49,650 bases of DNA from Acidobacteriota bacterium (GTDB lineage: Bacteria > Acidobacteriota > Terriglobia > Terriglobales > Acidobacteriaceae), in NCBI GenBank assembly GCA_013290025.1, contig JABCYV010000007.1:1-49650 (forward strand), given 5' to 3'. Shown piece by piece: positions 1 to 49,650 of the stretch. Below the pieces are notes generated by a model. That model was not told the DNA's origin and did no database searches. It saw only the letters and a program-made list of their open reading frames with translations. How positions within the stretch are numbered: position 1 is the first letter of the stretch; the number at the start of each line of letters is the position of its first letter. The translations under genes and the position numbers were made by a program.

Positions 1-2
1 CC

Positions 3-884
3 ACCGCTGCAACCGCCGCTGACATCCAGCGCGCGGCAATGATGCGTGTAGGCACGCTCTACATTTCTCCGGATAAAGCTTCCGCCAAGCTAGGCGAAGT
101 TGACCGCGGCCGCGAGGTCATCGTGATCGAGACCAGCGGTGGGTGGGTGCGCGTCGAGGCCAATCTGACCGAAGAGCGCACGGTTTCGGGATGGATGCTC
201 GATAAGGGCGTGGTGCGCGCGTCGACCCCGAATGGCGACCGAGTGCTGTACGGGGAAGCTGTCGACTCCGAAGATCAGGCCAGCCAGCGCCACGGGCGCC
301 GCGGCGCCGCGCAGGACGCGATGCGTCTTTACTATCGCGTGGGTGAGTACTTTCCCAGCTCGCCGCTGGCGGGCGAGGCTATGTATCGTTCAGCCGATAT
401 CCGCTGGCAGATCGAGAAGGCAGATGTATCTTCCCGCCCTTCCGCTAAAGAACGGGATCCCTATTTGCGCGAAGGTATGGAGGAAAAATACATGAAGGAA
501 GTAATCAAAAAGTTTCCCGGCAGCAAATGGGCCGATCTCGCCGCTTTTCACCTGATCGACAACAAATTGTGTGGCGACTGGCAGGGCGCCTCGAAGTGTC
601 CTGAAAAGGAGGCCGAGATTTATGAGAAGTATGCGAATGACCATTCCCAGTCGCCCGCGGCGGCAGAGGCGTTGTACGATGCGGCTTCACGTAAGGCAGC
701 GTTGATCGAGATCTACAAAACCGAAGAACAACCGAAGAAGTCCGAGGAATCCAGGGTTAAGGCGACCGCACTGGCGCAGAAAGTGGTATCTCAGTCCCCA
801 CAATCTGACTGGGGAGCGCGCGCCCAGCGGCTGCTATACCTGATAGACCAAAAAATCCCTACGTATGGCAACGCGACCGAATGA
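3..884 (+). CDS. SH3-domain protein with TPR-like helical region (5' partial)
   Basis: The reading frame is open to the left edge of the window, so the true start is probably upstream; the first ATG inside is at 39. The N-terminal part resembles a bacterial SH3 domain (VGTLYISPDKASAKLGEVDR, then GGWVRVEA), a fold that often binds cell-wall peptides. The rest is helical and TPR-like, with repeated patterns such as YYRVGEYFPSSPLAGEAMYR and EVIKKFPGSKWADLAAFHL that recall YbgF/BamD-type envelope proteins. No signal peptide is visible because the N-terminus is missing. The protein is probably envelope-associated; the exact function is unknown. uppP follows 95 nt downstream on the same strand. Confidence 0.7.
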   Translation, partial: TAATAADIQRAAMMRVGTLYISPDKASAKLGEVDRGREVIVIETSGGWVRVEANLTEERTVSGWMLDKGVVRASTPNGDRVLYGEAVDSEDQASQRHGRRGAAQDAMRLYYRVGEYFPSSPLAGEAMYRSADIRWQIEKADVSSRPSAKERDPYLREGMEEKYMKEVIKKFPGSKWADLAAFHLIDNKLCGDWQGASKCPEKEAEIYEKYANDHSQSPAAAEALYDAASRKAALIEIYKTEEQPKKSEESRVKATALAQKVVSQSPQSDWGARAQRLLYLIDQKIPTYGNATE

Positions 885-979
885 ACCCGCGCGGCGAGAC
901 TGCGAACCAAACCCGCTAGCCGTTTGATCCGAGATTTCTGCCATACTTTCTTCACAGTTTGTCCGCCCACGGAGGAAGC

Positions 980-1909
980 TTGAACGATTACCTGCTTTCC
1001 GTTGTCCTCGGAATCATTGAAGGCCTTACGGAATTTCTGCCAGTCAGCTCCACCGCTCATCTGCGCATTGCCGAAAGCTTATTTCACATCAGTCTCTCCG
1101 ACGGCTACTGGAAGATGTACACGATTGTGATTCAGTTGGGCGCGATCCTGTGTCTGCCAGTCTATTTCCGCAGCCGGATTGCCACCTTCATCGGCTACAC
1201 GCGAGGTGATACTCCGCTGCTGTTGGCACCTTTCAAAGTACTGATGTGCCTGGTTCGCGCGATCTTCTGGTCCAGACCGGTGCAATTTACGGTTGTCGCT
1301 TTTGTGGTGACCGCGATCCCAGCGTTTCTTTTGACCAAAGTCATCGGCAAGCACCTGGAGAGTCTGTACATCATGGGCACTGCTTTGCTGGTGGGCGGAT
1401 TTGTGATGTGGATTGTGGATGCGGTCAACGCCCCGTCGGAAGCGGCCGGGCCTGGGGCGACCGCCAGTCGAATTCACACCTGGAACATGGAGGCCATGAG
1501 CCTGGGCCAAGCCATCTGGATTGGCGCATGTCAGATTCTTTCGGCAGTCTTTCCGGGAACCTCGCGCTCCATGTCTACCATTGCGGCTGGGCAATTAGCG
1601 GGCATGTCACGAGCCTCAGCATTGGAGTTCTCTTTCTTTCTGTCGATTCCCACCATGGTGGTAGCCACCTGCTATGACCTGCTGAAGTCGCTACGCGGAA
1701 AGGGCGTCAACCCGATTGGTGTTTCGCAGATTGATTCGCATGGTTGGGTGGTATTGGCGATTGGGTTCGTGATTTCATTCCTGGTAGCCTACGCGTCCGT
1801 GGCCTGGTTCATGGCTTACGTGCGGAAGCGTGGCTTCGCGCCATTTGCTATCTACCGCATCATCGTGGGCGCTTTGGTCTTGGCGTTCCTGGCAAGAGCG
1901 ACCGGATAG
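980..1909 (+). CDS. uppP: undecaprenyl-diphosphatase UppP (BacA family)
   Basis: This membrane enzyme dephosphorylates undecaprenyl diphosphate to recycle the lipid carrier for peptidoglycan synthesis; overexpression in other bacteria gives bacitracin resistance. The family signatures are present: EGLTEFLPVSSTAH near the N-terminus (E14 and E18 are the expected acidic residues) and PGTSRS with the conserved Arg in the second half. Several hydrophobic segments span the protein, and the 309-aa length is slightly above the usual ~270. A TTG at 980 is chosen because GGAGGA (971-976) lies just upstream. An in-frame TTG at 959 would add seven residues but has no ribosome binding site. Confidence 0.93.
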   Translation: MNDYLLSVVLGIIEGLTEFLPVSSTAHLRIAESLFHISLSDGYWKMYTIVIQLGAILCLPVYFRSRIATFIGYTRGDTPLLLAPFKVLMCLVRAIFWSRPVQFTVVAFVVTAIPAFLLTKVIGKHLESLYIMGTALLVGGFVMWIVDAVNAPSEAAGPGATASRIHTWNMEAMSLGQAIWIGACQILSAVFPGTSRSMSTIAAGQLAGMSRASALEFSFFLSIPTMVVATCYDLLKSLRGKGVNPIGVSQIDSHGWVVLAIGFVISFLVAYASVAWFMAYVRKRGFAPFAIYRIIVGALVLAFLARATG

Positions 1910-2003
1910 TGGCCGCTATCCCGTGGGCGAAGTCGAAGGAGCGGTTGTACTTACGCAGCCATCGTACGGGAAACCAGTTCGATACTGCCCGCGAATTCCT
2001 CGA

Positions 2004-2032
2004 TTGTCGGCTCGGCCGGTTCTTGGCATAAT
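2004..2032 (+). promoter_or_regulatory. candidate sigma-70 promoter for ftsK
   Basis: TTGTCG (2004-2009) and CATAAT (2027-2032) are separated by exactly 17 nt in the 190-nt gap between uppP and ftsK. They match the -35 and -10 consensus at 4/6 and 5/6 positions. Transcription would start about 60 nt before the ftsK ATG. This rests only on sequence match. Confidence 0.4.
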
Positions 2033-2099
2033 TATCAGGCTCTGGCCTGGTCGAGGCAGCCCGGCGGGGCCGCTTCCTGCGAGTCGCCAACTACGCCCA

Positions 2100-4466
2100 A
2101 TGACGTATATCTCACGGATCTTCGCTCCGACCAACAATCGACGGCTCAACGAGCTGATCGGGTTTTTGTTGTGCGTCTCCGCCCTCCTTCTTTTCCTCGC
2201 TCTGGCTTCCTATTCGCCGCTCGATCCCTCGTTCAATAGCGCCTCGGTGCTGACGGGTTCCCGAGCTGCGCGCAACTGGATTGGTGTAGCCGGAGCATTG
2301 GTTTCCGACCTGGTGCTGCAAGGCTTCGGTATTGGCGCGTTTCTGCTTCCGATTTTCTTCGCGGGGCTGGGCACGCGCTGGTTTCGCTCCCGTAAGGTGA
2401 CTTCACCGGTAGCCAAATCGCTGGGGGGAATCTGGCTGCTGACTTTCATTCCGGCACTTTTGGCGCTGTTGCCCGGGCATGTGCGCTGGATGGGCGTAAT
2501 CCCGATCGAAGGCCTGGTGGGGCGGATTGTCGGCGATGTCCTCATCCATTACTTTAACTTGGCTGGCGCCTATATCGTGTGCGCCACAATTCTCGCAGTG
2601 GCGCTATATCTTTCGACTGCGTTTTCTTTCGCTGCACTGCAGGTCTGGGCCCCGACCCGCTTCGCCTTTGTTATCGCTCTTTGGGATCGCTGGAAAGACT
2701 GGCAGGCGGCGCGCGCCAAGAAAAAAATGCAGCAGGAATTGGAGAAGCGTCGCGCCGCCCGACCGACGGTCACGGCACAATTGGTCCAAGCCCGCGCGGT
2801 ACCCTCGGAAGGTCCGTCAGCCTCACGCATGGTTGAGCCGTCGACGACAGGCATCGAGCGAATGGCGGCACCTGAGCGGAGCCAACCGCAGCCGCAGGAT
2901 GTTCAGGCTGAGTCCGAGCTTCCGGCTCCAGAAGTCAGCGCGCGCGCCGACAGTGCGGTGAAGGCGAAGACCACTCTGCCGCGCATTGCCGGCGGCTACA
3001 AGCTACCGCCCAGCAGCTTGCTGCATCGTCCGGACGAGCAGCAGGCGGTCGATGCCGAAGAATTGAAGCTGCTGGCACAAGTGCTCACAGAAAAATACGC
3101 AGAGTTTGAAGTGCATGGACAGGTCACGCAGATCAATCCTGGGCCCGTGGTCACAACCTTCGAGTTCAAGCCCGAGGCCGGCATCAAGTACAGCCGCATC
3201 ACTAACCTCACCGATGACCTGTGTCTGGCACTGAAAGCAGAGAGCATCCTGATCGAGCGCATGGCCGGTAAGTCGACGGTGGGCATTCAGGTGCCGAACC
3301 GCGAGCGCGAAATTATCTGGCTGCGCGAAAACATTGAGTCCTCAGAGTTCATCGGCACCAAATCAAAGCTCACGCTGGCGTTGGGTAAAGACATCAACGG
3401 TCGCATCGTCACCGCTGATCTCAATGGCATGCCGCATTTGTTGATCGCCGGCTCTACCGGTGCAGGCAAGAGCGTGGCCATCAATGCCATGATCATGTCC
3501 ATCCTGTACAAGGCGACGCCGGATCAAGTGCGTTTGATTCTGGTGGATCCCAAACGGCTGGAGTTAGGGAATTATGAAGGTGTACCTCACCTGTACACGC
3601 CCATCATCACCGAGCCAAAGTTGGCGGCGAATGCGCTCCGCAATGCGGTGCGTGAAATGGAGCGTCGGCTGAAGCTTTTGGCGGAAAAAGGCGTGCGCAA
3701 TATCGATCAGTACAACAAGCTGTTTGACGAAGACGGTACCCGCAGCTTGTTCGGCGAAGATTCGCAAGACCGGCCACTGCCCTATATCGTGATCATCATC
3801 GATGAATTGGCTGACTTGATGATGCTCGATTCCGGCAATGTGGAGGAGTCGGTCACGCGTCTGGCGCAGATGGCACGGGCGGTCGGTATTCACCTGGTGC
3901 TGGCCACGCAAAGGCCTTCGGTCGACGTCATCACCGGTTTGATCAAAGCTAATTTCCCGGCGCGGATTTCCTTCCGAGTGGCTACCAAGGTAGATTCACG
4001 CACCATTCTCGACGCAAACGGCGCTGAGGCCCTGCTGGGGCGCGGCGACATGCTTTATCTGCCGTCCGGATCAGCCCGCGTGCATCGCTTGCATGCTCCT
4101 TTTGTCACGGAAAAAGAAATTGCTGCCGTGGTCGAGTTCTGGCGTTCACAGGGCACAGCGGAGTACGAACAGAAATTCCTCGAGGCTCCCAAAGAAGAAC
4201 GGCAGGCAGGCGAAGACGGCTCTGGTGACGGGGATGAGGCGGAGCAAGATCCGCTCTACGAAGATGGAGTGCGGTTGGTGGTCGAGTTCGGGAAAGCGTC
4301 CACTTCCCTGCTGCAGCGCCGCCTACGAATCGGCTACGGGCGGGCCGCGCACCTCATCGATCTGATGGAACGAGACGGCATCGTCGGCGCGGCAGACGGT
4401 CCCAAGCCCCGCGAGGTGCTGAAGCGTCCGGGCTGGATCTCCGAAGTGGAAGAGTCGATGCGGTAA
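2100..4466 (+). CDS. ftsK: DNA translocase FtsK/SpoIIIE
   Basis: This septal, ATP-driven DNA pump helps clear and resolve chromosomes during division. The 788-aa protein has an N-terminal membrane domain of about four helices (residues ~15-180), a charged and Pro-rich linker, and a motor domain with Walker A GSTGAGKS at about 451-458 and Walker B IIIDELADLMM. The C-terminal winged-helix gamma domain (from DPLYEDGVRLVVEFGKAS) normally reads KOPS-type polar sequences. The ATG at 2100 is chosen because the open frame upstream encodes an unrelated, low-quality extension back to 1830. No strong ribosome binding site is visible at this start. Confidence 0.96.
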   Translation: MTYISRIFAPTNNRRLNELIGFLLCVSALLLFLALASYSPLDPSFNSASVLTGSRAARNWIGVAGALVSDLVLQGFGIGAFLLPIFFAGLGTRWFRSRKVTSPVAKSLGGIWLLTFIPALLALLPGHVRWMGVIPIEGLVGRIVGDVLIHYFNLAGAYIVCATILAVALYLSTAFSFAALQVWAPTRFAFVIALWDRWKDWQAARAKKKMQQELEKRRAARPTVTAQLVQARAVPSEGPSASRMVEPSTTGIERMAAPERSQPQPQDVQAESELPAPEVSARADSAVKAKTTLPRIAGGYKLPPSSLLHRPDEQQAVDAEELKLLAQVLTEKYAEFEVHGQVTQINPGPVVTTFEFKPEAGIKYSRITNLTDDLCLALKAESILIERMAGKSTVGIQVPNREREIIWLRENIESSEFIGTKSKLTLALGKDINGRIVTADLNGMPHLLIAGSTGAGKSVAINAMIMSILYKATPDQVRLILVDPKRLELGNYEGVPHLYTPIITEPKLAANALRNAVREMERRLKLLAEKGVRNIDQYNKLFDEDGTRSLFGEDSQDRPLPYIVIIIDELADLMMLDSGNVEESVTRLAQMARAVGIHLVLATQRPSVDVITGLIKANFPARISFRVATKVDSRTILDANGAEALLGRGDMLYLPSGSARVHRLHAPFVTEKEIAAVVEFWRSQGTAEYEQKFLEAPKEERQAGEDGSGDGDEAEQDPLYEDGVRLVVEFGKASTSLLQRRLRIGYGRAAHLIDLMERDGIVGAADGPKPREVLKRPGWISEVEESMR

Positions 4467-4611
4467 GGATCGCCGGCGCCGGCCCCACCAGGCGAAAAAT
4501 CCGCCATTGCCGCCATAGCTAGCCTTCCAGCGCTATGCCCGATCATGCCGTGCGCACCCTACCCTCTTCGGGTGTGCCTGGGAGTCACGCTGCCGCACCT
4601 CCTCCTTGCCT

Positions 4612-4965
4612 TTATGGCTTCACGTTTAGGCCCGGATCCGCGCTCTTTGCCAGAGCTACATTCGTGATGTAATACTGAAAGTAATCGATCGATGCATCCG
4701 GCCGGACTGGTCCGGAACTCACGCTGCCTCCCGCGGGCACCTGGAATGTGCGCTCCTCGAAAGGAGTATTGGGGAAGTCAATTGTGAAGTCAGCTCCCTC
4801 CGCCTCCCAAACAATTTCGTCTCCCACGCACCTTCTTAGGTTGACGACTTCATTGTCGACCTCACCGTCTTGATGAATATGCACCGAGAGTCTGGCGGGG
4901 CTAGTCGCGATGTGGTAGCACTTCTCTTTCTGCAACTGTGGCGCGATATTGCTTTGTGCGTTCAT
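4612..4965 (-). CDS. small cupredoxin-like hypothetical protein
   Basis: A 117-aa protein without a recognisable signal peptide. It has alternating beta-type segments (GDEIVWEAEGADFTIDF, then FQVPAGGSVSSGPVRPDAS and YFQYYI) that resemble a small plastocyanin-like sandwich. The Cys/His/Met copper ligands of true cupredoxins are not arranged in the usual pattern, so metal binding is not claimed. The start is well supported by AAAGGAGG five nt before the ATG. It lies 53 nt downstream of the kinase-TPR gene on the same strand and could be cotranscribed with it. The function is unknown; the fold is an inference. Confidence 0.7.
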   Translation of the reverse strand: MNAQSNIAPQLQKEKCYHIATSPARLSVHIHQDGEVDNEVVNLRRCVGDEIVWEAEGADFTIDFPNTPFEERTFQVPAGGSVSSGPVRPDASIDYFQYYITNVALAKSADPGLNVKP

Positions 4966-5018
4966 GCATTCCTCCTTTTCGTGCGATCAACTGCAAGTAA
5001 CTGTGCTTGGTTTTACTC

Positions 5019-7649
5019 CTAATGCGTGCGAAGTATAGCCTGAAACCGCGGATCAGCACGCAAGTGGTCGAAATCTGGAGTATTGCGCACCCAATCCACC
5101 GAGATGCCGGATGCCAGTGCCTTTTGGAGCAACTGTAACGTTTGATCGGTGTCGCCAAAGTGATTGTAGACAAGCGCGCCCCGAAACTGCACATCCGGAT
5201 CTGTGGGCGAGAAGGATTGTGCCTTCTGCAGAGAGGCTAAAGCCTCATCCTTTTTATCTGTCACCGCCAGATATGTCGCCCGAAAAGCTAAAATGGAACC
5301 ATCGCGCGGGTTCACGCGCAGCTTCTCATCAGCCAGACGAATGGCTTCCTGATAAACACTGCTGGCCTGTTGTCTCTTTCCCGGTGCCCAGTAGTACGCG
5401 TCTCCCAGGTTCCCCCAACTGAGCCAACTGGTTTGGTCGAGCTTCAATCCTTTTTCGTAACTACGCGCCGCGTCCTCGAACTTGCGCATGGAGAAATAGG
5501 CTCCGCCCAAGTTGTCGTAGGCTTCTGTAGTGGGGCGGATGGAGACGGATTTTTCAAGTAAACTAATCGCTTCTTGATAGCGTCCTCGAGCGACGTACAT
5601 CGCACCCAGATTGGAGTAGCCTCGAAAGTTGTCAGGGGCTAGTGTGATTACTTCCTGGAACATCTTGGCCGCGTCGTCGTAGCGTCCTTGCCGCCAGTAA
5701 AACACGCCCAGCCAGCTATAGCCGGCCCAATATTGCGGTCGCAGGCTGATCGCTTTCTTGTAGGTAGCTTCCGCCTCGGCTGGCTTGTTCAGCTTTTGAT
5801 AAGCGTCGGCCAGGCCGCGAAAGGCATCATCGCTGGTGGGATCTAGAGCGGTGGCCTTTTGGAACTGCGTCACTGCCTTCTCATATTCGCCCGTCCCGCT
5901 ATTTACCCGGCCCAGGCACGCATATCCATCCGCGAGTTTGGGGGTGCTGGTTACGGCATGGTCACAAGCGGACCGGGCCTTCTCCATCCAATCCTTGCCG
6001 CCCTGGCCCTCCTGGTAGCCGAGCCAGTAGGCTTCTCCGAGAGCGGCATAGGCTTGCGCATATTTGGAATCCAGAGTTATCGCCCGGTTGAAGGCCGAAA
6101 TCGCGCTGTCGATGTTTTCGTGTTTGTGATAGTCGAGCAGATATCCTCGTCCGCGCAGGTACTGGTCATAGGCCGACGGGTCGCCGGTTCCGTGGGACGC
6201 GAGGACGACGCGATCGTTGCCACGGATCTCCAAACCGAGCATTCCGATCACACCATCGACGACACGATCTTCTACCGCGAAGGCATCGGCGACGTCGGCG
6301 TCGACCGTGTCAGCGTGGAGTTGGCGCATGGTCTTGGCGTCCACGAGAGTGTAGGTCACGCGAACCTGGCTGCCGGAACTGTGCAGGCTGCCTTCCAGAA
6401 CCATGTTCACGCCGAAATCCTTTCGGGCCTGCTCCACGCTGGTGATGCCGCCCGCACGGACTTCGCTGGTGGGCACGACCTGCAGCGGGTAGTTTCCGGT
6501 CAACTGGGTAAGCTTCGCGGTGAGGGTATCTGTGAGTCCGTCGCCAAACGCTTTGGCCCCCGGATCATCCCCCGAGGGAGAAAAGGGCAAGACCGCGAGT
6601 TGCACCGGTGTAGAAAGAACGCCAAGCCCCAACCAATGCCTCAACTGAGTTTGCCGGTAAGCGACGATTACTGCGAGAACGGCAATGACCACGAGCGTGC
6701 CCGCAGTCCAACCTTTTCGACTCCCCTTTCTCTGCGCGTTCCATCGGGGTAAGGCTCGCGAGAGTCTGCTGGGAGTGGTTCCAGCCTGGACAGACTGGAG
6801 GTCTTCGAGCAGTTCGCGGGCGCTGGCGTAACGCTGGCCCGGTTCCTTGGCCATCGCTTTACTGACGACGGTTTCGAGTTCCTTCGAAACTTCGCGATTG
6901 AAGATGTGGATTGGAGCGGGCGTCTCCCTGCGGATGCGGTCCGTGGTCGCCACGAAACTGCTGGCCAGAAACGGGTGCTGGCCGGTCAGGGCTTCATAAA
7001 ACACCACACCCAGAGAAAACATGTCCGCGCGTCCATCCGGAACATTCTCCAGCAGTACTTCTGGCGACATGTACGCGGGCGTGCCGGCCATGGTCCCGGC
7101 GCGGTCGACGGTGGAACTCTGGTCCGAGCGCGGTAGGTGCTTTGCCACACCAAAGTCCAGGATTTTCACCTGGCCGCTTTGGGTGAGCATGATGTTCTCG
7201 GGTTTGATGTCACAGTGAACAATGCCGCGCTCGTGGGCCGCTACCAGCGCCTCGGCGCATTGAATCGCCATGTCGAAGAACTGGCTTAGCGACATCGGTT
7301 GCCGCATGCGTTGGCGCAGAGTCTCGCCTTCCACCAACTCCATGACGAGAAACATCTCGTCGCCTTCTTCGAGAACGTCATACACAGCAGCAATGTGGGA
7401 ATCGCTGAAGCGGGAAACCCGCTCTGCCTCCTCCAGGAAGCGACGCCGGTAGATGGAATCTGCCCGCAGCCGCGGCGCGAGCCGTTTGAGCGCGACCGTG
7501 CGCTTCAGCTTGGTGTCCTCCGCGCGGTAGACTTCGCCCATACCGCCTTTGCCGAGCCGTTCACCAACACGGAAGCGGCCAACGACGGATCCAGAGATGG
7601 ACTCCGACGCTTCAGTCGAATTCGCAACGACTGGCTGAGACTCCGCCAT
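5019..7649 (-). CDS. membrane Ser/Thr protein kinase with TolB/FlgO-like and TPR domains
   Basis: The 876-aa protein starts with a PknB-type kinase domain (about 26-288): glycine loop LGKGGMGEV, catalytic Lys55 in VALKRL, catalytic loop HCDIKPEN (Asp147) and DFG at 165-167. The usual HRD motif reads HCD, so it is a non-RD kinase. A single membrane helix (about 314-331) follows. Next comes a segment resembling TolB/FlgO-like extracytoplasmic domains (from PVQLAVLPFSPSGDDPGAKA), then about ten TPR units to the end. The kinase would face the cytoplasm and the TPRs the periplasm. This layout is common in Acidobacteriota. Substrates are unknown. AGGAA precedes the ATG. Confidence 0.92.
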   Translation of the reverse strand: MAESQPVVANSTEASESISGSVVGRFRVGERLGKGGMGEVYRAEDTKLKRTVALKRLAPRLRADSIYRRRFLEEAERVSRFSDSHIAAVYDVLEEGDEMFLVMELVEGETLRQRMRQPMSLSQFFDMAIQCAEALVAAHERGIVHCDIKPENIMLTQSGQVKILDFGVAKHLPRSDQSSTVDRAGTMAGTPAYMSPEVLLENVPDGRADMFSLGVVFYEALTGQHPFLASSFVATTDRIRRETPAPIHIFNREVSKELETVVSKAMAKEPGQRYASARELLEDLQSVQAGTTPSRLSRALPRWNAQRKGSRKGWTAGTLVVIAVLAVIVAYRQTQLRHWLGLGVLSTPVQLAVLPFSPSGDDPGAKAFGDGLTDTLTAKLTQLTGNYPLQVVPTSEVRAGGITSVEQARKDFGVNMVLEGSLHSSGSQVRVTYTLVDAKTMRQLHADTVDADVADAFAVEDRVVDGVIGMLGLEIRGNDRVVLASHGTGDPSAYDQYLRGRGYLLDYHKHENIDSAISAFNRAITLDSKYAQAYAALGEAYWLGYQEGQGGKDWMEKARSACDHAVTSTPKLADGYACLGRVNSGTGEYEKAVTQFQKATALDPTSDDAFRGLADAYQKLNKPAEAEATYKKAISLRPQYWAGYSWLGVFYWRQGRYDDAAKMFQEVITLAPDNFRGYSNLGAMYVARGRYQEAISLLEKSVSIRPTTEAYDNLGGAYFSMRKFEDAARSYEKGLKLDQTSWLSWGNLGDAYYWAPGKRQQASSVYQEAIRLADEKLRVNPRDGSILAFRATYLAVTDKKDEALASLQKAQSFSPTDPDVQFRGALVYNHFGDTDQTLQLLQKALASGISVDWVRNTPDFDHLRADPRFQAILRTH

Positions 7650-7789
7650 AGCGGATTTCCTGGGGAAGAAAATCAGGGGGCTAGGACCGAACCCTCTCGC
7701 GCTGCAGAGCTTGTGGCTGAGCGCTTGCGCAGAATCTTACTCCAGCGCCGCCTCGGGAGCAATTCCCATGTAATTACGGTTCCCGGCCT

Positions 7790-8611
7790 TCAGTCCAAAA
7801 ATGCCTTCATGCAAAATGCGCTGCCGCCGGATTTCTCGAATTCCGAGGTGTCCACGATCACAGGTGTAAGGCCCTCTGCGGCAAGGATTTTGCCGAGATT
7901 GTCCGACAGATAGGGCGTGATGTAGTGTCCATTGGCAACGATCCCATTGCCCATGAACCGGTGGGCTTCTTCACTGCTGAGTTCGTGGATTCGCTTCCAG
8001 CCTCGCCGCAGATCCTTCAACGACTCTTTGGAGTAGGCACTCGGATTGGTCAGCGCGGCATCCTGATTCAGTGGACAGAGAGAAGTATCCAGATGGTAGC
8101 AATGTGCATCCACGAGTTGGAGCGGCACTACGGGGATACCTAGCTCCTGCATGGCGGCGGCGAACTTCTCTATGCCTCCGCGGGTAGAGCGGAAGCCATA
8201 AGCTGCCCAGATTTTCGAGCGGTCAGGATGCCAGAGGAGATCACCGTGACCCTCCAGAAAGTCCTCGCCAAAGTCCAGTTCGATGACCCGGTATCCGCGC
8301 TTGCGGAACCAGTCCACGTAGAACGGCACTTCTCTCTGGCGCGAAGGATAGCGCATGCGGCTGGGAACGATGAACTTACCGATTTTGTCGTGGTCTCCGA
8401 TGAAAACCTGGTTGGCGGCAAACACCATGTCGTCGAGGCCTTCCACCGGGGCGATCATCTCCACCTTCACTCCCGCGTCTTCAAGGGAGCGGCGCAGGTT
8501 CTGCCATTGTTGGTGCGCCCGGATGCGGTCGATGGGGTGACCCATGTATGGATTCTTCGCTTCGCGGACGTCGAAGAAGGTAGGTGGACACATTAAGACC
8601 GTTCGAGGCAT
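7790..8611 (-). CDS. guanidino-group-modifying enzyme (amidinotransferase/arginine hydrolase family)
   Basis: The 273-aa protein has the landmarks of the pentein superfamily: acidic motif LDDMVFAANQ (60-68), EGHGDLLWHPD (120-130), catalytic His173 in CYHLDTSLCPL and nucleophilic Cys267 in GSAFCMKAFLD near the C-terminus. Members hydrolyse or transfer the amidino group of arginine derivatives (dimethylarginine hydrolase, arginine deiminase, arginine dihydrolase). The N-terminal pattern CPP-x-FF-x-V with NPYMG and the DMVFAAN segment recalls the catalytic domain of ArgZ/AgrE arginine dihydrolases more than animal-type DDAH, but this is not decisive. The substrate is unassigned. No strong ribosome binding site is visible. 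It lies 140 nt upstream of the kinase gene, same strand. Confidence 0.87.
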   Translation of the reverse strand: MPRTVLMCPPTFFDVREAKNPYMGHPIDRIRAHQQWQNLRRSLEDAGVKVEMIAPVEGLDDMVFAANQVFIGDHDKIGKFIVPSRMRYPSRQREVPFYVDWFRKRGYRVIELDFGEDFLEGHGDLLWHPDRSKIWAAYGFRSTRGGIEKFAAAMQELGIPVVPLQLVDAHCYHLDTSLCPLNQDAALTNPSAYSKESLKDLRRGWKRIHELSSEEAHRFMGNGIVANGHYITPYLSDNLGKILAAEGLTPVIVDTSEFEKSGGSAFCMKAFLD

Positions 8612-8842
8612 ATAGCTAAGCGATCATACCTTCTGCGTCTCGATGACCTCTACTGCCCTTCACCGTAACGGCGTGACGTTCTATCGGCAGCCCTGACCAA
8701 AGCTCGGCATGGAGGGTCTGAAGGTCTAGTGGCTCGATCCTACGTTTTTCCGGCGATTTACCCACAACTCTTCATGAATAACTTTCGGCCATTCGCGTGC
8801 ACTTGCCCGAACTTCCGGTAGCTTGCGACGCCAGGAGTTTTG

Positions 8843-9112
8843 GTGCTCAGTAAATGCGCGAATTCGATTTGCCCTACTCCCTTCCGTCGCTTGAGCCACG
8901 GAAAATTGTTCCGGGTGGAGAGAAAGGCGTTCGTCGCCGGCTTGACGCCACCCCGGCGAAGTCGACCCCGGCGCCGCGTCGAACACTACTGGCTGTGCGA
9001 TCAGTGTTCATCGGTGCTCACCCTGATCTTTGAGAAGGAACATGGAATGCTGACGGTTCCCCTGCCCGAAGCGAACAAAAGAGCGCCTATCGGACAAACG
9101 GGAGCAGCGTAA
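8843..9112 (+). CDS. small zinc-ribbon-like protein
   Basis: An 89-aa basic protein with two cysteine pairs, KCANSICPTPFR near the N-terminus and WLCDQCSSVLTL near residue 55. Together they could form a four-Cys zinc site. The text between them (RLSHGKLFRVE) reads like a conserved coding region, and I believe similar short proteins occur in Acidobacteriota. The GTG at 8843 is preferred because AGGAG (8833-8837) sits five nt upstream; a TTG at 8840 is the alternative. The next plus-strand gene, also with a Cys pair, follows 56 nt later. The role is unknown, possibly nucleic-acid or protein binding. Confidence 0.6.
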   Translation: MLSKCANSICPTPFRRLSHGKLFRVERKAFVAGLTPPRRSRPRRRVEHYWLCDQCSSVLTLIFEKEHGMLTVPLPEANKRAPIGQTGAA

Positions 9113-9168
9113 ACGTCAACGGACACTCTTCTACATCGAGCGGCAAGCCGAGTAATGAAAGGTACTGT

Positions 9169-9660
9169 ATGGATGTCTCGCAAACGAACGTGTGCGCCAT
9201 CTGTGGGGGAAGAAGACTGGGCACGAACAGCTGGTTCCTGGTTGCTGAGAACCGCTGGGAAGATAAACTGCAGGTCTTGCAATGGAATGAACGCCTGGCA
9301 GCGCACGAGGGCATTCAGCGTGCCTGTAGTGCGGCCCACGTTGAGGAATTAGTGGTTAACTGGATGACGACCGGCAGTCTGGGCTATCCCTTTGCTCGAG
9401 CCGGGTTCGGGGTAAAAAACCTACGCCGAAGTTGCGCCAGATGGGACGCAATTTGGGATGTCGACACGAAGGGCGCACAACTGATTGGCGAATTGGCGGT
9501 TCATCGCGAGAGCATGGAGCGCGTGCTCGTCGAGAGTCCCCAATCTCTGCGAGCCATTCTGGATGCCCTCTTGGGCGCTTTGCGACGTGAGACCGCCGGG
9601 AGCGATGAAGGATCGCAGCCAGAGGATGAATTGCTCTATGGCGTACCGCAGGGAATCTAA
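9169..9660 (+). CDS. hypothetical protein with N-terminal CxxC motif
   Basis: A 163-aa soluble protein that begins with a knuckle-like CAICGG motif. A conserved-looking block follows: WFLVAENRW, LQVLQWNERLA, then ACSAAHVEELVVNWMTTGSL. The CAIC pair plus the later Cys and His could bind one zinc ion. The C-terminal third is helical and acidic. AAAGG lies six nt before the ATG. Its neighbour upstream is another small Cys-rich protein, so the two may work together. It ends 21 nt from the stop of the convergent DUF2252 gene. No function is known to me. Confidence 0.65.
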   Translation: MDVSQTNVCAICGGRRLGTNSWFLVAENRWEDKLQVLQWNERLAAHEGIQRACSAAHVEELVVNWMTTGSLGYPFARAGFGVKNLRRSCARWDAIWDVDTKGAQLIGELAVHRESMERVLVESPQSLRAILDALLGALRRETAGSDEGSQPEDELLYGVPQGI

Positions 9661-9681
9661 AATCGCTGGTTGACCTAAGGC

Positions 9682-10767
9682 TCAGGCTTCGGATGATTTT
9701 TTCCAAACTCTCCAGTCGTCACTGACAGCCTTCGCCATATCACGCGCGGCGGACAACAGCCAGTTTGGCTTTAGCGTGCCGAGGTGGCGGCGAACTTCCT
9801 TCGACGCGCTCTGACTACCCAGGTGGATATTGGCGGTTTCCCATCCCATAGCGAAAAGTAACTGGAGTTCGTCGCGATTTCCAGCTAGCACGCTCAGCTC
9901 GATGCGAGAGCAATAAGGGGCGAGGCGACGAACCAGCCAGTGGCCGCGCAGTTGCACGAAGGGATCCGGACACCGGACCGCGCGCGTGATAATTACCTGA
10001 TACAGGATCTCCGCCGGGTCACTAGCTCCACTCGCCCAATAAACAGAGGACGGCCTCATTGCTTTGGCTTCACGTGCGATGTGGCTGCCATGGCAGTCTG
10101 CTATCGCGACCACGCGAATGTGACCCAGACTTCCCAAGCCTGCGACCCGCTTCACCGTCCGATAGGTGAGGCCTCGCTCCGGAAGAAGGTGCTCGAGAGC
10201 CTCCCGCGCGCTGGGCGGAATCTCCCCGGCGACCTTCGGCAGAGTTTCCATCTTTTTCCAAAAATGCACGGGATCGCGTAACTCGCCGGTTGCGGCTTCC
10301 CGCAGCCACTGATTCTGTTCCGCGAGCACGAACGGGCGTCCACTTTCCGCGAGCGACTGCCTGTAGCCGTCCAACAGGGCGGCGCACCCTTCTTTTGCCT
10401 TCAATGCCAGATGACCTTCCTCAATTGCAAGTACTGCGCTTGTGGCCAGCCGCACTAAGTCGATGGTGTAGGGGAGAGTGGCCGCTTCGTCGAAGTCATT
10501 AACACCCCAGACTAAGCGACCCTCAATGTCCCTCCAGGTGCCGAAATTTTCCACATGCAGATCGCCTACCGCGAGGACTCTCGGAGCCTTCGACAAGTCA
10601 GGACACACCTCCGGCCACACCTGTATCCAGCGATAGAAGGTTGCCCGCAGGAAAGGAAACGCCGCCTCCGCCATGCGCTGGTGCTTCAGGCGGAGGTCAG
10701 GTTTGACCAGCGTAAGATGCCGGCCCAGCCATTCTTCGAAACGCCGGGTTGCTTTGACGATGTTCAT
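9682..10767 (-). CDS. DUF2252 family protein
   Basis: The 361-aa protein matches DUF2252 by its strong motif VGDLHVENFGTW followed by GVNDFDEA, and by the opening block LKHQRMAEAAFPFLRATFYR. The GDLH...NDFDEA pattern resembles the catalytic loop of aminoglycoside-phosphotransferase-like kinases, so a small-molecule kinase activity is conceivable but unproven. The ATG at 10767 is chosen because family members usually begin close to an IV-x-ATR-x-x-E segment. A TTG at 10812 would add 15 residues; neither start has a clear ribosome binding site. The gene is transcribed away from the SPFH unit. Confidence 0.8.
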   Translation of the reverse strand: MNIVKATRRFEEWLGRHLTLVKPDLRLKHQRMAEAAFPFLRATFYRWIQVWPEVCPDLSKAPRVLAVGDLHVENFGTWRDIEGRLVWGVNDFDEAATLPYTIDLVRLATSAVLAIEEGHLALKAKEGCAALLDGYRQSLAESGRPFVLAEQNQWLREAATGELRDPVHFWKKMETLPKVAGEIPPSAREALEHLLPERGLTYRTVKRVAGLGSLGHIRVVAIADCHGSHIAREAKAMRPSSVYWASGASDPAEILYQVIITRAVRCPDPFVQLRGHWLVRRLAPYCSRIELSVLAGNRDELQLLFAMGWETANIHLGSQSASKEVRRHLGTLKPNWLLSAARDMAKAVSDDWRVWKKSSEA

Positions 10768-10868
10768 GCTGTCCGGTGCGAAACGATAGAGCCGCGTGTA
10801 CGCGGATGTCAATTCTAGGAGTTGAGATCGAAAGATGTATGTGTTTCTTCATGACAACTTCCACATGT

Positions 10869-10910
10869 CGTGTCGGGCCTGACACGCTGTCTTTGATCGA
10901 ACACTGTGTC
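10869..10910 (+). promoter_or_regulatory. candidate upstream activator sites (two dyads)
   Basis: A perfect dyad CGTGTC-N6-GACACG occupies 10869-10886. A second, shorter one, ACAC-T-GTGT, lies at 10901-10909. They sit about 60-100 nt before the candidate sigma-54 promoter at 10966, a usual place for enhancer-binding proteins of the NtrC class. Which regulator binds is unknown. The NtrX-like activator at 17119 is the only candidate in this window. Confidence 0.4.
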
Positions 10911-10965
10911 CAGCGCTTCCACTGGATGTAAATCCTTCTGAATCTGTGATGTCACACCTGGTTCT

Positions 10966-10981
10966 TGGCGTGCCGTTGGCT
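10966..10981 (+). promoter_or_regulatory. candidate sigma-54 promoter
   Basis: TGGCGTG-N4-TGGCT fits the -24/-12 consensus TGGCACG-N4-TTGCW with the essential GG and GC doublets at the correct spacing. Three positions differ. It lies about 65 nt before the start of the small membrane protein gene and has the dyads at 10869-10910 upstream. Confidence 0.45.
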
Positions 10982-11044
10982 TTGTAAGGCTGACGTGAAA
11001 TCAACCAGATTGCAGCCACTAAGACAGGTTTTTAGGAGGACACC

Positions 11045-11197
11045 ATGCAACTCGTAATCACAGCAATGGCAGCCCTAGCGGGAATGGGCTTCTCTCTCGC
11101 AGTCGCACTGCTGGTCGAGGAACTGATCTTCGGCAAAGTATTCCGCTTGTTGTTCGCCCAGCAGGCAAGACAGATGAAGTCGGGCCAAGCACGCTGA
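11045..11197 (+). CDS. small membrane protein (50 aa) upstream of SPFH gene
   Basis: This short ORF has an excellent ribosome binding site, AGGAGGA (11034-11040), four nt before the ATG. The product has one hydrophobic helix (about residues 3-24, including MAALAGMGFSLAVALLVEE) and a basic C-terminal tail (ARQMKSGQAR), so it is likely a single-pass inner-membrane protein with a cytoplasmic tail. It lies 33 nt before the SPFH-protein gene and behind the same candidate sigma-54 promoter. Small membrane partners are known for some SPFH proteins, so a partnership is a reasonable inference. The family was not recognised. Confidence 0.65.
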   Translation: MQLVITAMAALAGMGFSLAVALLVEELIFGKVFRLLFAQQARQMKSGQAR

Positions 11198-11230
11198 GGG
11201 GGTCAAGATCCGAGAGGAAAGGAAAACGTT

Positions 11231-12559
11231 ATGTTGTTTCTGAAGTATTTGCTGATGTGGGGCGGCATTGGGATGATCTCAGCTGCCGCGGGAATTCTCG
11301 CTTATGACCTCTATCTGGAAATGAAGTACCGCCAGGCTCTGGCGACCGCTGGAGCTGGACCGCTGCCAGCGGCTCCGCATATTCGCTGGCGGGGAGCGCT
11401 AGGGCTAGCGATGCTGGCTTGGGGTCCGATACTGCTCGCGCTGGGCATCGTCGTAGTTCCCAGCGGCATGGCTGGGGTTCGCATCAGTCAGACCAGCGGG
11501 ACGTTGGCAGGCACGCTTTATCCCGGAGCACATTTCGTAACCCCTCTGGCGGAGACGGTTGCACTGTTCGACACCCGCGATCAGTTGTTCACAACCGGTG
11601 AACAGGAAGAAAATGCGAGGACGCCTTCCAGCCGTGGTGTGAAATCCGAACCGCTGAAGGTTCAGGCCAAGGAAGGTCTCACAGTCGGATTGGCGATCAC
11701 GGTTCGCTACCGCCTCGACCCCAAGCGGCTGGATTACATCCAGAGCAACCTGCCACAACCGGTGGAGAAGGAAATCGTACCTCCAGTAGTGGCCAGTGTT
11801 TGGCGCGAACTGGTGCCCAATTACACGGTGCGGGATGTGTTTGCTGCCCGGCGAGAGGAAATCCGAAAGCGAGCCGCGGTCGCCATAACGCAGAAGCTCG
11901 CCGCTGACGGCATCGTGGTGAAAGAGGTCATGCTGCGCGACATTCAACTTCCCCCTGAATACGCCAAAGGGTTGGAGAGTCTTTTGTTGAAGGAGCAAGA
12001 GAACGATCAGATGGGTGTACAAACCGAGATCCAGCAGAAGCAGGTAAGGCTCTCGGAACTGGAGGCGGAAGCGACCAAAGCCCAGCAGGTAAAGCAGGCG
12101 GAAGGACAGGCCCAGGTGCGCGTGCTGCAAGCCAAGGGTGAAGCTGATGCCATGCAATACACCCTGCCCCTGAAAGAGAAACAGATTCAGCAGTCGAAGC
12201 TGGAAGCCGAAGCGCGCAAAGAGGCCACGGTTAAGAACGCGGAAGCGCTAGCCGAGGCGAAGGTAATCGATAGCAAGGCGGAGATGGAGCGTCGCAAGTT
12301 GCTGGCTGCAGCCGAAGCTGATCGCATACGAGTGACCGCGGCTGCTGATGCTGAGCGAATGCAGAGCGAAGGGGCGATGCTGAAGCAGAATCCGCTGCTG
12401 ATTAACAAAATCGTCGCGGAACGACTGTCGGACAAGCTCCAGATCATGATGGTGCCGGCGGACGGGAAATTCTTCTTCGCCAATGATGTGTTACGCAGCA
12501 TGAACGTCTCGAATCATGCTAACCAGGCAGAGGAGTCAGAAGCACCTGTACAGAAATAA
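11231..12559 (+). CDS. SPFH/band-7 domain membrane protein (flotillin-like)
   Basis: The 442-aa protein has two N-terminal hydrophobic segments (about 4-26 and 55-77) and then an SPFH/band-7 domain that begins around VPSGMAGVRISQTSGTLAGT. A long Ala/Glu/Lys-rich coiled coil (about 250-390) typical of flotillins and YqiK follows. Such proteins form large membrane-associated assemblies linked to membrane organisation and stress. AGGAAAGGA precedes the ATG by a few nt. The gene follows the 50-aa membrane protein, and a sigma-54-type promoter lies before the pair. The specific role is not known. Confidence 0.87.
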   Translation: MLFLKYLLMWGGIGMISAAAGILAYDLYLEMKYRQALATAGAGPLPAAPHIRWRGALGLAMLAWGPILLALGIVVVPSGMAGVRISQTSGTLAGTLYPGAHFVTPLAETVALFDTRDQLFTTGEQEENARTPSSRGVKSEPLKVQAKEGLTVGLAITVRYRLDPKRLDYIQSNLPQPVEKEIVPPVVASVWRELVPNYTVRDVFAARREEIRKRAAVAITQKLAADGIVVKEVMLRDIQLPPEYAKGLESLLLKEQENDQMGVQTEIQQKQVRLSELEAEATKAQQVKQAEGQAQVRVLQAKGEADAMQYTLPLKEKQIQQSKLEAEARKEATVKNAEALAEAKVIDSKAEMERRKLLAAAEADRIRVTAAADAERMQSEGAMLKQNPLLINKIVAERLSDKLQIMMVPADGKFFFANDVLRSMNVSNHANQAEESEAPVQK

Positions 12560-12682
12560 GTTGTGCTGGTGCCTGAGGTTGGAGTCTTGCGAACAGTTTG
12601 CCGTGGGCTGCGGTGTCAATAGTCATAGGGCCGAGTCGCCGTTTGCACTCGGGTAGGGAGAGTCCAACCAGTACACATCGCT

Positions 12683-13954
12683 ATGCGAAAAGCCACGCGC
12701 AACGCAGTTTATAATCGGCTCATTCGGGACGTCCCTATTCTGCCGCCGCGCTTGCAGTGCCTCACATCTTCTCTCCTCGTTGTGCTTTTTCTGTTGGCGG
12801 GCCAGGCATGGGCTGACAATTGGAGTGGCCCTGAAGCGCAACTAGCCGCAAAGATTGCCGCAACCACGGGCCCAGGCACGGTTGCCCTCGACTTCAAGAA
12901 CCACTCTTCGTTGCGGCTGACGGATGTGGACGAGATTCGCCGCGGCGTGCTCATCCAGTTGGCTACATTGGGCCTTCGCTTCGTGAATGCCGAACAGGCT
13001 GCCGCCACTGTGCAAGTCTTCCTCTCCGAAGACCTGCGAGATTACGTTTGGATTGCAGAGGTTCATCAGGGCGCGAATGAGTCCTCAATCGTGATGGTTT
13101 CATTCGCACGCCCGGATGCACAACTGGTCGCGCATGAAGCCGCCGCGATGGTGGTACGGAAGACTCTGCTCTGGTCTCAAGCTGACCGCATCCTGGATGC
13201 TGCGAAATTAGACGGCACTCCTTCGCACCTGCTGGTTCTCGATTCAAACGGGGTCATAGTCTACAGGATGCAGGATGGCCGCTGGCAATCGGAGCAGTTT
13301 CTGGCCGTCGCCCACTCCCGGCCCTGGCCTCGCGATCTCAGAGGACGATTGGTCTTGCGCAAAGACCATCTCTTCGATGCGTTCCTGCCGGGCATCTTCT
13401 GCCGAAGCACGAGCAGCGCGCCTGTGACCATGACTTGCTATGAGAGCGACGATCCCTGGCCAATCGGAACCGATCAGTACGGTTTGAGTGCATTCTTCGC
13501 GCCGTTGCGGAATTTCTTTACGGGTGTGCTGGTGCCGGGCGTAGGCAAACAGACAACGGCGCCGGCATTTTATTCGGCGGCAGCTCTGCCTCGGGAAAAG
13601 TACACGCTTTGGATCCTGGCTTCGGTGAACGGTCCGCTGCATATGCTCGACGGAATTACTGATCGGACTGCAGGAAAGTTAGCTTGGGGTAACGATATTG
13701 CCAGCGTACAGAGTGGTTGTGGATCAGGCTGGCAGGTTCTCGCAACAGAAAACGGGGACAGCAGGAGCGATACCGTGAGAGCCTTCGAGTTTCCCGATCG
13801 TGATCCAATCGCCGTAAGCCAGCCTGCGGATTTTGGAGGACCGATCACTGTGCTGTGGGCGGAGTCCAGCGGAAACGGGGCCATCGCGGTTTCGCGAAAT
13901 TCGGAGACGGGGAGATATGAGGCGTTCCGGCTTACCATTACTTGTGGTCACTAG
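12683..13954 (+). CDS. exported hypothetical protein
   Basis: A 423-aa protein with a hydrophobic signal sequence at about residues 27-45 (SSLLVVLFLLAGQAWADN), so the mature form is probably periplasmic or lipid-free exported. The N-terminal 25 residues before it are unusually long and basic. A TTG at 12752 would give a more normal signal peptide, and a TATAAT at 12710-12715 is compatible with such a downstream start. The middle contains beta-rich, VCBS/FG-GAP-like stretches such as HLLVLDSNGVIVYRMQDG. The gene overlaps the next by 38 nt, which indicates an operon with the solute-binding protein and two-component genes. The function is unknown. Confidence 0.75.
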   Translation: MRKATRNAVYNRLIRDVPILPPRLQCLTSSLLVVLFLLAGQAWADNWSGPEAQLAAKIAATTGPGTVALDFKNHSSLRLTDVDEIRRGVLIQLATLGLRFVNAEQAAATVQVFLSEDLRDYVWIAEVHQGANESSIVMVSFARPDAQLVAHEAAAMVVRKTLLWSQADRILDAAKLDGTPSHLLVLDSNGVIVYRMQDGRWQSEQFLAVAHSRPWPRDLRGRLVLRKDHLFDAFLPGIFCRSTSSAPVTMTCYESDDPWPIGTDQYGLSAFFAPLRNFFTGVLVPGVGKQTTAPAFYSAAALPREKYTLWILASVNGPLHMLDGITDRTAGKLAWGNDIASVQSGCGSGWQVLATENGDSRSDTVRAFEFPDRDPIAVSQPADFGGPITVLWAESSGNGAIAVSRNSETGRYEAFRLTITCGH

Positions 13955-15284
13955 TCTGCTCTTCGGCGATGTAACCAGTGCTGCTACGCGCCCGCGCTAC
14001 GGCGGCACGCTAAAGGTCGCCATGCGCGCCGCGCCCACATCTCTGGATCCAGCGGATTCAAGCCAGCCGGAATCGTTTGCCCGACGTAACCTCTCGGGTC
14101 TGATCTTTGACACGCTGGTCGTTCTCGACGACCAGGGCAGACCGCAGCCCGCATTGGCCAGTTCGTGGAAATCCGAACCAGGAAGTCAACGGTGGCAGTT
14201 TTATCTCCGACCGGGAGTTACATTTCATGACGGCACAGCACTCAGTTCCGGCACCGTGGCAGCGTCGCTACGCACGGCCAACTCAAAGTGGAAGATATTT
14301 TCAGCCGGAGAAGGGATAGTAATCGAGTGTGATGCTCCCGCTCCAAATCTGCCGGTCGAGTTGGCCATGGCACGCTATGGTATCGCCAAACGGGACGGGG
14401 CCAAGTTGACGGGTAGCGGTGCGTTCTCTATCGCCCACTGGGATCCAGGAAAGAGACTGACGCTAACTGCGCGCGATGACTATTGGGGCGGCCGAGCCTT
14501 CGTAGATTCTATAGAAATCGAGTTGGGCAAGAGCTTACATGAGCAGATGATCTCGCTTGATCTCGGTAAACTTGATTTGATCGAAGTTGCCTCCGACCAA
14601 GCTCAGCGCGCTATGACCGAAGGCCGCAGGATAGATACTTCTTCTCCGGCTGAATTAATGGCGCTGGTTTTCGCTACTGATCGGCATTCTTCTGGCGATC
14701 TACAGCAACGCGAAACTCTCGCGCTTAGCATCGATCGTACGTCTTTGAGCGTAGTATTGCTCCAAGGTGGCGCTGATCCCGCTGATGGACTGCTTCCGAA
14801 TTGGATGACAGGATATGCCTTCCTTTTTTCGACTGACATGGACGTATCGCGGATGCAGCCGGAGCACGGAAATCCCCGCCAGATGTCCCCTTGGACCCTC
14901 AGTTACGACGCGACTGACCCGGTGGCTCGGTTGGTGGCCGAAAGAATTGCGCTGAACGCCCGCGACGCCGGCCTTACGCTCCAACCTACCAACTCCGTCA
15001 ATGCCGACCTGCGCCTGGTCCGCATCCCGTTGGCTTCGCTTGACGCTCGCATCGCACTTACGAACCTGGCGACTTCGCTGAACCTCGCTCAGCCCACTTT
15101 TAATGGTGATTCGGCCAACGATCTCTACGTGGCGGAACGGACACTGCTGCAGTCGCGACAGGTTATTCCACTGCTGCACTTGAGGTTTGCGTCAGCGCTG
15201 GAAGGAAGCGTGAGAAACTGGAACACCGATCGCGAGGGAGGTTGGCGTCTGCAGGATGTTTGGCTGGGAACGGGGAAGCCATGA
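13917..15284 (+). CDS. family-5 extracellular solute-binding protein (SBP_bac_5)
   Basis: The 455-aa protein carries a signal peptide (LPLLVVTSLLFGDVTSAA) and the typical SBP family 5 start YGGTLKVAMRAAPTSLDPA. Further signatures are LIFDTLVVLDDQGRPQPALA, WQFYLRPGVTFHDGTALSSG and WDPGKRLTLTARDDYWGG. Such proteins usually bind peptides, nickel or oligosaccharides for ABC importers. No permease or ATPase gene is adjacent. Instead the gene overlaps the histidine kinase by an ATGA tetranucleotide, which suggests it feeds a sensor. The ATG at 13917 has GGGGAG immediately upstream; the frame is open to 13833, but that extension is inside the previous gene. It is somewhat shorter than usual (500-550 aa). 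Confidence 0.88.
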   Translation: MRRSGLPLLVVTSLLFGDVTSAATRPRYGGTLKVAMRAAPTSLDPADSSQPESFARRNLSGLIFDTLVVLDDQGRPQPALASSWKSEPGSQRWQFYLRPGVTFHDGTALSSGTVAASLRTANSKWKIFSAGEGIVIECDAPAPNLPVELAMARYGIAKRDGAKLTGSGAFSIAHWDPGKRLTLTARDDYWGGRAFVDSIEIELGKSLHEQMISLDLGKLDLIEVASDQAQRAMTEGRRIDTSSPAELMALVFATDRHSSGDLQQRETLALSIDRTSLSVVLLQGGADPADGLLPNWMTGYAFLFSTDMDVSRMQPEHGNPRQMSPWTLSYDATDPVARLVAERIALNARDAGLTLQPTNSVNADLRLVRIPLASLDARIALTNLATSLNLAQPTFNGDSANDLYVAERTLLQSRQVIPLLHLRFASALEGSVRNWNTDREGGWRLQDVWLGTGKP

Positions 15285-17122
15285 GTTTCCGCAGCAGACT
15301 GCTAGCCGGGTTCGCGCTCACGGTATTCGTTTCGGTTGCGGCAGTCACCTTGATCGTTTCCGCGGTCACGCGGCGAGCGTTCGAGCGGGCCAATGACGAA
15401 AGAACCACCGCCCTGGTGGCTCAATTCCAACACGCCTTTAACCGTCGAGGCGAAGAGGTCGTGCAGCGGGTAGAAGCGGTCGCGGCCAGTGAGGTCAGTA
15501 CACGAATCGCCCTCAACCTCAATAGGAACGCTCCTAACTACGCGGCCTATTTAAGCGAAGCAAAATCCCTGGCGGACAGCCAAAAGTTGGATTTCCTCGA
15601 ACTGGCGGACAGTGATGGGACAATTATCTCGTCGGCGCAGTGGCCAGCTAAATTTGGCTACCACGAACTGTTTTCGTTGACCGGACCAGTCCCCAAAGAC
15701 GCGTTCCTCCGCCAAGAAGACCTGCCCACAGGCCCAGCCTTAGGACTATCGGCCATCCGCAAAGTGGATGTTGGCGACAAATCGCTCTATGTGATAGGCG
15801 GTCGTCGCCTGGATAAGAATTTCATGGCCAGCCTCGAACTTCCGAATGGAATGCGAGCCATGCTTTATCAGAAGCTGAGTGAAGAAAAAGCCGGTGCTGC
15901 GGTTTCTCCCCAGTATCTCATTGATCCCTCTGGCACTCTGCAGCAACCCGACCGGGTTGCGCCTCTCATCGAACAGGTTCTGAAGACACGCCAAGAAACG
16001 ACTGCCATCGTTCACTGGTCATCGGACGCTTCCGACGACGAAAGCGTTCACGCCATTCCGCTCGGCGGTCAAGACAATCAGATACTCGCGGTTCTTATAC
16101 TCGGGAGTTCTCGCCGATCCGTTGTCGAACTACAGCAGCACATCCGTTCGGCAGCAATACTGGCTGCGGGCGTCGGAATTACTCTGGCGATAATGTTCAG
16201 TCGTTGGACCGCTGCCCGAGTCACGCGCCCGGTTGAACAACTTGCCGATGCGGCCCGCGAGATTGCAGCTGGCAACTGGAATACGAAAGTGCCGGTAACA
16301 TCATCGGACGAACTCGGTGCCCTGGCGAAATCTTTCAATCGCATGACCGGCGAACTTCTGGAACACAAAGAACAGCTGCTGAAAGCGGAGCGCGTAGCAG
16401 CGTGGAGGGAGCTGGCCCGACGCCTGGCCCATGAGCTCAAGAATCCCATGTTTCCCTTGCAATTGACAGTGGAGAACCTCATACGGGCCCGGCAGCAAAC
16501 TCCGGAGCAGTTTGAGGAAGTGTTTCAGGAAAGCTCGTCAACTCTATTGGCTGAGATCTCGAATCTGAAAACGATCGTCTCCCGTTTCAGCGAGTTTTCC
16601 AGGATGCCGCAACCGCAATTTCAGAGCGTGCAAATCAACCACATCGTGCAAAACGTAGCCCGGCTACTTCAGGCACAATTACAGTCAGGTAACCGTATCC
16701 CCGTCGAATGCAAATTGGAATTGTCCAGAGCTCCCCAGCCCATCGCGGCTGATCCCGATCTGCTGTATCGCGCCGTTTCCAACCTCGCGTTCAATGCGCT
16801 GGATGCGATGCCCGAAGGTGGCAGCCTCACGCTGCGCACGCGAGATGGCGCGAATGGCGTCTTGGTGGAAATCTCGGACACCGGTATAGGCCTGAGTGCG
16901 GATGAGCGCGAGCGTTTGTTCACCCCGTACTACACCAGCAAAGCGGATGGTACCGGGCTTGGGCTCGCAATCGTGCAATCTATTGTGAGCGATCATGGAG
17001 GCAGAATCAGCGTCCGGAGCCAGCCCGGCCAGGGCACGACATTTGTCATTGAACTCCCGCGCAACCTCGATAAGCTGCCAGTGACTGGTCTGATCCAAAC
17101 TGAGTACGAAGCAAAGATGTGA
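15281..17122 (+). CDS. sensor histidine kinase, NtrY-like
   Basis: The 613-aa membrane kinase has a first helix at about 6-30, a periplasmic sensor region of about 250 residues, a second helix near IRSAAILAAGVGITLAIMF and a HAMP linker. The HisKA motif RRLAHELKNP follows with phospho-acceptor His384, then a HATPase_c domain (N box NLAFNALDAMPEGG, G1 DTGIGL, G2 GTGLGLAIV). The segment PMFPLQLTVENLIRAR after the H box is typical of NtrY-type kinases. The start is the ATG that overlaps the solute-binding protein stop (ATGA, 15281-15284). Its response regulator gene overlaps its own stop, so the pair is cognate. Confidence 0.92.
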   Translation: MSFRSRLLAGFALTVFVSVAAVTLIVSAVTRRAFERANDERTTALVAQFQHAFNRRGEEVVQRVEAVAASEVSTRIALNLNRNAPNYAAYLSEAKSLADSQKLDFLELADSDGTIISSAQWPAKFGYHELFSLTGPVPKDAFLRQEDLPTGPALGLSAIRKVDVGDKSLYVIGGRRLDKNFMASLELPNGMRAMLYQKLSEEKAGAAVSPQYLIDPSGTLQQPDRVAPLIEQVLKTRQETTAIVHWSSDASDDESVHAIPLGGQDNQILAVLILGSSRRSVVELQQHIRSAAILAAGVGITLAIMFSRWTAARVTRPVEQLADAAREIAAGNWNTKVPVTSSDELGALAKSFNRMTGELLEHKEQLLKAERVAAWRELARRLAHELKNPMFPLQLTVENLIRARQQTPEQFEEVFQESSSTLLAEISNLKTIVSRFSEFSRMPQPQFQSVQINHIVQNVARLLQAQLQSGNRIPVECKLELSRAPQPIAADPDLLYRAVSNLAFNALDAMPEGGSLTLRTRDGANGVLVEISDTGIGLSADERERLFTPYYTSKADGTGLGLAIVQSIVSDHGGRISVRSQPGQGTTFVIELPRNLDKLPVTGLIQTEYEAKM

Positions 17123-18519
17123 GGATGTCGCAGAAAGCAAATTTGCTGATTGTTGATGACGAGGCCAATGCGCTGGCCTCGCTTTCACGCGCATTCCGCC
17201 TCGCTGGTCACGAAGCGACAATTTGCGACAATGCGGCGAAAGCGCTCGAATTGGCGCGCGCGCAGCACTTTGATCTGATTCTCTCCGACGTGGTCATGCC
17301 CGGCAAGGACGGTCTCTCGCTGTTGGGAGATCTCAAAGCGGAGGGTATTGCTGCGCCTGTGGTCATGATGTCGGGCCAGGCGCACATTGATATGGCGGTG
17401 CGCGCAACCAAGCTGGGAGCGATCGATTTTCTCGAAAAACCGATTGCCACGGAAAAGTTGTTGCTCACGGTAGAGAATGCGCTCAAACTGCAGCGCCTGG
17501 AATCGGAAAATCGCCAGCTTCGTCAGCGCCTGGGGAAACACGAGATTATCTGGACTGGCGAAAGCATGCAAAAGATGATGGCGCAGCTGGAACGAGTGGC
17601 CGCGAGTGAGAGCCGGGTATGCATCCTCGGAGAAACGGGTACCGGCAAAGAATTGGTCGCCCGTACCCTGCATGAGCGCAGTCCCCGGGCCTCGGGCCCT
17701 TTCATCGCTCTGAATTGTGCGGCTGTTCCCGCGGAACTGATCGAGTCAGAATTGTTCGGGCATGAGAAAGGATCCTTCACCGGTGCCGCGGCACGCCATC
17801 TGGGAAAGTTCGAACAGGCGGAGCACGGAACAATCTTCCTCGACGAGATCGGCGACATGCCGTTGTCCATGCAAGCCAAACTGCTACGCGTGCTAGAGGA
17901 AGGCGAAGTCGAACGCATCGGCGGCGACAAACCTATTTCCGTGGATGTGCGCGTCATTGTCGCCACGCACCGCAATCTGGAGACGTTAGTGCGCGATGGC
18001 AAGTTTCGCCAGGATCTCTTTCACAGAATTTATGTTTTTCCTCTCGTACTGCCTCCGCTACGCCAACGACGGGAAGACGTTCCCGCGCTCATCCAACACT
18101 TTTCCCAGCAGGTGTGCAGTCAGAACAATTGGAAACCAATTCCCTTCACCACTGACGCAATTCAAGAACTGCAAGCTCACTCCTGGCCGGGGAATGTTCG
18201 CGAACTGCGCAACGCAGTGGAACGCGTGATGCTTTTGGCAACGGACGGCGTAGTGGACCTGGAGACGGTACGACTCGCGGTGCCTCAGTTTGCCGCGGAA
18301 ACCAGACCGGTTGCTGGTTCAGGGCAGCTCGCGGAAAGAGTGCAGAGCTTCGAACGCGAGGCGATCGTCGCCGAGCTCAGGCGCAATAACTACCACATCA
18401 CCAACGCGGCTAAAGCGCTGGGACTGGAGCGCAGTCACTTGTATAAGAAGGCGGAGATGCTGGGCATCGACTTAAGAGCACTGCGGCAGGAAGCGGGTGC
18501 CAGTCAGGATGAGTCCTAA
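17119..18519 (+). CDS. sigma-54-dependent response regulator, NtrC/NtrX-like
   Basis: The 466-aa regulator has a receiver domain (about 6-125) with phospho-acceptor Asp57 in LILSDVVMPG. An AAA+ sigma-54 interaction domain follows (Walker A GETGTGKE, GSFTGA loop in place of GAFTGA, Walker B TIFLDEIGDM). A Fis-type HTH (NNYHITNAAKALGLERSHLYKKA) ends the protein. It would activate sigma-54 promoters when phosphorylated by the overlapping NtrY-like kinase. The GTG at 17119 overlaps the kinase stop as GTGA; an ATG at 17125 is equally possible and would remove two residues. A sigma-54-type promoter lies at 10966 in this window. Its stop overlaps a convergent gene by four nt. Confidence 0.93.
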   Translation: MRMSQKANLLIVDDEANALASLSRAFRLAGHEATICDNAAKALELARAQHFDLILSDVVMPGKDGLSLLGDLKAEGIAAPVVMMSGQAHIDMAVRATKLGAIDFLEKPIATEKLLLTVENALKLQRLESENRQLRQRLGKHEIIWTGESMQKMMAQLERVAASESRVCILGETGTGKELVARTLHERSPRASGPFIALNCAAVPAELIESELFGHEKGSFTGAAARHLGKFEQAEHGTIFLDEIGDMPLSMQAKLLRVLEEGEVERIGGDKPISVDVRVIVATHRNLETLVRDGKFRQDLFHRIYVFPLVLPPLRQRREDVPALIQHFSQQVCSQNNWKPIPFTTDAIQELQAHSWPGNVRELRNAVERVMLLATDGVVDLETVRLAVPQFAAETRPVAGSGQLAERVQSFEREAIVAELRRNNYHITNAAKALGLERSHLYKKAEMLGIDLRALRQEAGASQDES

Positions 18520-19283
18520 TTTGCCCGCCCGATCCACCATAAAATCTTGCCGACGATTTGGAAACCTGAAGTAGAAAGCGCAAGTGAATCGTACTCTCGA
18601 TTTTCTGGCATCAGAACTTCAGTTCCATCAAAACGTTGCAATCTGGAGACGATCAGTCCCTGTTCCTTTTGCGATGCGACGATGATGTGGCCGTACAACT
18701 TGAGACGGTTGGTCTGAGAGGTATCCACCACAATGATGTAGCCATCGTGGAGAACCGGCATCATGGAGCGCCCGCGCACTCTGAGGCAACTTGTATAAGC
18801 TGGATTCGGGCACCACTGACTGGGCGCGGCCAGAATGGTCTCGGGGCAGGCCTGATCCAGTGCATCCGCTGGGTCTCCCTTCCCTCCGTGAGTTGCCGCC
18901 ACCACGGGCAAGACAGGAATGGCCACGAGGCGGTTCTTCCTATTTCTGGGCATGCGATGGACCCCCGCCTCCACTAGTTGCAAGTTGGGCAGACGGTCCT
19001 TACGAAGGCGAGTGCGAACTGCGGGTAAAACCCGCATCAAGTCCTGACTATGGAGGCCCGCTCGGCCCCAGAAATACCAACACTCCGGATCACCGGTGAT
19101 ATTTCCGAGTTGAATGTATACGTTAGCGGGAGGTTCCTGGGTTCCGCGTTCCCAGCGCGACACGGCCATGGCAGATGCATTGAGCCGCTTTCCCAGATCA
19201 GACTGACTAATTCCCAGGTGGCGCCGGAGGGCGGTAATTCGTACCGCCCATTCCGCCTTCGCCGCATTTCTGCTTTTGCTCAT
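18516..19283 (-). CDS. XRE-family regulator with degenerate S24 (LexA-like) domain
   Basis: The 255-aa protein has an N-terminal HTH (about 15-50, HLGISQSDLGKRLNASAMAVS) and a C-terminal S24/LexA-like domain. The nucleophile motif GRSMMP keeps Ser173. The catalytic Lys, expected where LexA has VKRL, is replaced: the text reads IVSRLQRFDGTEVLMPENRE, placing Ser213 there. No clear Ala-Gly or Cys-Gly cleavage site is visible. Autocleavage is therefore unlikely, and the domain may serve for dimerisation or ligand sensing. AGG lies close before the ATG. Its stop overlaps that of the NtrX-like gene (CTAA). It is divergent from another HTH gene 64 nt away, as in phage-type switches. Confidence 0.85.
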   Translation of the reverse strand: MSKSRNAAKAEWAVRITALRRHLGISQSDLGKRLNASAMAVSRWERGTQEPPANVYIQLGNITGDPECWYFWGRAGLHSQDLMRVLPAVRTRLRKDRLPNLQLVEAGVHRMPRNRKNRLVAIPVLPVVAATHGGKGDPADALDQACPETILAAPSQWCPNPAYTSCLRVRGRSMMPVLHDGYIIVVDTSQTNRLKLYGHIIVASQKEQGLIVSRLQRFDGTEVLMPENREYDSLALSTSGFQIVGKILWWIGRAN

Positions 19284-19325
19284 GACCTGCTACACTTAAC
19301 GGGCTTGATAAAACGTCTGGGTTAG

Positions 19326-19355
19326 TGGCATCGTCTTTGCCAGATTTGTGACAAA
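19326..19355. promoter_or_regulatory. candidate operators between divergent HTH genes
   Basis: The 64-nt gap holds two inverted repeats: TGGCA-N7-TGCCA (19326-19342) and TTTGT-G-ACAAA (19345-19355). The second overlaps the GTG start of the rightward gene. Their position suits autoregulation by one of the two flanking HTH proteins. This is inferred from symmetry only. Confidence 0.35.
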
Positions 19356-20031
19356 CGTCATGCTTAGTGACAATCGTACCACAAAACGAAACTCCGAAAC
19401 TCTGTTACCGCAAGCCCTTTATCGTGGCCTGTACATGAGGGTCGCAAAGAACCTGGGCGTGGACCCCTCCTACGTGAGCCGGGTAGCGCGTGGAGAGCGG
19501 AATTCCATTCAGGTCGAGAACGCCTTGCGCCAGGAGATCCTGGAAATCAGCCGGAAGCTGGGAAGCCGTGGTGCCGCTTCCGCCATCGCGCCAGGAGGTC
19601 ATGCCGGTGGCAGACGTCTTAAGTCTTTTGTGAGGCGGAACCGTCCGTGGCTCCGGCAAGAGTGGCTGCGACAGAGCCAGTCTCATCCGACGTTCAGAGC
19701 CTTTAAGCTGTCCCCGCAGAAGAGGGTTTCTCCGGTGATGTCATTGGTGGACGAAGCCGTGAAGATGATGCGGCTTAGTCTGAGAGAGATGCCCACCGCG
19801 CCACTGAAAGCAGCCGAACAGCATGGCCGTGTCCGGCGAAAGCAAAAATACACGTCCACCGCCCTGTGCGAAGACTACAACTTGATTCGCCGTTGTATGA
19901 CGAATTTGGCGGAGAAGCACTTTAATGAATTGGACACCCATCTCTTGTTTCACGATCTTGCCCAGCTCGGCGAGGTGATGGACGTTCAGTTACAGAGCGC
20001 CTTGAGAAAGTTTCTCGGCGCCCCGAACTAA
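19348..20031 (+). CDS. HTH-containing hypothetical protein
   Basis: A 227-aa basic protein with a predicted HTH near residues 28-50 (MRVAKNLGVDPSYVSRVARG), a pattern typical of XRE-like DNA-binding domains. The rest is helical, Arg/Lys-rich in the middle and not assignable to a family I know. The GTG at 19348 is the longest start; the ATG at 19360 (four codons later) is an alternative, and no ribosome binding site decides. The gene is divergent from the XRE-S24 regulator and overlaps the convergent argJ stop by four nt (CTAA). The pair may be a small regulatory switch, perhaps of phage origin, but no other phage genes are nearby. Confidence 0.65.
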   Translation: MTNVMLSDNRTTKRNSETLLPQALYRGLYMRVAKNLGVDPSYVSRVARGERNSIQVENALRQEILEISRKLGSRGAASAIAPGGHAGGRRLKSFVRRNRPWLRQEWLRQSQSHPTFRAFKLSPQKRVSPVMSLVDEAVKMMRLSLREMPTAPLKAAEQHGRVRRKQKYTSTALCEDYNLIRRCMTNLAEKHFNELDTHLLFHDLAQLGEVMDVQLQSALRKFLGAPN

Positions 20032-21245
20032 GTAGAGTAATCGGCGTTGATTCGGACGTACTCAGCCGTCAGGTCGGTGGTGAGAAACTCTGCGGAGCTA
20101 CGGCCACGTTGCAGTCGTATACGAATGTCGCAGCGAGGTTGCGAGAGAGCTTGGTGCGCGTTCGTTTCATCGAATGGATTAGCTATCCCTCTGCGGCATA
20201 CCAGCTGGTTGCCGATCAAAATGTCTATCCGCTTGGGATCGATAGGCACTCCGCATCTCCCGACCGCGGCCAGAATCCTTCCCCAGTTGGGATCAGCTCC
20301 TGCCCACGCTGTCTTGACCAATAACGAGTGAGCGACGGCTCGAGCAATCTGCAATGCCTCTTCGCGACTCTTAGCCTGTTCGACGAACAACTGGATGACG
20401 TGCTGAACGCCCTCTCCGTCGCAGATAATCTGCTCAGCCAGGGATTGACAGACCTCAAGGAGCGCATTCTCGAATTTCTTGCGCACGGACGGATCTCTTA
20501 ACCGAACCCCACTTCCACCACTCGCCAGCAACAACACGGTGTCGTTGGTCGAGGTGTCACCATCAACTGAGATGCAATTAAACGTTTCGTCGCAAGTCCG
20601 CCGGAGGAGTCGTTTCAGGTCAGTTGTTCCAGCGGCAATGTCGGCAAACACGTACACCAGCACAGTAGCGAGTTGCGGGTGAATCATGCCGGAGCCTTTG
20701 GCGATTCCGAGTAACCTAACCTCCGAATCGCCTGATGGGAAGCGCACCGACGCCAGTTTGGGTCGCGTATCTGTGGTCATGATGGCGCGGGCAAAGTGAT
20801 GAATTCCCTGCTCCGTTGCTTCCGTAGCGGCTATCAACTCAGGCAGCGTCGCCAGGATTTTTTCCACGGGCATGGGAACGCCGATGATGCCAGTGGAGGA
20901 GGGAAACACTTCGTTGTCGCGGACGCGCAGGAGACGCGCAGTCCCATGACAAATCCGGGCGCAGGCTCTCAGTCCTGGCCTCCCGGTGGCACAATTGGCA
21001 TTGCCTGAATTGACGATGACTACTCGGACTCTGCCGCCAGTCGTCGCCAGGTGCGCGCGTCCAACCTCAATGGGCGCGGCCACGACGCGATTTGTGGTGA
21101 AAAGTGCGGCCGCGTTTGTACCGGGAACAGCCTCGACCACGGCAAGATCCAGCCCACGACTGGCTTTCAAACCAGCAGCCACGGCGGAAAAACTGAATCC
21201 CTCCGGCAAATGTATTGTCTTGGAGGAATCCACAGATACGGTCAT
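20028..21245 (-). CDS. argJ: glutamate N-acetyltransferase / ornithine acetyltransferase ArgJ
   Basis: ArgJ moves the acetyl group from N-acetylornithine to glutamate and so runs the cyclic arginine pathway; some versions also use acetyl-CoA. The autocleavage region GSGMIHPQLATVLVYVFAD keeps the ALA-Thr nucleophile (Thr194 from this start). Other family blocks are VNSGNANCATG, FPSSTGIIGVP and AGADPNWGRILAAVG. The ATG at 21245 overlaps the argA stop as ATGA and is preferred; a GTG at 21266 would add seven residues. It is the last gene of the arginine operon, 405 aa, a normal length. Its stop overlaps a convergent gene. Confidence 0.94.
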   Translation of the reverse strand: MTVSVDSSKTIHLPEGFSFSAVAAGLKASRGLDLAVVEAVPGTNAAALFTTNRVVAAPIEVGRAHLATTGGRVRVVIVNSGNANCATGRPGLRACARICHGTARLLRVRDNEVFPSSTGIIGVPMPVEKILATLPELIAATEATEQGIHHFARAIMTTDTRPKLASVRFPSGDSEVRLLGIAKGSGMIHPQLATVLVYVFADIAAGTTDLKRLLRRTCDETFNCISVDGDTSTNDTVLLLASGGSGVRLRDPSVRKKFENALLEVCQSLAEQIICDGEGVQHVIQLFVEQAKSREEALQIARAVAHSLLVKTAWAGADPNWGRILAAVGRCGVPIDPKRIDILIGNQLVCRRGIANPFDETNAHQALSQPRCDIRIRLQRGRSSAEFLTTDLTAEYVRINADYST

Positions 21246-21751
21246 ACTTGGAGCTTTACCAGCCACCTGGTAGGCTCCGGCAGGATCGCGAACTTGGGCA
21301 GTTCACCACGCACCATCGCAACTTCATCACAGAAATGAAAGCGCGGACAAACGCAGCAATCTTTGTGGATTTTGTCAGGCAAGTCTTCGCGTTGGGCCAC
21401 AGCAAAACCTAACTGGGAGAAAAACTCCGGCTTGCGGGTAAAAAGACATATACAAGTGACGCGATGTTTCTTGGCCTGATCGAGCAAGGCCTTTACCAGC
21501 CGCTTTCCGCCCCCCGAGCCTTGTTCGGCGGGATCAACAGTGATGGAGCGTATTTCCGCGAGATGCTGGCCATAGAGGTGAAGCGCGCCGCAGCCGATGA
21601 TGCGTCGGTCTCGTACCAAAACCACAAAATCGCGGACGTTTTCGCAAATCTCGGCAAAGGTCCGAGGCAGGAGGGTGCCGTCTCCGGAATAGACCGAGAT
21701 AAGCTCGTGAATTCGCTCGGCATCGGGCAGCTTGGCTTCACGAGTGCGCAT
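21242..21751 (-). CDS. argA: GNAT-family N-acetylglutamate synthase (short ArgA)
   Basis: A 169-aa GNAT acetyltransferase with the acetyl-CoA loop VDPAEQGSGGGKRLVKALLD. The C-terminal cysteine-containing block DCCVCPRFHFCDEVAM is what I recall for the short, stand-alone N-acetylglutamate synthases (as in mycobacteria, or fused to ArgH in some marine bacteria). It would make N-acetylglutamate from glutamate and acetyl-CoA. The ATG at 21751 has GAGGAGG three nt upstream and lies 14 nt inside argH. The frame is open upstream but inside argH. Its position between argH and argJ fixes the pathway. Confidence 0.87.
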   Translation of the reverse strand: MRTREAKLPDAERIHELISVYSGDGTLLPRTFAEICENVRDFVVLVRDRRIIGCGALHLYGQHLAEIRSITVDPAEQGSGGGKRLVKALLDQAKKHRVTCICLFTRKPEFFSQLGFAVAQREDLPDKIHKDCCVCPRFHFCDEVAMVRGELPKFAILPEPTRWLVKLQV

Positions 21752-23138
21752 GGGCCTCCTCGTGCATGGAGCCAATCTTCTGCCTGGCCGTGGCGATCGC
21801 CTGCCGCACTCGGGCCGGCGCTGTACCTCCCGGAACATCATGAATGGCCAGCACGAACTCAAGTTTCAGGCAATCGTAGAAATCCGTGTCGAATAGCGGA
21901 TTCAATCGTCGCAGATCTTCCACCGACAGGTCCTGCAGCTCACAATCCTTTTCCAGGCATAGCTGCACTGCCTTACCGATCTGCTCATGGGCCAAGCGGA
22001 AAGGAACTCCGCGTTGCACCAGGTACGTGGCTGCGGCCCAGGCATTCATGAAACCAAATTGGGCGGCCTCCTGCATGCGCTCGTAGTTAAAGTCCACCGC
22101 CTTCATCCATCCAGTCACCAGCGGCAACAGGCCCATCGCCGTTTCAGCGGCATTGAAAAGCGGCTCTTGGGTTTCCTGGAGGTCTTTGTTGTAAGCGAGG
22201 GGCAGTCCCTTCATCGCCACAAGTAGGGCCGTGACATCTCCGATGATTCGAGCAGTCTTGCCCCGCGTCAATTCCAGCAGATCCGGATTCTTCTTTTGCG
22301 GCATGGCGCTGCTGCCAGTGGAATACGCTTCGGGCAGGCGAACGAAACCAAACTCCTGCGAGGAAAACAGAATCATCTCTTCGGCCCAGCGACTCAGGTG
22401 CAGGGCAAGCAAAGAAAGTGCACTGACGAATTCCAAGGCGAAGTCACGGTCGCTGGTCGCATCTACGCTGTTAGCAGTGGGCGCATCGAAGCCAAGATCA
22501 GACGCCATCGCGCGGCGGTCCAGCGGCAGCGTGGCGCCCGCAACCGCACCCGAACCGAGCGGACAAAGATTAACTCGGTTGCGGCAGTCAGCAAGCCGAT
22601 CCGCGTCCCGCAGAAACATTTCCACGTAGGCCAGCAGCCAGTGCGACACCAAAACTGGCTCTGCTCGTTGCAGATGAGTGTAGGCAGGCATGGCCGCGAT
22701 TCCCGCCTGCTCAGCGCGATCCAGTAGGACGCCCACCCATTCCGCCAGGTCGGAGTGCAGGTGATCAATGCTGGTTCGAACGTACAGCCGAAAATCAGTT
22801 GCGATCTGCTCGTTGCGACTGCGCCCGCTGTGCAATTTGTATCCGACGTCGCCAATCAAGGTGACCAACTGTTTCTCGACGAAGTGATGCACATCTTCTG
22901 CCTCATCATCTTCAAGAAATGCCGGAGCCGCTGCGTGCTCGCCGATCTTTTCCAGTCCCTGCAGAATCGAGATCAGCTCACCCGAAGTCAGGATGCCCAC
23001 TTCCTTTAGGGCGCGAGCATGGGCCCGGCTGGCCTCAAGGTCATAATGTAGCAGGCGCTGATCAAAGTCAAAGGAGCGCTGCCAGCGCTCGAAACCAGGA
23101 TCGAGCTGCTGCCGGAAGCGGCCAGACCACATCTTCAT
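21738..23138 (-). CDS. argH: argininosuccinate lyase
   Basis: ArgH splits argininosuccinate to arginine and fumarate, the last step of the pathway. The 466-aa protein has the fumarase/aspartase superfamily signature GSSAMPQKKNPD, and the N-terminal MWSGRF and HSGRSRNEQIATD blocks. Length and ends are normal for the family. GGAGGTG precedes the ATG, which overlaps the argG stop as ATGA (23135-23138). It lies inside the arginine operon. Confidence 0.96.
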   Translation of the reverse strand: MKMWSGRFRQQLDPGFERWQRSFDFDQRLLHYDLEASRAHARALKEVGILTSGELISILQGLEKIGEHAAAPAFLEDDEAEDVHHFVEKQLVTLIGDVGYKLHSGRSRNEQIATDFRLYVRTSIDHLHSDLAEWVGVLLDRAEQAGIAAMPAYTHLQRAEPVLVSHWLLAYVEMFLRDADRLADCRNRVNLCPLGSGAVAGATLPLDRRAMASDLGFDAPTANSVDATSDRDFALEFVSALSLLALHLSRWAEEMILFSSQEFGFVRLPEAYSTGSSAMPQKKNPDLLELTRGKTARIIGDVTALLVAMKGLPLAYNKDLQETQEPLFNAAETAMGLLPLVTGWMKAVDFNYERMQEAAQFGFMNAWAAATYLVQRGVPFRLAHEQIGKAVQLCLEKDCELQDLSVEDLRRLNPLFDTDFYDCLKLEFVLAIHDVPGGTAPARVRQAIATARQKIGSMHEEAHAHS

Positions 23139-24355
23139 CGAGCCACCTCCGATCTTGTGGCTTCCGCGCGGGCGTGCGCGCGCGACCGGGACGGCAGACC
23201 CAGGATGCGGATGAAACCTTCGGCATCTTTCTGGTTGTAGCTGTCACTCATGGTGAACGAAGATAGATCGGTGCGATACAGTGAGTAGTCGGACTCGCGG
23301 CTTACGATGGCTACGTTGCCTTTGTAAAGGGAGAGTGTGACCGCTCCCGTCATCTCTTTTTGTGTGGTCTCGACAAACGCGTCTAGCGATTCGCGCAACG
23401 GCGTGAACCACAAACCAAAATAGACCAGCTCGGCATACTTGAGTCCGACGTGCTGCTTGAAATGCGCGACATCGCGTTCCAGGCATAGAGCCTCAAGTTC
23501 TCGATGGGCTGTAACAAGCAGAGTTCCGCCGGGAGTTTCGTAACATCCACGGGATTTGATCCCCACAAACCTGTTTTCCACCAGATCGACGCGTCCGATT
23601 GCATTGCGCGCTCCGATATCATTCAGAAGCTCAACCAGTGATACAGGATCGAGCTTCATCCCGTTAACCGACACCGGAATTCCCTTTCCAAAACCAACCG
23701 TCACCTGCTCCTCTCGGTCCGGCGCCTGTTGCGGCGAGCGAGTGAGCTGCCACGTGTCAGGAAATGGCGCATTGGCCGCATCTTCCAGTTCTCCACCTTC
23801 GTGGCTGATGTGCCATAGATTACGATCGCGGCTGTGGATTTTCTCCCGGCTGGCCGCCACCGGAATTCCGTGTTTTTCGGCATAGTCGAGACAATCTTCG
23901 CGCGATTTCAGAGTCCATTCTCGCCACGGCGCGATCACCTTGAGGTCCGGGGCTAGCGCCTGATAGGTCAACTCGAAGCGCACCTGATCATTGCCTTTGC
24001 CAGTGCAGCCATGGGCCACTGTGGTTGCGCCTTCCCGGAGAGCCACTTCGACCTGGTGTTTGGCGATCACCGGGCGTGCCAGCGATGTCCCAAGCAAATA
24101 TTTGTGTTCGTATACGGCACCCGCCTTCAATGCTCGAAATACGTATCCAGTGAGGAATTCTTCACGAAGATCTTCAACTACGACTTTGCTGGCTCCGGTT
24201 TTGTAAGCTTTCTCGACAACCGCTTCGAGGTCGTCCCCCTGCCCCACGTCGCCCACCATCGCGATCACGTCGTAGGCGTAGTTTTCTTTCAGCCAGGGGA
24301 TAATGATGGAGGTATCCAAGCCTCCGGAGTAAGCAAGCACTACTTTCTCAGACAT
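23135..24355 (-). CDS. argG: argininosuccinate synthase
   Basis: ArgG joins citrulline and aspartate using ATP. The 406-aa protein begins with the ATP-binding P-loop-like block VVLAYSGGLDTSIIIPWL and contains HGCTGKGNDQVRFE, both diagnostic. The ATG at 24355 has GAGGAG five nt upstream. The frame stays open upstream for 69 codons, but these lie inside argF and are of low quality. The gene overlaps the argF end by eight nt and argH by four. Confidence 0.96.
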   Translation of the reverse strand: MSEKVVLAYSGGLDTSIIIPWLKENYAYDVIAMVGDVGQGDDLEAVVEKAYKTGASKVVVEDLREEFLTGYVFRALKAGAVYEHKYLLGTSLARPVIAKHQVEVALREGATTVAHGCTGKGNDQVRFELTYQALAPDLKVIAPWREWTLKSREDCLDYAEKHGIPVAASREKIHSRDRNLWHISHEGGELEDAANAPFPDTWQLTRSPQQAPDREEQVTVGFGKGIPVSVNGMKLDPVSLVELLNDIGARNAIGRVDLVENRFVGIKSRGCYETPGGTLLVTAHRELEALCLERDVAHFKQHVGLKYAELVYFGLWFTPLRESLDAFVETTQKEMTGAVTLSLYKGNVAIVSRESDYSLYRTDLSSFTMSDSYNQKDAEGFIRILGLPSRSRAHARAEATRSEVAR

Positions 24356-25361
24356 GAACGCTCCTCGCGGGAAAGCGGCCGAATTCGCCGCCAAGTAACA
24401 ACAACAAAATCGCCTTCTGTATATGCAGGCGGCTTTCCGCCTGATCGAAGACGACGGACCGGACCGAGTCGATAACTGAGTCGGTGATTTCCTGGCCGCG
24501 GTGGGCAGGCAAACAATGCATGAAAACTGCGTGCGGAGCTGCCCCGGACACAAGGTCATCATTCATTTGGTACGGCGGGAAAATCCGGTCGCGTTCTTCG
24601 GTCTCGTGCTCCTGGCCCATGCTGGTCCAGGCATCGGTATAGACAGCGTCGACGCCGTCCACGGCGGCCTGCGGATCGGAAAGAATCTCGATCACGGCCC
24701 CGGTTGTCCGGGCCATGTCCTGTGCATCAGCGACAATCTGCGGGTCAGGTTCGTAGCCCCTCGGCGTTGCGATCCGCATTCTGGAGCCCAAGCAGGCGCA
24801 GGTAAGCAGCAAAGAGTGCGCCACATTGTTTCCGTCACCAACGTAGGCCAGGCAGATATTCTTGAGGTCTCCGAACCGCTCCTGCAATGTGAAGTAATCC
24901 GCCAGAGCCTGGCAGGGATGTTCAAGGTCGCTGAGCGCATTGATCACCGGGATGCAGGCATGTTCGGCCATATTCTCCACAGTACTGTGAGCGAAGGTGC
25001 GCAGCACGATCCCGTCCACCCAACGCTCGACGTTATGCGCGATATCACTGAGTTTTTCTCGCGCATCGAGGCGGCCCTGGGTCTGGTCGACGAAAGATGT
25101 CCAACCACCCATGCTCGCCATTCCTGCCTCAAAGGTGAGACGCGTGCGCAAAGACGGCTTCTCGAAGAACATCACGATCTGTTTCCCGGCAAGGGATTTC
25201 TGGAATTTGACAGGGCGTGCCTTCATCAGTCCAGCTAGATGGAAGATCGTTTCGATGTCCTCGGACACGAGATCGCGAATCGAGACCAGATCACGGCAAG
25301 AAAAAGTTGCCGGAGCGGGCGGATGCGTTACCCGCGTCGCATTGAATGGCTTGCTGCTCAA
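24348..25361 (-). CDS. argF: ornithine carbamoyltransferase
   Basis: ArgF makes citrulline from ornithine and carbamoyl phosphate. The 337-aa protein contains the carbamoyl-phosphate site EKPSLRTRLTFE, HPCQALAD, the ornithine loop DAWTSMG and FMHCLPAHRG. The DxWxSMG loop argues for ornithine rather than acetyl- or succinylornithine as substrate. A TTG at 25361 is used as the start: AAGGAGG lies eight nt upstream, and the TTG overlaps the argD stop as TTGA. The N-terminus is about 20 residues longer than in short homologues. Confidence 0.95.
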   Translation of the reverse strand: MSSKPFNATRVTHPPAPATFSCRDLVSIRDLVSEDIETIFHLAGLMKARPVKFQKSLAGKQIVMFFEKPSLRTRLTFEAGMASMGGWTSFVDQTQGRLDAREKLSDIAHNVERWVDGIVLRTFAHSTVENMAEHACIPVINALSDLEHPCQALADYFTLQERFGDLKNICLAYVGDGNNVAHSLLLTCACLGSRMRIATPRGYEPDPQIVADAQDMARTTGAVIEILSDPQAAVDGVDAVYTDAWTSMGQEHETEERDRIFPPYQMNDDLVSGAAPHAVFMHCLPAHRGQEITDSVIDSVRSVVFDQAESRLHIQKAILLLLLGGEFGRFPARSVHV

Positions 25362-26620
25362 TGTGTTTGCCTCCTTTTCTTAGACTTCGTAGTCAAACCT
25401 TTGGCTTGGCTCTGCGTCGAGGAGTTGTAGGGCAACGCCGAGTCGAGTGCCTGGATCACTTGGTCCACGTGCTTTTCCTGGATGACGTAAGGCGGCAGGA
25501 AACGCAGCACTGTCTCCTGGGTGCGATTGATCAAGATGCCTTTTTGCAGTAATTGTGCGACTACCGCTTTTGCGGTATCGGCAGAATTGAGTTCCATGCC
25601 TAGCATCAAACCCATGCCACGAATCTCGCGGACGCAATGATGCCGGGCTTTGAGCATTTCCAGTTGTGCGCGGAAGTACTCTCCGATCGCGCGCACGTGC
25701 CTCATGAGTCCATCGAGAACTCGCAGAAACTCAATAGCTACCGCACAGGCCAGCGGGCCGCCTCCGAACGTCGTCCCGTGCATTCCGGGATGCATGCCAC
25801 TGGCTACACGATTCGTGGTAAGGATCGATCCCAACGGCAATCCCGCAGCCAGGGGCTTGGCCACAGTGACGATGTCGGGTGTTACACCGTAATGCTGATA
25901 AGCGAAATAGCGGCCGGTGCGGCCCAGTCCGCATTGGATTTCATCGAGAATCAACAGAGCTCCGGTGCGATCCGTCAGCTGCCGAGCGGTTTGCAGGAAT
26001 TCCTGGCTGAGCGGGCGAATTCCACCTTCTCCCTGGATGGTCTCCAGGCAGACAGCACATACGCTGCCGTCGAATTGCCGCTTCAGGTCCTCTGCGTCGT
26101 TGAATGCAACGAAGCCCACACCTGGAACCAGGGGCGCGAAAGGATGCCGGTATTTCTCCTGTCCAGTGGTGGCCAAAGAACCAAAAGTGCGCCCATGGAA
26201 GGAATTCTCCAGAGCTAGAAGCCGCCACTTGGCTTTGTGGCCGTTACTGTTCTGGGTGCGCGCGAAGGCGCGGGCGAGCTTGAGAGCGCCTTCCCAGGCT
26301 TCGGTACCGCTGTTACAGAAAAAGGCTTTGTCCAAACCGGAGATCTTGGTCAGTCGCTTAGCTAGTTCAGCTTGATACTCGTGAAAGAAAAGATTGGAGA
26401 CGTGAATCAGCCGACCCGCTTGCCGCTTCAGGGCAGAGCGGATCGCCGGATGTCCGTGACCGAGAGCATTCACCCCAATTCCACTCAAAAAGTCGAGGTA
26501 CCGTCTGCCCTCTGAATCCCAGAGATACACTCCACGCCCACGGGTAAACATCACCCGCTGACGATCGTACGTAGGAAGCAACAGCTTCGATTCCGAGCGA
26601 ATAACGGAAGCGAGATTCAT
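25358..26620 (-). CDS. argD: acetylornithine aminotransferase
   Basis: A PLP-dependent class-III transaminase that converts N-acetylglutamate semialdehyde to N-acetylornithine. The 420-aa protein shows GVYLWDSEGRRYLDFLSGIG, CNSGTEAWEGALKLAR, LILDEIQCGLGRTG and the PLP lysine in VTVAKPLAAGLPLG. The ATG at 26620 overlaps the argB stop as ATGA; an upstream start at 26644 would only add eight residues from within argB. The C-terminal tail is Lys-rich and looks unstructured. argF overlaps its stop. Confidence 0.93.
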   Translation of the reverse strand: MNLASVIRSESKLLLPTYDRQRVMFTRGRGVYLWDSEGRRYLDFLSGIGVNALGHGHPAIRSALKRQAGRLIHVSNLFFHEYQAELAKRLTKISGLDKAFFCNSGTEAWEGALKLARAFARTQNSNGHKAKWRLLALENSFHGRTFGSLATTGQEKYRHPFAPLVPGVGFVAFNDAEDLKRQFDGSVCAVCLETIQGEGGIRPLSQEFLQTARQLTDRTGALLILDEIQCGLGRTGRYFAYQHYGVTPDIVTVAKPLAAGLPLGSILTTNRVASGMHPGMHGTTFGGGPLACAVAIEFLRVLDGLMRHVRAIGEYFRAQLEMLKARHHCVREIRGMGLMLGMELNSADTAKAVVAQLLQKGILINRTQETVLRFLPPYVIQEKHVDQVIQALDSALPYNSSTQSQAKGLTTKSKKRRQTH

Positions 26621-27402
26621 ACCCCGATCACCTCCGTGCCGCAATCGAGCTTGGCGAAATAAAACTGCGGCAGGATTTCGACCTGGGTCGCAGGAAGAAT
26701 CCGCACTCTACCCACTCCCTTCCTGAGCGCATGGCTGCAAGCTTCGAGCTTAGGCAGCATGCCACCGGCGATCACCGAATCTTCGACCATCGCGGGAACG
26801 TCCTTGGTACTCAGCCACGGAATAACGGAACCTTCGGCATTCTTCACGCCCGCCACATCAGTGAGGAAGATCAAACTGTCGGCACGGCAGGCCACAGCGC
26901 AGGCGGCAGCCATTTGATCGGCATTCACGTTGTAGTATTCCCCGTCGGAACCCAATGCCACGGATGACAAAACTGGAATTCCACCTTCAGCCCAAATAGC
27001 TTCCAACCAGCGCGGTTCTACCGAACAAATTTCACCTACAAAGCCCAGGTCGTAACCCGAAGTCTGTTTCTTGCGGGCACGAAAAGCCATGCCATCCCCA
27101 CCGCAGAGACCCACCGCAGAGTTGCCAGCGGCCATGATCGCAGCCACCAGACTCTTGTTTACGATTCCCGCCAGCACCATCAGAGCAACGTCACGGGTTT
27201 CAGCATCGGTGACGCGCAAACCATTTACGAAGTCGCTCGTCTTGCCTAGCAGCTTAAGCGTTCGAGTGAGCGCGGGTCCGCCGCCATGGACCACGGCGAT
27301 TCGGTGGCCATCCCGCGCCAGCTCGACGATGGCATGGGCGCACTTGTGCATAGTCGGCTTGTTTTCAAGCGCGGCGCCCCCGACCTTGATCACAATCTTC
27401 AC
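26617..27402 (-). CDS. argB: acetylglutamate kinase
   Basis: ArgB phosphorylates N-acetylglutamate. The 261-aa protein has the amino-acid kinase fold: KVGGAAL at the N-terminus, VVHGGGPALTR, and NVNADQMAAA near the C-terminal half. The GTG at 27402 is chosen because AGGAAGGA lies five nt upstream and the codon overlaps the argC stop as GTGA (27399-27402). Eight more codons are open upstream without a ribosome binding site. It lacks the N-terminal helix of arginine-inhibited hexameric kinases, so feedback inhibition by arginine is not expected; this is an inference. Confidence 0.94.
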   Translation of the reverse strand: MKIVIKVGGAALENKPTMHKCAHAIVELARDGHRIAVVHGGGPALTRTLKLLGKTSDFVNGLRVTDAETRDVALMVLAGIVNKSLVAAIMAAGNSAVGLCGGDGMAFRARKKQTSGYDLGFVGEICSVEPRWLEAIWAEGGIPVLSSVALGSDGEYYNVNADQMAAACAVACRADSLIFLTDVAGVKNAEGSVIPWLSTKDVPAMVEDSVIAGGMLPKLEACSHALRKGVGRVRILPATQVEILPQFYFAKLDCGTEVIGV

Positions 27403-28475
27403 TGCAATCCTTCCTCTTCGTTCCACCCATACATCAGGTTCATGTTCTGCACCGCCTGCCCCGCCGCCCCTTTGAGCAGGTTATCCACACAAGACACCAG
27501 CACCAGACGACGTCCGTCTTCCGCCAAACAGAAACCGAGGTCGCAGTAATTGGTGTGCAGGGAAAATTGAATCTGTGGCAGCTGTGGCGTAGCGAACACG
27601 CGCACCCACCGCTTGCCGTGATAGAAATCGCGGAAGCAAGCTTCCACTTCGGCAGGCTTCATCTCGCGATTCAGATATACGTAGACGGTCGACAGAATTC
27701 CTCGTGGGATAGGCAGCAGGTGTGGAGTAAAGATGAACTGATTGGCATCCAGTTTCAACTGCTCGATGATCTCTCCGACGTGGCGGTGACTGAACACCGA
27801 ATAGGCGGAGAAATTGTCAGCCACAGAAACGAAGTGAGTGCGCGAGGTCGGCTCCTTCCCTGCCCCGGAAACGCCCGACTTTGAATCCGAAATGATTCCC
27901 CGCTCGCGATCAACGACTTCCGCACTCAACAACGGCGCCAACGCCAGGATCACCGAAGTCGCATAGCACCCGGGATTAGCCACCAGGGTTGCATTTGGGA
28001 TGCGGTCGCAATTCAACTCGGGAAGACCATAGACCGCTTTCTCCGTCAGTTCGGCGGCGGTGAGCGAGTCAGTGTCCTGGAAACCGTATACGGCGCGGTG
28101 TTGAGCCTGCTTAAGCCGCCACGCACCGCTAAGATCAATCACGCGAATTCCCTGCGCAATCGCTTCCGGCACGAGCGCTCGCGATGTGTCGTGAGGAGTT
28201 GCCAGAAACAGCAATTCCACATTCTGCTGTTGCAACGCTGCCCAGGAAAATGGCTGGATCGGGTAACCGCCGTTCCCGGAAAGGACTGGAAAGATTTCGG
28301 CGAGATTGATCGAGCCATTATTTGCAAAGCCATTATGTGGCGATTCATCGCCTCCCTCCGTTCGCCGCAGCATCAATGGCGTTTCCAGATGAGGGTGCCG
28401 CAAGAGCAGTCGCGCCAGTTCAAGGCCGGAATAGCCGGTGGCACCCACAATTGCGGTTTTGAGCTTAGCCGGCAT
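27399..28475 (-). CDS. argC: N-acetyl-gamma-glutamyl-phosphate reductase
   Basis: ArgC reduces N-acetylglutamyl phosphate with NADPH to the semialdehyde. The 358-aa protein has the N-terminal nucleotide-binding motif VGATGYSGLELARLL, and the catalytic cysteine in VANPGCYATSVILAL. The motif SGVSGAGKEPTSRTHF is also typical. The ATG shares one base with the argR stop (TGATG), so translation is probably coupled to argR. The length is normal for the family. Confidence 0.95.
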   Translation of the reverse strand: MPAKLKTAIVGATGYSGLELARLLLRHPHLETPLMLRRTEGGDESPHNGFANNGSINLAEIFPVLSGNGGYPIQPFSWAALQQQNVELLFLATPHDTSRALVPEAIAQGIRVIDLSGAWRLKQAQHRAVYGFQDTDSLTAAELTEKAVYGLPELNCDRIPNATLVANPGCYATSVILALAPLLSAEVVDRERGIISDSKSGVSGAGKEPTSRTHFVSVADNFSAYSVFSHRHVGEIIEQLKLDANQFIFTPHLLPIPRGILSTVYVYLNREMKPAEVEACFRDFYHGKRWVRVFATPQLPQIQFSLHTNYCDLGFCLAEDGRRLVLVSCVDNLLKGAAGQAVQNMNLMYGWNEEEGLQ

Positions 28476-28918
28476 CAGGCGAGCATCTCTTGAGTTCGGG
28501 TAGCGAGCCGGTTGGCGGCCTTCTTGTCAGGGCAAACGATCAAGATGGTGTCATCTCCTGCAATCGTGCCTACGGACTCCGGCCAGTTCTCGTCGTCCAA
28601 AGCGGCGGCCACGGGTTGCGCACTACCAACCGTAGTCTTGATCACAAGCAGGTTCTGCGCAGGCCGCACCCCGAGCACGAACTCGCGCACCAGCCGCGAA
28701 ACTGAAGGCAAAGCTGGCTCGGTTGAGGCATCACCCTGCGACAGGGCGTAGCCCCTCCCCGTCTTCACCAGACCGAGATCACGGATGTCGCGTGAGAGCG
28801 TCGCCTGCCCGACCTTCAGCCCGCGCTTACGCAGAGCGCGTTGCAGATCCTCCTGGCTGGGGACAGGACCCTGGTACAGCAATTCAAGAATGGCTTTCTG
28901 GCGCAAGGGCTTACTCAT
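28475..28918 (-). CDS. argR: arginine repressor ArgR
   Basis: ArgR is a hexameric regulator that binds ARG boxes when loaded with arginine. The 147-aa protein has the winged-helix domain (GQATLSRDIRDLGLVK) and the C-terminal oligomerisation/arginine-binding domain with GTIAGDDTILIV. It is the first gene of the operon, so the repressor sits under its own control. There is no Shine-Dalgarno sequence before the ATG; the 30 or so nt upstream are instead filled by two ARG-box-like palindromes. Translation may be leaderless-like or SD-independent. Confidence 0.95.
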   Translation of the reverse strand: MSKPLRQKAILELLYQGPVPSQEDLQRALRKRGLKVGQATLSRDIRDLGLVKTGRGYALSQGDASTEPALPSVSRLVREFVLGVRPAQNLLVIKTTVGSAQPVAAALDDENWPESVGTIAGDDTILIVCPDKKAANRLATRTQEMLA

Positions 28919-28920
28919 AA

Positions 28921-28954
28921 TGCATATATATTCAACATACTGAATACTTATGCA
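28921..28954. promoter_or_regulatory. pair of ARG boxes (ArgR operators)
   Basis: Two palindromes match the ARG-box core TGAAT-N4-ATTCA with one mismatch each: TGCAT-ATAT-ATTCA (28921-28934) and TGAAT-ACTT-ATGCA (28941-28954). Their centres are 20 bp apart, nearly two helical turns, close to the 21-bp spacing of tandem E. coli ARG boxes. They lie between the argR start codon and the candidate -10 element. ArgR bound here would block transcription of its own operon. Confidence 0.75.
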
Positions 28955-28957
28955 TCC

Positions 28958-28985
28958 ATGGTAATGGATCGGTGATCGGTGTCAA
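28958..28985 (-). promoter_or_regulatory. candidate promoter of the arginine operon
   Basis: On the minus strand, a perfect -35 TTGACA (28980-28985) is followed after 16 nt by TACCAT (28958-28963, 4/6 match). The predicted start falls at about 28951, right at the first ARG box, giving a 5' leader of about 33 nt. The gap to lysC has no visible terminator, so some read-through from lysC is possible. Confidence 0.5.
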
Positions 28986-29037
28986 GCAGAAAGTTGGTGG
29001 GAGAGTTATCAACCGGGGCAGTCAGCTTTGCCAGAGC

Positions 29038-30501
29038 CTAGGACCACACATCACCTGCTTGACACATGGCCCGAGACTGGAAAGTGGCCGTAGGAACCTC
29101 GGACGATGGAAATAACAAATGATGCAGCCGGCGCACCGACTCGTCGGCGTGTGCTTCATCCACCAGAAAGCTGAGACTGCGCTCGGAGGCACCCTGGCAG
29201 ATCATGCGGGTTTCGACATCGGAGACTGCACGAAATACCTGGCTGGCAATCTCTGGTTGCCGCCGAATCTTTTCTCCAACCAGACAAACCAGCGCCTTAT
29301 GATTCTCCCAGCGCAGGTTCGCCATTCCCTTGAGTTCGGCGGCAATGGCGGGAAGGGCTCCAGTCGAGGTCACCAGTAGAGACAAGCCGCCGGGCGATGC
29401 AGAAAGCAGGTCTAGCGTCTGCTGGTGGCGCTCAAATACGTCGCAGACCTCACGCAGCAACTCGGGAGCGAGCCAGCGCACGGGCTCGACGTCAACCACG
29501 GCAATCCTGCGTTTGACGGTAATCGCCTTTACCCGGCCCTCTCCACCGGAGTAGGCCCGGATTTCCGTACCTTCGCAGCCATGATTTCGTGAATTCAGCA
29601 CCCAGACCGGAATATCGTGGCGCATAGCCGGCAGCAACGTCGCGGGATGGAGCACCTTGGCGCCGAAGTACGCGAGTTCAGCCGCCTCATCAAAGCTCAG
29701 CCTGGGCACGCGGCGAGCGTCCGAACAAATCACGGGATCCGTGGTCATGACGCCATCCACGTCAGTCCAGATTTCAATCCGGGTTGCGCGCAGTGCCGCG
29801 CCGACGATTGCAGCGCTGAAGTCCGATCCACCACGTCCTAGAGTGGTTGGGACGCCGTCCCTGGTCGAGCCCACAAAGCCGCCAAGGACGGGGATGCTGC
29901 CGGATTCAAGCAGCGGAAGAAGCGCGGCCTTCAGGCGCTGGTTGGTCTCATCCCACAAGGGCGTGGCCCGGGTGTGCGCGGCATCGGTGATAATGCACTG
30001 TTTCGCATCCAACAGGACCGCATCCAATCCGTCTTTCCACAGTACAGCCTGAACAATCCGGCTGGAAAGCGCTTCTCCCCTGCCCAACAAGTTATCTTGC
30101 GCACGAGGACTGAATTGTCCTTCGGCCGCGATGCTACATAGAGCCTCGTCCAGCGCCTGGAATTCACCTTCCAAATCATTTCGCAAGCGGTCGTAGTTCT
30201 CTCTCTCGAGAAGCTCTGCGGCGATCTGTTCGTGACGTTGCCGGAGACGCTGGACAGCCTCGAGGACAACTTCACGGTCGCCCTCTGCGGCAGCCAGGCC
30301 AGCGGCGAATAACTGGTCAGTAACTTTGGCCAGAGCGCTCACTACAACGACTGGTTTTTGTCGGAGCCGCTCTTTCACAAGTTGACTCACGCGGCGAATA
30401 GCAGATGCGTCCTCGACCGAGGTCCCACCGAATTTCATCACGATACTGTCACTCCGTTGCTGGGCGGCGGCACTTCTGTCTCCACACAATAAGGCATTCA
30501 T
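29038..30501 (-). CDS. lysC: aspartate kinase
   Basis: This enzyme phosphorylates aspartate, the entry step to lysine, threonine, methionine and isoleucine. The 487-aa protein has the kinase motif VMKFGGTSVEDASAI, GRGGSDFSAA and WTDVDGVMTTDPV, then a C-terminal part long enough for the tandem ACT domains that give feedback control. It is a monofunctional aspartokinase; there is no fused homoserine dehydrogenase. AAAGGGAG lies seven nt before the ATG. The gene is preceded by a terminator hairpin and a leader peptide rich in Thr/Ile/Met (30524-30708), which suggests transcription attenuation. Confidence 0.95.
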   Translation of the reverse strand: MNALLCGDRSAAAQQRSDSIVMKFGGTSVEDASAIRRVSQLVKERLRQKPVVVVSALAKVTDQLFAAGLAAAEGDREVVLEAVQRLRQRHEQIAAELLERENYDRLRNDLEGEFQALDEALCSIAAEGQFSPRAQDNLLGRGEALSSRIVQAVLWKDGLDAVLLDAKQCIITDAAHTRATPLWDETNQRLKAALLPLLESGSIPVLGGFVGSTRDGVPTTLGRGGSDFSAAIVGAALRATRIEIWTDVDGVMTTDPVICSDARRVPRLSFDEAAELAYFGAKVLHPATLLPAMRHDIPVWVLNSRNHGCEGTEIRAYSGGEGRVKAITVKRRIAVVDVEPVRWLAPELLREVCDVFERHQQTLDLLSASPGGLSLLVTSTGALPAIAAELKGMANLRWENHKALVCLVGEKIRRQPEIASQVFRAVSDVETRMICQGASERSLSFLVDEAHADESVRRLHHLLFPSSEVPTATFQSRAMCQAGDVWS

Positions 30502-30523
30502 CGATTTGCTCCCTTTGGTCCGG

Positions 30524-30563
30524 AAAATAGAAAACCCACCTGCCAGTTGCTTCTGGCGGTGGG
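30524..30563 (-). terminator. attenuator terminator of lysC
   Basis: On the minus strand, CCCACCGCCAG pairs with CTGGC-A-GGTGGG (one bulged A, 6-nt loop) and a U-rich tract TTTTCTATTTT follows. It ends 22 nt before the lysC ATG. Alternative pairings involve the leader: segment 1 (30673-30680) with segment 2 (30614-30621), 8 bp with one G-U; segment 2 (30612-30621) with segment 3 (30550-30559), 9 of 10 bp. Segment 3 is the inner part of the 5' arm of the terminator plus its loop. The 2:3 helix would prevent termination. Confidence 0.75.
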
Positions 30564-30597
30564 TCTTGTTGGCTGTTAGATCTATGTGTTTCTCAGC

Positions 30598-30708
30598 TCA
30601 CCAGACGTCCTCCCCCAGAAGACACATAATTCGTGTCGACATGGCTGTGCCTATCGATGTAATTCGCTTAGCCTTCCGGGAATTTGAGGTCATGGCTGCT
30701 CGAGACAT
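30598..30708 (-). CDS. putative lysC leader peptide (36 aa, Thr/Ile/Met-rich)
   Basis: The ORF stands between the small gene at 30724 and the lysC terminator. Codons 14-28 read KRITSIGTAMSTRIM; nine of these 15 residues (K, I, T, M) derive from aspartate, and the block recalls the KRIST start of E. coli thrL. A ribosome slowed at the early Lys/Ile/Thr codons would cover segment 1 and free segment 2 to form the antiterminator with the 5' arm of the terminator. An in-frame ATG at 30693 is another possible start. No strong ribosome binding site or promoter is visible just upstream. No experimental counterpart is known to me. Confidence 0.55.
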   Translation of the reverse strand: MSRAAMTSNSRKAKRITSIGTAMSTRIMCLLGEDVW

Positions 30709-30723
30709 AGCCCGTTTCAAAAT

Positions 30724-30897
30724 TTAGTTGTGCTGCTCCCGGCCCAATCTCGGTTCCGGGCTGTCCGATTTTAGTCCGTGTTCGAAGAATTCAACCAGGC
30801 GATCAACCAACCTACGCCGGCCACCGATAACGTGTAGCCCGCTTTCGTGCTGGTGTTCTTCGAGGATTTTGTTCAAGCTATTTTCCAATTCGTTCAT
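30724..30897 (-). CDS. small hypothetical protein (57 aa)
   Basis: The ORF has a good ribosome binding site, GAGGGG, six nt before the ATG. It encodes a soluble, mostly helical protein of charged composition (MNELENSLNKILEEHQHESG, then RRRLVDRLVEFFEHGLKS). It ends 15 nt before the lysC leader peptide and is on the same strand, so it may be part of the lysC transcript. I do not recognise a family. A longer plus-strand frame overlaps it but lacks coding character. Confidence 0.45.
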   Translation of the reverse strand: MNELENSLNKILEEHQHESGLHVIGGRRRLVDRLVEFFEHGLKSDSPEPRLGREQHN

Positions 30898-31087
30898 ACG
30901 ACACCCCTCAGTCGGTTGGAATTCTGTTAATAACCGCGGCCACTCACGGGGCTAAAGTGCCCTCTGAGGTCGTACTCAAAGTTACCAATTTCCGGAGCGG
31001 AACAGAAATTTGAAATTGCGATTGGTCGCATCAACAAATCAGATAGGCACTAAGCAGTCCTGATTTTCCAGTGCGACTGAAGGCTAT

Positions 31088-31978
31088 TCATTTAGAGACC
31101 GCCGCGAGTTGCCGGACGGTAGCGATAAATGTATTCGTCGCTCGGGTCAGAGTCCGATCTCGGCGGTAAGCAAGCCCCAGCTCACGCCACAATTCCTCGT
31201 CCTGGACAGGAATCAGTTTCACGCGCCCCGCCAATACCTGATCGCGAGCAAAGCTGGCGCTTATCAAAGACACTCCAAGTCCGGCGGCCACAAAGCTCTT
31301 TATCATGCCCACGCTAGGCAACTCCATGCGGATTTGCAGTTGCGAAGCATAGGGGCGAAACAATTTGTCCATCACCCGGCGACTAAAACCGGTCTTGGGC
31401 AGCAGCAGGGGATGCTTGACAATTTCGCTGACCGGAGCAACATCGAGCTTAGCCAAAGGATTCTGCGGACTCACCATCACCATGAGCTGATCGCGAAAGA
31501 TGGGATGCGCCTTCAGGCTGGGGGACTTGACCGGCAGAGTCACGATTCCGACGTCGATGGTGCCGTTCTCCAGTTTCTCCACAATCTTGTAACTGAAGTT
31601 ACGGTAGATGCTGATCTGTACTCCCGGATAGAGATGGCAAAACTTGGCGAAAACATCAGGCAAAACGTACAAGCAGGTTGCTTCGTTGGCGCCGATCACA
31701 AGAGTACCGCGAGGAGTGCTGCCCTGATCGGCCACGGCGAGCAGGGATTCGTCCCGCAGCTGCAGTAGGCGCTCTGCATAAGCAAATAGCACCCTGCCAG
31801 CGGGAGTCAGGGACACATCTTTTCCGGAGCGGTCCAGCAACCGGTCTCCGTATTCCTGCTCCATTTGCCGGATCTGCGCGCTCACCGCCGACTGCGAACG
31901 GAAAACTTTCTGCCCGGCGCGCGAAAAGCTGCCGAGTTTCGCCACTTCCAGGAACGTTACTAGCTGGTCGAAGTCCAT
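31088..31978 (-). CDS. LysR-family transcriptional regulator
   Basis: The 296-aa protein has a standard LysR architecture: an N-terminal winged HTH (FLEVAKLGSFSRAGQKVFRS, QSAVSAQIRQMEQEYG) and a substrate-binding effector domain from about residue 90 (GTLVIGANEATCLYVLPDVF). The effector is not predictable from sequence. The HTH-proximal part looks like the CysL/CbbR-type group. It lies on the same strand between gltB and the lysC unit, with 74 nt to the gltB end. A role in nitrogen, sulfur or amino-acid control is suggested only by these neighbours. Confidence 0.92.
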   Translation of the reverse strand: MDFDQLVTFLEVAKLGSFSRAGQKVFRSQSAVSAQIRQMEQEYGDRLLDRSGKDVSLTPAGRVLFAYAERLLQLRDESLLAVADQGSTPRGTLVIGANEATCLYVLPDVFAKFCHLYPGVQISIYRNFSYKIVEKLENGTIDVGIVTLPVKSPSLKAHPIFRDQLMVMVSPQNPLAKLDVAPVSEIVKHPLLLPKTGFSRRVMDKLFRPYASQLQIRMELPSVGMIKSFVAAGLGVSLISASFARDQVLAGRVKLIPVQDEELWRELGLAYRRDRTLTRATNTFIATVRQLAAVSK

Positions 31979-32052
31979 CGATTGTGCGTGATTATAGCGG
32001 AGAACAGAAACCTATTACGGGCACAGTGAACATTCTGGCGCCATTGTGTTGT

Positions 32053-35000
32053 TCAGACCACCGCTGAGACGTCGCCATAGACGGAGTGCGGAAGATGCAG
32101 CAAAGAAGTCGCTTGCCGCTTGAACCGGGCTAGAGTCGCAGCCCAGGTTTCGGCGATCGAGCAGGGGGAAACTACCGGTTCAAGGCGCAGGAATGGTAGT
32201 GCGAGATCGGCGTTCAATAAGCGTAATGCTCGCGGACTGCCAGTGAGTCGAACGTGCCGGCGGAGAACCCGGCGCAGCCATAGATCCTCTCGTACCTCCA
32301 AGGGAGCCAGGCGAACCGATTGCTCGTTATATCCGAAACCGCCGATCGAATCGCGGAGAAGATAACATAGGCCGCCGGTCATTCCTGCACCAAGGTTCAT
32401 TCCGGCTGGTCCAAGAATTATAGTGACGCCCGCTGTCATGTACTCACAGGCGTGCTGACCAACTCCCTCGACGACGGCGAGAGCACCGCTATTGCGCACG
32501 GCAAAGCGCTCTCCCGCGCGTCCCGCCACGTACAGTTCGCCACTGGTTGCGCCGTATAAGACGGTGTTCCCGACCAAAACATCGCCGCGCAATGAGGCCG
32601 CTTCTCCGGCCGTGATGGCGATCACTCCCCCGGACAACCCTTTTCCAGCGTAATCATTGGCCTCTCCGAGAAGGCGAAAGGTTAGTCCCGGGATGAGGAA
32701 AGCGCCAAAACTCTGACCTGCGTTACCGGCAAACACATATGTGTCCGAAGTGTCGGCCGCGGGCCCGCCACCCCCACGTCGCAGCATCTGTCCACTCAAG
32801 TGTGCGCCGATAGCACGATCAGCATTGGTAATCCGGAAGCGACGTTGCCGCGGTGCCAGCGTGTTTTGTTCATCCACGGTGCGATTCAACTCGCGATGCA
32901 AGGTGCTGTTATCTCCGGCTGGACAGGCCGGTTGCTTAGCCACACTGATCGGTTCAAGCAGATCGGACAAGAACCGCTTCGCTTCCGGCGTTCGTGGCCG
33001 TAGGCGGTCAACCGCACCGACAACCTCATCGATGGACCGTGCTCCCATACGGGACAACAGTTCACGGACTTCCGCGGCTAACGCGCGGAAATAGGTCTCT
33101 ACCATCTCCGGCTTGCCGGCAAAGCGTGCCCGCAACTTCTCATCTTGGGTAGCGATTCCGACCGGACAAGTATTGAGATGACACTGGCGCGCCATCACGC
33201 ATCCGATCGCGAGCAGCGCCGCGGTACCGAAGCCGAATTCGTCTGCACCCAGCAGCGCGGCAATGATCACGTCACGCGCAAACTTGAAACCGCCATCGAC
33301 GCGCAACCGCACCCGCGTCCGCACGCCAGCTCTTAGCAATGCACAATGAGCATCGCGAAGTCCCACTTCCCACGGCAGCCCGGTGTTCTTGATGGAAGTT
33401 ATCGGCGACGCCCCCGTCCCGCCGTCATGCCCACTAATCGTAATGACGGTGGCACCAGCTTTTGCTACGCCGGTCGCAATAATTCCTACGCCAGAACTTG
33501 AAACTAGTTTCACGCCGATTCGCGCTTGCGGATTCACCGCCCGCAAATCGTAGATCAGTTGTGCCAGATCCTCGATACTGTAGATGTCGTGATGGGGCGG
33601 CGGGGAGATGAGCATCATCCCCGGCACGGCGTGCCGTAAGCGCGCGATATACGCCGACACTTTGCTTCCTGGAAGTTGGCCACCTTCGCCGGGCTTAGCC
33701 CCCTGCGCGATTTTGATTTCCAGTTCATCGGCGTGCACCAGATATTCAGCCGTCACTCCAAAGCGCGCGGATGCGACCTGCTTGACCCGATTGTTGGCCT
33801 CGGAGCCGTCCCGATAGATCTCTGGATCTTCGCCGCCCTCGCCGGTGTTGCTGCGACCACCCAGACGGTTCATCGCGATGGCCAGCGTGCGATGGGTCTC
33901 GGGCGAAATTGCTCCCAGAGACATGGCCTGAGTGCTGAAGCGGCTAAGCACGGAGGCCTCCGATTCAACTTCTCCCAGCGGCACCGGAACTTGCGGAGCA
34001 ATTTCCAGAAGGTCTCTAACGGCGACGGGTTCGCGTGCATCTCCGAGTTCCGTAAATGCTCGCAAATTTTCCGGTGTGGGCGATTTGATGTAACGATGCA
34101 TGCGCCGCACCAGTTCGGGCGAGCTGGCGTGACGTTCTCCGTTGTGACGGAAGCGATAGAGTCCTTTGTCCAGCAACTCCGCTGCTTGGATAGAGAACGC
34201 TGCAGCGTGGCGGTCTAAACAATCCTGCACTAGATCGTTAAGCCCTTTACCGCCAAGAGCATGCCCCGCATCTTCAAAGTAATCCTCGCAGATATCCGAG
34301 TCCAGGCCGACAGTCTCAAAGAGTTGGCTATTTCGATAGCTCGCAATGGTGGAGATCCCCATTCGAGCGATTACTTTACGGAGTCCCTTCTCCACGGCTG
34401 CACGGTAGCGGTTTGCTCCGTCCGGCCTGAGGGTCGCGGCTCGCTCGAGCGCCAAGTAGGGAAACACAGCGCTCGCACCGGTGGCGATAAGCAGGGCCAC
34501 GTGATGGGTGTCAATGACTTGCCCAGTCTCAATCACCAAGAGGATGTTCCATCCTCCGGCTTCGACCATGGATTTCCAAGCAGCGGCGGCGGCGAGCAGC
34601 GCGGGAACTGCCGTTCGTTGCGCGTCGACTCCGCGATCGCTGAGCAGGATGAATCCAGGCTTGCTGGCGACGGCAAGTTTCGCCTGCGCTTGCACCCGCG
34701 CCAGTGCCGCCCCATCGCCCTCGACTCCATCGGCCACCGAAAAGGTGAAATCGATTTGGTGAGAACGTCCTAGTTCTTTCTCCAACACCTCCAACTGCCC
34801 GCCGTCAAGCAGCGGCGAATTGAGCACCACGCTCTCGCCCAGATAAGTCTTCAACGACATGACGTGACTTTCGCGCAGAGAGTCAATGGGCGGATTCGTA
34901 ACCTGCGCAAAGCGCTGCTTGCAATAATCCCAGAGTGGACGATGCATGCTGGATAGCGCCGCCGGAGGCGCGTCGTCCCCCATGCTCCACACTGCTTCTT

Positions 35001-36387
35001 GACCTTGCACCACGAGAGGTTGAAACAACAGCCGGTATTGATCTTCGCTCCAGCCCAATGCTGCCATGACTTTCGTGGGTTCTGGTGTTGGCGCAAAGAA
35101 AGCGCTATCGCTCGGAGTCACGGAAGTTGCATGCAGTCTTGAAGGTCGCGATATCTTTGGACGCAGCGGCATCGGGTCGCTGGGCCGGACCAAGTCCCCG
35201 CTCGCCAGATTCACCAGAAGCATCTCGCCTGGCCCAAGACGTTGCCGTTCGATGACGCGCTTGCTGCGCAAGTCCGCGATTCCCACTTCGGAGCCGACAA
35301 CCAGCAGGCCGTCATCGGTGAGGGTGTAGCGCAAAGGCCGTAGTCCGTTGCGATCGAGCTTGGCACCCAGAGTCAGGCCGTCAGTGAAAATGAGCGCTGC
35401 CGGACCATCCCAAGCCTCCTGCTCACGCGCTCGTTCCTCGAGAAAGAGATCCAACTCGGTTCTGGCTTGGGGGCAGTTTTCCCAGGCTGGTGGGACCATC
35501 GCTAACAGGGCTTCAGCCGGGCTATGACTCTGGCGAAGCAAAATTTCCATGCCGTTGTCGAAACTTGCCGAATCGCTCACCCGTTCTTCCAGCAGGCGTA
35601 CTCGATTGGAGAGCCCGAGACCCTGGCGAATTGCACATTCTTTGGCCCTCAGCCAGCGCCGGTTTCCGCTGATAGTGTTGATCTCGCCGTTGTGCGCCAC
35701 GAAGCGGAAGGGTTGCGCCAGCGACCAACTGGGTTGAGTGTTAGTGGAATAGCGCTGGTGAAAGATGGCAAACGAACTGGTAAATTCCGAGTCGGCCAGA
35801 TCAGGGTAGAACACCGGCAATTGAGCCGGCGTCAACAAGCCCTTGTAAACCACAGTTCGCGAGGAGAGCGAGCAGAAATAGGTTCCGGGGGGTGCACCTG
35901 CTTCCGCCTCCTTACGTAACCGAAACAGCAGGTCTTCTAAATCGGCGGTTGGTTGCGGAGCTTCGAAGAAGCACTGCTCGATGACGGGGAGAGTGTCGCC
36001 CGCGCGCGGCCCAGCGACTTCAGCGATGGTCGGAACCGGTCGCCAGCCCAGGCATTTAAGGTCGTTTTCTTCCGCCAGCTTCTCAATAGTTGCGCGTGCT
36101 GTCTCTTCCTGGCCACGAGGGAGGAATACCATCCCCATTCCAAACATCGCAGGCAGCTCGATTCCCAACTGATGTGCCTGTGTCCGGATAAAGCGGTCCG
36201 GGATTTGCGTAAGTAAGCCAGCGCCATCACCGCTGCGTCCGTCCGCGTCGACCCCGCCGCGGTGCCCTAGACGCTCCAAAGCCTGCAGACCGCGCGTGAC
36301 TATCTCGTGCGAAGGTTCGTGCCCCAGGTGGGCAATGAAACCCACACCGCAGGCATCGTGGTCGATCGCTGTGAGATTGCGCGCCAT
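32053..36387 (-). CDS. gltB: glutamate synthase large subunit
   Basis: GltB transfers the amide of glutamine to 2-oxoglutarate to make glutamate. The 1444-aa protein begins with a short propeptide and the class-II glutaminase nucleophile Cys13 (DACGVGFIAHLG). A central domain and the FMN/2-oxoglutarate synthase domain follow (PGEGGQLPGSKVSAYIARLR and ISGHDGGTGASP). The [3Fe-4S] cysteines are in CVMARQCHLNTCPVG. The C-terminal beta-helix GXGXG domain (GLSGGVIAITAG) ends it. The electron-feeding GltD subunit is not in this window. It lies 102 nt downstream of cysH, same strand. Confidence 0.96.
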   Translation of the reverse strand: MARNLTAIDHDACGVGFIAHLGHEPSHEIVTRGLQALERLGHRGGVDADGRSGDGAGLLTQIPDRFIRTQAHQLGIELPAMFGMGMVFLPRGQEETARATIEKLAEENDLKCLGWRPVPTIAEVAGPRAGDTLPVIEQCFFEAPQPTADLEDLLFRLRKEAEAGAPPGTYFCSLSSRTVVYKGLLTPAQLPVFYPDLADSEFTSSFAIFHQRYSTNTQPSWSLAQPFRFVAHNGEINTISGNRRWLRAKECAIRQGLGLSNRVRLLEERVSDSASFDNGMEILLRQSHSPAEALLAMVPPAWENCPQARTELDLFLEERAREQEAWDGPAALIFTDGLTLGAKLDRNGLRPLRYTLTDDGLLVVGSEVGIADLRSKRVIERQRLGPGEMLLVNLASGDLVRPSDPMPLRPKISRPSRLHATSVTPSDSAFFAPTPEPTKVMAALGWSEDQYRLLFQPLVVQGQEAVWSMGDDAPPAALSSMHRPLWDYCKQRFAQVTNPPIDSLRESHVMSLKTYLGESVVLNSPLLDGGQLEVLEKELGRSHQIDFTFSVADGVEGDGAALARVQAQAKLAVASKPGFILLSDRGVDAQRTAVPALLAAAAAWKSMVEAGGWNILLVIETGQVIDTHHVALLIATGASAVFPYLALERAATLRPDGANRYRAAVEKGLRKVIARMGISTIASYRNSQLFETVGLDSDICEDYFEDAGHALGGKGLNDLVQDCLDRHAAAFSIQAAELLDKGLYRFRHNGERHASSPELVRRMHRYIKSPTPENLRAFTELGDAREPVAVRDLLEIAPQVPVPLGEVESEASVLSRFSTQAMSLGAISPETHRTLAIAMNRLGGRSNTGEGGEDPEIYRDGSEANNRVKQVASARFGVTAEYLVHADELEIKIAQGAKPGEGGQLPGSKVSAYIARLRHAVPGMMLISPPPHHDIYSIEDLAQLIYDLRAVNPQARIGVKLVSSSGVGIIATGVAKAGATVITISGHDGGTGASPITSIKNTGLPWEVGLRDAHCALLRAGVRTRVRLRVDGGFKFARDVIIAALLGADEFGFGTAALLAIGCVMARQCHLNTCPVGIATQDEKLRARFAGKPEMVETYFRALAAEVRELLSRMGARSIDEVVGAVDRLRPRTPEAKRFLSDLLEPISVAKQPACPAGDNSTLHRELNRTVDEQNTLAPRQRRFRITNADRAIGAHLSGQMLRRGGGGPAADTSDTYVFAGNAGQSFGAFLIPGLTFRLLGEANDYAGKGLSGGVIAITAGEAASLRGDVLVGNTVLYGATSGELYVAGRAGERFAVRNSGALAVVEGVGQHACEYMTAGVTIILGPAGMNLGAGMTGGLCYLLRDSIGGFGYNEQSVRLAPLEVREDLWLRRVLRRHVRLTGSPRALRLLNADLALPFLRLEPVVSPCSIAETWAATLARFKRQATSLLHLPHSVYGDVSAVV

Positions 36388-36489
36388 CTTTCATGTGTAC
36401 CTTCATGGCAGCTCGAAAGTACAATCCAGAATTTCGATGATGCTGATGGATTTTTCTGCGCGTGGTGGCGCTCTGCTATTGAGCCCGAT

Positions 36490-37227
36490 TTACGTTTCTT
36501 CGCAACTCACCGGAGCTTCAATATGCACTAAGGGCGTTACAGCAGATCCGACGTGCAAGCCGCATTCGGTCTTCTGGAAGCCCGACCACCGTCCAGCTCG
36601 AACGTCTTCTCCGGGCTGAATCGCTCGGGTGCAATGGGTGCATCCGATGCTCGGATAATTGCGGTCGTGCAGGGGGTTATAGGGGACGTTGTGCTTGCGG
36701 ACGTAATTCCACACCTTCTCAGTCGTCCAGTCCGCAATGGGGTTGATCTTGACCAGCTTAAACTTCGCGTCCCACTCCACCTTCCGGGCTGAGGATCGTG
36801 CGGCGGTCTGGTCCCTGCGGATTGCTGTGACCCACGCCCGGAGCTCGGAGAGTCTCTGTTTAAGCGGTTCTATTTTTCTGAGGCTGCAGCATCGATCGGG
36901 ATCACTGGCCCAAAGCGCTCGCCCATGCTCGCGCTCCTGCTCCTCCGGCGTCAAAGTTGAGTAGACCCTTTCCACCTTGATTCCGTAGCGCTTTTCGACG
37001 CGATCAATCAGATCGTAGGTTTCGGGAAACAGGAACTCAGTATCCAGCGTGAAGACCTTCAGATCGGGCACTGCCCGCGAGGCAATGTCAATCAGCGCCA
37101 TGCCTTCGATGCCGAATCCCGAAGCCATCGCTATGTCTTTCTTGAAAGTTGTGAACGCCCAGCGCAAAACTTCTTCGGCAGTCCATTGCTCGGCCGGAAT
37201 TTGTACCTGCTCCCAGTGATCTTTCAC
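36490..37227 (-). CDS. cysH: assimilatory APS reductase (CysH family)
   Basis: The 245-aa protein reduces activated sulfate to sulfite using thioredoxin. It keeps the cysteines that bind a [4Fe-4S] cluster in APS-type reductases: Cys113-Cys114 (DPDRCCSLRK) and Cys196/Cys199 (GCTHC). The redox-active Cys222 is in KTECGLH near the C-terminus. APS rather than PAPS is therefore the expected substrate, so no APS kinase is needed. The GTG at 37227 overlaps the cobA stop (GTGA). It is the last gene of the nirA-cysG-cobA-cysH run. Confidence 0.94.
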   Translation of the reverse strand: MKDHWEQVQIPAEQWTAEEVLRWAFTTFKKDIAMASGFGIEGMALIDIASRAVPDLKVFTLDTEFLFPETYDLIDRVEKRYGIKVERVYSTLTPEEQEREHGRALWASDPDRCCSLRKIEPLKQRLSELRAWVTAIRRDQTAARSSARKVEWDAKFKLVKINPIADWTTEKVWNYVRKHNVPYNPLHDRNYPSIGCTHCTRAIQPGEDVRAGRWSGFQKTECGLHVGSAVTPLVHIEAPVSCEET

Positions 37228-38057
37228 TCCGATTGCTCCTGAGTCCCACGAAATTGCTCACTCTCAGCTGAGGAACTGGCCTGCGCTACCAATGGAAGAA
37301 CTTGTTGCTCCAGACTCGACCAAGCGAATTCCCCCCGCAAAGAGGTGTGGTCGGCAAAACGCACGACTTCCCCGACGACCAGCAAAGTGGGAGCTGGTAG
37401 TCTGGGAGCAAGAGGTAAATCCTTTAGGGTTGTTCGATGAACTTGTTGTTCTGGCGATGTGGCTTGCGAAATGATGGCGCAGGGAGTTGCTTGCTTTAAC
37501 CCGGCTTCAATCAGGCGGGCAGCGGTGCTCTGGTACTGGTAACCAGGCATGTAGATCACCAGCGTGGCATCGGACGGCAGGTGTGCTGGCCATTTGCTCG
37601 AGTCAGCGCCATTCGAATGATGGCTGGTAAGAAAAATCAATGCAGATGAAATCTGGCGATGAGTCAGGGGGATATTTGTTGCCGCAGCCGCGCCCAAAGC
37701 AGCCGTCACTCCGGGAACAATCTCGAAATCAACGCCGGCTTGACGTAGAGCTTCAATCTCTTCGCCTGCGCGACCGAAGATGAGCGGGTCTCCGCTTTTC
37801 AGGCGAACTACCTGCAATCCCAGCGCCGCAAATTGGATCAGGAGAGAGTTAATCCCCTCCTGGCTGATGCTCTTCCATCCGCAGCGCTTTCCTACATTTC
37901 GGACTTCAGCCGTCGACGGAATGAAAGCAAGAATCTCCGGCCCGATCAGATCGTCATGCAACACCACATCAGCTCTTTTCAAGGCTTTGTGCGCTTTCAG
38001 GGTGAGCAGTTCGGGATCGCCCGGCCCGGCGCCTACTAGATAAACTTTTCCCGTCAC
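37224..38057 (-). CDS. cobA: uroporphyrinogen-III C-methyltransferase (SUMT)
   Basis: The enzyme uses two S-adenosylmethionine molecules to make precorrin-2, the first step to siroheme. The 277-aa protein has the N-terminal block KVYLVGAGPGDPELLTLKA, the RLKSGDPLIFGRAGEE motif and VPGVTAALGAAA, all typical of tetrapyrrole methylases. The GTG at 38057 overlaps the stop of the upstream gene (GTGA) and has AAGGAGGAG five nt before it. The C-terminal ~25 residues are Ser/Glu/Gln-rich and probably disordered. It supplies siroheme to the reductase two genes upstream. Confidence 0.94.
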   Translation of the reverse strand: MTGKVYLVGAGPGDPELLTLKAHKALKRADVVLHDDLIGPEILAFIPSTAEVRNVGKRCGWKSISQEGINSLLIQFAALGLQVVRLKSGDPLIFGRAGEEIEALRQAGVDFEIVPGVTAALGAAAATNIPLTHRQISSALIFLTSHHSNGADSSKWPAHLPSDATLVIYMPGYQYQSTAARLIEAGLKQATPCAIISQATSPEQQVHRTTLKDLPLAPRLPAPTLLVVGEVVRFADHTSLRGEFAWSSLEQQVLPLVAQASSSAESEQFRGTQEQSE

Positions 38058-38665
38058 GAAATCTCCTCCTTGCCGCGAAGACTCGTGCCGGTCGCGGACT
38101 CAAACGCGCTGCGACTCGCCAGCTCGTGCAGCAGATGCCGCCTGTCCTCGGGATCAATGTCGCTGGCAAATAGTTGGCGCCTGATCTCCCCCAACTGCTC
38201 CAGCCATCCAGCGTATTCGGATCCGAACTGCGCTTCGAGTTCCCTTCGCAGCCGCTGAGCGAGCGCGGGACTATGGCCAGCAGTCGAGATGGCAACTTGA
38301 AGATTTCCTCGACGTACCACCGCCGGGTAATAAAAATCGCAGCGTTCGGGATCATCCACAGCATTGCAAAGAATGTTCCGCCGGTGCGCTTCTCGGAAGA
38401 TGACTTCATTCACCGCAGTAGAATTAGTCGCGGCAACTACTAGAACAACGCCGTCCAGATCGGAAGCTTCAAAGTTTCGCTGCTCCCAGGTAATCACTCC
38501 AGCGTGGGCCCAGTCACCAACCGTCGCAGTCGCGTGCGGCGCTACAACTCGGACTCTGGCCCCTGCCGTGATCAAGCTACGAATCTTTCCCTGGCCGATC
38601 GTGCCCGCTCCCACGACTAAGCACGGTCGATCGTCGAGTTTTAGAAAGATTGGAAACAAGCTCAT
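38054..38665 (-). CDS. precorrin-2 dehydrogenase / sirohydrochlorin ferrochelatase
   Basis: A 203-aa counterpart of the N-terminal half of CysG or of Met8p, which oxidises precorrin-2 with NAD and inserts iron to form siroheme. It shows LFPIFLKLDDRPCLVVGAG, the nucleotide-binding loop VGAGTIGQGK, LCNAVDDPERCDFYYPA and ISTAGHSPALAQRLR. The ATG at 38665 gives a normal family start; an ATG at 38704 overlaps the end of the reductase gene and adds 13 residues unlike the family. It lies 22 nt after the reductase stop. Confidence 0.92.
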   Translation of the reverse strand: MSLFPIFLKLDDRPCLVVGAGTIGQGKIRSLITAGARVRVVAPHATATVGDWAHAGVITWEQRNFEASDLDGVVLVVAATNSTAVNEVIFREAHRRNILCNAVDDPERCDFYYPAVVRRGNLQVAISTAGHSPALAQRLRRELEAQFGSEYAGWLEQLGEIRRQLFASDIDPEDRRHLLHELASRSAFESATGTSLRGKEEIS

Positions 38666-38687
38666 AGCTTTACCCTTTTTCGCATGA

Positions 38688-40388
38688 CTAGCCTTCCACC
38701 ACATGCGGCGCCCGCCCAGGCGACGGATCCCTCGCTACCGCAGCCACCAACTCACCCGCCAGGCACTCGCGCAACTCCTCATCGCTGTATCTCGCAAAGA
38801 ACCGCCGCAGATTCTCTCCTGGCAGCCGTTCATCCAAATAGCGCCGCAGCAGGCGCTCGATCGCGTCCGGAACCTCACTAGCCAAGCAGCGATAGCCGAT
38901 GGGCCGGGCCACTGATTGGTGCAGCCCGACCGCGCCGCCCACACAAAAGTAGTAGGCGTCCAGCATGCGGTCTCCAACTTTGATCTTCTTGCCCTCGATG
39001 CCAACGTCGGCAATCCAATGCTGGCCGCAACTGTTGGGGCATCCGGTGACATGCAGCTTCAGGTGTTGGTCGAAGCCGGGGAGTCGTTCTTCCAATTCCT
39101 CTACCAGCCAACGGGAAAAACTCTTGGTTTCTGTGATCGCGAGCTTGCAGAATTCAGAACCGCTGCAGGCAATCGCGCCGCGCCAGAACGGCGAGCCGGC
39201 AACTAGGAGGCCGGCACTGTTCAATTGGCTCGCCAGCGCATCCACGTTCTGGCGCGGCACATTCACGATTAATAGGTTTTGCATGTTGGTGGTGCGCAGT
39301 TCGCCGTTGGCGAAACGGTCGGACAGATCTGCCGCGGCTTGCATTTGCTGAGCCGTAATCCGGCCACGCAGCACTGCCGCTCCCACATAGCAATACCCAG
39401 GCTGTTTCTGTTGATGGATTCCAACATGATCGCGATAGACGTCCTGGGGTGGCCACTCCTCTGCCGCGGGTTCCAGTCGGAAACCGATTCGCTGTTCCAG
39501 TTCGTGCTGAAAACTATCGGCGGTCCAACCGTGCTTCAGGAAGAGGAATTTGAGACGGGCCCGCTCCCGGTTTTCCCGTAGCTTTTCGCTTTCCCGGAAA
39601 ATCTCGGCAATTCCCTTGAGAACCGGGATTACTTGCTGCCGTCTCACGAAGGCATTCAGACGCACGGCCAGATGCGGGTCGGTAGATAAGCCTCCACCTA
39701 CGCGCAAGGAGTAACCGATCTCCGAATCGTCGCCAGCACGGCGGATTGCGGTCAGCCCAACGTCATTGATTTCGGGATAGGCGCACCACACTTTGCAGCC
39801 GGTAATGCAAATCTTGAATTTGCGCGGGAGATTGTAAAACTCGGCATTGCCCACGAAAAACTGATTGGCTTCGAGCCCCAGCGGAGAAGCATCGCAGATC
39901 TCATCCGCATCCACGCCGGCCAAAGGGCAGCCGGTGATATTGCGGGTGTCGTCGCCGCAAGAACCCATGGTAGTAAGGCCGGCACGCCAGAGCGCATCCA
40001 GGACTTCTGGCAAGCTCTCGATCGTCACCCAGTGCAGCTGAATATTCTGTCTTACAGTCAGGTCCGCCGTGCCTTTGGCATAGCGCTCGGTGACCGCTGC
40101 GATGGTTCGAAGTTGGTCGGAACGCAACAGGCCGCCCGGAATCCGGATACGGACCATGAAGTACGGAAGCGCCTTGCCCTCACCATTCTTTCCGCCAACC
40201 ACGCCGGCGCCGTCGCCCTGGGTGTAAACCCCCCACCAACGGAAATAGGTACCCAGCCATTCTGGGGTGATGGAGCCAAATCCCTCGCGCGCAAAGCGCC
40301 GAATTTCGTCGAGGCCTTCCCACGGGTTCTTTTCCCGTTTGAGCCGTTCGACGCGCTGTGCTTTCGTCTCTGTGCCTGTGTTGGACAT
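38688..40388 (-). CDS. nirA: ferredoxin-type sulfite (or nitrite) reductase
   Basis: The 566-aa siroheme enzyme carries the shared [4Fe-4S]-siroheme ligands Cys408, Cys414, Cys450 and Cys454 (ACSGSEFC and TGCPNSCG). Two ferredoxin-reductase-like half domains are present, as in mycobacterial NirA/SirA. Sequence alone does not separate sulfite from nitrite reductases. The operon with APS reductase and siroheme genes, and the poly-Cys leader in front, argue for sulfite. The ATG at 40388 follows directly on the U-tract of the attenuator. Four codons upstream are open but lie inside the hairpin. The only Shine-Dalgarno-like text (GGTGGG) is the 3' arm of that hairpin. Confidence 0.92.
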   Translation of the reverse strand: MSNTGTETKAQRVERLKREKNPWEGLDEIRRFAREGFGSITPEWLGTYFRWWGVYTQGDGAGVVGGKNGEGKALPYFMVRIRIPGGLLRSDQLRTIAAVTERYAKGTADLTVRQNIQLHWVTIESLPEVLDALWRAGLTTMGSCGDDTRNITGCPLAGVDADEICDASPLGLEANQFFVGNAEFYNLPRKFKICITGCKVWCAYPEINDVGLTAIRRAGDDSEIGYSLRVGGGLSTDPHLAVRLNAFVRRQQVIPVLKGIAEIFRESEKLRENRERARLKFLFLKHGWTADSFQHELEQRIGFRLEPAAEEWPPQDVYRDHVGIHQQKQPGYCYVGAAVLRGRITAQQMQAAADLSDRFANGELRTTNMQNLLIVNVPRQNVDALASQLNSAGLLVAGSPFWRGAIACSGSEFCKLAITETKSFSRWLVEELEERLPGFDQHLKLHVTGCPNSCGQHWIADVGIEGKKIKVGDRMLDAYYFCVGGAVGLHQSVARPIGYRCLASEVPDAIERLLRRYLDERLPGENLRRFFARYSDEELRECLAGELVAAVARDPSPGRAPHVVEG

Positions 40389-40426
40389 AAAAAAACCCAC
40401 CGCCAGTAGCCTGCACTGGCGGTGGG
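40389..40426 (-). terminator. attenuator terminator of the sulfite-reductase operon
   Basis: On the minus strand, CCCACCGCCAG (40416-40426) pairs perfectly over 11 bp with CTGGCGGTGGG (40396-40406) around a 9-nt loop. Seven U residues (40389-40395) follow and touch the nirA ATG. Competing helices exist: segment 1 CGCCGGTG (40511-40518) with segment 2 CACTGGCG (40473-40480), 8 bp with one G-U; and segment 2 with segment 3 CGCCAGTG (40414-40421), 8 perfect bp. The 2:3 helix excludes the terminator. Confidence 0.88.
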
Positions 40427-40452
40427 TATAATTGCCGATTTCTAAATGAAAC

Positions 40453-40539
40453 TTAGCTCAGCAGCCTCCCTACGCCAGTGGACGCACCCGTACAACAACA
40501 AAAGCAACAGCACCGGCGAAGCTGATTAGAGGCCAACAT
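40453..40539 (-). CDS. poly-cysteine leader peptide (28 aa) of the sulfite-reductase operon
   Basis: The minus-strand ORF starts at an ATG only nine nt after a strong -10 element, so its mRNA is probably leaderless. Codons 8-18 read RRCCCFCCCTG; the six Cys codons (40492-40512) lie between attenuator segments 1 and 2. The stop TAA is at 40453-40455, 27 nt before the terminator stem. Stalling for lack of Cys-tRNA would cover segment 1, free segment 2 to pair with segment 3 and allow read-through into nirA. Similar leaderless poly-Cys ORFs act as cysteine attenuators in mycobacteria; I know of none described in Acidobacteriota. The peptide itself probably has no further role. Confidence 0.85.
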   Translation of the reverse strand: MLASNQLRRCCCFCCCTGASTGVGRLLS

Positions 40540-40547
40540 CAGAGTGG

Positions 40548-40576
40548 ATAGTAGGCGAACTGCATAGACCTGTCAA
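40548..40576 (-). promoter_or_regulatory. sigma-70 promoter of the sulfite-assimilation operon
   Basis: On the minus strand, a perfect -35 TTGACA (40571-40576) is followed after exactly 17 nt by TACTAT (40548-40553, 4/6 match to TATAAT). The expected start is at about 40539-40541, at or within two nt of the leader-peptide ATG. This is the best promoter match found in the window. Confidence 0.75.
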
Positions 40577-40621
40577 TACGCTTTTTGGATGAATGAATGA
40601 AAAATTTGGATGCAATCAATC

Positions 40622-40681
40622 AAAAAAAACGGCCTGCTGAAATGCACTAACATGCATAAGTCGTTATGTATAAGCCCGTTT
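40622..40681 (-). terminator. probable terminator of the TonB receptor - VWFA unit
   Basis: On the minus strand, AAACGG-GCT pairs with AGC-(AGG bulge)-CCGTTT, with an inner ATGCA/TGCAT stem, and a run of eight T follows (40622-40629). It lies 50 nt after the VWFA-protein stop and ends before the -35 element of the next promoter, so it would insulate the sulfite-reductase operon. Confidence 0.5.
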
Positions 40682-40731
40682 GGCGTTCGCTCATAGCTGA
40701 TGATAGGCCCGAGGTTATACCAGATGGGTGC

Positions 40732-42840
40732 TTATTGCCTCACCAATAGACTCAATCGTGGGAAGAGAAATTGCCCTGCTGCATCGTCGATGACATTCAC
40801 CTGGCAGGTGTAGAAACCGGGTTTTAATTGCGTGAGCGGCACATCGAGTTGGAAGACTGTGGCTCGCCGTTGGGGCGTGTTGAGCTGCGCGCTTTCGACC
40901 ACCGGCGTCTCATAGACCTTCTTCTTACCACTGAAAAACGCAACGTTGGTCAGCAATCGTATACCGGGCTTCGTCCCGGCTGGCGACTGCGCCGCCGCGC
41001 TCATCGGCTCCCGAGCGGGATCGTATACCTCGTAATAGAAATAAAGATGCTGACCTGCAGAGAACACATGAATGACGCTTGGAATCACCTCTGATCCGTC
41101 GCGCACTAATGGATTGTCGCTTTTTCGCTTCCCTGCCGGCCGAATTTGGCTTGCCAGCACAACTGAACTCATCTTTACTGGGACTCCCTTAAGATCCGGG
41201 ATGGTGAAATCGGTTTCGAACGAGCCCAGGCGCCCCGTCTGATTTTCGCGAATCACGAACTTCAAGTGATACTTGCCGGGTGGCAAGACAAAGCCGTTGT
41301 CATACTGCACATTCTTGCGCCCCACAAATTCAGACGTGCTGAGCGCCAGCTTTACTGTGTCACGTATCTGGCCAATCGGCCGCTTGTCAGGACTTGTTAC
41401 AACTCCCAGTACGTCCAGCGTGGCGCGATCCTGATCATTGGATCGTGTAAAAGGAATCTGAGAACCAGGAACTACGACGGATACAGGCACGTAGAATTTC
41501 CCATCGCTGATACGAAAATAAGCCGCCGAGAGATAAACAGGCAGATCGGTGCTTGGTAAGTCGGATGCTAATTCCTGATCGAGTTGGAGTTCGCGGTTTT
41601 CCTTTGTGGAATGCTGGAAGTCCGCGGGTGCATAGTACCCGCGGCGGAAGTCAATCTTCACGCCCGGGCGATTGACCCGGACCGTGATCTTGCGGAAACG
41701 ACCGTCGCGGGCCGAATTGTTGCTGTGGTAGCCGAGGAGGTAGTAGACCGACGTATCCTGCTGGACGCCGCTGAACACTTTACTGAAGTCGTTGGAATCG
41801 AGGAACGCCCGGCCTCCGGTATCGCCGGCAAGAGTGACCAGAGTTTCCTGAGTGGTGAAGTTTGAGTTGAGCGCATTGATTGTGGCCTGGCCGGAGTAGG
41901 GAGAAGTTCCGCGAAGGCTCGCGTTCTGGGCCTCGCCTCCGGGCACGATCGCTTGCAAGCCACGTATATCCATGGTGTAGATGGACATGTTGGCGCGCAC
42001 GGCTGCGTTAATCGCGGCGTGGAGTTCAGACTGGTTTTCAATCCCGGTGCGGTCCATGCCGCTGGAAAAGTAGATCAAAGACTTTTTCTCATCCACGTGA
42101 GAAAGCCGGTCCGCTACTGAACGCAAAGCCTCAAGCCGGCGATCGGTATTGAAGATGTTGTACTCTGTATCATCGGCGGTGAAGGACCCTCCGGTATCGG
42201 GAGTCCCTTCCGTCGTACCCGTGGACCCCTCCTCAAAACCCTGGCCCGCACCCAGATTGATGGTTTGCAGCGTCTTCTTAATTGCGCTTTTGCCTGACGT
42301 GAAATCCTGATTCACCGTGAGCGAACTGCCTAAGCAGATCACTGCCACAAGGTCCGCAGGAACCATCTGCTTGTCCACATAGTTCTGTGCCGAAGTGACC
42401 GCCCGATCAATCTCATCCGGTTGCATAGAGCTAAGGTCGAAAAACAGGATGATGAGACGGCGATCTTTCAATTCAGACGCCGCCAGCGGCTGAGGAGCCC
42501 CCGACGACACATTCGCGGTTCGCGACAAAGCTTTGCCCAGCAATGGCGCTTCCGACACCGCCGTCGGGAGAACAGCATCCGTGTTCTCGAGATCGAATGA
42601 GGTCACTTGTTGCGGCTTGTTGTCTTCCAATACCGTGAAGTCTTCCCGCTTCAAATCTCGGACTGCATTGCCACTCTTATCACGCACCGTGACATTTGCC
42701 AGCACCAGCTCAGTCTCAGATTTGAACGTATATGTGCTGGGCGTCTCCTGTGATGCCATGGTGGCGCAGATCAGAACCGCCGCCAACATCCATGCAATTG
42801 CCGATCTGACGCATTTTGCGGATTGTGAGGCAGAAGTCAT
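40732..42840 (-). CDS. exported VWFA-domain protein (acidobacterial type)
   Basis: The 702-aa protein has an N-terminal signal region (AIAWMLAAVLICATMASQ) and the block TVRDKSGNAVRDLKREDFTV, the usual start of the VWFA-related family abundant in Acidobacteriota. The VWA domain follows, from LIILFFDLSSMQPDEI to about residue 375. The MIDAS-like DLSSM lacks the second Ser of the standard DxSxS, so metal binding may be altered. The C-terminal half is beta-rich and unassigned. The gene starts eight nt after the TonB-receptor gene and is probably cotranscribed with it. The role is unknown; it is probably a periplasmic or surface adhesion-type protein. Confidence 0.9.
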   Translation of the reverse strand: MTSASQSAKCVRSAIAWMLAAVLICATMASQETPSTYTFKSETELVLANVTVRDKSGNAVRDLKREDFTVLEDNKPQQVTSFDLENTDAVLPTAVSEAPLLGKALSRTANVSSGAPQPLAASELKDRRLIILFFDLSSMQPDEIDRAVTSAQNYVDKQMVPADLVAVICLGSSLTVNQDFTSGKSAIKKTLQTINLGAGQGFEEGSTGTTEGTPDTGGSFTADDTEYNIFNTDRRLEALRSVADRLSHVDEKKSLIYFSSGMDRTGIENQSELHAAINAAVRANMSIYTMDIRGLQAIVPGGEAQNASLRGTSPYSGQATINALNSNFTTQETLVTLAGDTGGRAFLDSNDFSKVFSGVQQDTSVYYLLGYHSNNSARDGRFRKITVRVNRPGVKIDFRRGYYAPADFQHSTKENRELQLDQELASDLPSTDLPVYLSAAYFRISDGKFYVPVSVVVPGSQIPFTRSNDQDRATLDVLGVVTSPDKRPIGQIRDTVKLALSTSEFVGRKNVQYDNGFVLPPGKYHLKFVIRENQTGRLGSFETDFTIPDLKGVPVKMSSVVLASQIRPAGKRKSDNPLVRDGSEVIPSVIHVFSAGQHLYFYYEVYDPAREPMSAAAQSPAGTKPGIRLLTNVAFFSGKKKVYETPVVESAQLNTPQRRATVFQLDVPLTQLKPGFYTCQVNVIDDAAGQFLFPRLSLLVRQ

Positions 42841-42848
42841 CAGTATTC

Positions 42849-45800
42849 CTAAAAGCGAAACCGCGCCGTAAACTGAATCGTCCGCATCGCCCCCACCGCG
42901 ATTACACGGCCGAAAGAAGGCGAATTCAGCGTGGGGTCAATCGAAGTGTATTGCGGGGTATTGAATACGTTCGCCATCTGCGCTCGAATTTCCAGGGCCC
43001 GCGACTCTCTCAGCGGGAAGATTTTAGTAAACGCCATATCAAACAAGAGTGAACCCGGGCCTTCGATGCTGTTTCGCCTGGCATCGCCAAACTGTCCCGG
43101 CGGAGGCGTAACGAAAGCAGCCGTGTTGAACCACTGGTTTAGCGACGGATTGGGCACGCTGACGGACTCACCGGGAACGAGGTTGGGTCGCAAAGTGCCA
43201 TTCGTGCCCCGGCTCACCTCGGAGAAGTTGCCTAAAATTCGCGGAGTGAAGGGCAATCCCGAGGCAATCGTCCAGTCGCCGCTCCAGTTCCAGTCCCCGA
43301 ACACTGCGGACAGGACTCGGCTGCCGGCAAGCCAGCGTCGATCGCGGCCGAAGGGCAACTCCCAGAGATAATCGGCGGTAAATTTGTGACGCTGATCGAA
43401 GATCGAGAGCCCACGCTCGGCTGCCAGGTCGCGAGGGTTTTGGGCCACGACAAAAGCGCTGCCGCCGATGCTCGAAGCGTTATCAATTGACTTGGAAAAT
43501 GTATAGCTGCCGCCGATGGAAATTCCGTGTTGTAAACGTTTGCGTAGGCGGACGGTACCAGCATGGGCCACCGAGTCACCCTGCGAAGTCTCCCAATTAA
43601 ACGGCTGCGCGTTCGGAATGAGAATTCCGATCGCGGTGCGGTTGGGGTCGTCGACGATATCGAGCCGCGTGCCTTTGGTTCCGGTATAGTCGATGTTCAG
43701 CAGCAGAGTAGGTTTGATCTCCTGCTGCACATCCAGATTCCATATCTGCACGTATCCCAGCCTGTAATTCGGATCTACGGCGTAATTGTTGGTGATCACA
43801 TCTTTGGCTGGCGCGGGAAATCCGTTTTGCAAAGTCAGGTCTCCGATTAGGGACTGGATGTTGGTCTGGGTCAAGGAAAACGGTGGCTGGAAGGCCAGTT
43901 GCTGAGCGATCGTTTGATACGCACCGGTGTTGTAGTTGATGCCATATCCGGCACGGACAACTATGTTCGACTTCGCTTTCCACGCCAATCCTACGCGGGG
44001 AGCAAAGTTGTTGCGATCGGGATGAACCAGGCTGGAGGGGAATCCCTGCCCGGCCAGAACTGGCGTTGCCGTAGGAGTACCTACCCCCGTTAGAACTCCG
44101 GGCGAAAGAATCAGGTTAGCAATGCGATCGTTCAGCTCTGTGAACGGTGAAACATACTCGTAGCGCAAACCGAGGTTGAGGGTAAGGTTGCCGCGCAGCT
44201 TCCACTCATCCTGCACATAAAGATCCCAGGAGTTTCCCCGGAAGTGATAATTGTTGTCGCCGGGCTGCGCCGCCCTTTGCAAAAGAGTCTGTTGCGGCAA
44301 GCCAAGTAGAAAATCAGCGAGGTCAAAACCCGTATTTGGCAGCACACTGCCGTTAACGATTTGAGCGGTATTGTTTCCTGTGAACAGGAAGGTCCCGCGC
44401 GCATCGTTGCTGGCCTCGGTATTCAGTTGGATGCGCCGAAAATCGCCGCCCCAGCGCCAGGTGTTCTTGCCGTGGTTCCAAATCATGTTGTCGCTGAAAG
44501 TGATTGTCTGATTGCGCAGCAGTTGCGGGTTCGTATCGGTGAGACTGCCAAAACCTTTAAACGAAAGATTGGGCAAACCCCAATCGAACGGGTCTTGCGA
44601 AACTCCGCCAATTCCAAGGTTTCCAGCAATGTTCTGGTTGAACGCGTACAGATTTCGCGTGGAGGTACGGCTGCGGCTGTAGTCGACACGGGCAACATTG
44701 GTCAGCTTACCAATGCTGCGAATGTACCCGATAGGGATGTCGAAGCTGCGCACCGAAGTAGTGCCACCAACGCTGGGAAATGCATTGGTCAGATCTGTCC
44801 TCACCGAATGGTAGTGCAACCCAAACGTCAAATTGTTTTGCGGGCCGCGACGGCGTGGACCGATGGTCGAACTGCCAAAGGCATGCATCAGGCGGATGTT
44901 TAGGTCGTCGCTGTTGCTGGTTGCGGCAGTGCTGGAGTGAAAGTTCTGCACATCTCCCGGTAGATTAGGCAGGGGAATGAACTTCAGCAGCCCTTGCGCA
45001 ATGGGGTTGATCTTCAAAGTGGGATCGTTAGCGACATTGTTATTGGGAATCGGCTGGTGGGTGAAGGGATCGAAGAGTTGCACGGGTGTGGAGCTGCTCT
45101 GGGTTCGAATTGTGGATTGAGAAAAGTCACCGGCGCGCTCGAGTAGTGTCGGGACCGTTGAAAACTGATCGAAGGGATTTTCACCGCGATATCCGTTGTA
45201 GTTCACGAAAAAAAAAGTCTTGTTGCCGCCTTTGTAGATCTTGGGAATATTCAGTGGGCTGCCGAGTGAAACCCCAACCCGATTTTGCAGATAACCGGGT
45301 TTGATTGAAGGTCGACCGGTAAGCGAGTACGGCGCGGCGTTCAACGCCGAATCTCCCACCGTGTAATAAATCGAACCGTGTGGGCGGTTGATGTCGAAGC
45401 GACCACGACCTCCACCGAAAATCACGGCACCACCGCCACCGCCGCCACCACCACCAGGCCCGCCTCCAGGCCCACCGCCGAGGAATAAGCCACCACCACC
45501 GCCGCCCGGGCCTCCAGCCGGGCCTCCAGCCTGCCCTCCGCCCAATCCTCCTCCCCCTTGTTGCTCGCGGGCTTCACGCATTCTCTGCTGCATTTCATCG
45601 CTGCTCATTCCGAACAGACCAGCGCCGGAAGCATTTCCTGACACGGCAATTGACTCCGTCGCCGCATCGGGCGCAATCCCAGGAATAGGCATGCCCTGAG
45701 GCACCACCTGGTCTCCTGGATTGCTGGTACTAGAGTCTCCAGCCGCTTCGCCCTGGAGTACGGCAAGACTCTGAAATCCGCGGCTACCCGACGCCAGGGT

Positions 45801-46229
45801 CTGTCTTTGTGCGGGGCGCATAGCTTGTTGAGCGCGTGAGGCCAAGACCATCGCGAGATCCGTGCGCGTGGCGGAATCGTTGACTTCGACTTCGCGCGTG
45901 CTAGGCGCGAATGCTGCCATCTCCGCTCTCACCGTGTAACGGCCTGCCGCAGAGACCTGCACGGCGTAGCTTCCATCGATATCCGACCACGTTACGACCT
46001 TCTCCCCGGTGGATTGGTTCAATGCGGTCACGGTGGCGCCCGGAACCTGCGTGTTGCCTGATTTCACCCTTCCCGCGATGACGAAATTTGGTGCTACGGC
46101 CGGTGCTGTCTGTGCCAGCGAGCCAGTGCCGATCAGCGACAGCGGTGCGAGGCCCCAAAGGCAAGTTACAAACACCCTGCACCCGGAGCGCCGCTGGCCA
46201 GGTCTGACTTCAGAAAAACTCAATCGCAT
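42849..46229 (-). CDS. Oar-like TonB-dependent outer-membrane receptor with carboxypeptidase-regulatory domain
   Basis: The 1126-aa protein has a basic N-terminus with a signal region near SLIGTGSLAQTAPA. A carboxypeptidase-regulatory-like beta sandwich follows (FVIAGRVKSGNTQVPGATVT, then GSYAVQVSAAGRYTVRAEM), then a long Gly-rich linker and a plug/barrel region. Outer-membrane features include LYVQDEWKLRGNLTLNLGLR and a C-terminal aromatic end (FTARFRF). Proteins of this type take up large substrates or act in adhesion; the ligand is unknown. The ATG at 46229 is preferred over 46310 because it gives a better signal peptide. It is followed closely by the VWFA gene. Confidence 0.9.
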   Translation of the reverse strand: MRLSFSEVRPGQRRSGCRVFVTCLWGLAPLSLIGTGSLAQTAPAVAPNFVIAGRVKSGNTQVPGATVTALNQSTGEKVVTWSDIDGSYAVQVSAAGRYTVRAEMAAFAPSTREVEVNDSATRTDLAMVLASRAQQAMRPAQRQTLASGSRGFQSLAVLQGEAAGDSSTSNPGDQVVPQGMPIPGIAPDAATESIAVSGNASGAGLFGMSSDEMQQRMREAREQQGGGGLGGGQAGGPAGGPGGGGGGLFLGGGPGGGPGGGGGGGGGAVIFGGGRGRFDINRPHGSIYYTVGDSALNAAPYSLTGRPSIKPGYLQNRVGVSLGSPLNIPKIYKGGNKTFFFVNYNGYRGENPFDQFSTVPTLLERAGDFSQSTIRTQSSSTPVQLFDPFTHQPIPNNNVANDPTLKINPIAQGLLKFIPLPNLPGDVQNFHSSTAATSNSDDLNIRLMHAFGSSTIGPRRRGPQNNLTFGLHYHSVRTDLTNAFPSVGGTTSVRSFDIPIGYIRSIGKLTNVARVDYSRSRTSTRNLYAFNQNIAGNLGIGGVSQDPFDWGLPNLSFKGFGSLTDTNPQLLRNQTITFSDNMIWNHGKNTWRWGGDFRRIQLNTEASNDARGTFLFTGNNTAQIVNGSVLPNTGFDLADFLLGLPQQTLLQRAAQPGDNNYHFRGNSWDLYVQDEWKLRGNLTLNLGLRYEYVSPFTELNDRIANLILSPGVLTGVGTPTATPVLAGQGFPSSLVHPDRNNFAPRVGLAWKAKSNIVVRAGYGINYNTGAYQTIAQQLAFQPPFSLTQTNIQSLIGDLTLQNGFPAPAKDVITNNYAVDPNYRLGYVQIWNLDVQQEIKPTLLLNIDYTGTKGTRLDIVDDPNRTAIGILIPNAQPFNWETSQGDSVAHAGTVRLRKRLQHGISIGGSYTFSKSIDNASSIGGSAFVVAQNPRDLAAERGLSIFDQRHKFTADYLWELPFGRDRRWLAGSRVLSAVFGDWNWSGDWTIASGLPFTPRILGNFSEVSRGTNGTLRPNLVPGESVSVPNPSLNQWFNTAAFVTPPPGQFGDARRNSIEGPGSLLFDMAFTKIFPLRESRALEIRAQMANVFNTPQYTSIDPTLNSPSFGRVIAVGAMRTIQFTARFRF
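45405..45560 (-). repeat. Gly-rich low-complexity tract in the TonB receptor
   Basis: About 50 codons of mostly GGN repeats encode alternating Gly runs with scattered Pro, Ala, Leu and Phe. Similar tracts occur at this place in related acidobacterial receptors, so it is probably a flexible linker between the regulatory domain and the plug. The same DNA read on the plus strand gives a false poly-Pro frame. Confidence 0.7.
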
Positions 46230-46643
46230 GAACACTGTTCCAATGAATGATTCGATGCGGGAAACCGCGCCGCTCCGTCCCCATCGACAATACCTGGTGA
46301 GGTATGTCACCGCGATTGCTCACGCGGCAATCATCCATCCATTCAACACTGCGCACCTTGGGGAACGCGGTAAAGATTCGGTCAATGACCGTAAAGTTTC
46401 GTAAATATGCAATTCTGAAGCATTAGCGAGAGAGCTTCAATATCGAGCTGGGCGACTCAATCAGGGAGATTGCCACCTGGGCGCGACCAAAAAAGGTAGC
46501 CGTAAGATAAGATCTAGTTGTAGATCGGGGCCGGTATGCGGTCGTCAAAGTGACCGCTCTTCCACCAACTTCACCTCCGACTGTCTCGGCTAGTAGTGAG
46601 TAATAATGAACCGAACCCAAAGCGCTTAAACTCTAACTAAACA
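46230..46643. promoter_or_regulatory. divergent intergenic region with palindromes
   Basis: This 414-nt region separates the TonB receptor (minus) and the ABC exporter (plus). It holds a perfect 13-nt palindrome CGGTCA-A-TGACCG (46379-46391) flanked by GTAAA direct repeats (46370, 46391, 46401). A second dyad is GATCTA-N4-TAGATC (46511-46526). Either could be an operator. No gene with convincing coding features is seen here, and no clear -35/-10 pair was found. Confidence 0.35.
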
Positions 46644-48554
46644 GTGAGTGCCGCTCCGAAACCAACTCCCCGCCCGCCGCTAACCCCCCAAAGGCTAAAA
46701 GCAGTTCTTCCGCTCGTCTGGGAGCTCATGCGCCCGCGCCAAGGATTGCTGGCATTGGGATTCCTGCTGATGATCGTAAACCGGGTATCGGCATTGGTGC
46801 TTCCCTACTCCACAAAATTCCTCATCGATGGTGTTATTGCGAAACATCATATCGAGCTCTTACGGCGACTCGTTCTGACCGTCTTGGGTGCCACGGTCAT
46901 TCAGGGAATCACTTCTTTCTCTCTCACACAGTTGCTGTCAAAGGCTGCGCAGCGCCTGATTGCCGAGCTCCGGCGAAAGGTTCAGACGCACATTTCGCGC
47001 CTCCCGGTGGCGTTTTACGATTCCAACAAGACTGGCATGCTGGTGGCGCGCATCATGAGCGATGTGGAAGGTGTTCGGAACCTGTTAGGCACTGGCCTTG
47101 TCGATTTTGTGGGCGGATTGCTTACTTCATGCATCGCATTGATCGTCCTGTTTCGGATTAGTTCACTAATGACTGTGCTCGCATTCGGTTTTCTGCTGTG
47201 CTTTGGGCTTACGCTCAAGAAAGCGTTTGGCACGATCCGTCCGATTCTGCGCGAGCGAGGCAAGATAAACGCCGAGGTCACTGGCCGATTGACAGAGTCG
47301 CTGGGAGGCGTCCGCGTGATCAAGGGATATCACGCGGAAGAGCGCGAAGAGGCGGTTTTTGCCAGGGGCGTGCGGCGCCTATTGGACAATGTAATGCGTA
47401 CACTCACCGCTACGTCTGTCATGAGTCTGGCCTCGAGCCTGCTGCTCGGCGTGGTTGGAGCAGTCGTAATGTACACCGGGGCGCGCCAGATAATGACAGG
47501 CACTTTGACCGTTGGTGGTTTTTTCTCCTACACGCTCTTTCTCGGTTTTCTGGTCGCGCCCATGACTCAAGTGGTCGGCATCGGCACGCAGCTCACCGAG
47601 GCGATCGCCGGGTTGGAGCGTACCCAGGAGATTCTGGGCGAGCGTCCTGAAGATCAGGACCCAAAGCGCACAGTAGCCTTGAACGACGTGCATGGCAGGC
47701 TGGAGTTCGAGCACGTGAGCTTCAGTTACGACGGCAACCGCACCGTCTTGCGTGATGTTTCATTTCGCGCGGAACCAGGCACAGTCACAGCGCTGGTCGG
47801 ATCCTCAGGTTCAGGCAAGTCCACAATCATCGGATTGATCTCAGCTTTTTATGTGCCTACTGAAGGCCAGGCACTGGTCGACGGCATCGATCTGAGCACG
47901 GTTCGTCTAGATTCTTACCGTACGCGTTTGGGCGTAGTCCTGCAGGAATCGTTTCTGTTCGACGGAACCATCCGGGAGAATGTTGCTTTCTCACGGCCTG
48001 ATGCGAGTGACGAACAAATCCTGCGTGCGTGTCGAATCGCTCGCGTCGAGGAGTTTGCGGAGAGTTTCCCCGACAAATACGAGACCGTAGTAGGCGAACG
48101 AGGCGTGAAGCTCTCGGGCGGTCAGAGACAGCGGATTTCGATTGCTCGCGCCATTCTGGCGGAGCCGCGCATCCTCATTCTCGATGAAGCCACATCGAGT
48201 CTCGATTCGGAATCGGAGGCCATGATTCAGCAGGGACTCTCCTACCTCATGCAAGGGCGAACCACATTTGTGATCGCCCACCGGCTCTCTACTATCCGTC
48301 GGGCTGATCAGATTCTCGTTGTCGAGCAAGGTGAGATCGTAGAGCGGGGCACACATGAACAGCTATACGCTATGCAAGGGCGCTATTTCGATCTCTACAC
48401 CAAGCAGCAAGGTCTAGAGAGGAATCTGTTTTTGGCGCCGGGCGAGGGAGATGCAGCGCTGGTCCCCAGTGAAAGTGGCGATGGCGATCGAAGTGACGAC
48501 GCAGATGTGACCCCGTCGGACGCGCTGCGTCTAATAAGAGGGGAGATCCGCTAG
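46644..48554 (+). CDS. MsbA-type ABC exporter (fused permease and ATPase)
   Basis: The 636-aa half-transporter has a six-helix membrane domain (about 35-325) followed by an ATPase domain: Walker A GSSGSGKS at 386-393, Q-loop VVLQESFLFDG, signature LSGGQRQR, Walker B ILILDEATSSLD and the H-loop VIAHRLST. Homodimers of this type flip lipids or export drugs and peptides. The substrate cannot be read from sequence. The GTG at 46644 is the first start in frame and has no clear ribosome binding site. The C-terminal 50 residues are acidic. An ABC ATPase gene follows seven nt later. Confidence 0.93.
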   Translation: MSAAPKPTPRPPLTPQRLKAVLPLVWELMRPRQGLLALGFLLMIVNRVSALVLPYSTKFLIDGVIAKHHIELLRRLVLTVLGATVIQGITSFSLTQLLSKAAQRLIAELRRKVQTHISRLPVAFYDSNKTGMLVARIMSDVEGVRNLLGTGLVDFVGGLLTSCIALIVLFRISSLMTVLAFGFLLCFGLTLKKAFGTIRPILRERGKINAEVTGRLTESLGGVRVIKGYHAEEREEAVFARGVRRLLDNVMRTLTATSVMSLASSLLLGVVGAVVMYTGARQIMTGTLTVGGFFSYTLFLGFLVAPMTQVVGIGTQLTEAIAGLERTQEILGERPEDQDPKRTVALNDVHGRLEFEHVSFSYDGNRTVLRDVSFRAEPGTVTALVGSSGSGKSTIIGLISAFYVPTEGQALVDGIDLSTVRLDSYRTRLGVVLQESFLFDGTIRENVAFSRPDASDEQILRACRIARVEEFAESFPDKYETVVGERGVKLSGGQRQRISIARAILAEPRILILDEATSSLDSESEAMIQQGLSYLMQGRTTFVIAHRLSTIRRADQILVVEQGEIVERGTHEQLYAMQGRYFDLYTKQQGLERNLFLAPGEGDAALVPSESGDGDRSDDADVTPSDALRLIRGEIR

Positions 48555-48561
48555 GCGTTCC

Positions 48562-49323
48562 ATGACCCCAGGGCCCGAACCATCCCAAGCAAATAACGCG
48601 TGCGCCGTACGCACGGACTCACTCTGTCGTCACTACCAGATGGGGCAAACTCTTATACGCGCCGTGGACGGGGTCTCGCTGCAGGTGCGCGCCGGAGAGT
48701 TCGTTGCGCTGCTCGGCAGTTCTGGCTCCGGCAAGTCTTCCCTCCTAAACCTCATCGCTGGGCTCGATCACCCGAGCTCGGGAACCGTGATTGTTGAGGA
48801 AAAGAATCTGGCTCAGCTATCCCGCCCGGAACTGGCTAAGTATCGTCTGCGCTCGGTCGGCATGGTCTTCCAATCCTTCAATCTGGTTTCCAGTATGACC
48901 TTGGCCGAGAATGTGGAACTGCCCATGAGGTTTGCGGAGGTTGATCGCAGTCAGCGTGCTAGGTTGGTGGGCGAAGCCTTGGACCGTGTGGGATTAAGCC
49001 CCCGAATGACTCACCGTCCGAGCGAACTCTCGGGTGGAGAACAGCAACGGGCTGCGCTCGCCCGCGCTCTCATCAACCGCCCCAAACTGCTCTTGGCCGA
49101 CGAACCTACGGGCAATCTGGACAGCCGCACCGGTACTGAGATCATGGACTTCATCCGCGAGTTCAACGAATCGCTCGGCATGACAATCGTAATGGTCACG
49201 CACGAGCGCGCTCTGGCGGAGCGATACGCCCAACGAATGCTCTTTCTGGCCGATGGCAAATTGATCGGTGACCACGCTAATCCAAGCACAACCGCAGGCG
49301 CGACGCCTGGGGAACATGTATGA
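48562..49323 (+). CDS. ABC transporter ATP-binding protein (LolD/MacB family)
   Basis: The 253-aa ATPase has Walker A GSSGSGKS, Q-loop VFQSFNLVSSMT, signature LSGGEQQR, Walker B LLLADEPTGNLD and H-loop VTHER. The NLDSRTG tail after Walker B is typical of the MacB/LolD/FtsE group that drives mechanotransmission rather than import. It starts seven nt after the exporter gene and overlaps the permease gene as ATGA, so the three form one unit. Likely roles are lipoprotein release or export of peptides or macrolides; no substrate is implied by the sequence. Confidence 0.94.
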   Translation: MTPGPEPSQANNACAVRTDSLCRHYQMGQTLIRAVDGVSLQVRAGEFVALLGSSGSGKSSLLNLIAGLDHPSSGTVIVEEKNLAQLSRPELAKYRLRSVGMVFQSFNLVSSMTLAENVELPMRFAEVDRSQRARLVGEALDRVGLSPRMTHRPSELSGGEQQRAALARALINRPKLLLADEPTGNLDSRTGTEIMDFIREFNESLGMTIVMVTHERALAERYAQRMLFLADGKLIGDHANPSTTAGATPGEHV

Positions 49324-49650
49324 AAGCCTACGATCTCTCCGAGCTCGCCTTCCGCAATTTGCGGGAGTCTTTGTTGCGAAATTCGCTAACCACGGTCGGC
49401 ATCTCGGTGGGGGTGGCGTCGCTGGTGGCGATGCTATCGCTGGGCATTGGTCTGCAACAGTTAGCAAGCCGGAGACTGGTTCGATCGGGACTCTTCGATA
49501 CCGTGGTGGTCACTTCACGGCGAGATTTCCGTGGTTTCGGTCACGACAACGAACGAACTGCTACATCCGCCGCCGAGAGCCGAGTCTTGGATGAATCGGC
49601 GCGCGGAGAAATTGAGCACCTTCCTAATGTTGTGGAAGCCTATACTGACA
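49320..49650 (+). CDS. MacB/FtsX-type ABC permease (3' partial)
   Basis: The gene begins at an ATG that overlaps the ATPase stop (ATGA) and runs off the window after 110 codons. The N-terminus shows a short amphipathic stretch (SELAFRNLRESLLRNSLTTV), then a first membrane helix (about GISVGVASLVAMLSLGIGL), and then the start of a large periplasmic domain. This is the expected topology for MacB/LolC/FtsX permeases. The rest of the protein is outside the window. Confidence 0.85.
   Translation, partial: MKAYDLSELAFRNLRESLLRNSLTTVGISVGVASLVAMLSLGIGLQQLASRRLVRSGLFDTVVVTSRRDFRGFGHDNERTATSAAESRVLDESARGEIEHLPNVVEAYTD

Follow-up and report, generated by a model that had tools for sequence, protein, structure and literature searches.

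A very probable cysteine attenuator upstream of nirA in an Acidobacteriota genome, and related leaders at other sulfur genes of the phylum

Leader-peptide transcription attenuators of the trp and his type are known from Proteobacteria. For cysteine, an initial annotation of the locus reported here referred to known poly-Cys attenuators in mycobacteria, and poly-Cys leaders are indeed described there, but as leaderless short ORFs that act by translation attenuation (Canestrari 2020, via PMC13236596). The cys operons of Actinobacteria are preceded by Cys leader peptides, and the portion of the same source that deals with Mycobacterium presents its leaders as lacking a conserved terminator-type hairpin (PMC1262725). 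A cysS leader motif of Rhodobacterales, uORFC-8-2, contains Cys codons and an intrinsic terminator and was proposed to work by ribosome-mediated attenuation (PMC8632094). Leaderless attenuator peptides are represented by trpL of S. meliloti (PMC7298713) and by leuL2, ilvL and thrL of S. lividans (PMC8079986). A survey from 2010 predicted attenuators in Acidobacteria and comparable phyla and states in a passage that hardly any of them had assigned functions (PMC2965389), and a leader-gene survey that includes Acidobacteria concerns reinitiation, its main text making no mention of cysteine (PMC4833913). Among the matches listed from full-text literature with few subscription papers, there was no Cys attenuator before a tRNA gene and no cysteine attenuator described for Acidobacteriota, the latter in agreement with the initial annotation, which knew of none.

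We analysed a stretch of DNA of 49,650 nucleotides from an Acidobacteriota bacterium, hereafter the window. The leader of its nirA gene very probably senses charged tRNA-Cys and acts as a ribosome-mediated attenuator of transcription. The initial annotation had read it as a Cys attenuator before a sulfite-reductase operon, and this reading survived the conservation check of the Cys run and the helices. Sequence comparison supports it by the Cys run, the promoter spacing, the terminator, the antiterminator pairing and the gene context, and we infer the stalling of the ribosome, the direction of the response, a leaderless start and a four-gene transcript. Between 40576 and 40389 on the minus strand, a -35/-10 pair, a 28-codon ORF (MLASNQLRRCCCFCCCTGASTGVGRLLS), a 14-bp terminator and a U-run adjoining the nirA ATG were found, with the following features.

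40571..40576, minus strand: -35 box TTGACA, from the promoter scan
40548..40553, minus strand: -10 box TACTAT, from the promoter scan, 8 nt 5' of the leader ATG
40453..40539, minus strand: leader ORF of 28 codons and TAA, MLASNQLRRCCCFCCCTGASTGVGRLLS, from the sequence and relatives
40511..40518, minus strand: segment 1 (CGCCGGTG), from the MFE fold, ending within the first Cys codon
40473..40480, minus strand: segment 2 (CACTGGCG), within the leader ORF, about 12 nt beyond the last Cys codon
40434..40462, minus strand: predicted stop-codon hairpin, the upper stem of the antiterminator, which holds the leader stop codon
40414..40421, minus strand: segment 3 (CGCCAGTG), a perfect complement to segment 2, in the terminator 5' arm
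40395..40427, minus strand: intrinsic terminator stem-loop 3:4 of 14 bp, from the terminator scan and covariation
40389..40395, minus strand: U-run TTTTTTT, read from the sequence, adjoining the nirA ATG (40388-40386)

The TTGACA/TACTAT pair (40576-40548) has a 17-nt spacer and 10/12 matches in the promoter scan, and the transcript would start at about 40541-40539, i.e. leaderless. The leader peptide reads M-L-A-S-N-Q-L-R-R-C-C-C-F-C-C-C-T-G-A-S-T-G-V-G-R-L-L-S, its Cys codons being 10-12 (40512-40504) and 14-16 (40500-40492). When the A of the ATG is counted as 1, segment 1 occupies 22-29, the Cys codons 28-36 and 40-48, segment 2 60-67, the stop codon 85-87, and segment 3 119-126. The MFE structure of the leader combines 1:2 with 3:4 (z -3.58; 0/200 shuffles equally stable). 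These positions agree with the initial annotation, which had placed the promoter, the 28-codon ORF with CCCFCCC and a terminator fused to the nirA ATG here, had paired segments 1-4 as 1:2, 2:3 and 3:4, and had segment 1 ending at the first Cys codon and segment 2 past the Cys run. Since 0.6-0.9 such sites each are expected by chance in 701 bases, the promoter and terminator matches of the window are weak when taken alone. The pattern TGYTGYTGYNNNTGYTGY occurs six times across the 4.9-Mb genome; four of the five other matches (L121-L124) overlap another open frame of more than 200 codons, and the fifth (L120) does not. Rfam 15 at the gathering score gave 0 matches in the window and 0 in the loci of 10 relatives, and three lax matches (E 0.079-0.44) look like chance. 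A ribosome waiting at a Cys codon in its A site would cover or border segment 1 and, given a footprint that usually reaches about 15 nt beyond the P site, would leave segment 2 just clear. A ribosome placed at the stop codon would sit within the hairpin at 40462-40434.

Behind the leader lie four genes on the same strand, which may form one transcript.

38688..40388, minus strand: nirA, ferredoxin-type sulfite/nitrite reductase, likely a sulfite reductase (profile and structure match)
38054..38704, minus strand: siroheme synthase N-terminal domain, precorrin-2 dehydrogenase (profile match)
37224..38057, minus strand: uroporphyrinogen-III C-methyltransferase (profile match)
36490..37227, minus strand: cysH, APS/PAPS reductase (profile match)

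A glutamate synthase gene comes next after cysH, downstream of the operon. The best PDB match of the window NirA is M. tuberculosis NirA (1zj8), whose entry is named nitrite reductase and which we take to be a sulfite reductase, and the NCBIfam nitrite reductase and NirA models match below their cut-offs. It is the operon context, with cysH and the siroheme genes, and not the sequence that argues for sulfite as the substrate; together with the 1zj8 match it makes a sulfite reductase likely. Of the regulated genes proposed initially (sulfite reductase, siroheme synthesis and APS reductase), the siroheme genes and cysH are backed by profiles, and the sulfite reductase is likely by context.

The conservation of the poly-Cys leader is decisive for the element being real. 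NirA relatives were taken from 30 loci of 396 phylum genomes and from the best 80 among named genome contigs, 110 in all, of which 103 were distinct and had at least 300 nt readable upstream; seven were dropped as duplicates (L058, L109), for less than 300 nt upstream (L060, L074, L081, L082) or for an N run (L062). A poly-Cys sORF, defined by at least 4 Cys in 9 codons, was present on the sense strand in 65 of these 103 distinct upstream regions (30 loci plus best 80), compared with 1 on the antisense strand, while dinucleotide shuffling, repeated 20 times, gave 0.9 on average and never more than 2; this answers the check that the initial annotation had proposed for the Cys run. The main clade has a leader consensus, e.g. 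CCCTCCCCACVCSGAGRLLT, with conserved C-terminal residues like SGAGRLLT, and the number of Cys and their neighbours vary widely among leaders. Cys accounts for 280/1164 codons in 40 leaders vs 79/6440 in twelve window genes, and the ratio of TGT to TGC is 178:102 in the former vs 21:58 in the latter.

No Cys run was detected at the set threshold in 38 of the 103 upstream regions, 17 of which are titled Rokubacteria or Methylomirabilota. Re-inspection of 26 of the 38 yielded 13 with a candidate leaderless ORF of 3-6 Cys, a number below the threshold and counted without a chance control, and 13 with no acceptable leader ORF; no leader was seen by eye upstream of nirA in L084, L085 and L088. Loci titled Methylomirabilota or Rokubacteria, such as L051 and L066, encode NirA proteins up to 75% identical to that of the window, and no leader was found there. 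These loci reflect either horizontal transfer or mis-binned contigs.

A promoter with at least 8/12 matches was found in 60 of 64 Cys-run leaders, and in 58 of these 60 the first in-frame ATG or GTG lies 5-13 nt after the -10 hexamer, whereas a start at this distance was found in 1/60 and 2/60 for the other two frames. Because the start codon follows the -10 box so closely in 58/60 leaders, the leader mRNA is probably leaderless, and the gap of 5-13 nt leaves little room for a Shine-Dalgarno site. A promoter-plus-ATG pattern run over the window's own genome was too loose for counting leaderless genes.

A terminator-like hairpin with a T-tract was found in 64/64 Cys-run leaders by a search without a chance control. 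In an alignment of 40 nirA-type leaders (A1), 8 of the 14 pairs of the terminator stem changed on both sides, and the covariation score of 0.144, vs 0.068 for shuffled alignments, was reached by 0/500 shuffles. The 3:4 hairpin could also act on translation by hiding the ribosome-binding site of nirA, which stalling would then free. In the window, arm 4 carries GGTGGG just before the nirA ATG, and the hairpin would hide any Shine-Dalgarno site there; several mycobacterial cysteine genes are under translation attenuation according to the account in PMC13236596. In many relatives, however, the hairpin ends 20 to more than 70 nt before the equivalent of the nirA start, with a T-tract behind it. 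Since the T-run, which only a terminator needs, is conserved and the distance between hairpin and gene is variable, translational attenuation is improbable as the general explanation. In the window, whose hairpin arm adjoins the nirA ATG, the leader may act on both transcription and translation.

The antiterminator of the transcription attenuator extends beyond 2:3: this helix forms the base of a long hairpin that carries the leader stop codon in its upper stem. The 11 pairs of 2:3 were paired in 89.8% of cells vs 34-47% when the helix was slid. Covariation is weak because the helix is almost invariant within the main clade: two pairs have double changes, and 369/500 shuffles were as high; the score of 0.045 was reached by 26/500 shuffles and was lower than in five of six slid versions; and, of five measures, two were at the shuffle level and three were reached by 8-26/500 shuffles. 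The helix is supported instead by pairing that is kept across divergent clades with unrelated sequence, namely GCGGGC/GCCCGC in L009, CCUCAGG/CCUGAGG in L029, CUUUGC/GCAAAG in L011 and L021, and UCUCCC/GGGAGA in L102. The stop-codon hairpin was predicted in 40/40 aligned leaders at -5.0 to -10.6 kcal/mol, without a shuffle control, and 2:3 together with this hairpin makes one long imperfect duplex of -9 to -37 kcal/mol when the loci are folded singly. Compared with dinucleotide shuffles, the antiterminator region had a mean z of -2.08, with z below 0 in 60/64 leaders and below -1.5 in 50/64; z was above 0 in the remaining four (L002, L025, L097, L098).

RNAalifold on A1 recovered the terminator and, where the alignment is poor, neither 1:2 nor the stop-codon hairpin, and these two were assessed per sequence for this reason. 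The mean probability that segment 2 pairs to its 5' side was 0.72 in the 40 leaders and lay above the shuffled mean in 39/40, with at most 3/60 shuffles as high in 17/40; the 1:2 helix is weak in four (L068, L069, L070, L040). In the window this probability was 0.98 vs 0.45 for shuffled sequences (0/60 as high). The helices were the second item that the initial annotation had offered for checking: 3:4 covaries and 1:2 lies above the shuffled mean in all but one leader, but the covariation of 2:3 is weak. When the 5' side was masked as by a stalled ribosome, the pairing of the terminator 5' arm increased in 57/66 loci, with means of 0.59 masked, 0.46 unmasked and 0.44 shuffled. The effect was matched by at most 3/60 shuffles in 15/66 loci, and in none of the 14 scored among L011-L030. 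For the window leader, masking hardly changed the pairing of segment 3 at equilibrium (0.75 vs 0.74), so the switch there must be kinetic and depend on the order of folding. Four features by which a leader-peptide attenuator is recognized were found: clustered Cys codons, an intrinsic terminator, an antiterminator that excludes it, and a 1:2 protector.

In the proposed mechanism, RNA polymerase would start at or beside the leader AUG, and a ribosome would load onto the leaderless end. When Cys-tRNA is plentiful, the ribosome would pass the Cys codons and arrive at the UAA in the upper stem of the antiterminator; there it would break the antiterminator, or 1:2 would re-form behind it, so that 3:4 could fold and transcription would end immediately ahead of nirA. 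With Cys-tRNA scarce, the ribosome would halt on the Cys codons and cover segment 1; segment 2 would stay free, the long 2:3 hairpin would form ahead of the synthesis of segment 4, and transcription would continue through nirA, the siroheme genes and cysH.

A covariance model built from the nirA leaders (R1) matched 38 of 60 family genomes at E <= 0.01 and 13 of 199 phylum genomes at E <= 0.001. Outside the family, seven genomes were matched at E <= 0.001: clear poly-Cys leaders were present in G009, G019, G128 and G153, the match in G131 was at a contig end with a weak Cys run, and those in G076 and G133 were rejected as look-alikes without a leader. A fetched subset of the secondary R1 sites was inspected, and the poly-Cys leaders listed here each have a terminator-like hairpin. 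They stand before cysK (L145), cysD (L175, L182), a siroheme synthase gene (L167), uroporphyrinogen methyltransferase genes (L166, and L200 in another family, f11), sulfurtransferase-like genes (L155, L174), small rhodanese genes (L163, L196, L197), a second NirA-like reductase gene (L159, L160), and genes for an SsuA-family transporter (L164), a YeiH-type transporter (L173), a MoaD-like protein (L170), carbonic anhydrase (L146), FadL-type porins (L152, L199) and peroxiredoxin (L154, L169, L177, L180, L181, L208). In three genomes of family f19 (L201, L203, L205), leaders with six or seven consecutive Cys precede cysH, which is followed by a NirA-like gene. The gene names are profile matches or, for L160, L181, L196, L197, L199, L203, L205 and L208, similarity to a named member, and the sulfurtransferase, small rhodanese, YeiH, MoaD and NirA-like matches and the peroxiredoxin of L154 are below curated cut-offs.

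A gene-independent pattern (TGTTGTTG, 58-88 nt, CCCAC, 6-30 nt, GTGGGNTTT) was matched 19 times, in 16 of 396 genomes, and the reversed-pattern control gave 0 among the matches shown. After removal of L256, a duplicate of L243, and L252, which has no Cys leader, the remaining 17 lie at nirA (5, including that of the window), a NirA-like gene (1), cysteine synthase (3), YeiH-type transporters (4), cysD (1), cysH (1) and outer-membrane beta-barrel proteins (2). Several of these sites had been met before: L242 is L205, L243 is L173, and L245, L247 and L249 are the nirA loci L023, L028 and L026. Poly-Cys leaders precede genes for YeiH-type putative sulfate exporters in L243, L244, L250 and L257, which suggests that transporters of this type serve sulfur assimilation in Acidobacteriota. 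Leaders with several Cys were also seen before genes for outer-membrane beta-barrel or FadL-type proteins (L246, L251, L152, L199), for which uptake of sulfur compounds is a possible role.

Poly-Cys leaders were also found at tRNA-Cys genes. One leader, which carries the two labels L149 and L185, stands directly before tRNA-Cys(GCA), with the R1 match ending 5 nt 5' of the tRNA and a promoter of 6/12 matches only. At ten further tRNA-Cys loci a leader, a peroxiredoxin gene and tRNA-Cys follow in this order on one strand. The tRNA-Cys-associated leader loci besides L185 are L154, L169, L177, L180 (the same leader as L189), L188, L189, L191-L195, L218, L219 and L221; the leader lies at 1331-1577 in L185 and at 1642-699 in L154. 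Overall, 11 of the 23 tRNA-Cys loci examined, from 10 of 60 sampled genomes, have the leader; from a later set of 21 loci (L218-L238), 12 were scanned. The other 12 of the 23 have none, L190, with a Cys-containing TTG-start ORF and a poor promoter, being counted among those without; six of the 12, of which five lie beside tRNA-Gly, are more distant matches and lack a poly-Cys sORF. Promoters are harder to recognize in these leaders than at nirA, with at least 8/12 matches in 6/11.

In the peroxiredoxin leaders, as in the nirA leaders, the sequence after the Cys codons is complementary to the terminator arm. The antiterminator z was assessed for peroxiredoxin/tRNA leaders, leaving out L219, and for the lysC site; among the ten in which a terminator was found, including L185 and one from the window genome (L211), it was below 0 in 9/10 and above 0 in L221. 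The automated finder detected no terminator in L189 and L206, although a hairpin with a T-run was seen for the leader of L189 under its other label, L180, and another in the window. L211 is a second poly-Cys leader of the window genome with a terminator, before a peroxiredoxin gene (G000:C143, approximately 1228-1364, MCLRSASVVLCCCLRTPVCG); its promoter was seen in the own-genome promoter pattern scan, and no tRNA was found in the fetched stretch. If read-through feeds the tRNA gene, as gene order and strand suggest, the charging of tRNA-Cys would control its own gene.

The R1 model also matched a second site in the window, before lysC, where the codons differ.

30526..30628, minus strand: R1 match (model positions 58-160, E 1.2e-10), 24 nt upstream of lysC
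30598..30708, minus strand: leader ORF of this site in its longest form, with a provisional start, MSRAAMTSNSRKAKRITSIGTAMSTRIMCLLGEDVW, from the sequence and relatives
29038-30501, minus strand: lysC, behind the second leader

This leader reads ...RKAKRITSIGTAMSTRIM..., a peptide that contains Lys, Arg, Ile, Thr and Met, and the site shows a hairpin and a T-run by sequence. In other genomes, further sites were found before lysC (ten), hom (three) and ilvC (two). Fourteen lysC/hom leader peptides, whose start codons were chosen by hand, were enriched 5.3-fold in Met and 3.4-fold in Thr relative to twelve window genes, with smaller enrichment of Cys (2.3), Ser (1.6), Lys (1.5), Arg (1.4) and Ile (1.3). 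One ilvC site (L150) has a leader containing Ile and Val, and no clear leader was seen at the other (L178). It is plausible that the chassis of the nirA and lysC/hom leaders is common by descent rather than by convergence.

These sites bear on two further explanations of the poly-Cys leaders. The peroxiredoxin genes behind some of them would suit a nascent Cys-rich peptide that senses the metal, oxidant or thiol state through stalling, independently of Cys-tRNA; but the number and neighbours of the Cys residues differ widely from leader to leader, the genes downstream comprise those of cysteine synthesis and tRNA-Cys, and the related leaders of lysC and hom abound in end products of their own pathway, Met and Thr. 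Sensing by codons therefore fits these observations, and sensing by the peptide is quite unlikely. That the sORF encodes a functional small Cys-rich protein, with a terminator that gives partial polarity only, is hardly credible, since the conservation of its SGAGRLLT-like end in the main clade is explained by RNA pairing, as segment 2 and the antiterminator stem lie there, and divergent clades lose this end but keep the Cys codons and the pairing.

With attenuation by charged tRNA-Cys as the preferred reading of the nirA leader, we consider it on balance probable that dispersed poly-Cys attenuators of the leaderless kind run the cysteine metabolism of Acidobacteriota, either in place of a protein regulator or in addition to one. 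Their targets would comprise cysD, cysH, nirA, the siroheme genes, cysteine synthase, sulfurtransferase-like genes, transport genes and a peroxiredoxin-tRNA-Cys operon in which tRNA-Cys charging controls a tRNA-Cys gene, and the chassis of antiterminator and terminator would have been copied with an exchanged codon cassette, to lysC and hom in a Met/Thr version and perhaps also to ilvC. Regulation in Acidobacteriota is sparsely described, and in this case the sequence by itself is enough to assign an amino-acid signal to an entire group of operons. These operons would combine leaderless initiation with attenuation, a tRNA gene apparently under its own charging, and one scaffold with different cassettes.

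Compared with the described systems, this is probably a known attenuation mechanism in a new lineage, with a leaderless start and used for a dispersed cysteine regulon. S. meliloti trpL and S. lividans leuL2, ilvL and thrL share the leaderless ORF and differ in amino acid and phylum. The motif uORFC-8-2, compared by its description, differs in having two tandem Cys codons and in its occurrence before cysS only, in one order of Alphaproteobacteria. The mycobacterial leaders resemble the nirA leader in their poly-Cys ORF before cysteine genes and in being leaderless, a property that promoter spacing suggests for nirA, whereas the nirA leader has a conserved, covarying intrinsic terminator and a competing hairpin. 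With the trp and his attenuators it shares an amino-acid-rich leader ORF, the alternative 1:2, 2:3 and 3:4 helices and an intrinsic terminator before a biosynthetic operon; it differs from them in the amino acid, cysteine, in the position of segment 2 within the leader ORF and of the stop codon in the upper stem of the antiterminator, in the leaderless start indicated by the promoter spacing, and in the phylum. Its novelty lies in a start that is probably leaderless, a stop codon that falls within the antiterminator, a broad cysteine regulon and an operon that contains tRNA-Cys.
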